Source of the DNA: a bacterium
GTDB lineage: Bacteria > Patescibacteriota > Doudnabacteria > UBA920
Length of the DNA: 33,983 bases
NCBI GenBank assembly: GCA_021791515.1
Contig: JAJYWK010000066.1
Coordinates: forward strand, 1-33,983
Direction of reading: 5' to 3'
Below the pieces are notes generated by a model. It saw nothing but the letters and a program-made list of their open reading frames with translations. It had not been told where the DNA came from and made no database searches. Below, piece by piece: positions 1 through 33,983 of this stretch. Position 1 is the first letter of the stretch; each line of letters starts with the position of its first letter. A program made the position numbers and the translations under genes.

Positions 1-22
1 TAACACCGGAGCTTAAATACCA

Positions 23-511
23 ATGTTTAAGTTTGATTTGCAGCCAAACGAAAAAGCCCTTAATATTGGCCGACAAAGCGAGTCAGTGCTTTTTAAGCCT
101 ACTTTTTTGGTGCTGATTTTAATTTACCTTCCCTGGTTTTTTTTATTTAAGTATGAATTTTTAACCGGCCGCGTCCTTAAATTATTGATATTTTGGACTT
201 TAGCTGTACTGCTGTTTGCCGCAAATAAATTTATTCTGTGGATGATTAACGTTCATATCCTCACCAACAAGCGCCTGATTTTAATCAGCTATCAAAGCCT
301 ATTTAACAAGCGGGTTTTAGAAACGCCGCTGAACTTGATTTTAAACGCAAGTTTTTCGCAAAAAGGCGTGCTTGAGTCCCTTTTTTCAATCGGCGCCATC
401 ACTGTTCAGGCGCAAGGCTTAACAGAACCGCTTCAAATAAATAAAACCGTCCATCCGGAAGCTCTAAAAGACGCGATATGGCAGTGCGCGATTAAATCCA
501 AAACAGCTTAA
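23..511 (+). CDS. Membrane protein with bacterial PH-like domain
   Basis: A 162-residue protein that resembles the YdbS/bPH2 style of small membrane proteins. Two hydrophobic segments are visible (about residues 27-45 and 52-75), followed by a beta-rich C-terminal half beginning VHILTNKRLILI, the typical 'T.kRli' entry into a bacterial PH-like domain. The domain ends with an amphipathic helix near HPEALKDAIWQC. No catalytic residues are apparent, so a scaffold or sensor role at the membrane is all that can be suggested. It is the first gene of a + strand run leading into division and folding genes. PH-like proteins recur in the phage-side operon near 28-29 kb. Family assignment is moderate; function is unknown. 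Confidence 0.65.
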   Translation: MFKFDLQPNEKALNIGRQSESVLFKPTFLVLILIYLPWFFLFKYEFLTGRVLKLLIFWTLAVLLFAANKFILWMINVHILTNKRLILISYQSLFNKRVLETPLNLILNASFSQKGVLESLFSIGAITVQAQGLTEPLQINKTVHPEALKDAIWQCAIKSKTA

Positions 512-560
512 GGTCTTTAGCCAAAATGACATTCGACAACAGACCCATTAAAAATTTCAG

Positions 561-926
561 ATGTTTAGCAAAACCGCACTGTCTTCAAAAATTGCCATTT
601 TAGCTCTGCTAATCTTAGCCGGGTTTTTTGGGAATCTAAAATTTAAGCAATGGCAAAGCCAAAAGCAAATTGAGCAGGAAAAGCAAAAATTACAAAGCCA
701 AGCGGAAGCTCTGCAAAAAAAGAATGACGAGCTAAATTTATCTTTAAGCTACTTAAATTCTCCGGATTTTAAGGAGCGGGTCGCCAGGCAGCAGCTAAAC
801 TTAAAAAAACAGGGTGAGGCCGTTTATACATTCGGCGATTTGCCGGGCAATGCCGGCTTGGATGAGGCAGAACAAAAAAACGGAAACGCAAAAAAGTGGC
901 GGGATTATTTTTTTGGAACAGAATGA
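561..926 (+). CDS. DivIC/FtsB-like septum formation initiator
   Basis: A 121-residue bitopic membrane protein. A short N-terminal cytoplasmic stretch is followed by one membrane segment (about residues 10-25, IAILALLILAGFFGN) and a coiled coil rich in Gln, Lys and Glu (about 30-65, QEKQKLQSQAEALQKKNDEL). The 'PDFKERVARQQLNL' segment after the coil matches the conserved C-terminal block of the DivIC/FtsB family, which bridges FtsL and FtsQ/DivIB in the divisome. The stop codon overlaps the next start as ATGA, so translation is probably coupled to the parvulin gene. The size is normal for the family. Confidence 0.8.
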   Translation: MFSKTALSSKIAILALLILAGFFGNLKFKQWQSQKQIEQEKQKLQSQAEALQKKNDELNLSLSYLNSPDFKERVARQQLNLKKQGEAVYTFGDLPGNAGLDEAEQKNGNAKKWRDYFFGTE

Positions 927-1795
927 AAAAAACTTCGCAAATTAAAACTAAATTTTTTGTTAAATTTTTGCTGGTTGTATTAAGCGTAATTTTAATCGCG
1001 GCGATGATTGTCGTTCACTGGCTTTACTCCGGCAACCTTACTCAAAACAAAACAAAAATTTTTAATTTTCTTCCGCTGCCGATTGCAAAAGTTGATGGGA
1101 CATTTATTCCCATGAGAAGCTACATTTTCCGCCAATTTATAGCCAGTAAGCTACTTGCTCAAACCGAACCTGCGGCCAATAAGCAGATTCTTAATAAATT
1201 GATTTTGGAAGCCCAGGTGGAAGCGCTGGCCAAACGTCTCGGGGTTCGCGTGGCAAACAAAGAACTTGAAGACAGCTTTTTGCTCGCTAAAAATGCACCC
1301 GGCTCTTTTCGGGAAACATCCCTTGAAAGCTTTTTAAACAACGCCAATTTAAGCGAATCAAATTTCAAAGAACAAGTCCTGTTGCCGGAATTGCTGTTAA
1401 CAAATTTAAAAATTTGGCAAAACTCCCAACGAAACCTGAACGAAGACGCTTACATCCTGGCCGACTCCCTAATAAAACAGCTGCAAAATGGAGAGCGAAT
1501 GGCAGATTTAGCAAGCAGATTTTCAAGCGACTCGGTCGAAAAGAACATAGGCGGGGACGTTGGATTTATTGACCCCGCGCAGGCCTTGCCTGAATTAAAA
1601 GAGCCGCTGTTTAAACTACAGACTGGAGAAGTCAAAATTTTGCCAAGCCGCCTTGGCCTGCATATAATTAAAGCGGAGGACAAGCAGGGCAATTTAACCC
1701 ATTTTTCAGAAATTTTTTTAAAGAACTATAGTTTTGACAGTTGGTTTAAAACCCAAACACAAAATTTTAAAATTAAGATTTATTTTAACATATGA
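923..1795 (+). CDS. Parvulin-type peptidyl-prolyl isomerase (PrsA/SurA-like), membrane anchored
   Basis: The ORF track begins at 896, but the ATG at 923 overlaps the previous stop (ATGA) and gives a clean basic N-terminus (MKKTSQIKTKF) followed by a membrane anchor at about residues 11-32. The 290-residue product then has a SurA_N-like helical region and a parvulin domain near the C-terminus: RFSSDSVEKNIGGDVGFID and GEVKILPSRLGLHIIKAED are classic PpiC motifs. It would catalyse cis-trans proline isomerisation on exported proteins outside the membrane. The 3' end again overlaps the next start (ATGA at 1792-1795), so it sits in a tight operon. Confidence 0.85.
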   Translation: MKKTSQIKTKFFVKFLLVVLSVILIAAMIVVHWLYSGNLTQNKTKIFNFLPLPIAKVDGTFIPMRSYIFRQFIASKLLAQTEPAANKQILNKLILEAQVEALAKRLGVRVANKELEDSFLLAKNAPGSFRETSLESFLNNANLSESNFKEQVLLPELLLTNLKIWQNSQRNLNEDAYILADSLIKQLQNGERMADLASRFSSDSVEKNIGGDVGFIDPAQALPELKEPLFKLQTGEVKILPSRLGLHIIKAEDKQGNLTHFSEIFLKNYSFDSWFKTQTQNFKIKIYFNI

Positions 1796-3615
1796 TGGAA
1801 CAAGAAATTGTCGACTATATATTACAGGCGCAAAAACACGGACTGTCCGACTTTGAGATAAAGCAAAACCTTCTGGCCGTCGGCTGGGAAGCTTTGGCTG
1901 TGGAAGACAGTTTTGTTTACGCCCGTGCCGCTGAGAACAAATCCCAGCTGAATTTGGAAAAATCGCCGGCAGCCTCTAGCCTCCGGCAGAGCCTATCAGC
2001 CCATTTTGAATCGCAGAACGAAAAATTAGAACAGCCTGCAATTGGCCAAATTTTTAGCAAACCGGTTCATCACTCTATAGCCATAAGCGAACAAAATTTC
2101 GCAAAAATGCCTTCGCCAAATAACCAGGCTCCCAATAAAACAGGGCTTTGGATTTTAGGCTTGATTGCGGTTTTATTGCTCGCGGGCGGAGCTTACGCTT
2201 ATTACACCTATATTTATGCAAGCCCCGCAAAAATCTGGTCCAAAGTTCAAACCACACAGCCATCGCGCAATTACCATAATACGCTTGTGCTAAATTATAC
2301 AGACAACACCGCCAAAATAGGCTCCAGCACCCAAAGCATTAGCCTAAGCTTTCAAAACGAAGGTGATTTTAACTCAAACGACCAGCAAAACCCCAAGACA
2401 GCAAGCGCTATTACTTTGGGTTTCAAATCTGGGCCCGAGGAGTTTAACCAAAAATTTAATTATATTATTTTAGGTAAAGTTTTTTACTTTGACATCGGCC
2501 AAATAGCAAGTTTAAAAAACTTACTAGGCATGCCAAACATCCAATGGCTAAAAGCGGACCTAAATGCCCTGCAAACATACTTAAAAAGCAGCGGACCAGG
2601 TTCGTCCGATAATTTTGATTTGCTTAAAAATGATGCGGCTAAAACTCAGCTAACTGCCCTTTGGTCAAAAGCTTCGTTAATGAAATTAAATAAAAAATTA
2701 ATTAAGGAAACGCTGGACGGCCAGCCTGTATACCATTTAAAGGGTGAATTTGATAACCAGGCGCTTGCTTCTACTGTCATTGAGTCGCTTGGGATTTTAA
2801 GCTCTGCCACCAGTAGTATTCCTGTGCTGGACAAACCGCAAAAAGAAGCCCTCGCGGCCTTAATAAATAAATTCAAAGTTAGGGAGTTGGATTTGTGGGT
2901 TGGGCAAAAAGACTACCGATTGTATAAAGTCCACGCCGTGGTGGCCGCGCCTTCAATAATCGACTTGTCTAATAATAATGAAATTGGCGAGGCAATTTTG
3001 CCTTTGGCTGTTGCCAGAAGCAAAAGCCGCGATGCCAGAAGAATTGCCGACGCAAGACAGATGTCATCGGCTTTGGAACTATATTTCAATGATTTTAACG
3101 GCTATCCAGAAGCTGAAAACGGCAAAGCCAAAGGCCTTGAGCCGGTTTATATTGGAAGCTACCCCCAGGCTCCTATGCCTGCCGACGGAACTTGCAGCGA
3201 TTTTAGCAACACTTACTGGTATACGCCGATTGGGCAGTCGCGAACAGTCAAAGGAGTCAAAGTTTACCCTGACTATCAGTTCAAAATCTGCTTGGGACAA
3301 ACCACGGGAGGCCACCTTCCCGGCTGGGCGAACCTCACCCCCGCAGGCATTAAATCAGGCCAACCTTGCAAGGCATCTTTAGAGCACTGCCAAAAAACTC
3401 CGCAGGCAGAACCAGACTTTTCCGCCATGCTTGCAAAAATGTCTTTTGCGGCAGAATTTAAAATTGATTCGACCTTTAGCAACTTTGGCAAAATCACCGA
3501 TATTACAGCTCCCGCAGAATCTACGGATGTGCTGGATTTAATTAAAAATATACTTCCCAACCCAGCTTCGGTTTTCGCGCCCGCCTCTGACACTTCTACT
3601 CCTGCGCTTAAATAA
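1792..3615 (+). CDS. Membrane protein with C-terminal pilin-like (T2SG-type) module
   Basis: 607 residues; function not recognised. The N-terminal 60 residues are helical, followed by a linker and one membrane segment at about residues 117-140 (GLWILGLIAVLLLAGGAYAYY). The middle region (about 150-400) is an extracellular beta-rich domain. From about residue 403 (VARSKSRDARRIADARQMSS) it resembles the helix and beta region of type IV pilins and T2SS pseudopilins, including ALELYFNDFNGYP and the ADGTC...ICLG disulfide-type loop. There is no N-terminal prepilin cleavage motif before this module, so it is not an ordinary pilin. The same module occurs in the 600-residue protein at 24981-26783. Start overlaps the parvulin stop (ATGA); an ATG at 1795 is an alternative. 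Confidence 0.7.
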   Translation: MMEQEIVDYILQAQKHGLSDFEIKQNLLAVGWEALAVEDSFVYARAAENKSQLNLEKSPAASSLRQSLSAHFESQNEKLEQPAIGQIFSKPVHHSIAISEQNFAKMPSPNNQAPNKTGLWILGLIAVLLLAGGAYAYYTYIYASPAKIWSKVQTTQPSRNYHNTLVLNYTDNTAKIGSSTQSISLSFQNEGDFNSNDQQNPKTASAITLGFKSGPEEFNQKFNYIILGKVFYFDIGQIASLKNLLGMPNIQWLKADLNALQTYLKSSGPGSSDNFDLLKNDAAKTQLTALWSKASLMKLNKKLIKETLDGQPVYHLKGEFDNQALASTVIESLGILSSATSSIPVLDKPQKEALAALINKFKVRELDLWVGQKDYRLYKVHAVVAAPSIIDLSNNNEIGEAILPLAVARSKSRDARRIADARQMSSALELYFNDFNGYPEAENGKAKGLEPVYIGSYPQAPMPADGTCSDFSNTYWYTPIGQSRTVKGVKVYPDYQFKICLGQTTGGHLPGWANLTPAGIKSGQPCKASLEHCQKTPQAEPDFSAMLAKMSFAAEFKIDSTFSNFGKITDITAPAESTDVLDLIKNILPNPASVFAPASDTSTPALK

Positions 3616-3625
3616 TTTTTTACTA

Positions 3626-4426
3626 ATGAAAATAGGAATTTTTGATTCCGGCCTTGGCGGACTGGCTATTGCCAAAGCGGCTTTTAAAGCTCTGCCAAAG
3701 TACGACTACATTTACTTGGGCGATACAAAAAATTTGCCTTATGGGCAAAAGTCGCCGCAGGAAATTTACCGCCACACACAAAAGGCGGTGGAATTTTTGT
3801 TTGCGCAAAACTGCCAGCTCATAATTATAGCCTGCAACACTTCTTCGGCCTGGGCTTTGCGCAAAATTCAGCAGGAATATTTGCCCAAAGCCTATCCCAA
3901 GAGGCGGGTTTTAGGGGTGATTATCCCAACACTGGAAGAAGCCGATTACCAGCACCGCCGCAAAAAAATCGGAGTCATCGGCACAACCGCTACGGTTAAA
4001 TCGCACATCTACAAAAAAGAATTAATAAAAATCGATTCTTCGGCCAAGATATACGAATTGGCAACTCCGCGCCTAGTGCCGCTCATTGAGCAAAATGCTT
4101 TACAAAAAGCAGTAAAAAGCTTAGAATTATACTTGAAACCGCTCCAAAAACAGGGGATTGAAGCGCTGGTTTTGGGTTGCACTCATTACCCGTTTTTAAA
4201 AAATGAATGTAAAAAAATACTTGGCAAGGAAGTGGCCATTGTTAGCCAAGACGAGATTATCCCAAAAAAGCTCGGGAAATACTTAAAAAGACACCAGGAA
4301 ATAGAAAATAAATTGGGGGAATCACGGTCCAGAAATTTTTTTGTAACAAAGCTGAATAAGGATTTTGAAGAAGTGGCCAAAAGACTGTTCGGGAAAAAAA
4401 TAAAGTTTGAATTAGCAAAATATTAG
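3626..4426 (+). CDS. murI: Glutamate racemase
   Basis: 266 residues, the usual size for MurI, which converts L- to D-glutamate in the cytoplasm for peptidoglycan. The N-terminal FDSGLGGL loop, the first catalytic cysteine in IACNTSSA (about residue 71) and the second in LGCTHYPFL (about residue 184) are all present, together with IGVIGTTATVKS in the second half. It follows the preceding gene by 10 bases and is the last gene before the tRNA-Thr locus. Its presence shows that the host makes its own D-glutamate and so probably a peptidoglycan wall. Confidence 0.95.
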   Translation: MKIGIFDSGLGGLAIAKAAFKALPKYDYIYLGDTKNLPYGQKSPQEIYRHTQKAVEFLFAQNCQLIIIACNTSSAWALRKIQQEYLPKAYPKRRVLGVIIPTLEEADYQHRRKKIGVIGTTATVKSHIYKKELIKIDSSAKIYELATPRLVPLIEQNALQKAVKSLELYLKPLQKQGIEALVLGCTHYPFLKNECKKILGKEVAIVSQDEIIPKKLGKYLKRHQEIENKLGESRSRNFFVTKLNKDFEEVAKRLFGKKIKFELAKY

Positions 4427-4484
4427 ACAAATAGGACTTGTGCGCCGTATGCGACTGATAGGTCTTGTCTGAATAATATTTTCT

Positions 4485-4563
4485 GCCGACGTAGCTCAAC
4501 TAGTACCTGCCCGCAACGCCTCGCAAGCTCGGCTTGCGTGGCAGGCGGGGAGCAACGGTATCG
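4485..4563 (+). pseudogene. tRNA-Thr copy A, 5' part (bases 1-35), with D-loop palindrome
   Basis: The acceptor strand gccgacg, D-arm and anticodon stem acggt lead to loop bases ATCG, after which the tRNA stops abruptly at anticodon base 35. A 44-nt palindrome sits in the D-loop (4506-4549). The continuation (bases 36-76) is found at 4890-4930. Removing the palindrome and the interval 4564-4889 gives 76 nt, with a perfect anticodon stem (acggt/accgt), a perfect T-stem and only one mismatch in the acceptor. Confidence 0.8.
4506..4549. repeat. Palindromic element in the D-loop of tRNA-Thr copy A
   Basis: Outer arms cctgcc/ggcagg with inner arms cgcaa/ttgcg. It separates ...ctagta from gagc, which is the same D-loop/D-stem boundary used by the palindromes in the CAT-tRNA relic (15418) and Asp relic (15832). 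Confidence 0.8.
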
Positions 4564-4607
4564 CCGCCCGCAACGACTTCGCGACTAATAATTTGATGTT
4601 TTATGTT

Positions 4608-4642
4608 GCCGGCTTAGCTCATCTGGTAGAGCAGTGGTATCG
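4608..4642 (+). pseudogene. tRNA-Thr copy B, 5' part (bases 1-35)
   Basis: Acceptor gccggct, D-arm gctc/gagc and anticodon stem gtggt are followed by loop bases ATCG. The sequence breaks at anticodon base 35, the same position as in copy A. The matching 3' acceptor (agccggc then tcca) is at 4825-4835. Confidence 0.8.
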
Positions 4643-4748
4643 CCCCGTCGAATCTGATGCGCCGAGATAGCTCAATTGGTAGAGCAGCGGTATCGTAAAC
4701 CGCAGGTTGGAGGTTCGATTCCTCTTCTCGGCTCCAGATTCAACGGGG
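4643..4748. repeat. Inverted-repeat cassette carrying an intact tRNA-Thr inside copy B
   Basis: The left arm 4643-4656 (ccccgtcgaatctg) and right arm 4735-4748 (cagattcaacgggg) are complementary at 13 of 14 positions. The right arm shares its first two bases with the CCA end of the intact tRNA, so the cassette is essentially an inverted repeat wrapped tightly around a tRNA gene. Confidence 0.8.
4661..4736 (+). tRNA. tRNA-Thr(CGT), intact
   Basis: 76 nt with all arms: acceptor gccgaga/tctcggc, D-stem gctc/gagc, anticodon stem gcggt/accgc with loop ATCGTAA (anticodon CGT), T-arm ggagg-ttcgatt-cctct, discriminator T and encoded CCA. It lies within the anticodon loop of disrupted copy B. It is the only complete tRNA in the Thr locus and presumably the functional one. 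Confidence 0.92.
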
Positions 4749-4835
4749 TAAATAAACCTCTATTTTAGGTTCAAGCTTGCCCCGTAGCGATTGAACGAAG
4801 CGAAATCTGCTACCGGGGTCCGACAGCCGGCTCCA
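4749..4835 (+). pseudogene. tRNA-Thr copy B, 3' part, with T-loop palindrome
   Basis: It begins with taaa, directly after the right arm of the inverted repeat, and ends agccggctcca, matching the acceptor of the 5' part at 4608. A 43-nt palindrome (4776-4818) interrupts the T-loop, and the T-stem no longer pairs well. After removal of the insertion the part is near 40-44 nt, so this copy is degraded. Confidence 0.7.
4776..4818. repeat. Palindromic element in the T-loop of copy B
   Basis: The arms ccccgtagc and gctaccgggg pair with one bulge. The loop contains gattgaacgaagcgaaatc. It splits ttcaag from tccgac. Confidence 0.75.
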
Positions 4836-4889
4836 TGAGACATTAAATATAATTATAATCTCATTAGGGTCGTTGCGAAGTCGGGCGGG

Positions 4890-4930
4890 TAAACCGTAGG
4901 TTAAGGGTTCAAATCCCTTCTTCGGCTCCA
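4890..4930 (+). pseudogene. tRNA-Thr copy A, 3' part (bases 36-76)
   Basis: 41 nt: taa, anticodon 3' stem accgt, variable loop, T-arm aaggg-ttcaaat-ccctt, acceptor cttcggc, T and CCA. It completes the 5' part at 4485-4563 into a 76-nt tRNA if the interruptions are ignored. Confidence 0.8.
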
Positions 4931-4996
4931 GGCGATAGGCAGGCGGGGCAGCGGCAGCGGCCCCGAAGTACCTGCTTCGCAGGACTACGGGGTAAA

Positions 4997-5042
4997 TATC
5001 GTAAACCGCGGGTTGGAGGTTCAATTCCTCTTCTCGGCTCCA
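4997..5042 (+). pseudogene. Additional tRNA-Thr 3' half (copy close to the intact gene)
   Basis: Begins tatcgtaaaccgcgg and ends tctcggctcca, nearly identical to the 3' part of the intact tRNA-Thr. It follows a hairpin (ccccg...cgggg, about 4960-4992) and the recurring junction cggggtaaa. No matching 5' half was found upstream. Confidence 0.75.
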
Positions 5043-5059
5043 GAAAGTGTGGGGTAAAG

Positions 5060-5100
5060 TAAACCATAGGTTATCGGTTCAATTCCGATCGTCGGCTCCA
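5060..5100 (+). pseudogene. Additional tRNA-Thr 3' half with intact T-arm
   Basis: 41 nt from taaaccatagg to gtcggctcca, with a perfect T-stem atcgg/ccgat. Its acceptor strand cgtcggc would pair fully with the 5' acceptor gccgacg of copy A. It follows the motif ggggtaaa. Confidence 0.75.
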
Positions 5101-5112
5101 CAAGCGACGGGG

Positions 5113-5170
5113 TAAACAGGTTGGAGGTTCCCTGCCTGCCGGCAGGCAGGAAGTCCGACAGTCGGCCACA
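5113..5170 (+). pseudogene. Degraded tRNA-Thr 3' half with T-loop palindrome
   Basis: Another copy after cggggtaaa, starting at caggttggagg. The perfect 20-nt palindrome cctgcctgccggcaggcagg (5131-5150) is inserted after ttc in the T-loop, followed by tccgac and agtcggc. The end reads ccaca instead of tcca. A last fragment, cagcgaggtaataaac at 5175-5190, repeats the right arm of the cassette. Confidence 0.65.
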
Positions 5171-5255
5171 GATTCAGCGAGGTAATAAACTGTGCCTAAA
5201 TTCGGATCTAGAACGAATTGGCGGAAAAAGTCAAGGCCTGAAAAAAACGCTAGTC

Positions 5256-5284
5256 TTGACAAAATTTAGAAAATTTCCTATTAT
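5256..5284 (+). promoter_or_regulatory. Consensus sigma70-type promoter of the ATP synthase operon
   Basis: TTGACA (5256-5261), 17-base spacer, TATTAT (5279-5284). It lies just upstream of the ATG at 5302, which implies a very short leader. Confidence 0.8.
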
Positions 5285-5301
5285 TTAAGCGGAAAACTGG
5301 C

Positions 5302-5580
5302 ATGGACGAAATTAAACCAGAGACTAATCAGAATAAACAAAAAAATCCTGAACAAAAGCTTTTTGCCATGCTTATGCTGGAAGCCGGGATAGAGTTTGTC
5401 GTCTTGATTGCCGGCCCCCTGATTTTAGGAATTTTAGGCGGAAAATGGCTGGACAACAAGTACCATCAGAACTTTTTTGTCATCATCGGAATCTTACTTG
5501 GCTTAGGCATAACCTGCGTTGCTGTTTATAAAAGAATATTAGATTATAAAAAGATTTTGGAAAGCAAGAACAAAAAATAG
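5302..5580 (+). CDS. AtpZ/AtpI-like F1Fo-associated small membrane protein
   Basis: 92 residues with two membrane helices (about 29-45 and 57-74) and a charged N-terminal tail. GPLILGILGGKWLDNKY matches the AtpZ/AtpI family encoded first in many bacterial ATP synthase operons, thought to help c-ring assembly or ion handling. It is the first gene after the promoter and ends one base before atpB. The family is clear from context; AtpZ and AtpI are hard to separate at this length. Confidence 0.75.
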   Translation: MDEIKPETNQNKQKNPEQKLFAMLMLEAGIEFVVLIAGPLILGILGGKWLDNKYHQNFFVIIGILLGLGITCVAVYKRILDYKKILESKNKK

Positions 5581-5581
5581 T

Positions 5582-6439
5582 ATGGCTTTATTTTTACCGC
5601 CGCTCGCGGCAGAAGAAATGTTTAAAATCGGATCCTTTGGAGTTACCAACTCCATGATTAATGCCGCATTGGCGACATTATTGTTTGCCGTATTCGCTTT
5701 GTTTATAAATTTAGGCATAAAAAAGTATTATTTGAAAGACATGGCTCCCAAGGGGATTTTAAACTTTTTTGAAAGCATATTGGAAATTCTTTTAAGCCAA
5801 ATTGACGCGGTGACGCACGACCGCAAAAAAACCGTCAAATTTCTGCCCATAGTCGGCGGCATCTTTTTGTTTATTTTAATTTCTAATTTATTGGGCCAGC
5901 TTCCCGGCACCGGCAGTATTGGTTTTTACCATGGCCATGAGCTAATCCCGTTTTTACGGCCGGCAAATACAGACTTAAACCTTACGCTGGCAATGGCCGC
6001 ATTTGCGGTAATTCTTTCTCATTTTGTCGGCATAATTACCATTGGCTTTTTTAAATACGCAAACAAATTTATTAAACTAGGCGACATTTGGAATGCTGTC
6101 AAAAGCTTAAAGCCAATTAACATTATGGTCGCGTTTATTGAATTTTTCGTTGGGCTGCTTGAAATTATTTCCGAAATCGCGAAAATGGTTTCTCTGTCTT
6201 TGCGGTTATTCGGCAACATATTTGCCGGCGAAGTTTTGCTTACGGTTATTGCCTCGCTTATTGCCGGATATGGCGCGTTTTTCATTCCTTTGCCATTTAT
6301 AGCCCTGGAAATTCTAGTTGCGTTAATTCAGGCAATGGTGTTTTCTATTTTGACATTGGTGTATTTGACTATAGCAACTACTGAGGCGCGTACTCATGGC
6401 GAAGAAGAACATCACGAAGTAAAGACCAGTGAGATTTAA
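5582..6439 (+). CDS. atpB: ATP synthase Fo subunit a
   Basis: 285 residues, mostly hydrophobic, with five to six membrane helices. The signature LSLRLFGNIFAGEVLL contains the essential arginine of the proton path, and the C-terminal helix LVALIQAMVFSILTLVYLTIA carries the conserved Gln-Ala-X-Val-Phe motif. With the c-ring it forms the two half-channels for proton flow. It lies next to the AtpZ-like gene as in normal operons. The length is standard. Confidence 0.95.
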   Translation: MALFLPPLAAEEMFKIGSFGVTNSMINAALATLLFAVFALFINLGIKKYYLKDMAPKGILNFFESILEILLSQIDAVTHDRKKTVKFLPIVGGIFLFILISNLLGQLPGTGSIGFYHGHELIPFLRPANTDLNLTLAMAAFAVILSHFVGIITIGFFKYANKFIKLGDIWNAVKSLKPINIMVAFIEFFVGLLEIISEIAKMVSLSLRLFGNIFAGEVLLTVIASLIAGYGAFFIPLPFIALEILVALIQAMVFSILTLVYLTIATTEARTHGEEEHHEVKTSEI

Positions 6440-6562
6440 ATGGATTATTTGCCAGGGGTTATGCTTAATTCATAATTCCTGATTCATAATTCATTGTTCA
6501 TTATTAGGGGACGTTAAACAAAAGATAAATCGTCCACCAAACATGAACCAAGGAAAACACAT

Positions 6563-6784
6563 ATGGAAGCAGAAGCAGTACTTAACCTGGCCAAGGCATT
6601 CACTATCGCCATTGGCGGCATGATACCCGCATTGGCAATTGGTAAAACCGCGGCCAAAGCCATGGAATCCATTGGCCGCAACCCGGAAGCTGCAGACAAA
6701 TTATTTGTCCCCATGCTTTTGGCCCTAGCTTTTGCCGAAGCTATTGCCATTTACGCTTTGGTGGTCACATTTACGTTGAAGTAG
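6563..6784 (+). CDS. atpE: ATP synthase Fo subunit c
   Basis: 73-residue hairpin of two membrane helices. The polar loop SIGRNPEAADK is canonical, and the ion-binding carboxylate is the Glu in LAFAEAIAIYAL (helix 2). The Ser/Thr that accompanies this Glu in Na+-binding rings is Ala here, which favours proton specificity (inference from family rules). The 120-base spacer before it holds repeated attcat-type sequence (see separate finding). The first 18 or so residues are helix 1. Confidence 0.95.
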   Translation: MEAEAVLNLAKAFTIAIGGMIPALAIGKTAAKAMESIGRNPEAADKLFVPMLLALAFAEAIAIYALVVTFTLK

Positions 6785-6889
6785 GTTTTAGATCCTTGGG
6801 AAGAATTTTTTCTTCTCTTGGATTTATAACTAATTTTAATTTCCCAATGACAAAAATTAAAAAAATGAGCAAAAATGAGCAAAAACGGC

Positions 6890-6941
6890 ACTCGTGCCGT
6901 CCCGAACGCAGTGAGGGATCCCTCGGTTGCACTCGGGACAA
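6890..6941. repeat. Dispersed palindromic repeat upstream of, and readable through, atpF
   Basis: The segment gtcccgaacgcagtgaggga and following bases to ctcggga fold into a hairpin and resemble the repeats at 8000-8110 and 11710-11781 (shared gggatcc/ctcgg blocks). It lies in frame within the extended ORF of atpF. Confidence 0.55.
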
Positions 6942-6963
6942 TAACTACAATATTTATATTGTA

Positions 6964-7533
6964 ATGTTTATTGTTTTGTCATTTTTGTTCATTTCTACTG
7001 CTCGTGCGGCCGAAGAAATAGCTAACGAAGCTTCGGCTGGCGGTATTGCCGGCGCTTTTGGCATTGACTGGATGAAGTTTGTGGCCCAGCTGATAAATTT
7101 TGCGATTGTCCTTTTTATACTTTGGAAATGGGTGTTCACGCCGGTTACAAAAAAGTTGGAAGAACGCACGGCAAAAATTGAAAAATCTTTGAACGACGCT
7201 GACAGGATCACCAAAGAAAAGCAGGATTTTGAAGACTGGCGCAACCAGGAAATTAGCAAGGCGCGCCAAGAAGCCGGCGCGGTAATAAGCCAGGCGCAAA
7301 TAGATTCCAATAAAGTTAAAGATGAAGTTTTGGCGCAAACCAAGCAAGAACAGGAAAAATTGGTTATTCAGGCAAAAAAACAGATAGAAGAACAAAAAGC
7401 CGAAAGCTTAAGAGCCGCAAAGACCGAATTGGCGGATTTGGTGGTTTCTGCAACGGAGAAGATAATTGGGGAAAAATTAACGTCTGAGAAAGATCAAAGA
7501 TTAATTAAAGAATCTTTAGGAAGCCTAAAATGA
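6964..7533 (+). CDS. atpF: ATP synthase Fo subunit b
   Basis: The ORF runs from 6796, but the N-terminal part is encoded by a dispersed repeat (RHSCRPERSEG). I prefer the ATG at 6964. This gives a hydrophobic leader (MFIVLSFLFISTARA), a short linker, the membrane helix FVAQLINFAIVLFILWKW and a long charged helix (EERTAKIEKSLNDADR onward) that forms the peripheral stalk and reaches the delta subunit. The b-subunit C-terminal pattern ADLVVSATEKIIGEKL is present. No clear Shine-Dalgarno precedes any candidate start, so the start is uncertain; the signal-like N-terminus is unusual but in frame. Confidence 0.88.
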   Translation: MFIVLSFLFISTARAAEEIANEASAGGIAGAFGIDWMKFVAQLINFAIVLFILWKWVFTPVTKKLEERTAKIEKSLNDADRITKEKQDFEDWRNQEISKARQEAGAVISQAQIDSNKVKDEVLAQTKQEQEKLVIQAKKQIEEQKAESLRAAKTELADLVVSATEKIIGEKLTSEKDQRLIKESLGSLK

Positions 7534-7590
7534 GAGAATTAGAGAAATAGAGAGTTAGTAACTCTAATTCTCTGAATCTCTAACTCTCTA
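7533..7590. repeat. Two interleaved perfect inverted repeats between atpF and atpH
   Basis: Repeat A agagaattagag (7533-7544) pairs with ctctaattctct (7562-7573). Repeat B tagagagttag (7548-7558) pairs with ctaactctcta (7580-7590). The order A-B-A'-B' means the two stems can be alternative or form a pseudoknot. Confidence 0.8.
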
Positions 7591-7603
7591 ATTATCTAGC
7601 CTT

Positions 7604-7996
7604 ATGAAATTCACCCCCCAACAATACGCTCAAGCTCTGTTTGATTCCATTCAGGAAACCAATCCCAAAGACCACGACAGGGTTTTGGACAATTTTGTAA
7701 AGATTCTGGCCCAAACTGGAGATTTAGGCAAGTACCGGCAAATTGAAGAAGCCTACAAGCTTCTGGAGATGAAACAAAAGGGGATTAAGGAAGCGCGAAT
7801 TACCGTGGCGAGGGAAATGGAATTAAATTCAGGGCTACTTAACCAACTTAATGAAATAATCGGCAGTAAAGTGGAAGTTAAAAAGAAAGTTGATGAAGGG
7901 ATTATAGGCGGGGTGGTAGTAAGAGTGGACGAAACGTTAATTGATGCCAGCGTAAAAACACAGTTGAATAATTTAAATCAAAGTTTAAAATCTTAG
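7604..7996 (+). CDS. atpH: ATP synthase F1 subunit delta (OSCP)
   Basis: 130 residues, shorter than the roughly 175 of typical delta subunits, with part of the N-terminal helical domain missing. The N-terminus QQYAQALFDSIQE and the C-terminal segment VDEGIIGGVVVRVDETLIDASVKTQL are the recognisable OSCP blocks. It links the b stalk to the top of F1. The start is the ATG right after the inverted-repeat spacer. Confidence 0.9.
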   Translation: MKFTPQQYAQALFDSIQETNPKDHDRVLDNFVKILAQTGDLGKYRQIEEAYKLLEMKQKGIKEARITVAREMELNSGLLNQLNEIIGSKVEVKKKVDEGIIGGVVVRVDETLIDASVKTQLNNLNQSLKS

Positions 7997-7999
7997 TGT

Positions 8000-8110
8000 G
8001 TCATCCCGACCGACCGAATGCACCTGAGGGAGCGGAGGGATCCCTTAACGTTTGTTTAATAACGAGCTTTAAGGGATTCCTCGACTCGGATGCACTCGCT
8101 CGGAATGACA
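8000..8110. repeat. Large dispersed palindromic repeat between atpH and the small ORF
   Basis: Outer ends tgtcatcccga and tcggaatgaca are near-complementary. Inside, gggatcccttaa and ttaagggattcctcg form another arm. The right half, ttaagggattcctcg...ctcggaatgaca, recurs at 11741-11781. Confidence 0.75.
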
Positions 8111-8114
8111 ATAA

Positions 8115-8396
8115 ATGTATTTTATGAAAAATAGAGAAATAGGGGATTCTAAGTTTACTCCCGGGATGCCTGTAAGAATAAAAGGTACCACAGGGCATCA
8201 CTTAAATCGAGAATATATGCCAAATGGTGTTACAGGTATAGTTATAGTTGATAGCGTTGAGGGTGATAAGGTCTTTGTTGCTTACAGGATACCTTGAGAC
8301 GGAATCAAACCTCGCCAAAAAGAAACAACGACGACTTTCCCATTTAACGAAAGTGAAATTGAAGAAATTATATCTTATATCTTAAATAATAAATAA
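8115..8396 (+). pseudogene. Small SH3-like protein interrupted by in-frame TGA
   Basis: The ORF track ends at 8297 after 60 residues (FTPGMPVRIKGTTGHH..., ...VFVAYRIP). The same frame then continues past the TGA for 32 sense codons with a protein-like sequence (GIKPRQKETTTTFPFNE, SEIEEIISYILNNK) to a TAA at 8394, three bases before the atpA start. The first part looks like a small beta-barrel (PGMPVRIKG turn, GIVIVDSV strand). It may be a gene broken by a Trp/Arg/Gly-to-TGA change, or a read-through or recoded stop. Either ATG (8115 or 8124) could start it. Function unknown. Confidence 0.6.
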
Positions 8397-8399
8397 CCT

Positions 8400-9896
8400 A
8401 TGTCACAAAACCTTGTAGATCAGTTAAAAACTAAGATCCTTGAATTTCAACCTTCCGCGAAGGTAGAAAAAGTCGGCACGGTGTTGGAAGTGTCCGACGG
8501 CGTGGCGCGCGTTTCGGGCCTTACCGATTGCGCCAGCATGGAAATGTTGGATTTCGGCCAGGGCGTGTTTGGGGTGGCCCTGAACTTAGAAGAAAGCCTG
8601 GTAGGAAGCGTTATTTTGGGCGACTATCAAAAAATTAAAGTCGGCGACACGGTTAGAACCACGGGGCGCATTCTATCTGTTCCGGTAGGCGAGAATTTAA
8701 TTGGCCGCGTGGTTGGAGTGCTCGGGGATCCTAAAGACGGCAAGGGCGAAATAAAATCTTCCAAGTTCTACCCTGTAGAAAAAATTGCGCCAGGCGTTAT
8801 TACCCGCGAAGGCGTAAGACAACCAGTACAAACCGGGGTTAAAGCAATTGACGCCCTAATCCCCATTGGCCGCGGCCAGCGCGAGCTTATTATCGGCGAC
8901 CGGCAAACCGGTAAAACGGCCGTCGCAATAGATGCCATCATCAACCAAAAAGGCCAAAACATGATTTGCATTTACGTTGGTATTGGCCAAAAAGAAAGCA
9001 AGGTGGCAAAAATCGTGGACAAGCTTCGCGAGCACGGAGCCATGGAATACACCATTGTAGTTTCTTCCTCGGCTTCAGAGCCCGCCGCTTTGTCCTATAT
9101 TGCGCCTTACGCCGGCTGCGCCATGGGCGAATACTTTATGGACCAGGGCAAAGACGTTTTGGTTGTATACGATGATTTAAGCAAACAGGCCGTGGCTTAC
9201 CGCGAAATTTCGCTTTTGCTCCGCCGCCCGCCGGGACGCGAAGCTTATCCGGGCGACGTATTTTATTTGCACAGCCGCTTATTGGAGCGTTCGGCCAAAC
9301 TAAACAAAGATTTCGGCGGCGGCTCCTTAACCGCATTGCCGATTATCGAAACACAGGCCGGTGATATTTCCGCCTATATTCCCACCAACGTGATTTCCAT
9401 TACCGATGGACAAATCTTTTTGGAAAGCGATTTGTTTTATAAAGGCATTCGCCCGGCTTTGAACGTTGGCATTTCCGTTTCCCGCGTAGGCTCTGCCGCC
9501 CAAACCAAAGCCATGAAAAAGGTGGCCGGAAAATTAAAACTGCAATTGGCGCAGTTTAGAGAACTTGAAGCCTTTTCACAAATCGGTTCGGACCTGGACG
9601 CGGAAACCAAACGCACTCTTGATTTGGGCCGCAGGATGAGTGAAGTCTTAAAACAGCCGCAATATGTTCCCTTTGCTCTGGAAAAACAAGTAACCATCCT
9701 TTACGCGGTAAACAATGGTTATTTTAACGAAGTACCCTTAGAAAAAATCGCGGAAACCGAAAGTATGTTCCATAAATTTATGCAAGTACAAGGAAAGGAT
9801 GTTTTGGAAGCGATTAGAACGACGAAAGAATTATCAGAGGACACGGAAAAAAAATTAAAGAAAGTGATTGAACAATTTTTGCAGGCTATAAAGTAA
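8400..9896 (+). CDS. atpA: ATP synthase F1 subunit alpha
   Basis: 498 residues, normal length. The Walker A-type loop [15 protein letters not shown], the [31 protein letters not shown] block and the arginine-finger segment [11 protein letters not shown] are all present. It forms the non-catalytic sites of the alpha3beta3 head. In contrast to usual operons, it is separated from atpH by a repeat and a small broken ORF, and from atpG by another small ORF. Confidence 0.97.
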
Positions 9897-9902
9897 TAAA
9901 AA

Positions 9903-10205
9903 ATGAAATGGTTTAAACAAAAAACTGCGCCGGAAATATCCAAATCACCAGAAGCACAAATTGAACTTTGTGATGCAAACGGTAAAATTATTAAGATTGG
10001 CCAAGAGGTTAGATTTTCTGAAAAAGGGCGAACTGAATTAATATCCAAATTTAGGGATGAGGTAGATCCAGACGGTGCCATGATTGAATTCAGGGGAGTA
10101 ATAACAAAACTTAACAATAACAGAACTGTTTCAGTTAGAGACCAAAGGGCCTTGGTTAAATGGGAGGGCGATAAGTTCAAACCAGAATTTTTAGTAGTCC
10201 AATAG
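9903..10205 (+). CDS. Small protein of unknown function inserted between atpA and atpG
   Basis: 100 residues, not recognised. After a basic N-terminus (MKWFKQKTAPE) it has strand-rich sequence: IELCDANGKIIKIGQEVRF, then MIEFRGVITKLNNNRTVSVRD and ALVKWEGDKFKPEFLVV. The alternating hydrophobic pattern with GQEVRF and FRGVI turns suggests an SH3/KOW-like barrel, and it resembles the N-terminal part of the interrupted ORF at 8115 in style. It starts six bases after atpA, so it is probably translated from the operon transcript. Confidence 0.6.
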   Translation: MKWFKQKTAPEISKSPEAQIELCDANGKIIKIGQEVRFSEKGRTELISKFRDEVDPDGAMIEFRGVITKLNNNRTVSVRDQRALVKWEGDKFKPEFLVVQ

Positions 10206-10214
10206 TTAAAATTT

Positions 10215-10295
10215 ATGCCCGGAATTAAGGAACTAAAAACCCTGCACCAGTCGTCAGACTCCGGTACAGGGCGCAGCCAGAATCAAGTAATCTAA
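10215..10295 (+). pseudogene. Duplicated atpG 5' end cut by an inverted repeat
   Basis: The first nine codons (MPGIKELKT) repeat those of the true atpG 85 bases downstream, with synonymous differences, and the preceding bases (taaaat) are also shared. Homology stops where an imperfect inverted repeat begins: ccctgcacc (10240-10248) and ggtacaggg (10263-10271). The 26-codon frame ends at 10295 in TAA. Confidence 0.75.
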
Positions 10296-10299
10296 AATT

Positions 10300-11328
10300 A
10301 TGCCAGGAATTAAAGAGTTGAAAACGAGAATAAGATCCGTAACCAGCACGCGTAAAATTACGCACGCCATGCAAATGGTGTCTGCGGCCAAAATGCGCAA
10401 AAACCAAACCGCGGCGCTTATGAGCCGCACCTATTCTTCTTTGGCATGGGAATTAATTAACCGCTTGGGCAGGATTAAACTCCACGACACCGGAGAAATG
10501 GAAAAAGACATCAGTAGTCTTTCTGACCACGACTTAAAAGAATTCGAGGCGGAACTAATGGCCAGCAAACTAATGAGCGTTTTTCCTAAAGCCACCAAAA
10601 CCGGCGTAATCATAATCTCTACCAACAAAGGTTTGGTGGGCGGGTTTAATACTAACTTAATTAACAAACTGCGGGAAATTGAAACAGCTAACGAATCTTT
10701 TGAGCAAGTCGCTGAACTTTTAGTCATGGGCAGAAAAGCAAAAGATTACGCGGTGCGCTATAATAAGCGCTTGGTAGCAGACTTTCCCAAAAGCGACAAT
10801 TGGACGCCTATTGAAAGCATTTACGCGCTGGCTAAAATGGCCACCGACCTGTATTTAACGGGCCAGTATCGCCAAATTTTGATTATTTACAGCCATTTTG
10901 TTTCCACCTTAACCCAAACCGCCAGCATAAAACAGCTGTTGCCGTTTACGCAGATTCACAATTTAAGAGCCGCCCCAAAAAAAGATGAGGAAGAAAACAC
11001 ACTAAACGAATTAGAAAAAGAGAATATTGCAGAAGAAGAGGAGTTGGAAGGCCTGCCGGAGGCCAGTTTGGAAGAATATTTATTTGAACCCAGCCCGGAA
11101 ACGGTTTTAAAGCATTTGGTTCCAAGAATTGTAGAAAGTCAAATTTATCAGGCGGTGTTGGAAAGCGACGCTTCTGAACACTCAGCCAGAATGGTAATGA
11201 TGAAAAACGCCACCGAAGCGGCAGGAGATTTAATTGCCGACTACACCTTGACCTACAATCAACTTAGGCAAAATAAGATAACTACCGAATTGTCCGAAAT
11301 CACCGCGGGCAAAATCGCGTTGGAATAA
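10300..11328 (+). CDS. atpG: ATP synthase F1 subunit gamma, with acidic insertion
   Basis: 342 residues, about 55 longer than typical gamma. The N-terminal helix TRIRSVTSTRKITHAMQMVSAAKMRK and the C-terminal helix SARMVMMKNATEAAGDLI form the rotor shaft. Extra sequence is seen near residues 65-95 (MEKDISSLSDHDLKEFEAEL) and in a strongly acidic segment at about 226-265 (KKDEEENTLNELEKENIAEE). These insertions would sit in the Rossmann-like globular domain. The shaft itself looks complete, so a working rotor is expected. Confidence 0.93.
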   Translation: MPGIKELKTRIRSVTSTRKITHAMQMVSAAKMRKNQTAALMSRTYSSLAWELINRLGRIKLHDTGEMEKDISSLSDHDLKEFEAELMASKLMSVFPKATKTGVIIISTNKGLVGGFNTNLINKLREIETANESFEQVAELLVMGRKAKDYAVRYNKRLVADFPKSDNWTPIESIYALAKMATDLYLTGQYRQILIIYSHFVSTLTQTASIKQLLPFTQIHNLRAAPKKDEEENTLNELEKENIAEEEELEGLPEASLEEYLFEPSPETVLKHLVPRIVESQIYQAVLESDASEHSARMVMMKNATEAAGDLIADYTLTYNQLRQNKITTELSEITAGKIALE

Positions 11329-11332
11329 ACTT

Positions 11333-11674
11333 ATGGAAGAAAGCGGTTTTAATTCAGAATTAGAAGATTTAGAAAAAATAAGGCAAGGGTTTAGGTTAGA
11401 TGCGATCAGGAGCGCTATTCTTGTTAAATTGCTTTGCGAAGAAGCTTATGATAAATATTTTAGTCCTAAGACATATGTTGATGACCCCAAAGAAAAAGAT
11501 GACCCTCTTGCATTAGAATCTGAGAGGTTAAGCCGAGAGTTGGACGAAATTGCTACCGAAGAAGGTTTGTTGAAATACGCAAAAGAACATGGTTTAACAC
11601 TTACTGATGATGATATGGCGAATGTTGATAGAACTTCTATAGAAATGCTTGGAGATGATTATGAAGAATCTTAA
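11333..11674 (+). CDS. Acidic protein of unknown function between atpG and atpD
   Basis: 113 residues, not recognised. It is rich in Glu and Asp and predicted mostly helical, with no membrane segment, Cys cluster or known motif. Segments such as FRLDAIRSAILVKLLCEEAYDKYF and LSRELDEIATEEGLLKYAKEHGL look like amphipathic helices. It begins four bases after atpG and is followed by a dispersed repeat, like the small ORF after atpH. Its operon position suggests co-expression with ATP synthase but proves no link. Confidence 0.6.
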   Translation: MEESGFNSELEDLEKIRQGFRLDAIRSAILVKLLCEEAYDKYFSPKTYVDDPKEKDDPLALESERLSRELDEIATEEGLLKYAKEHGLTLTDDDMANVDRTSIEMLGDDYEES

Positions 11675-11679
11675 CTTAA

Positions 11680-13170
<1,491 letters not shown>

Positions 13171-13172
13171 CT

Positions 13173-13275
13173 CTACTAAATACGAAAAAAACTAAACTAC
13201 TAAAAAGACAGGGTTAAAGCATTTCCAATTCTTAATAAATAACTTTAGTAATTTCGTGTCTTTAGTATTTAGTAG
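13173..13275. repeat. Inverted repeat spanning the atpD-atpC spacer
   Basis: ctactaaatac (13173-13183) and gtatttagtag (13265-13275) are perfectly complementary, and related tactaaa/tttagta blocks lie inside. The whole spacer could fold into one long AT-rich hairpin. Confidence 0.7.
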
Positions 13276-13284
13276 ACAACTGAT

Positions 13285-13737
13285 ATGAACTTTATAACTT
13301 TCCAATTAGTCACCCCCGAACGCACGGTTCTTTCTAAAGAACTCAGCTCTTTAAGTTGCCCAACCACACTGGGACAGATTACTATTTTGCCCGGACATGA
13401 GCCTTTGGTGGCCACCTTGGTGCCCGGGGAATTGCATGCAAAATCTGCAAAAGAAGACTTCTTTTTGTTTGTTTCCGGGGGTTTTGTGCAGGTTAACCAC
13501 GGCAATAAGGTGGTTATTTTAGCCGACGCCGCCGAACACCATTATGAAATAGACGAGCAGCGGGCCAAAGAGGCCAAAGAGCAAGCGGAAAAAGCCCTTA
13601 AAGAATTCAAAGGCGGCAGTGAAGATTATGCTAAAGTGGCCACGGCTTTGGAAAAGAGCTTGACCCGTCTGCATATTACCCGCAAGCACGCGCACAAAAA
13701 GAATCCGCTCACCGGACAAGGAACTATGAATGAATAA
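13285..13737 (+). CDS. atpC: ATP synthase F1 subunit epsilon
   Basis: 150 residues. The N-terminal beta-sandwich starts MNFITFQLVTPERTVLSKELSSLSCPTTLGQITILPGHEPLVATL, the classic epsilon pattern, followed by the helical hairpin (DEQRAKEAKEQAEKALKEF and ALEKSLTRLHITRK). The C-terminal tail HAHKKNPLTGQGTMNE is slightly longer than usual. It is the last gene of the operon; two hairpins follow. Confidence 0.95.
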   Translation: MNFITFQLVTPERTVLSKELSSLSCPTTLGQITILPGHEPLVATLVPGELHAKSAKEDFFLFVSGGFVQVNHGNKVVILADAAEHHYEIDEQRAKEAKEQAEKALKEFKGGSEDYAKVATALEKSLTRLHITRKHAHKKNPLTGQGTMNE

Positions 13738-13757
13738 AAATTGAATACAAAATAATA

Positions 13758-13800
13758 TTGTTCGAGCCTGCCTGCCGGCAGGCAGGCTTGTCGAGAACAA
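13758..13800. repeat. cctgcctgccggcaggcagg palindrome within a longer hairpin after atpC
   Basis: The core palindrome (13766-13787) is flanked by ttgttc...gaacaa arms. It is the same 20-nt core found in tRNA relics at 5131 and 15418. Confidence 0.85.
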
Positions 13801-13804
13801 TCTG

Positions 13805-13839
13805 AAAATATACTTCTCCACAAGGTCGAAGTATATTTT
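13805..13839 (+). terminator. Terminator of the ATP synthase operon
   Basis: The 12-bp perfect arms aaaatatacttc and gaagtatatttt have an 11-base loop and are followed by atatatat. Being near-symmetric in A/T tracts, it could also act in reverse. Confidence 0.7.
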
Positions 13840-13846
13840 TATATAT

Positions 13847-14551
13847 ATGATCTTTCAACCAAAATCAAAATTAGAAAAATTTGGAAATAAAATATACTTT
13901 TTGCTTGTGGAAAACTTTCCGCAAACATTTTTTGTTGGCGGTACGGTGAGGGATATGTTGCTCAAGCGCAACATTTTAGACATTGACGTAGCCACGTCTG
14001 CTAGGCCGGATGAAATCGTCTCGCTGCTGGAAAAAAACCAAATTGTCTGCGATGACAAAAATAAAAATTTCGGCAACATAATTGCCAAACAGAAAAATTT
14101 GTCAGTTGAAATTACAACTCTAAGGCAAGACTTAAAAAGCGAGGGCAGGTACCCTAAAGTCAAATTCATCAACTCAATAAAAGCAGACTCAAAACGGCGC
14201 GATTTTACCATAAACGCCCTGTATTTAAGCCAAAAAACAGGTAAAATTTCAGACTTCTATAAAGGCCGGCAAGATCTGAAAAATAAAGTGATTAAATTCA
14301 TCGGCAACCCAACCACAAGAATAAAACAGGATCCTTTACGGATAGTCAGAGCCCTGCGATTAGCTTTGATTTTAAATTTTAAATTGAATAGAGCGGCTTA
14401 CTTAGCAATAAAAAATAATTTTGCGGCAGTTCATTTACTTACAAATAGCCGGACAGCGGCAGAAATAAAAAAAATTAAGAATTTCCGACAAAGAGAATAT
14501 CTTGAAGCAACGCTAAATAACAAAAAACTTCTTGACAAATATTTTAAATAG
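13847..14551 (+). CDS. Short CCA-adding enzyme / poly(A) polymerase family protein
   Basis: 234 residues. The class II nucleotidyltransferase head is complete: FVGGTVRDMLL (GG..R motif), catalytic carboxylates in ILDIDVAT, and RRDFTINALYL and DPLRIVRALRLAL in the neck region. The body and tail domains that normally bring the family to 400 or more residues are absent; the protein ends at about 234 with LNNKKLLDKYFK. It would add or repair 3' CCA or A tails on RNA. The tRNAs here encode CCA, so repair rather than synthesis is the likelier role. It lies just before the second tRNA cluster. Confidence 0.85.
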   Translation: MIFQPKSKLEKFGNKIYFLLVENFPQTFFVGGTVRDMLLKRNILDIDVATSARPDEIVSLLEKNQIVCDDKNKNFGNIIAKQKNLSVEITTLRQDLKSEGRYPKVKFINSIKADSKRRDFTINALYLSQKTGKISDFYKGRQDLKNKVIKFIGNPTTRIKQDPLRIVRALRLALILNFKLNRAAYLAIKNNFAAVHLLTNSRTAAEIKKIKNFRQREYLEATLNNKKLLDKYFK

Positions 14552-14712
14552 CCGTAAAATAAATATAAGAATACAAAAGCTATCCTAGAAACGAAAAATA
14601 TTTGGGGGCAAAAACAGCAAATAAATTATCTTGCTACTAATCCGTTTAAGCGGAAGTAGAAAATTAAGAAATCCTGGCCAAAATCAGTCAGGCTTTCAGG
14701 GAGACTAGCCCA

Positions 14713-14778
14713 ATGGCTAAGAAAAAGAAAGTCGTAAAAAAGAAGAAGGGTGGCGCTAAAAAAAAGAAGCGCGCCTAA
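14713..14778 (+). CDS. Lysine-rich micropeptide (21 aa)
   Basis: Below the cutoff of the ORF track. The frame ATG GCT AAG... encodes 21 residues, of which 12 are Lys (start MAKKKKVVKKKKGG), ending in TAA just before a strong terminator. A nucleic-acid-binding or ribosome-associated role is only a guess from charge. The terminator 25 bases after the stop supports a real transcription unit. The 160 bases upstream (14552-14712) hold no other gene. Confidence 0.55.
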   Translation: MAKKKKVVKKKKGGAKKKKRA

Positions 14779-14803
14779 GCTTCTCCCTTCGTCTTATGAC
14801 GAA

Positions 14804-14848
14804 CATAAAACCGCTTTCAAAACTGAAGCGGTTTTATGTTGCTTTTTT
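14804..14848 (+). terminator. Strong intrinsic terminator after the micropeptide
   Basis: cataaaaccgctttca pairs with tgaagcggttttatg (one bulge), with tgcttttttag after it. Confidence 0.85.
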
Positions 14849-14895
14849 AGACCAAATAGAGTATAATCTATAGGCTATTATAAATAGCGCAATAT

Positions 14896-14938
14896 TGCGG
14901 GATAGAGCAATTGGCATCCGCCTTAGGCGGATCATAAC
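14896..14938 (+). pseudogene. Initiator tRNA 5' relic
   Basis: gcgggatagagcaattggca is identical to bases 2-21 of the intact tRNA-fMet at 15192. The 15-nt palindrome tccgccttaggcgga then replaces the D-stem/anticodon-stem segment, after which tcataacc, the anticodon loop, resumes. The GIY-YIG ORF begins 12 bases later. Confidence 0.8.
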
Positions 14939-14950
14939 CCTCTAAGTAGT

Positions 14951-15229
14951 ATGTTTGAGGTTTACGTAATCCAAAATCCTAAAGGCACTTTATACACCGG
15001 TTTTACCTCAAATCTGGCTGCCAGATTAGCTGAACACAATACTGGAAAACCTGGAAACTATACTTATAAGCGTGGTCCTTGGAAACTTATACATAAAGAA
15101 ATTTATGAGTTCAAAGACGAAGCTTCTAAAAGAGAAAAGTTCCTCAAATCAGGAAAGGGGAGAGAATTTATTAAAAGCTTCGTGATAATATCGCGGGATA
15201 GAGCAATTGGCAGCTCGCAAGGCTCATAA
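14951..15229 (+). CDS. GIY-YIG domain nuclease ORF running into tRNA-fMet
   Basis: 92 residues, a single GIY-YIG domain of the UPF0213/YhbQ-like type. VYVIQN and LYTGFTS supply the GIY/YIG strands, ARLAEHN the catalytic Arg, and REKFLKSGKGREFIK the metal-binding Glu region and family tail. The last ~14 codons (from about SRDRAIGSSQGS) are read from the 5' half of tRNA-fMet, and the stop TAA lies in its anticodon loop. It sits between a 5' relic of the same tRNA and the intact tRNA, exactly like the ORF at 15899. Confidence 0.85.
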   Translation: MFEVYVIQNPKGTLYTGFTSNLAARLAEHNTGKPGNYTYKRGPWKLIHKEIYEFKDEASKREKFLKSGKGREFIKSFVIISRDRAIGSSQGS

Positions 15230-15267
15230 CCTTGAGGTTCCCGGTTCGAGTCCGGGTCCCGCAACCA
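15192..15267 (+). tRNA. Initiator tRNA-fMet(CAT)
   Basis: 76 nt: cgcggga/tcccgca acceptor with the C1xA72 mismatch typical of bacterial initiators, D-arm gagc/gctc, anticodon stem caagg/ccttg with loop CTCATAA, T-arm cccgg-ttcgagt-ccggg, A and encoded CCA. The first 38 bases overlap the C-terminal codons of the GIY-YIG ORF. Confidence 0.93.
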
Positions 15268-15395
15268 AGCTAGTTTTGTATGCCTAAGCATAAAAAATTG
15301 ACCGGGTTTAAACCTAAAATCGTGACAGATTTTACCCTCTGTTCGAGGGTTTTAAAATATATAGCGCGGCAAACTTGTCCGGCTGCGCAAAGCGT

Positions 15396-15451
15396 GACGG
15401 GATAGCTCAGTTAGTTACCTGCCTGCCGGCAGGCAGGGATCGTGGGATTCA
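15396..15451 (+). pseudogene. CAT-tRNA copy D, 5' part (bases 1-35) with D-loop palindrome
   Basis: gacggga, ta, gctc, agttagtta, then the 20-nt palindrome cctgcctgccggcaggcagg (15418-15437), then gatc, g, tggga and loop bases TTCA. It breaks after anticodon base 35 (C-A). Without the palindrome it is 36 nt and joins the 41-nt 3' part at 15615 to give 77 nt. Confidence 0.75.
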
Positions 15452-15610
15452 GCCCGCACTAAATTTTTACAATCAATTTTCTACCGTGGTCTTTTGGGGC
15501 CGGAGTAGCTCAGTTAGTTAGAGCGTGGGACTCATAAGCCCAAGGTCAGAGGTGCAATTCCTCTCTCCGGCACCATGAGCCCGCGGTATGGATAGAAATT
15601 TAGTGCGGGC
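15452..15610. repeat. Inverted-repeat cassette carrying intact CAT tRNA inside copy D
   Basis: gcccgcactaaattt (15452-15466) and aaatttagtgcgggc (15596-15610) are perfectly complementary over 15 bp. Closer in, taccgtgg (15482-15489) and ccgcggta (15581-15588) pair with one mismatch. The intact tRNA 15499-15575 lies between. Confidence 0.85.
15499..15575 (+). tRNA. tRNA with CAT anticodon (elongator Met or Ile2)
   Basis: 77 nt: acceptor gccggag/ctccggc, D-stem gctc/gagc, anticodon loop CTCATAA, T-arm agagg-tgcaatt-cctct, A and CCA. Acceptor base pairs G1-C72 exclude the initiator. Met and Ile2 (lysidine-modified) cannot be separated by anticodon alone. Confidence 0.88.
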
Positions 15611-15614
15611 CGAG

Positions 15615-15655
15615 TAAGCCCAAGGTCAGAGGTGCAATTCCTCTCTCCGGCACCA
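15615..15655 (+). pseudogene. CAT-tRNA copy D, 3' part (bases 36-76)
   Basis: 41 nt identical to the 3' part of the intact tRNA at 15535-15575, starting exactly at the third anticodon base. Four bases (cgag) separate it from the right arm of the inverted repeat. Confidence 0.85.
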
Positions 15656-15673
15656 AAGTGGTCTAAATAAGTT

Positions 15674-15806
15674 AAGACTCCCAAAAATTAGGAGCGCAGT
15701 TCCGCCGCAGGCGGGACGAGCACGGATTTTTGGGAAAGAGGAGCAACAACGAATTGAGTGAACTCCGACGTTTAAGTCGGAGTGAACGTAAATAAGTTTG
15801 TTGCGA
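15674..15806. repeat. Nested palindromes between the CAT-tRNA and Asp-tRNA units
   Basis: tcccaaaaatt and atttttggga enclose tccgccgcaggcggga. Next to it ctccgac-gtttaa-gtcggag sits inside gcaacaa...ttgttgc arms. No coding potential is seen here; the minus-strand ORF at 15672-15869 only reflects these repeats. Confidence 0.65.
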
Positions 15807-15809
15807 CGA

Positions 15810-15890
15810 GGGACCGTAGCTCAATTGGTTACCCGCCCGAACGTACCGCTCGGTACGGGCGGGGAGCACCCGCCTGTCACCAAAGAGGTT
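15810..15890 (+). pseudogene. tRNA-Asp 5' relic with D-loop palindrome
   Basis: gggaccgtagctcaattggt-ta and then gagcacccgcctgtcac match the intact tRNA-Asp exactly, split by a 32-nt palindrome (15832-15863, cccgcccg...cgggcggg). Beyond the anticodon the stem base pairs are changed (gcggg to caaag), but aggtta is still shared. Homology ends just before the T-stem, and the GIY-YIG start codon follows. Confidence 0.85.
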
Positions 15891-15898
15891 AAAAGCAA

Positions 15899-16156
15899 AT
15901 GTATACCGTATACGTATTAAAAGATAAGCTGGGAAACCTATATAAAGGCTTTACTAGCGATACCGAAAGGAGAATTAAAGAGCATAAATATGGCAAGACC
16001 AAAACGACCAGAAAAATGGAAAATCTTCAAATTATTTACACCGAAAACTTAAATTCCAGACTTGAGGCCAGAAAAAGAGAAAAATATTTAAAGTCAGCCG
16101 CAGGAAGAAGATTCCTAAAATCAATAGGTATATGGGACCGTAGCTCAATTGGTTAG
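15899..16156 (+). CDS. Second GIY-YIG nuclease ORF, running into tRNA-Asp
   Basis: 85 residues, same single-domain type as the ORF at 14951: MYTVYVLKDKLGNLYKGFTS (GIY/YIG strands), RRIKEHKYG (catalytic Arg), EARKREKYLKSAAGRRFLKS (Glu and tail). The final codons (GIWDRSSIG) come from the first 23 bases of tRNA-Asp, and the TAG stop lies in its D-loop. The arrangement relic-ORF-intact tRNA is the same as in the fMet unit. The two ORFs differ in sequence, so they are not a recent tandem copy of one cassette. Confidence 0.85.
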   Translation: MYTVYVLKDKLGNLYKGFTSDTERRIKEHKYGKTKTTRKMENLQIIYTENLNSRLEARKREKYLKSAAGRRFLKSIGIWDRSSIG

Positions 16157-16210
16157 AGCACCCGCCTGTCACGCGGGAGGTTACGGGTTCGAGCCCCGCC
16201 GGTCCCGCCA
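16134..16210 (+). tRNA. tRNA-Asp(GTC); left boundary of the integrated element
   Basis: 77 nt: acceptor gggaccg/cggtccc, D-arm gctc/gagc, anticodon stem cccgc/gcggg with loop CTGTCAC, T-arm acggg-ttcgagc-cccgc, G and CCA. The 5' part is the stop region of a GIY-YIG ORF and the 3' part antisense is the C-terminus of the serine recombinase. This is the likely attachment site; a second copy of the tRNA 3' end should mark the right border, but none is seen in the window. Confidence 0.93.
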
Positions 16211-17724
16211 GATTTCCGCGCTGGAACTTGCATAGTTGCGAGAGAATTTGGAGCTTCAGCGCGAGAATCTTCCGAAACTTTTGAGGTTTGCAAATCTACA
16301 ATACAGTCAAACACTGGCGTCCATTTGGGCACCAGTTTTTGGTTTGTGTGGACGAAACCTTCAAAGCAGAGCTTAATGATGGTGCGTTTTTGCATGACGC
16401 CGGATTTTTCGTAAAGAAGGTCAGCGTGGTCGTTAAAATTCAGCAGGTCGTTGAATGCTTGCACAAACTTGTCGGACTGGCTTTCCAGGTCGGCCAGCCG
16501 CTCCTGGTAGACCTGCTTTTCCCGCAGCAGCTCGTCCTGTGCCTTCAGAAAAATCTCGGCATCGATTAACCTTTTGGATCGATCCATAACCAGATTGCGG
16601 ATCTGCTGCTGGATTTTGACCAGTTCCTGCTTAATGCTTTTACGCTCCAGTTCTTCGTTGGTCAGCCTCGTCTTGGCAAAGTGCTGAAAGTAGGCATCCA
16701 TAGTCTTCTTCATTTTGCCCGGCAGCTGCACCCGGGACAGGAAAGCCAAAACTTGCGGTTCGATTTCTGTATCTTTAGAGTACCGCTTTTCCGGACAATA
16801 AATGTCGCGCCTCTTGGTGCAGCTGTAATACAGGTGACCTTTTTTAAGTTGTCCCACCATAGCCGAGCCGCAGTGGCCGCAGCGGATGTAACCAGACAAG
16901 GGGTAAATGTGCTTGCGGGTGCGGTCTGCATAATGGTTTCTCTCCTGGATTTTTTCCTGCACGTCGTCAAACAACTTTTTGGAAATAAGTGTCGGAAAGC
17001 TGGCCTGGGCAGTGCCGTACGCTGTCTTTATAAGGCCGTAGTAGATGGGATTGCCCAAAATGTGCTCTATTGTCCTCCGGCCGACTGGTGTGCCGCCCCT
17101 TGCCCGAAAGCCCCGCTCGTTAAGCAGCACGGCCAATGCCTCATAGCCGTACTTGCCGGTGGCGTAAAGATCAAAGGCTTGTTTGACGAACTTTGCCCGG
17201 GTATGGTCTATGGTTAAAAGCTTGGTCTTTTTATCGTTAAGATAGCCAAGCGGCGCCACTCCCGGAAAGCGGCCGCGCTCTACCGCTTCTTTCAATCCCT
17301 TTTTAACCTCCCAACTGATGTTCTGGCTCGTCCACTGGGCAATCGATGCCATAATATTCTCCACCAACTCTCCGGAAAAGGATTCGTCAAACTGCTCAAC
17401 CACCGAAATGACCCTGACATCGTGCTTTTTAAGCATCATTTTAATGGCGGCGTAGTCAGCGACATTGCGGCAGAGCCTGTCCAGCTTATGGACTAAGATG
17501 ACATCGACCTTGTCGTCAATTTTTGCCCTGTGCAGCATTTTTTGCAGCTGCGGACGTTCGGCCGTCCTGGCCGATTCGCCGCGCTCCTCAAAAACATTCT
17601 CCGGCAAGGAATGCCAGGCATGCTCAGTGGCATACTTTTGGCAGGCTTTTATTTGCGCCGGAATGGATAATTCACGTTCTGCCTGCCGGGTCGTGGACAC
17701 CCGGCCGTAAATAAGGTAGTTCAT
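16153..17724 (-). CDS. Large serine recombinase / integrase
   Basis: 523 residues. The resolvase domain has YGRVSTTRQAERELS with the catalytic Ser, plus LVHKLDRLCRN. A Recombinase domain follows (GVAPLGYLNDKKTKLLTIDH, then RRTIEHILGNPIYYGLI), then a zinc ribbon (RCGHCGSAM ... YYSCTKRRDIYC) and a coiled coil (about 385-430). The last residues GGTGGARTRNLPRDRRVL are tRNA-Asp read antisense, with the stop inside the tRNA. It would integrate and excise the element. Because its tail is encoded by the attachment site, the C-terminus should change between integrated and circular forms (inference). Confidence 0.95.
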   Translation of the reverse strand: MNYLIYGRVSTTRQAERELSIPAQIKACQKYATEHAWHSLPENVFEERGESARTAERPQLQKMLHRAKIDDKVDVILVHKLDRLCRNVADYAAIKMMLKKHDVRVISVVEQFDESFSGELVENIMASIAQWTSQNISWEVKKGLKEAVERGRFPGVAPLGYLNDKKTKLLTIDHTRAKFVKQAFDLYATGKYGYEALAVLLNERGFRARGGTPVGRRTIEHILGNPIYYGLIKTAYGTAQASFPTLISKKLFDDVQEKIQERNHYADRTRKHIYPLSGYIRCGHCGSAMVGQLKKGHLYYSCTKRRDIYCPEKRYSKDTEIEPQVLAFLSRVQLPGKMKKTMDAYFQHFAKTRLTNEELERKSIKQELVKIQQQIRNLVMDRSKRLIDAEIFLKAQDELLREKQVYQERLADLESQSDKFVQAFNDLLNFNDHADLLYEKSGVMQKRTIIKLCFEGFVHTNQKLVPKWTPVFDCIVDLQTSKVSEDSRAEAPNSLATMQVPARKSGGTGGARTRNLPRDRRVL

Positions 17725-17728
17725 GGAT

Positions 17729-18454
17729 TTAAAATTTCCTTACATGATAAATGACTCTGCCTAAAACTTCGACTTGCTTTAGGCTAATAAAAGGTGTCTG
17801 CCCGCGGCTGTTAATGGGCAGTTCAAGATTGCCATTGCGAACGTTAAAATAATTCAAAATTAAACCTGTGGGAGTAGCCAGCAATACCAAATCGCCGACA
17901 GAAGGAGTGGCGTCGGGATCAAAGACTAAAAAGTCTGAGTGCATGACTCCAAGCTGAGGCGACTGCACATCGTGGGCTTTAATGGCAAACAGCCTGTGGC
18001 CGATGGGCAGATGCAGTTCGACTTTGGAAAAAAAGACAAAAGCCCTGGCGCGTTTTATTTGGCTGCTTAATGCCCTGCGGCTACTTGGAGCGGCGGCCAG
18101 CAAAGGAACCTGACACATGGGAGCCAGACTGGCTTTAAGGGCGTTTAATTCGTCCTGCACCGGCTTTAATGTTTCTTCGGTCTTCCTTTGCATGGCGTCC
18201 TCGATTTTAAACTTATACGTCGTGGCCATGCCCACGACCCGGCTTAGCTTGCTGTCAAACCAATGCTCTTTTAACTGCTCCTCCTTGAGGCCGTAGGCCT
18301 TAGCCAGGGAAGAGAACTGCTTGGGCGAGGGCAGCCGGTCGCCGTTTTCCACCTGGGACACGTAACTGACCGAGAGCTTAAGAGCGGTGGCAATGTTCTG
18401 CATGGTTTTACCGGACTTTTGCCTGCTCTCTTTGAGGTATGAACCTATTGTCAT
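17729..18454 (-). CDS. CI-like phage repressor with degenerate S24 domain
   Basis: I use the ATG at 18454 (241 residues, MTIGSYLKESRQKSGK), since the upstream ATG at 18511 lies at a probable -10 (TATACT). The N-terminus is an XRE helix-turn-helix (NIATALKLSVSYVSQVENGDR). The C-terminal third fits the LexA/S24 fold (LPIGHRLFAIKAHDVQSP, DFLVFDPDATPSVGDLVLL), but the Ser of the usual G-D-S-M position reads Val, and the usual catalytic Lys position reads Asn (LILNYF). Autocleavage is therefore unlikely. It lies 4 bases from the recombinase and divergent to a Cro-like gene, as in lysogeny modules. Confidence 0.85.
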   Translation of the reverse strand: MTIGSYLKESRQKSGKTMQNIATALKLSVSYVSQVENGDRLPSPKQFSSLAKAYGLKEEQLKEHWFDSKLSRVVGMATTYKFKIEDAMQRKTEETLKPVQDELNALKASLAPMCQVPLLAAAPSSRRALSSQIKRARAFVFFSKVELHLPIGHRLFAIKAHDVQSPQLGVMHSDFLVFDPDATPSVGDLVLLATPTGLILNYFNVRNGNLELPINSRGQTPFISLKQVEVLGRVIYHVRKF

Positions 18455-18563
18455 AGATTTAATGTTAATGATGAGCTTCGACTTTAAGTAGCCGAATTTA
18501 ACTGCTTCCATGTTAGTATATAACAGCGTAAATGTAAAATAGAGTTATCCACTTTAGAATACT

Positions 18564-18592
18564 TTGACATTTCAAGCAGTATTGCTTAATAT
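18564..18592 (+). promoter_or_regulatory. Divergent lysogeny-region promoter with operator-like palindrome
   Basis: TTGACA (18564-18569), 17-base spacer, TAATAT (18587-18592) drives the Cro-like gene. The spacer contains aagca-gtat-tgctt (18574-18587), a palindrome placed where a repressor dimer would block RNA polymerase. Confidence 0.75.
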
Positions 18593-18625
18593 GACGAAAG
18601 AGGTCACATTTTAAAATTTTCTTTT

Positions 18626-18832
18626 ATGAAACCAAGTCCCAGCAGCGTCAAAATCCGGGAGCTTAGGATAAAGCGCGGACTGACCCAGTGCCAGCTCGCC
18701 CGCATTTTGGGCCTGAAGCACAATACGGTCATCAGCAAATACGAAACCGGCAAAAAGCGGCCGAACCTGCAAAACGCCCAGCGGATTGCCTTAGCCTTGG
18801 GCGCCACGGTAGACGAAGTCTTTAAAGCCTAA
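18626..18832 (+). CDS. Cro-like XRE family regulator
   Basis: 68 residues forming one helix-turn-helix domain: LTQCQLARILGLKHNTVISKYETGKKRPN is a textbook XRE motif with Q-L-A and the recognition helix N-T-V-I-S-K-Y. Its size, single domain and divergent placement opposite the CI-like repressor suggest the early switch protein of a temperate phage. It has its own consensus promoter. Confidence 0.85.
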   Translation: MKPSPSSVKIRELRIKRGLTQCQLARILGLKHNTVISKYETGKKRPNLQNAQRIALALGATVDEVFKA

Positions 18833-18903
18833 AAAATATTAACCAAAAAGTGTGGGGTCAATAGTGTGAGGTCGCAACTTAACAAACCATCCGCAAAAAT
18901 CAA

Positions 18904-19167
18904 ATGTTCCAAGTGGAAGCGGACGAGCAGTATCTGGTCGAAATGGCCACGGATGCTTTGCGCGAAACCCTAAAGCGCGAGCCTACCAGGCAGGAAATCT
19001 GGAAGGCCCACGCCGGGTTTAAGCGCATGGCGCTGATACTGCTCGAACACATTGACCGGGAAAGAAATGAACTGCGAAAACAACAACAGGCAGAAAGGAC
19101 AGACCCTTCTGCCGATTCAACATGCCCAGAGGCAGGAACTGCAAGCCCGCAAGAAGCAAATTCTTGA
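18904..19167 (+). CDS. Small early-region protein, unknown
   Basis: 87 residues, not recognised. The first 60 residues are helical and acidic (MFQVEADEQYLVEMATDALRE, then RQEIWKAHAGFKRMALILLEHI); the tail is polar and low complexity. It follows the Cro-like gene by about 70 bases in the same direction and overlaps the next frame. It could be a phage replication or recombination accessory protein, but nothing in the sequence proves this. Confidence 0.5.
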   Translation: MFQVEADEQYLVEMATDALRETLKREPTRQEIWKAHAGFKRMALILLEHIDRERNELRKQQQAERTDPSADSTCPEAGTASPQEANS

Positions 19168-19276
19168 AAATTTTACTGTCTCCGATCTGGATAACCCCGT
19201 AACCTTAAACAGCATTCAACAGATTTTGGGCTTAATTGACCAGAAACTAATAGCTTTGACCGCCTCTGCCCTATAA
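19067..19276 (+). CDS. Small overlapping ORF, unknown
   Basis: The ORF track starts at 19052; the ATG at 19067 is equally possible (69 residues, MNCENNNRQKGQTLLPIQ). It overlaps the previous ORF by about 100 bases in another frame. The non-overlapping part (LDNPVTLNSIQQILGLIDQKLIAL) looks like helical protein. Overlap of this size is common in phage early regions, but one of the two frames may be spurious or they may be one gene joined by frameshifting. Confidence 0.4.
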   Translation: MNCENNNRQKGQTLLPIQHAQRQELQARKKQILENFTVSDLDNPVTLNSIQQILGLIDQKLIALTASAL

Positions 19277-19310
19277 ACCCCGCCTTGCCCCGATTTTGGA
19301 CAATAAAACC

Positions 19311-19715
19311 ATGCAAAACTCTGCCTTTACAGTCCGCGACGTGCGCAATGGCGAGTGGTACTGGGTGGATAAGGCGGTCATTGACCGCTACGGATTCAAA
19401 CTCAAGCCCATCGGCATTGCCATTTACAACTGCCTGGCAAAGCTTGCCAACCAGGCCGGTCTTTGCTATCCCAGCCACAGCTATATTGCCAAAAAAATTG
19501 GGGCCAGCAAAAGCAGTGTTAAGCGTGGAATTTCTGCCCTCATAAAACTCAAACTGATAAGGCAGGAGCGAAGGCGTTATTCCAACGTTTACTACCTGCT
19601 GAAATTAGATAGCTCAAATAGAGCTATCTCAAATGAGGATGTGGATAACGAAAACGAGATAGTTCACCCTGAACCCCAGATAGCTCATATAGACCCCTCA
19701 GATAGGTCAGGGTGA
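19311..19715 (+). CDS. Helix-turn-helix protein resembling phage/plasmid replication initiators
   Basis: The track starts at a TTG (19296); I prefer ATG 19311 (134 residues). The region WVDKAVIDRYGFKLKPIGIAIYNCLAKLANQAGLCYPSHSYIAKKIGASKSSVKRGISALIKLKLI is the 'HTH_36' winged-helix seen in phage protein O-like and plasmid Rep proteins. The C-terminal tail is acidic and has no helicase-loader motif. DnaA-box-like sites and an AT-rich stretch follow within 50-140 bases, which fits an initiator beside its origin. Confidence 0.65.
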   Translation: MQNSAFTVRDVRNGEWYWVDKAVIDRYGFKLKPIGIAIYNCLAKLANQAGLCYPSHSYIAKKIGASKSSVKRGISALIKLKLIRQERRRYSNVYYLLKLDSSNRAISNEDVDNENEIVHPEPQIAHIDPSDRSG

Positions 19716-19759
19716 GCTACAAACAAGAATTAGAGAAAAAGAATTAGTGATAAAGAGGC

Positions 19760-19855
19760 TGTGGAAAAGTGGATAACAAAAAACTTTTAAAAAATCTAAC
19801 CAAATATTTGACAAAATTTTACCACTAAGGGAATAGAATTAAAATGTCTATTCCC
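19760..19855. other. Candidate replication origin of the integrated element
   Basis: Two adjacent DnaA-box-like sites on the minus strand, TTTTCCACA (19760-19768) and TTATCCACT (19768-19776), are followed by about 50 bases of A/T-rich DNA and a hairpin gggaatag...ctattccc (19829-19855). No repeated iterons are visible. Confidence 0.4.
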
Positions 19856-20009
19856 ATTTGTAAGAAACAAAAATAAAAACCCGAAAATCGCCGGGAGGGT
19901 TAAGGAACTGGTCGAAGCCTTAACGCTCCTTTAGAGCGACAAGGTTTTGCCACCCAAAAGGCCTTGCACCAGCACAAGAAGCCTTAAAGGGATTTAAACG
20001 CCAAAAAAT

Positions 20010-20273
20010 ATGGCCGATACAAACACTAACTGCATAGTGGGTTCCTGCCCGCTCTGTACCAACCCACTTTTTAAGGAAGCTTGCTTTACTGCCGTAAGCT
20101 CGTTTATTACCAGGTGCCCACACTGCCAAGAGCAGCTCAAAGTAGAAGTGGAAATTGAGCTAAGACAGAAATTCAAAATCACCCCGGTCGAACCGGACAG
20201 GATCGCATCAACTTTATTCGTGCTTCTGCTGGTAGCCAACTGCCTGATGCCGGTGCTGAATGCAGTAAGCTGA
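20010..20273 (+). CDS. Small zinc-ribbon-like membrane protein
   Basis: 87 residues. CPLC (about residues 11-14) and CPHC (about 32-35) form a candidate zinc ribbon. The C-terminal segment IASTLFVLLLVANCLMPVLNAV is a probable membrane helix. The predicted role is unknown. It is followed by an intrinsic terminator at 20303. The 290 bases before it (19716-20009) hold the candidate origin and small hairpins, with no other gene. Confidence 0.6.
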   Translation: MADTNTNCIVGSCPLCTNPLFKEACFTAVSSFITRCPHCQEQLKVEVEIELRQKFKITPVEPDRIASTLFVLLLVANCLMPVLNAVS

Positions 20274-20302
20274 CCATTGTAAACTTTCTAAAAATTAAAA
20301 GA

Positions 20303-20338
20303 AAGCCGAAAATCGGCTTCCTGTTAATTTTATTTTTT
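20303..20338 (+). terminator. Intrinsic terminator after the zinc-ribbon gene
   Basis: aagccga-aaa-tcggctt followed by a T-rich run (ttaattttattttttta). Confidence 0.8.
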
Positions 20339-20358
20339 TACTTTCATTTTAACCTTGG

Positions 20359-20497
20359 CGGGCTGGCGGGGTATCCTTGGATGGATTTTAAGATCAATGT
20401 TTTTATTAAAACGTCGAGTCTTTTATCCCCGCCAGCCCGGCTCTCAGCAGCCTAACCAAAGCTGAGGCCAAGCACTTCGCGTCCACCGGCCGGTGGA
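20359..20497. repeat. Noncoding stretch with a long inverted repeat and a palindrome
   Basis: cgggctggcgggg (20359-20371) and ccccgccagcccg (20427-20439) are perfect arms around a 55-base loop. tccaccggccggtgga (20482-20497) is a perfect 16-bp palindrome. No ORF of note between 20274 and 20655. Confidence 0.7.
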
Positions 20498-20602
20498 TAG
20501 GCGAATCCATTGGCAAGCCAGTCTGACCGGTTGAGATGTTAACTTCCTTTTAAAATAGTGTCAAATTGGCAAAATGCCGGTATTATGCTCTGAGTAAATA
20601 AA

Positions 20603-20635
20603 ACAGCCGCGGAGTTTTTGAGGCCCCGCGGCTGT
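20603..20635 (-). terminator. Terminator of the secreted cargo gene
   Basis: On the minus strand cagccgcgg pairs with ccgcggctg and is followed by ttttattt. Confidence 0.85.
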
Positions 20636-20655
20636 CGGAATCGAGAGAAAACTGG

Positions 20656-21723
20656 CTAGTGCACCACAAAGCTGTTGTTCAGCCCAAGTGCGTCCGCCCG
20701 AGCATGGCTCCAGTTGATGCCATTGCTCCGGTCGTGCGCATGGATGGCCACGCTGTAATGCCCAGCCGGAAGCTGCACCGTATTCTCGGCGAGCGACCCC
20801 TTGTTAAACAGCAAAACGGTCTTGTCGCCCTGCGGATACGCAAACAACTCACTACGGAACTGGGACAGCTCCAGACGGAACCGATCGCCTCGCAGCAGCA
20901 CCACCGTGTATTCCGCTGACGGGTTGTAAGAACTATTGAGCACGAAGCTCAAGTCTTTGTTGTCGTCCACGGAAGCATCGAACTCGCGGATCTCGGTGGC
21001 GCCGACGCTGGAACCGAACCCGTTGGCGATGATGCTGCCGTTGAGTCCTAGCATCTCCACTTGGAAGTGGCGGCGGTCACGAACATCAAGCGGCCGGACA
21101 TTCTCTGCGTTGATCTCAATCTGCTGACCGTAGGAAACGCCGCCAGGCAGATAGATATACTTCTCCGCCGCTTGATTCTGGTTAGCGAACCTTGTGGTCG
21201 CCCGAATCTGGACGGGTCCCGGCGAAGAAACCGGCGACGTGGTGGTAAGCGTGACCACAGAACCTTCCTTGGCCTGCACCTGCGATGCGGCAATCGACAT
21301 GACTGCCGGAAACGAGGAGCGGAGGCTCAAGAAGTTCATCGTAACAGTGCCGCGGCCGAAAGGTCCGGTGTAAAGCGAGATGCTCAAGGGCCCGGGTTTC
21401 TCCGACCGGATGAAGCATTCGCCGGTTTGCAGGTTGCACTTCGTCGTGGCATCCGTGACATTCACGCCATCGAGGGTGTAGGTCGCGATTTGGATCGGCA
21501 GTGTCCGCAGGTCATCCACGCTCTGCCCGTTGCTGAGCAGGACGCGAAACTTGACGGTTGCGGTCTCGCCGATCGGAACGGTGGACACCACCCGCGGCGA
21601 AACGAGAACGTCTGCGATATCGGTCGGCTGGTTGGCCACTGGTGTTGTCGGTTGCGGTTGCTGACCCCACGTAACAACTGTGAGAGCCAGTGTGGAAAGG
21701 AACGTAGCGACGATCGTCTTCAT
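20656..21723 (-). CDS. Secreted protein of unknown function (cargo)
   Basis: 355 residues, not recognised. A signal peptide is clear (MKTIVATFLSTLALTVVTWG, cut near QQPQPTT). The mature part is beta-rich, Ig-like in style, with a Cys pair (KCNLQTGECF) near residue 95. It is GC-richer than its neighbours and has a Shine-Dalgarno (agaggtg), a perfect TTGACA-N17-TATAAT promoter and a terminator, all features mostly absent from host genes here. This suggests a self-contained gene brought in from another bacterium. The 221-aa + strand ORF over it is a shadow. Confidence 0.75.
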   Translation of the reverse strand: MKTIVATFLSTLALTVVTWGQQPQPTTPVANQPTDIADVLVSPRVVSTVPIGETATVKFRVLLSNGQSVDDLRTLPIQIATYTLDGVNVTDATTKCNLQTGECFIRSEKPGPLSISLYTGPFGRGTVTMNFLSLRSSFPAVMSIAASQVQAKEGSVVTLTTTSPVSSPGPVQIRATTRFANQNQAAEKYIYLPGGVSYGQQIEINAENVRPLDVRDRRHFQVEMLGLNGSIIANGFGSSVGATEIREFDASVDDNKDLSFVLNSSYNPSAEYTVVLLRGDRFRLELSQFRSELFAYPQGDKTVLLFNKGSLAENTVQLPAGHYSVAIHAHDRSNGINWSHARADALGLNNSFVVH

Positions 21724-21760
21724 TGAATCACCTCTTCTGTGTAGGATGTGGAATTGCCAA

Positions 21761-21814
21761 ATACTCTAGGCAGATTTAAACACAGCAAATTATGCTCAAA
21801 TCAGCCTAGAGTAT
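21761..21814 (-). promoter_or_regulatory. Long hairpin in the 5' leader of the secreted cargo gene
   Basis: atactctaggc (21761-21771) pairs perfectly with gcctagagtat (21804-21814), with further pairing inward after one mismatch (agattt/aaatc). It lies between the promoter at 21866 and the ATG at 21723. Confidence 0.65.
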
Positions 21815-21865
21815 GTATTTTCTCTCTAAATATTAATCCTCCTGAATTATTTTAAAGAACCCATA

Positions 21866-21894
21866 ATTATACATAATTTTGCCAGCTCTGTCAA
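21866..21894 (-). promoter_or_regulatory. Perfect consensus promoter, leftward
   Basis: On the minus strand TTGACA (21889-21894), 17-base spacer, TATAAT (21866-21871). It predicts a leader of about 135 nt for the gene ending at 20656. Confidence 0.85.
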
Positions 21895-21954
21895 GTCTTT
21901 TGCCTAAAAATGCCTTAAATAAAACCAAATTTTACCATATTAGCCTACAGACTA

Positions 21955-21983
21955 TTGGCCTATTTTAAAAAATCCTGTATAAT
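21955..21983 (+). promoter_or_regulatory. Promoter of the metallopeptidase-like gene
   Basis: TTGGCC (21955-21960), 17-base spacer, TATAAT (21978-21983), 31 bases before the TTG start. Confidence 0.7.
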
Positions 21984-22013
21984 GCCTTGTTATAGCACCG
22001 ATAGGAGGAAAAA

Positions 22014-22835
22014 TTGAGCAAGAGAAAACGAGTCGAGCAAGCCCGGAAGAAACGGAAAACTTGGATCATTCCGGCAATCATAGCAGCGGCACTGTTGGTA
22101 ATCTTTGTCCTCTTTCCAGTAAAACAGGATCGGGCCAAGGAGAAAACCACAGTTCCAGTTCAGCAACCGCAACAGACGAACTTCCAATTTTCGGCAGACG
22201 AAGCCAAGAAACTGGTCAACGACCTACTTGTAGCCAGCAATCCCACAGATCCACAAAACTCCTACTTCACGCCATTTATGAAGGAGAAGATTCAGTGGAT
22301 CTGGAATGAGCATGCCGCCGGCCGCCTGCGGCTTGATGCCATCGGAGAATACTACAAGACCAAGGCGGGCTTGGAAAATAAGGCCACGCTGATGAACTCT
22401 TCGTATATCTCCAAGAATAATGACGGCAAACCGCCATACCAACCGGCCATTTTCATCTACACTCCGCGCCTGCTCATGCTGGTGAGGGTGCAGCAGAAAG
22501 TCCCCAGCGATTTCAACCAGATGAGTAAAAATACCTTCGTGCTTGGGTTGGTGCATGAAGCCACGCACTTTGAACGAGGCGAAGAGTATTACACGACTGA
22601 AACGCCGACAGATGAAACCCAACTGTTGGAAGAAGATCGTGTGTGGTTGAAAGTTAGTCAGTTGGCAGTCAGGCGCATGCGGACAATCGGCCAACCGCTC
22701 GATGTCGACTTTCTGGAAGTCGACGACATTCTCCAGCGTTGTAATTACAAGAGAGGATGCGTCGAATTTCTGGACTACTTGCGAACAGGCGGGAAGACTC
22801 CTCGTTCTCCCACCGTCTATAGGCAACCGCAATGA
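22014..22835 (+). CDS. Membrane-anchored HExxH protein (putative metallopeptidase)
   Basis: 273 residues from a TTG start preceded by a full aggagg Shine-Dalgarno. The N-terminus is strongly basic (MSKRKRVEQARKKRKTW) and leads into one membrane helix (IIPAIIAAALLVIFVLF), so the rest faces outward. LVHEATHFERG at about residue 180 contains HEATH, an HExxH zinc-binding motif, with acidic residues downstream (EEDRVW) that could give the third ligand. The substrate is unknown. It is divergent from the secreted cargo gene and shares its unlike-host composition and strong signals. Confidence 0.65.
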   Translation: MSKRKRVEQARKKRKTWIIPAIIAAALLVIFVLFPVKQDRAKEKTTVPVQQPQQTNFQFSADEAKKLVNDLLVASNPTDPQNSYFTPFMKEKIQWIWNEHAAGRLRLDAIGEYYKTKAGLENKATLMNSSYISKNNDGKPPYQPAIFIYTPRLLMLVRVQQKVPSDFNQMSKNTFVLGLVHEATHFERGEEYYTTETPTDETQLLEEDRVWLKVSQLAVRRMRTIGQPLDVDFLEVDDILQRCNYKRGCVEFLDYLRTGGKTPRSPTVYRQPQ

Positions 22836-22858
22836 AGTTCTGCGGTTGTCTTTTTTTT
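22824..22858 (+). terminator. Terminator of the metallopeptidase-like gene
   Basis: caaccgca pairs with tgcggttg, followed by tctttttttt; it overlaps the last codons. Confidence 0.9.
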
Positions 22859-22861
22859 ACA

Positions 22862-22899
22862 CAAAACAAAAAGCCGCCATCTCTAGAACAGCGGCTTTT
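22862..22899 (-). terminator. Terminator of the leftward surface-protein operon
   Basis: aaaagccgc/gcggctttt arms; on the minus strand a ttttgttttg run follows. Confidence 0.85.
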
Positions 22900-22911
22900 G
22901 AACTGTCAGTT

Positions 22912-24891
22912 TTAGATACTCAACTGGTTTGCCATTCTTGTGTTTAATACTCCCGAAACTGGAGCAGCCAAGTCATAGTTATTTGCCGGAACCACCTCGT
23001 TCATATCCAAACCCCAAGAATAGAATACCTCCATACTGGGTATTCCTAAGCGGGTATTATTTTTAAGCAAATAGACAGTTTTATTATCCCTGATTAAAGT
23101 CCCATCCGGATGAGCTGTTGCTGAATTATTGATGGGAGCCAAGGTTACCATAAACGAAGTATCTCCAGGCTGGGCATTGGCAAAGGAATAACCTAGCTCC
23201 AAGAAAGACTGGGCATTGGCAAAGCCCACTCTTGTGCCGTTGGTGATAAGGTAAATAGTTCCTTTATCATTAATAAGCGAACCGTTACGGGGAGGAATAA
23301 AATAGGTAGTTTGTTGGGTAGAACCGGAAGGTGTGTAAGTGGCGACCGGTAGGGCCATATCGCCGGATGTGGCTGGCACTACCGTTGCCCAGGTGTTAAA
23401 GCCGTATGATAAGAAGGCACCGGCAGAAGTGTAAGGGTAGCGTGCGCCACTTTCTATTCTGTAAACTGTGCCGTCTGGCGCCGCCACGTTGGTATAATTT
23501 ACATGGGCAGCACCGCTCACCGGTTGTGGGGTAGGAGCGGGGCTGGACGGATTATTTACAATCAAAGTAAACTGTTTACTTGCATTGGCTGAATACTGAT
23601 CAGTCAAACTTAAAGTTACTGTGTAAGTTCCGGCAGTTGTCGGAGTGCCGCTAATTGTCACTGAACCTGGGTTGTTATAAACAATCCCGTAAGTGGTATT
23701 GGGACTTGAAGCACTACCGGTAGTTATACCGGGAGGCAAGCCGCTGAAAGTAGCATTGCTGGCATAGTTAGTGCCGCTGGTAAAATACTGAAAATCTATT
23801 TTAGCGTTATAATACGCTCCAACTGTAGCGGAAGTTAATGGATCATTATTGATCACGAAATAGGGAGATGCCGAATTAGCAGGCTTAACGGTTAAAGTAA
23901 ACTGCTTGCTGGCTCCTGACATCCCATAGCCAGATCCTGCCCAGTTGGGATTATTAATAGTCAGATAGATGGTGTAAGTGCCTGGTGTAGTTGGGGTGCC
24001 GGTAATGTAAACCGTTCCTTTGCCGCCGCTTAATGCCGGGGTCATCCCATAATTATTCAAGGTGTCAGAACCAACTCCCGTGCGCAAGCCGGGCGGTAAA
24101 CTGTTAAAGCTAGCATTAAGCGAATAGGTATTATTGGACGTGTAATCAATACCGGTTGAATAGGTTTGCCCTACAGTGGCATCTGGCAACTTTGTATCAG
24201 TAAGAATTGAGTAGCTGTCTGCCACGGCCGCTGATTTGATCCTCAAAGATATGGTTTTTTGGGCAGTGCCTCCATTTGCATCCGTAACCTTTACTGTCCA
24301 TAAATAATCACCGGCAGGACCTTGCACTGTTGAACTGGTTTGAGTATTAAATGTGGGTCCATTGCCGCTTATTCCTAATACGCAACAAGCCGATGGGTAT
24401 GTGGTTGATATAGGCATCCACGTATATGGAGCCGTGCCGCCGGTTGCTTGCAGTTGAGCCGAGTAAGATTGACCTATGGTGGCATCCGGTAAACTGCTAG
24501 TAGTAATCTGTATATTCGGCTTGATAGTTAAACTTAATGTTTTTGTTGCTGTATTTCCAAGAGCATCGGTAACTTGGAAAGTCCACCAATAAGTTCCCTC
24601 TGGACTTACCACAGTTGAGGATGTTTGGGTAGAAAATAATCCGGAACCGTTAACTCCTAAAACGCAACAATTGGTGCCTTGAGCTCCGGAAGGGGTAATA
24701 ATTGACGGAGCTGACCAGGTAAAAGACGGGTTACTACCTTCAGCCTGAAGCTGGTAAGAATATGACTGACCGACCGTGGCATCAGGCAAGCTGGTGGTGG
24801 TTATTCCCAGATAACCCGCACTAACGTTTGCCGCCGGCAAAAGTGAAAACATTATTGCCACCACAAATATTACTGCAAATATTTTTTTCAT
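22912..24891 (-). CDS. Large secreted surface protein with Ig-like and C-terminal repeats
   Basis: 659 residues. The signal peptide MKKIFAVIFVVAIMFSLLPAANVSA is followed by four Ig-like (He_PIG-type) repeats, each opening with a variant of LPDATVGQSYS (at about residues 35, 138, 240 and, weaker, 350). From about residue 475 three copies of a 'DGT-Y-I-G-R' repeat occur (DGTVYRIESGARYPY, GTIYLITNGTRVGF, KTVYLLKNNTRLGI), a type known from cell-surface proteins. No membrane anchor or sortase motif is visible. A host-surface change or adhesin role in the lysogen is plausible. It is the last gene of a leftward operon. Confidence 0.8.
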   Translation of the reverse strand: MKKIFAVIFVVAIMFSLLPAANVSAGYLGITTTSLPDATVGQSYSYQLQAEGSNPSFTWSAPSIITPSGAQGTNCCVLGVNGSGLFSTQTSSTVVSPEGTYWWTFQVTDALGNTATKTLSLTIKPNIQITTSSLPDATIGQSYSAQLQATGGTAPYTWMPISTTYPSACCVLGISGNGPTFNTQTSSTVQGPAGDYLWTVKVTDANGGTAQKTISLRIKSAAVADSYSILTDTKLPDATVGQTYSTGIDYTSNNTYSLNASFNSLPPGLRTGVGSDTLNNYGMTPALSGGKGTVYITGTPTTPGTYTIYLTINNPNWAGSGYGMSGASKQFTLTVKPANSASPYFVINNDPLTSATVGAYYNAKIDFQYFTSGTNYASNATFSGLPPGITTGSASSPNTTYGIVYNNPGSVTISGTPTTAGTYTVTLSLTDQYSANASKQFTLIVNNPSSPAPTPQPVSGAAHVNYTNVAAPDGTVYRIESGARYPYTSAGAFLSYGFNTWATVVPATSGDMALPVATYTPSGSTQQTTYFIPPRNGSLINDKGTIYLITNGTRVGFANAQSFLELGYSFANAQPGDTSFMVTLAPINNSATAHPDGTLIRDNKTVYLLKNNTRLGIPSMEVFYSWGLDMNEVVPANNYDLAAPVSGVLNTRMANQLSI

Positions 24892-24980
24892 AGTGATGAG
24901 GTCTTTTAATGATTTAAAGATAAATGCACTTTGATGATAATTTTTAGTAAAAAATTAATAAATATGGGAAATAAATTATC

Positions 24981-26783
24981 TTATTTGTTTACCTGCAAAT
25001 TAAAACTTTGGGTTTTATTCATACTGCCAGCGTCTAGCGTTATCTTAAATGTGTAATTCCCTGCCTTAGTCGGAGTGCCGACAATAAAGATGCGGCAAAT
25101 ATCAGTAGGATCGGAAGGGTTACCGCTCACCGCTCTTAAGGTTGCAGGTCCACCACGGCTTAATCCAGGTGGTAAATTTCGCTCTATGGTGTAGCCATCG
25201 TAATTGTTACACGGGCTAAAATCAACACTACCGTCATAGTATTCTCCCACTTTCGCCGGAGGCAGGTTAATGTTACTGAAAGTAAAAGGATTGGGAACGA
25301 AGACCGGAGCTGTTTCAGAAGGCGGGTTTTGGTTTTGGGTAGGAAATAGAGAATTAAAATCATCAGAAGGTAAAGTTGGCCTGGATTCTTTATCAATTCC
25401 GTATTCTGTCACGGTATGCATACCTGCAAAATATCCCCCTGTCGAGCTACCAAGGCAAAAAGTGAGCTCATAGCGGGTTGAGTCAATTAATTTGTATTGA
25501 TAGGTGTTCTGCGCTTTAGTGCAGGTCCCGTCCGCGGGCTCTGGCGCAACAGGAACTTCTCCCATGACAGCCGGGGCTAATGAAGACGATTTAGTTAGTT
25601 CAGAAAGTTGATTTGGATAAGTTTGATGATCATTTAAGTAAAGTTCCAAAGCGGAGGATAATTGCCTGACATCGGCTATGCGTTTGGCATCTCGGGATTT
25701 TGCACGTGCGGAATTTAAGGCTGGCCAAACAAACAACCCGCCTACTAAAACGATACTGGCTATAACAACTCCAATAATAGCTAAAGCTGTCCATAATCCG
25801 CTCGACTTGTCTGCCGGTATTTGAGACTCGCCCTTTACTGCTTTTAGATTCTCGTAGACTTTATAGCCATAAATAACATATAGGGGCGGCAAGATTACTG
25901 AAAAAATAATGTTAATTATGGTTGCTACTATAATGCCAGTTATTCCAGCAATAGTTTTTTCAAAAAAGTTTCCTAAGAATGAGGTAAACAAGAAAATCGG
26001 GATTGAAAGCAAAACGGCAACCATACCTATAAATACAAACCGCCAAAGCACCGGCCACCAGTAGCCGCGGACATAGTCACTGCTGCGTTTTATGGCGGGC
26101 ATTGCCCTGGCATTATCACCAACCACAACAAAGGTGGCAAGTGAATATCGAACGGCTAGAATAATTGCGGGAATAGCTAAAATCAAACCGAGTAAACCCA
26201 TTACTGCAAATACCATCCAGATGGAAGAAACTATCGGTAGTAACCAGCGTAACAAAGGTCCGTATAAAAATATAAATCCAGGGATTTCCAACAGTAATGC
26301 CATTCCAACTATTGCTAAACCGGCAAGTAAACTGGCGCCAAAGAATGATCCAATCTTATGAGAAGCTTGGCCAAAAGATTCTTTAAATCCAATTCGTTGA
26401 TCCGCACCCTTAATCGCATACATTAAAGCAACTTGCGCCCAAATGCCAATGTAGATAATAGCTATGTAAATTAAAACTGCTAGTATTAAACTAGCGATTA
26501 AAGTCGTCCCAACACTGCCACCGAATTTGGATGTCAACGCACTCCCTGCAATAAGACCGCCACTGACCAGAGCTATATAAATAACAAAAACCGCTGAAGG
26601 CACCAAATAAATACCGATCAAAAGCCAAAAGCGGTCTTTGTATACTTGCCAAGCCTGCCTAAAGATAGAGGTGGGGCCGGGTAATTTGCCTCCAGTCATA
26701 GTTGCAGGCTGGACTGACTCAGCCGGAGGCGGGACGGCAGGCTGATTTTGAGGGGGCACGCTATAAATTGATGGATTTTCCAT
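24981..26783 (-). CDS. Polytopic membrane protein fused to pilin-like and Ig-like modules
   Basis: 600 residues. A Pro-rich N-terminus precedes a membrane domain of about six helices (FRQAWQVYKDRFWLLIGIYLVPSA onward), similar in style to the glycerophosphodiesterase-type membrane domain. A further helix at about 335-355 leads straight into a pilin-like module (ARAKSRDAKRIADVRQLSSALELYLNDHQTYP, with the ADGTC...FCLG loop), and an Ig-like domain ends the protein (LPPAKVGEYYDGSVDF). The pilin-like module closely matches the host protein at 1792-3615. Function unknown. Confidence 0.75.
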   Translation of the reverse strand: MENPSIYSVPPQNQPAVPPPAESVQPATMTGGKLPGPTSIFRQAWQVYKDRFWLLIGIYLVPSAVFVIYIALVSGGLIAGSALTSKFGGSVGTTLIASLILAVLIYIAIIYIGIWAQVALMYAIKGADQRIGFKESFGQASHKIGSFFGASLLAGLAIVGMALLLEIPGFIFLYGPLLRWLLPIVSSIWMVFAVMGLLGLILAIPAIILAVRYSLATFVVVGDNARAMPAIKRSSDYVRGYWWPVLWRFVFIGMVAVLLSIPIFLFTSFLGNFFEKTIAGITGIIVATIINIIFSVILPPLYVIYGYKVYENLKAVKGESQIPADKSSGLWTALAIIGVVIASIVLVGGLFVWPALNSARAKSRDAKRIADVRQLSSALELYLNDHQTYPNQLSELTKSSSLAPAVMGEVPVAPEPADGTCTKAQNTYQYKLIDSTRYELTFCLGSSTGGYFAGMHTVTEYGIDKESRPTLPSDDFNSLFPTQNQNPPSETAPVFVPNPFTFSNINLPPAKVGEYYDGSVDFSPCNNYDGYTIERNLPPGLSRGGPATLRAVSGNPSDPTDICRIFIVGTPTKAGNYTFKITLDAGSMNKTQSFNLQVNK

Positions 26784-26837
26784 TTTGTTTCTTATTGGAT
26801 TTAAGGCTTTATTTGCTTTAATAATAACATAAAATCA

Positions 26838-27707
26838 TTATATTTGCGAATTGGCTACTGTTCCAGCAAGCTTATTGTCCGATTTTAGGGTCAGCAAACC
26901 AACGATAATCAAGACTCCCGCTATAAGAGTTTGCAGATTAATTATATTGTTCTCCAACAGTAGCCATAGGAGAATTACCAACCCTATAGTGATCAATCCC
27001 TTCTCCCAAAAGTTGTAAATTTTGTCAGAAAAATGTTGGGATAAATCTAAAGCATGTTGTTTGACTTCTTTCAATCGCTGCGTCTCCGATTTGTCTTTAG
27101 TAGTCACCGGTAACAACGGCAGTAGTAAGTTAATTGACATCCATAAGTTTACATAAATCATTCCCGATACCAAAACTTCCACCGGTTTAAAATCTATGCT
27201 CACGTCGCCGAGCAAGACTAAAAATACCGCTTTGTTAATCTGAACAATCGTAAGCACCAACATCAAGAGCAAATAAAAGACGTAAAAGTAAGCTCGTCTA
27301 CGTGCAGAAAAAGTTTTTTGCACTATTACTAATGCCTGATTGATAATAAAAATTGCTACGACCAGCCATGCAGCCATAGACCAGACTTGGAACTTCCATA
27401 TGTAATAAGCCAGGACAAATCCGGCAATGCCGTTAAGAAACAAAAAGGTTAGCTCATCTATTCTTTGGGAAAATTCAAAACGAAAATAATAACAGGCAAC
27501 TGCGCAGAACACGAAGCAAAAAACGAAAACAATGATAGCTAATGGCATTTTATCCATTACCCCCAAAGCTGAAAACGCCATGGTGCCTAACGCCGCAAGG
27601 GATATTTTCATTGCTCGCTCTTTGGAATATGCCCGAAATAGAAAAATCACAATTTGAACAGTAACTCCCAAAGCAAACCATAAACTTAAAGGCAATCTAT
27701 TATCCAA
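26838..27707 (-). CDS. Polytopic membrane protein, unknown
   Basis: 289 residues with about eight to ten hydrophobic helices and short basic loops (for example KTFSARRRAYFYVFYLLLML and the cytoplasmic loop TTKDKSETQRLKEVKQHALD). No transporter signature or catalytic motif was recognised. It lies in the leftward operon, 22 bases after the 195-residue protein and 54 bases before the 600-residue protein. Confidence 0.6.
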   Translation of the reverse strand: MDNRLPLSLWFALGVTVQIVIFLFRAYSKERAMKISLAALGTMAFSALGVMDKMPLAIIVFVFCFVFCAVACYYFRFEFSQRIDELTFLFLNGIAGFVLAYYIWKFQVWSMAAWLVVAIFIINQALVIVQKTFSARRRAYFYVFYLLLMLVLTIVQINKAVFLVLLGDVSIDFKPVEVLVSGMIYVNLWMSINLLLPLLPVTTKDKSETQRLKEVKQHALDLSQHFSDKIYNFWEKGLITIGLVILLWLLLENNIINLQTLIAGVLIIVGLLTLKSDNKLAGTVANSQI

Positions 27708-27729
27708 GGTTGTGTATAGTTAAGATTAA

Positions 27730-28317
27730 TTATTTGAACTCATACCTTACCATTCCGGCTTCTGTAGAAATTTCTAAGGGCTCATGAGGCAGATATGTCG
27801 CCAATGCTTGCTCCACCTGCGCTGAATTATCTGGCTCGGAATATACCACCACAAAAGTTTTTACAAATTTATCCCAAAAGGTTTGTTTCTTCTTTTTGAG
27901 GTAGTAAGTTTTACCGCTAATTTCGGTAAGCCGATCACTTGTTGCCAAGATATCTTGAACAGCGGCACGGGTGCGAAGATTGCTCGCCCGAGCTGCATCC
28001 TTTTTTATGACTAATGAATGCGTGTAAAAACATTCAAAGTCGTTCCAAGAAAATGTTTTTTGCTTTTCGCCTTTGCCGATGATTATACCAGTTTGTGTGA
28101 TTTGATATTTTCTGTTTTTAAACTTGGCAAACAGGGCAGTAAAAATATAAAACAACACCATGATGCCGACAAACACCATTAGGACAGACCATGACCTCTC
28201 TTTGATTGCCAAAATTATAGCCAAACCAAAAAGCACATTGGCGACTATTGGTATGCTTCGAAGTGTTCTGGTTTTAGCTTCTTGGGAGGTTATTTCCCAT
28301 TCAAGCGTCTGATCCAT
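27730..28317 (-). CDS. Two-helix membrane protein with PH-like cytoplasmic part
   Basis: 195 residues. Two membrane helices (about 21-42 and 44-66) are followed by FKNRKYQITQTGIIIGKGEKQKTFSWNDFECFYTH, which has the strand-turn pattern of bacterial PH-like (YcxB/YdbS-style) proteins. A basic segment (KKKKQTFWDKFVKTF) follows. It is part of a run of three PH-like small membrane proteins in one operon, suggesting a shared complex. Confidence 0.6.
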   Translation of the reverse strand: MDQTLEWEITSQEAKTRTLRSIPIVANVLFGLAIILAIKERSWSVLMVFVGIMVLFYIFTALFAKFKNRKYQITQTGIIIGKGEKQKTFSWNDFECFYTHSLVIKKDAARASNLRTRAAVQDILATSDRLTEISGKTYYLKKKKQTFWDKFVKTFVVVYSEPDNSAQVEQALATYLPHEPLEISTEAGMVRYEFK

Positions 28318-28324
28318 TTGTTAT

Positions 28325-29032
28325 TTAGGAAGTAGCAAGGACTAACCAAGCTATTAATGCGAACGTAATAATGAGTCCTAAAATAAGTGCTGAAACTAAA
28401 TTCAGCTTTGAGACAAATTTTCCAAAGCCGGTAACGATTGGCAATCCGTTAGCCTTGTCTTGGATCATTTTGCCGATGTCCTCGTTATATAAATCTGTAT
28501 CAGCGGATTGGGTAACCGTCGCGAATTGAATGCGAGGATTTAAGCTAATAATAGCCTGCTTGAAACCTTCAAAATCTTCTAAAAAGTTCTTAACTTGATA
28601 AGTCTGATTTTGGATAGTTAGACTAAAGCCGATCATAGGCGAACCTCTACCTCTTGAAAGCATGGTTTTAACAAAGTCCGCCTTAACTGAATGGTGGCCT
28701 TGGGAATCGTCCATAGCGGTAATGCTGACGATAGGCACGCTCCATTGCACTTTTGACAGCACTACAAGATTGAGCACACCATCTTTAATTTCTAAATACG
28801 ATTTACTTTTCAGCAATGCCTGTATTGGGTAGTTTATTAGAATAAATATTACATACAAAGGCAGAAAAAATACTATACCCAATATAACCTTATTGTTTAT
28901 TTGATCCAAGGGTATGTGTAGAGCATCAAATAACCAGCCCGCGTAATTAAAATACAAAAACACCAGCGGGATTAAAAGAATGGTTGCCCAACCCGACCAT
29001 GAAAAATTTTTAAAACGGAAGATTTGATTCAT
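28325..29032 (-). CDS. Membrane protein with PH-like domain
   Basis: 235 residues. Two N-terminal helices (about 13-31 and 48-66), a PH-like region (YLEIKDGVLNLVVLSKVQWSVPIVSITAMDD) and a C-terminal membrane helix (LVSALILGLIITFALIAWLVLA). The segment FLEDFEGFKQAIISLNPRIQF resembles the end of the 130-residue neighbour (PEGFVKSLQNFNPNIQV), so the two are probably related. The ATG overlaps the upstream stop in an ATGA junction. Confidence 0.6.
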   Translation of the reverse strand: MNQIFRFKNFSWSGWATILLIPLVFLYFNYAGWLFDALHIPLDQINNKVILGIVFFLPLYVIFILINYPIQALLKSKSYLEIKDGVLNLVVLSKVQWSVPIVSITAMDDSQGHHSVKADFVKTMLSRGRGSPMIGFSLTIQNQTYQVKNFLEDFEGFKQAIISLNPRIQFATVTQSADTDLYNEDIGKMIQDKANGLPIVTGFGKFVSKLNLVSALILGLIITFALIAWLVLATS

Positions 29033-29501
29033 GCGAGAACTTTAACTTGAATATTAGGATTAAAATTTTGCAGAGATTTAACAAATCCTTCGGGATCAAT
29101 AACACGGTGTGGCAGAATATAAGTTAACTGTCCGACGGCAAATATAAATTTTTGTTTGGCCGGGGTTGCGGAATAGCTTGCCTGAGTGATTTGATTAATA
29201 TCCAAGGTACATCCTTTTGCTTGGGGAGCGGTGAAAATAAGCTGCCCTTGGGAAATGCGCAAAGACGTCATTTTGATATAAAAAGCCGCCATTCCTAAAA
29301 CCATCATAAGAGTTAATACGCTCGTAGCGGTTTTAAAACTGCCTCCAAATAAATCTGCCATTTCCCTCCAAAATTCAGAGGGTTTATTTGATAGTATGAG
29401 TCCGGCAAGCAATAGGAACATGGAACCAAGAATTACAAAAAAGCTCCGAACATAAATTTAATCTCATACGGTATGATTTCCAGTCTTATTTTTTCGTCCA
29501 T
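29029..29501 (-). pseudogene. PH-like membrane protein with apparent frameshift near the N-terminus
   Basis: The ORF track gives 130 residues from 29421, starting within a membrane helix. Upstream, an ATG at 29501 opens MDEKIRLEIIPYEIKFMFGAF, which ends at a TAA after a run of six T (A6 on +, 29437-29442). Adding one T joins the two frames and produces an uninterrupted helix, FFVILGSMFLLLAGLIL. The rest has a second helix and the PH-like segment LRISQGQLIFTAPQAKG. Either the gene is broken, the base is a sequencing error, or the T-run is a slippage switch. The intact C-terminal frame may still be translated. Confidence 0.6.
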
Positions 29502-29537
29502 AATTATGATTTTATTTTACCATACTTCAGGGTAAAA

Positions 29538-29705
29538 TTATAATTTTTGACAGTTTGTACCAGCTTCTCCCACCACCCAGCATTCAGTCTTCTGGCAGGC
29601 CAGATTGTAAGCCTCTGACTCATCCTTGGCCTCCACAATGACTGAACCCAGCTTTAGTTTTTTGGGCTGTTGGTCAAACCAAACGTCAATTTTAAACTTT
29701 GGCAT
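29538..29705 (-). CDS. Small protein (55 aa) missed by the ORF track
   Basis: On the minus strand ATG at 29705 encodes 55 residues: it starts MPKFKIDVWFDQQPKKLKLG, continues IVEAKDESEAYNLACQK, and ends TNCQKL before TAA. The alternation and the 'V.A.dE.eA..lA' pattern look like a small alpha/beta fold with Cys residues. It lies just downstream of a structured leader ending in a terminator-like hairpin, and about 40 bases upstream of the next leftward gene. Confidence 0.6.
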   Translation of the reverse strand: MPKFKIDVWFDQQPKKLKLGSVIVEAKDESEAYNLACQKTECWVVGEAGTNCQKL

Positions 29706-29728
29706 ATAAAAAATTCATTAGAAAACAA

Positions 29729-29900
29729 AAAGGCCCCCACCAGGAGCTCGACCCTTTCGGGCCGAACGCACGGGTTTCCCCATGCGACCAGCAAAGGAAC
29801 CCTGGCGAGGGTTTCTCTATCCTTTGCTGGTTTGGCTACCGGAGCAGCCAGTTGCCATGCCCGAAGCCTGTAAGGCCTGCGGGTTTAGGCGAATTTAGTT
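29729..29900 (-). ncRNA. Structured leader or small RNA upstream of the 55-aa gene
   Basis: accagcaaagga (29787-29798) pairs perfectly with tcctttgctggt (29820-29831), with a further inner stem aaccct/agggtt. Reading leftward, ggccc...gggcc followed by ttttt forms a terminator-like hairpin just before the ATG at 29705. A possible promoter (TTGTGT-N18-TAAATT) lies upstream near 29900-29930. The + strand ORFs here (29670, 29699) are shadows. Confidence 0.5.
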
Positions 29901-29970
29901 GTTAACTTAATTTTAACACAAATCAGGTAAAATAAAAACGAATTTTTGGTAAAATTTTTTCAAAGTTATT

Positions 29971-30168
29971 TCAAAGTTTTCTCAAAATCTTGTATGGCCA
30001 GATTAAAATAAACACCAAGGCGGTGCTCACGCTACGGTCCCGGATAAACAGCGGCGGTTCCAGCAGGTTGCTGCCGTCTTTTTTCAGCAGCACCTTCCTC
30101 AAGTCCCATATCACCATAGCTAACCCTGCGGCCAAGTAAATGACAATAACCAAAAGTGGTAAACTCAT
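29971..30168 (-). CDS. Small two-helix membrane protein
   Basis: 65 residues with a membrane helix at each end (MSLPLLVIVIYLAAGLAMVI and STALVFILIWPYKIL) and a charged middle (DLRKVLLKKDGSN). It is not recognised. It could be a holin-like or small regulatory membrane peptide of the phage, but the sequence offers no proof. It lies between HicA and the structured leader, all leftward. Confidence 0.5.
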   Translation of the reverse strand: MSLPLLVIVIYLAAGLAMVIWDLRKVLLKKDGSNLLEPPLFIRDRSVSTALVFILIWPYKILRKL

Positions 30169-30242
30169 GACTGTATTATACCAAAAAATGAAATTAAAAG
30201 CCCGCCGCCGGACTTCCGGCAGCGGTTCTGTAAAACTTAAAG

Positions 30243-30500
30243 TTATAAATAACCCTTGAATTTTTCTACCAGTTCCCGGCCGCCCATCGCTTCCAGTTCT
30301 TTGAGGATTTCACGCTGGACGTGGAGTTCGTTATGTCTGGGCACCATAATGAAATGCGGTTGTTGGGGCTGTAATGTGCTTGCTATTTCTTGGGGAGGAA
30401 ACCATTTGTCGTGAATGCCCCCGCGCCTGCTGTTCTCATAAAACCCGAGCTTGCGCAGGGCGCGGACGCACTGCCGCTTATTGAAATTGGTTTCTCCCAT
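30243..30500 (-). CDS. hicA: HicA-family mRNA interferase toxin
   Basis: 85 residues. FNKRQCVRALRKLGFYENSRRGGIHDKW matches the dsRBD-like HicA fold with the catalytic His in GIHDKW, and HFIMVPRHNELHVQREILKEL is the characteristic second half. It cleaves mRNA when free of its antitoxin. It lies 23 bases downstream of the HicB-like gene, in antitoxin-first order. On an integrated element this pair may stabilise the element or protect the lysogen. Confidence 0.85.
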   Translation of the reverse strand: MGETNFNKRQCVRALRKLGFYENSRRGGIHDKWFPPQEIASTLQPQQPHFIMVPRHNELHVQREILKELEAMGGRELVEKFKGYL

Positions 30501-30523
30501 AACACAAAAAAATTGGTTTTAAT

Positions 30524-30844
30524 TTAAGCGGTACGGAGCTGGCCTTCGTACTGGACTTCGCCCATGCCTTCGATTTTTAGTTTATCAAAGACAATGTCGG
30601 CTTCTCTTTTTGGTACATCAAAATAGGTTAAGACGGCGTCATTAACCATTTCTAAAAGTTCCTGCTGGCTGCGGGCCTGGGTAACCAGCCCGGGAAGTTC
30701 CGGAATTGTAGCCACGAACCAACCCTCTTCAGTTAGGCGGATTTGGATATTAAGGGCGCGCGGAATATGGTACTGGCGGATGATTTCTTCCGGATGCCGT
30801 TGTGGGATAACTAGCCTATAGATTTTATGAAAGATAGTTTGCAT
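30524..30844 (-). CDS. hicB: HicB-like antitoxin
   Basis: 106 residues. The HicB core is clear: IQIRLTEEGWFVATIPELPGLVTQARSQQELLEMVNDAVLTYFD, the RNase H-like fold of the family. The first 30 residues (KIYRLVIPQRHPEEIIRQYH) are an extension. No C-terminal helix-turn-helix is obvious, so autoregulation may need a complex with HicA. It is upstream of hicA on the same strand. Confidence 0.85.
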   Translation of the reverse strand: MQTIFHKIYRLVIPQRHPEEIIRQYHIPRALNIQIRLTEEGWFVATIPELPGLVTQARSQQELLEMVNDAVLTYFDVPKREADIVFDKLKIEGMGEVQYEGQLRTA

Positions 30845-30907
30845 ATGATTTATTATACCTTAATCTATAAGACGCAGTCAAATGCGGTTTTGTGTCAATA
30901 AAAACAA

Positions 30908-30994
30908 ACCCCTTGCGGGGTCTGCGTTTTCGCCTAGTTTAAGGCAGAACCTTAAACCCATTCTCCGCCATACGGCCGGGCCTTCAGCGAAAAC
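30908..30994 (-). ncRNA. Compact structured element with multibranch fold and leftward terminator
   Basis: gttttcgc (30926-30933) and gcgaaaac (30987-30994) close a domain that contains gtttaagg-cagaa-ccttaaac (30937-30957) and a GC-rich arm. Leftward, it is followed by acccc-gcaa-ggggt and tttgttttt, a good terminator. The intergenic interval 30845-31517 has no other gene. Confidence 0.5.
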
Positions 30995-31087
30995 TTATAT
31001 TGGTAGATTACCATAATGGGCGGAAATATCAAGGGTAAATTTTATGGCTTAAGGTAAATAAAAGTTAGTAGCTGTGCATAGTTGAAA

Positions 31088-31116
31088 TTGGCTAAACTGC
31101 AAAAAACTGATACAAT
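31088..31116 (+). promoter_or_regulatory. Rightward promoter before the structured leader
   Basis: TTGGCT (31088-31093), 17-base spacer, TACAAT (31111-31116). It would start transcription near 31123 and read through two terminator-like hairpins toward the methyltransferase. Confidence 0.6.
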
Positions 31117-31149
31117 AATCATGTTCAATTGAATACGATTCGTTGGCTT

Positions 31150-31177
31150 AGGGGCTCCTCATAAGGGAGTCCTTTTT
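31150..31177 (+). terminator. First terminator-like hairpin of the leader
   Basis: ggggctcc pairs imperfectly with ggagtcc, followed by TTTTT. Transcription from 31123 would give an RNA of about 55 nt. Confidence 0.6.
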
Positions 31178-31300
31178 GCATATTGTGGTAATTATCCACA
31201 ACCCGGCAATTTGACCGAACGGGAATAACGGGTGTAAGATATTCTTGAAAATTGAATCTGCTTTAAGGGGCAGCCTGAATGGTATCTTCCGGGTTCAAGG

Positions 31301-31356
31301 GCTCGTAATTTGTTATCACACTTTTTGTGTGGTGACAGGTTACGAGCTCTTTTTAA
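31301..31356 (+). terminator. Second, very strong terminator-like hairpin
   Basis: gctcgtaa/ttacgagc and gttatcacac/gtgtggtgac stack into a stem of about 20 bp with a TTTTT-containing loop, followed by tctttttaa. Confidence 0.8.
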
Positions 31357-31368
31357 TTTCCAATAAGG

Positions 31369-31499
31369 CGGACAAATTCCTGTCACCTGTCTAAAGGTCG
31401 ACATCTCGCCTGCGAGCTTCGACCTCACACTTGCCTTAAAAGTTTAAGGGCTTTTAGGGCAAAGGCAGCGGGATGCGGCAGGTGTCGGGAATTTGTCCG
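31369..31499. repeat. 21-bp inverted repeat enclosing further hairpins, upstream of the methyltransferase
   Basis: cggacaaattcctgtcacctg (31369-31389) and its complement at 31479-31499 match at 19 of 21 positions. Inside are aggtcga...tcgacct and ccttaaa/tttaagg stems. Confidence 0.8.
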
Positions 31500-31517
31500 G
31501 CAACAAACAAAGAAACA

Positions 31518-32537
31518 ATGTTCAGCAAATTCAAAGCCCTGCCCAGCTACTTTGGCGGCAAGCGCAAACTGGTCAAATACATTTTTAAGCCCATCGTAAA
31601 AAAAGAAGGAACTTTCATTGACGCGTTTTTAGGCGGCGGTTCGGTCAGTCTCTATGCCAAAGCCAAGGGCTACAAAGTAATAGCCAACGACATTGCGCTT
31701 CGCTCTTGCATAATCGGCAACGCCATAATCGCTAACAATACGATAGAGCTCGAAAAGGAAGACCTGGCCAGGCTGTTCTTTAAAACCAAACATGAAAATT
31801 TTATTAAGAAAAATTATTGCCCTAAAGTTTTCACTACCAAGATTGCCGAGTTTTTGGATAACGCCTTTGCGGCCGTCCGGCTGGTAGAAAACGACACCAA
31901 ACGGTTTTTACTTCTGCACCTGCTGATAAAGTTTATTATCTCATGCCGCCAGTTCGGAAAGTTTACTCACACCCGCGACACGCTGGACTTGGAAGCTCGG
32001 AAATGGGATTGGCCGCTAAGGTCGAAGTCCCACGCGCCTAAAAACCTGCGCATGATCCAGAATCCCATGCTGACATTGGAAAAATTAATGCTGGAGATCA
32101 ACCATGGCATTTTTGACAACCATCAGCAAAACGAAATCCACCAAAAGGACGTCTTTGATTTTCTTAAAACTGTTGCTGGCGACATTGTATATTTTGATCC
32201 TCCTTACCCTGGTTCTTCTGCCTACGAAGTTGAGTACGGCATTTTAGACAACATCCTGGCTGGACGGAAGCTCGACAACAAACCCAGCGTATTCTCGGAC
32301 AACGATGCTGATGAATTTTTGGAAAGATTGTTTAAGTCCGCCAAGCATATCCCTCAGTGGATAATTTCTTTAGGGCAAAACAAAGAAGATATTGGCGTCC
32401 GGCCCGAAAAGCTGCTGGCGATGGTACAAAAATACCGCAAGGCCGAAGTCCAGATGATGGAGCATAAGTGGAGCGTGGCCAACGCCGGTGGCAGAAGCCA
32501 AAGTAACAACATCGAGTACATGATCGTAACCCATTAA
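31518..32537 (+). CDS. D12-class N6-adenine DNA methyltransferase (Dam-like)
   Basis: The track starts at 31473 inside the inverted repeat; ATG 31518 gives MFSKFKALPSYFGGKRKLVKYIF, the usual motif X (339 residues). GTFIDAFLGGGSVSLYAKAKGYKVIANDI is the SAM-binding motif I region, and IVYFDPPYPGSS holds the DPPY catalytic motif IV. The target recognition region (about 100-210) lacks the close similarity to Dam that would allow a specificity call. Without a cognate nuclease nearby, it probably protects phage DNA or regulates expression. Confidence 0.9.
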   Translation: MFSKFKALPSYFGGKRKLVKYIFKPIVKKEGTFIDAFLGGGSVSLYAKAKGYKVIANDIALRSCIIGNAIIANNTIELEKEDLARLFFKTKHENFIKKNYCPKVFTTKIAEFLDNAFAAVRLVENDTKRFLLLHLLIKFIISCRQFGKFTHTRDTLDLEARKWDWPLRSKSHAPKNLRMIQNPMLTLEKLMLEINHGIFDNHQQNEIHQKDVFDFLKTVAGDIVYFDPPYPGSSAYEVEYGILDNILAGRKLDNKPSVFSDNDADEFLERLFKSAKHIPQWIISLGQNKEDIGVRPEKLLAMVQKYRKAEVQMMEHKWSVANAGGRSQSNNIEYMIVTH

Positions 32538-32544
32538 CAAACCC

Positions 32545-33471
32545 ATGCCCAAAACCAACTTAAACGAAACTGAAAAAATCCCAGGCCTAATCGTACCGAT
32601 CAAAGATTGCGTACCCAACTGGTGGAATCCCAACGAGATGAACGTTCGGCAGTTTAGCAGTTTGAAAAAAGCTCTGACTATGTACGGCCAGACCAAGCCG
32701 ATCCAGGTCGCGGTATGGCCGGACATGAAAATTATGGGCAAGGTTAAAATCAAGTCCGGCTACGTCATTGTCGGCGGCTTTCACACCTGGAAAATTTTGT
32801 CGGCTTTGGGCAAAAGAAAAATCCAGGTCAACGTGCATAATTTTAAAAATGAGGACGAAGCCAAGCTCTACGGCCTGACCGATAACATCCACGGCTCAAA
32901 CCAGCAATTAAAGCTCGGTAAACTGGCCTACGAATTAACCCAGCGGGGTTATTCCATTAAGGACATCGCCAGCCGGGTCGGCACGGAAGACATTGACGTC
33001 AAAGATGCCCTCGACCTGATTAAGGACGACATTGAAAAGAAAATGCAGCAGCTCAAAAAAGCCGAGCGGGAAAATTTCGTGGCCTTAAACTTCATTGTGG
33101 ACAAAGACCCGAAAATTTCCGCCGATGAATTCATCGCGGCCGTAACGGCCTTTGCCAAAGCCAAGGGAGTTAAAGTCGGCAAAGTGGCTAAGGATATAAA
33201 CCGGCTGAGGGAAACTATTGCGCTAGTCAGCTTTAATGTTACCAGTCCGCAAAAGACGGTCATTGACGAAGCCTTAAAAACAATTGCCAGCGAGGGGAAG
33301 TTTAAGGAAGCCGACGCACTGGCCGAGCTATGCAGCCGTTTTTTGGCAAACCCGCCAACTCACACCAACTCACACCGAAATGGACAATCTCCAAAAGCCG
33401 AAAAAACCAAAGACCGATCCGTACGGCGCAAAGTGCCAGGAAGTAATCCGCCTAAAGTACGAGGATTTTAG
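32545..33471 (+). CDS. ParB-like N-terminal domain protein
   Basis: 308 residues. VPIKDCVPNWWNPNEMNVRQFSSLKKALTMYGQTKPIQV and GYVIVGGFHTWKIL match the ParB/Srx N-terminal domain (the GG-H-R-like nucleotide/metal box reads GGFHTWK, so the usual Arg is not present at that place). A helix-turn-helix-like part follows (GYSIKDIASRVGTEDIDVKDALDLI). Such proteins sit beside phage terminase and methyltransferase genes; a role in DNA packaging or modification control is inferred. It begins 7 bases after the methyltransferase. Confidence 0.75.
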   Translation: MPKTNLNETEKIPGLIVPIKDCVPNWWNPNEMNVRQFSSLKKALTMYGQTKPIQVAVWPDMKIMGKVKIKSGYVIVGGFHTWKILSALGKRKIQVNVHNFKNEDEAKLYGLTDNIHGSNQQLKLGKLAYELTQRGYSIKDIASRVGTEDIDVKDALDLIKDDIEKKMQQLKKAERENFVALNFIVDKDPKISADEFIAAVTAFAKAKGVKVGKVAKDINRLRETIALVSFNVTSPQKTVIDEALKTIASEGKFKEADALAELCSRFLANPPTHTNSHRNGQSPKAEKTKDRSVRRKVPGSNPPKVRGF

Positions 33472-33859
33472 CTATTCAGAGATTGCCCGCAAAACCCGCA
33501 TTCCGCTTAACACCATTAAGGAATGGTTCAGAACCGGTGGGTTGCTGGTTTCCGCCTACGAAGCGTACCGGGACGAACAAAATGACGTAGCTCACGATGA
33601 AGCCAGGCAGGCCATAAAAAAGAATGTCAAGACCGCCGCGGACATGCTCGTTGCCCTGCTCGGAAGCGAGCTTGACCCGGTTAAGCTCAGAGCCACGCTG
33701 GCCATACTCGACCGGGAGCTGGGCAAGCCCAAAGGCGAGGACGATGACGGATACGGAGATATAAGTTATGAGCAACTCCTTAAACGGGCCAGGGCCAAAC
33801 GAAAAGAAAAACAGGAAGCGGCAAATAGACGAACTGCTGGAAGTCATCGACATTTGTGA
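33380..33859 (+). CDS. Terminase-small-subunit-like DNA-binding protein
   Basis: I use the ATG at 33380 (159 residues), overlapping the ParB-like gene end, rather than 33284 where the frame is a shadow of it. KCQEVIRLKYEDFSYSEIARKTRIPLNTIKEWFRTGG is a homeodomain-like helix-turn-helix as in small terminases. The central helices (ARQAIKKNVKTAADMLVALLGSELDPVKLRATLAILDRELG) fit an oligomerisation region. It would recognise the packaging site and recruit the large subunit, which is expected to the right of the window. Confidence 0.65.
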   Translation: MDNLQKPKKPKTDPYGAKCQEVIRLKYEDFSYSEIARKTRIPLNTIKEWFRTGGLLVSAYEAYRDEQNDVAHDEARQAIKKNVKTAADMLVALLGSELDPVKLRATLAILDRELGKPKGEDDDGYGDISYEQLLKRARAKRKEKQEAANRRTAGSHRHL

Positions 33860-33893
33860 CGCCGACCCCAGGGATTTTATTGACTTTGAATAA
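33768..33893 (+). CDS. Small overlapping ORF at the right edge (41 aa)
   Basis: Too short for the track. The frame starts MSNSLNGPGPNEKKNRKRQI and ends DPRDFIDFE before TAA, overlapping the terminase-like gene by 92 bases in another frame. The acidic, helical tail looks protein-like. It could be a coupled small phage protein or the misplaced start of a longer gene. The last 90 bases hold a small hairpin (cttgc-cgaaa-gcaag) and no visible gene. Confidence 0.4.
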   Translation: MSNSLNGPGPNEKKNRKRQIDELLEVIDICDADPRDFIDFE

Positions 33894-33983
33894 CGAAACC
33901 CCTCAATCCTTAACAGTCTGATATACTTTTCTTGGGGGGAGTTTCCTTGCCGAAAGCAAGAAAACCTGCCCCAATAAAAGAAT

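Follow-up and report, generated by a model that had tools for sequence, protein, structure and literature searches.

Palindromes in displaced tRNA copies of a Doudnabacteria genome as a likely component of mobile GIY-YIG nuclease cassettes

The stretch of DNA analyzed here (the window) comprises 33,983 nucleotides from a Doudnabacteria genome of 1.17 Mb in 70 contigs (G000), for which ARAGORN predicts 46 intact tRNAs. About 28 clusters of tRNA relics were found in this genome, nearly all of them next to an intact tRNA with matching specificity. The relics, palindromes, and adjoining genes of the window that are relevant here are listed below.

4485-4505, plus strand: Thr-A 5' relic, tRNA positions 1-21 (GCCGACGTAGCTCAACTAGTA); read directly, isotype as in the intact tRNA-Thr at 4661-4736
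4506-4549, strand not applicable: imperfect palindrome of 44 nt in the D-loop of Thr-A, followed by GAGCAACGGTATCG; read directly
4596-4607, plus strand: ATGTTTTATGTT, probable leftover of a GIY-YIG ORF start (M-F-Y-V), based on N-terminus comparison
4608-4642, plus strand: second Thr 5' relic, positions 1-35, with its break at the anticodon loop
4643-4748, strand not applicable: inverted repeat CCCCGTCGAATCTG / CAGATTCAACGGGG around the intact tRNA-Thr at 4661-4736; read directly
About 4780-4818, strand not applicable: palindrome CCCCGTAGC..GCTACCGGGG in the T-loop of a Thr 3' relic; read directly
5131-5150, strand not applicable: CCTGCCTGCCGGCAGGCAGG in the T-loop of another Thr 3' relic
14897-14916, plus strand: fMet 5' relic, 100% match to positions 2-21 of the intact tRNA-fMet
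14917-14931, strand not applicable: fMet-relic palindrome TCCGCCTTAGGCGGA, 15 nt, D-loop/anticodon stem; 11 copies of its class in the genome
14951-15229, plus strand: GIY-YIG nuclease ORF, 92 aa (Pfam PF01541, E=1.6e-14), stop codon within tRNA-fMet
15192-15267, plus strand: intact tRNA-fMet (CAT); ARAGORN, Rfam
15398-15417, plus strand: CAT-D (tRNA-Met) 5' relic
15418-15437, strand not applicable: CAT-D palindrome CCTGCCTGCCGGCAGGCAGG, 20 nt, at TTA^GA, then GATC; 16 copies in the genome
15449-15613, strand not applicable: 21-bp inverted repeat (15449-15469 / 15593-15613, 90%) around the intact tRNA-Met at 15499-15575
15615-15655, plus strand: tRNA-Met 3' relic, positions 37-77, without palindrome, 100% over 41 nt
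15810-15831, plus strand: Asp 5' relic, positions 1-22, 100%
15832-15863, strand not applicable: family-A palindrome CCCGCCCGAACGTACCGCTCGGTACGGGCGGG of the Asp relic, 32 nt, at TA^G; sole copy in this genome
15864-15891, plus strand: remainder of the Asp 5' relic, opening with GAGCACCCGCCTGTCAC
15899-16156, plus strand: GIY-YIG nuclease ORF, 85 aa (Pfam PF01541, E=2.8e-11), whose TAG stop is the TAG within tRNA-Asp
16134-16210, plus strand: intact tRNA-Asp (GTC); ARAGORN, Rfam

Direct reading confirmed the positions and lengths (44, 15, 20, and 32 nt) of the D-arm palindromes that the initial annotation had described in four relics, as well as its statement that the fMet palindrome displaces 11 nt: TCCGCCTTAGGCGGA stands in place of GCTCGCAAGGC and is followed by TCATAACC. 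The palindromes that it had placed in the T-loops of two further relics are real, and its observation that intact tRNAs lack a palindrome holds for the 4 intact tRNAs of the window and for all 46 ARAGORN tRNAs, which are uninterrupted partly by construction, as ARAGORN skips interrupted genes. Many 3' relics are without a palindrome as well (e.g., 4889-4930, 5001-5042, and 15615-15655). The key to the pattern is a feature absent from that annotation, namely the GIY-YIG ORFs that lie between relic and intact tRNA. The relics are parts of a cassette, in which the 5' part of a tRNA with a palindrome is followed by a GIY-YIG nuclease gene of 80-100 codons and an intact tRNA of the same kind, with the displaced 3' part of the tRNA sometimes found at the end, after the intact tRNA. 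The CAT-D relic possesses the palindrome and lacks the ORF, and the intact tRNA-Met lies inside the 21-bp inverted repeat within the relic. At Thr-A, ATGTTTTATGTT, which follows the palindrome and is located directly 5' of the second Thr relic (4608-4642), looks like the start of an otherwise lost GIY-YIG ORF, judging from the sequence. Furthermore, a large serine recombinase gene (16153-17724) overlaps with its end the intact tRNA-Asp, which suggests a further integrated element in that tRNA. A match to LOOT RNA (RF03000) above the gathering score was also found in the window (29749-29891, minus strand).

Inverted repeats (often CCCCG..CGGGG) enclose intact tRNAs at further places of the genome (contigs C21, C44, C52, C62, C67, and C70) as well as in the window (4608-4835 and 15398-15655), and the enclosed tRNAs are nested in a relic of the same tRNA, at times several layers deep. 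The outer and inner tRNA-Leu are nearly identical at C62:43233. Nested outer and inner tRNAs can differ in the acceptor stem, each being internally paired (L220, L234, and C21 of G000). A set of dispersed palindromic elements has the ends TTTACCCCGTTAAAT..ATTTAACGGGGTAAA (C15:30664, C62:30214, C9:2892, C19:35066, and others), and these arms also enclose a tRNA-Pro and a tRNA-Val relic.

Both nuclease ORFs of the window are above the PF01541 cut-off (54.4 and 44.0 bits compared to 22.6), and the active-site residues Y5, Y15, G17, R25, and E61 are invariant among 13 sequences; a search of NCBIfam gave no match for either protein. By sequence, the closest solved structures are those of UPF0213 (1zg2, 1ywl) and SLX1 (7wme, 6seh). 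The likeness to these GIY-YIG proteins is that of best matches among solved structures; unlike the cassette nucleases, they are not known as tRNA-gene elements, and SLX1 has extra domains. To our knowledge, no role has been assigned to short GIY-YIG proteins like these. The stop codon lies within the downstream tRNA in 31 of 61 loci, and in 16 it is found exactly at position 10, with TAG corresponding to U8-A9-G10.

Several other GIY-YIG ORFs were noted. Another family (L219, L222, L223, L225, L227, and C48 of G000) is intergenic, located away from tRNAs, and framed by a conserved GCCCAGTAATACAACTT.. / TGATATACTGGG pair. At C32:13931-14134 of G000 (L047), a GIY-YIG ORF lies within the 16S rRNA gene, with the inverted repeat CCCAGCACTTATTTC / GAAATTAGTGCTGGG on both sides and without a group I intron match. 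At L212, a GIY-YIG ORF is placed between CCCCGTGAGATA / TATCTCACGGGG; the sequence reads like an interrupted RNase P RNA gene, an assignment for which Rfam gave no confirmation.

For a survey of the cassette, loci were collected through nuclease protein similarity alone, ignoring palindromes, from 49 genomes of the order and 84,980 species genomes, together with a few loci read in the genomes G000, G001, G004, G007, and G015. They originate from Patescibacteria, Bacteroidetes, and one Deltaproteobacterium. An intact same-strand tRNA directly follows 63 of the 94 nuclease ORFs, a fraction that is not valid for GIY-YIG proteins at large, as tRNA-associated nucleases served as seeds, and the adjoining tRNAs span 17 amino-acid classes. 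In 55 of these 63 loci, the upstream region was found to contain a 5' relic of that tRNA with a single insertion, compared to 26 of 111 nuclease-free tRNAs from the same relic-rich genus; by reading, most of the remaining 8 upstream regions also contain an interrupted 5' relic. Among 53 distinct loci with an alignable relic, the insertion is located at tRNA positions 7-25 in 49, and 37 of the 53 inserts have a fold z of -2 or lower. Compared to controls, the leaders upstream of nuclease ORFs are better folded (P=4e-6). Folding z-scores and split alignment replaced a symmetric hairpin score, which misses bulged palindromes and gave weak contrast. Palindrome and ORF are in every case separated by sequence of the local tRNA. 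An assembly artifact is unlikely, since the layout recurs in dozens of genomes, including that of an isolate, Polaribacter sp. BAL334 (L264). The arrangement is undescribed in the open-access literature searched.

The comparison with relatives revealed empty and occupied sites at the same locus, as expected of free-standing homing endonuclease genes. The fMet-Met-Asp operon 3' of the gene for the CCA-adding enzyme is conserved within the order, and in L119 (genome G012), L120, and others, each of the three tRNAs is present as one uninterrupted copy. At the Asp site, the cassette is found in the window's genome and in G007, a member of the same genus in which the cassette is the same and the palindrome nearly so; L119, L108, and L120 have an empty Asp site. 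In G015, which belongs to another genus, it is tRNA-Met that is occupied, with a palindrome of the Asp family in its D-arm. The D-arm of the intact Asp copy is the same as in cassette-free relatives.

Across the window's genome, 149 G+C-rich hairpins with a score of at least 9 were found, compared to 7 in a first-order Markov control; thus, palindromes form a genuine class here. With palindrome classes set by simple text patterns, so that a few labels are imprecise, family B (CCTGCCTGCCGGCAGGCAGG) has 16 copies, family F (TCCGCC..GGCGGA) has 11, and family A has 1. The presence of families B and F elsewhere in the genome fits the view that the palindromes are ordinary dispersed mobile hairpins, comparable to REP sequences, which hit the loops of dispensable tRNA copies and survive only in relics, as hits in working tRNAs would be lethal, the nuclease being a separate passenger. 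This is further in line with the relic breakpoints of three genomes, of which fewer lie inside stems than expected (18 of 80 compared to 36.7), and with palindromes in T-loops and anticodon loops of relics without a nuclease. However, the G+C-rich hairpins are not enriched near tRNAs: only 4 of the 91 intergenic ones lie within 400 nt of a tRNA, while about 6 are expected from DNA length, a result by which we rejected the palindromes as a tRNA-seeking class. Moreover, essentially all 5' relics before nuclease ORFs carry a palindrome while many 3' relics do not, the TA^G site described below is not common to standalone copies, and palindrome type tracks the nuclease tree. We therefore regard dispersed hairpins with a passenger nuclease as an unlikely explanation. 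An even spread of palindromes along relics and intergenic DNA, which the initial annotation had named as an outcome that would speak against its proposal, is found for hairpins in general but not for the relics that precede nuclease ORFs.

The initial annotation had also pointed to a Y1/HUH-type transposase as a possible agent. The genome does contain three Y1_Tnp loci, and two of these are separated from tRNAs by a few hundred nt, but nothing links them to the relic palindromes: two short Y1 genes are flanked by their own, different palindromes, a shared terminal motif was not found, and the sharing of a palindrome with the ends of the Y1 gene that characterizes RAYT was not seen for these two genes. 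Insertion of the palindromes by such REP-associated transposases is thus very improbable. Target duplications, which had been suggested as a further sign of insertion, were not seen at the Asp, CAT-D, or Leu sites. As to a retron-type explanation, the genome contains one reverse-transcriptase domain, for which no link was seen.

Of 24 family-A and family-B palindromes within the relics, 21 are positioned at TA^G, namely at A9^G10 or at A21^G22, and in three relics (L242, L244, and L264) both sites are filled. Both sites are borders between unpaired and paired segments of the cloverleaf, so that a sequence rule and a structure rule are indistinguishable here; insertions in Leu tRNAs at GGCAGA^CAC favor the structure rule. 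That palindromes occupy one or both D-arm TA^G sites would agree with a role in which the palindrome protects the displaced copy from being cut by the nuclease again and hence marks the cut site, and the double insertions fill both. Nevertheless, the intact downstream tRNA has the same uninterrupted sites, and one blocked copy offers no protection unless the nuclease needs the upstream flank too, which makes this a rather improbable account of the pattern.

A different function is suggested by the location of the palindromes about 11-50 nt 5' of the start codon, where they could act as leader hairpins controlling nuclease translation, with the position in the tRNA merely reflecting that of the leader. 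There is direct precedent in T4, where hairpins just 5' of the ORFs of segB, mobE, and I-TevI sequester the ribosome-binding site (PMC2988022), and the G-rich 3' arm of the palindrome could hold a Shine-Dalgarno sequence. However, the spacing to the start codon varies widely, the tRNA junctions A9^G10 and A21^G22 define the position more sharply than the distance to the start codon does, and family A is found in both orientations. As the sole reason for the pattern, a leader hairpin therefore appears quite unlikely.

The family-A pattern was found at 13 places in the 49 genomes, compared to 0 for a reversed control pattern. At 5 of these places, it occupies a D-arm TA^G followed by a nuclease ORF, while the other 8 copies are standalone and not at TA^G, indicating that the tRNA position comes with the nuclease cassette and not with the palindrome alone. 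The proposal that palindromes select this spot is therefore unsupported as stated. In the wider survey, the D-arm position did recur, albeit as part of a nuclease cassette and not as palindrome targeting alone. The second proposal of the initial annotation, that palindromes mark and inactivate the displaced copy, fits better, given that nearly every 5' relic before a nuclease ORF carries a palindrome and many 3' relics do not. On the nuclease tree, palindrome type changes 13 times (mean of shuffles 33.9, with none of 200 shuffles as low), compared to 31 changes of tRNA identity. A single nuclease clade (support 100/99) with family-A palindromes occurs in Asp, Val, Ala, Arg, Phe, Ile, Thr, and Lys tRNAs. 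Palindrome type is thus stable on the tree while tRNA identity switches, which argues that palindrome and nuclease move together between tRNA genes of different specificity; nevertheless, the palindrome is in all cases surrounded by sequence of the local tRNA.

Building on the observed layout, its recurrence, the D-arm position, the link between palindrome type and nuclease lineage, and the empty sites, we consider it likely that the palindromes regularly form part of a mobile cassette living in tRNA genes, i.e., of a tRNA-invading GIY-YIG element with a carried or rebuilt tRNA. The predicted nuclease would cut tRNA genes, repair of the cut would copy the cassette in, and the host would survive because an intact tRNA is rebuilt or supplied simultaneously, as in a homing element with a rescue copy. 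One conceivable path is that a donor cassette serves as the template for repair of the cut tRNA gene, with the conserved D-arm providing the homology, and that the 5' end is corrected afterwards. The palindrome may keep the displaced copy inert and unlike the working copy, a difference that would stop the flanking direct repeats from recombining the nuclease gene away, and it may also form a leader hairpin on the nuclease mRNA. Its job is the least certain part of this explanation, and interruption of the repeats against nuclease loss, control of nuclease translation, and a block to re-cutting are all compatible with the data; repeat interruption would explain why palindromes are found in 5' relics before the nuclease gene and are absent from many 3' relics.

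Several observations count against the mobile cassette. The D-arm of the intact Asp copy is unchanged, which would expose the host itself to a nuclease that cuts the D-arm alone. The always-local tRNA sequence between palindrome and ORF is not explained by a simple contiguous insertion. Furthermore, the palindromes are not exclusive to the cassette, with families B and F occurring elsewhere and family A being standalone at 8 of 13 places, and CAT-D has a palindrome without an ORF.

More tentatively, the cassettes may constitute a widespread and undescribed class of selfish elements in Patescibacteria and Bacteroidetes, in which the GIY-YIG nuclease targets the D-arm of nearly any tRNA gene, the rebuilt tRNA acts as the rescue of a natural home-and-rescue drive, and a lineage-specific TA^G palindrome in the displaced copy is obligatory. 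From this pattern, a large part of this short GIY-YIG lineage appears to consist of tRNA-gene parasites, which would persist within essential genes by leaving behind a functional copy and not through an intron or intein. Such a reading would account for many of the tRNA relics in these reduced genomes and offer a natural parallel to synthetic rescue drives, and the cassette pattern makes the role of the small palindromes testable.

Among known systems, the closest functional parallel is T4 SegB and the free-standing GIY-YIG homing endonucleases (PMC2988022), with which the cassettes share a small GIY-YIG gene in a tRNA cluster, a target in the tRNA region, which is predicted in the case of the cassettes, and a hairpin 5' of the ORF. 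While SegB lies between phage tRNAs, the cassette ORF is flanked by two copies of one chromosomal tRNA, the first broken and the second intact; it often ends within the intact tRNA, and the palindrome interrupts the broken copy. We therefore regard the cassettes as a variant among the free-standing GIY-YIG elements, distinguished by a palindrome and by the unusual way in which the host gene is rescued. Invasion of tRNA genes is also a property of group I introns with homing endonucleases, which are found in tRNA and rRNA genes (PMC3984707), but these keep the host tRNA by splicing, whereas the cassette does so by a second tRNA copy. A search of the window for the group I intron core (RF00028) gave no match at E<=1; relatives do contain members of this family, including an intron at the tRNA-fMet anticodon, within the same operon, in the same-genus genome G001 (L113, 671-873; L175, 1509-1711) and one with a GIY-YIG ORF in 16S rRNA (L232).

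REP sequences, Rickettsia palindromic elements, and cyanobacterial small dispersed repeats are all short hairpin DNA in multiple copies, and some dispersed small palindromes insert into loops of structural RNA genes. The relic palindromes resemble REP-type dispersed small palindromes (PMC3686654) in being short hairpin DNA, with many copies in the case of families B and F and a single copy of family A in this genome. Unlike these, they are found at a fixed D-arm junction before a nuclease gene, and their type is tied to the nuclease lineage. Finally, elements that replace the displaced end of a gene include an endonuclease element in Allomyces mitochondria as well as synthetic home-and-rescue drives. 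Like the cassettes, these combine a nuclease gene with a substitute for the essential gene that they interrupt; in the cassettes, however, the rescued gene is a whole tRNA.
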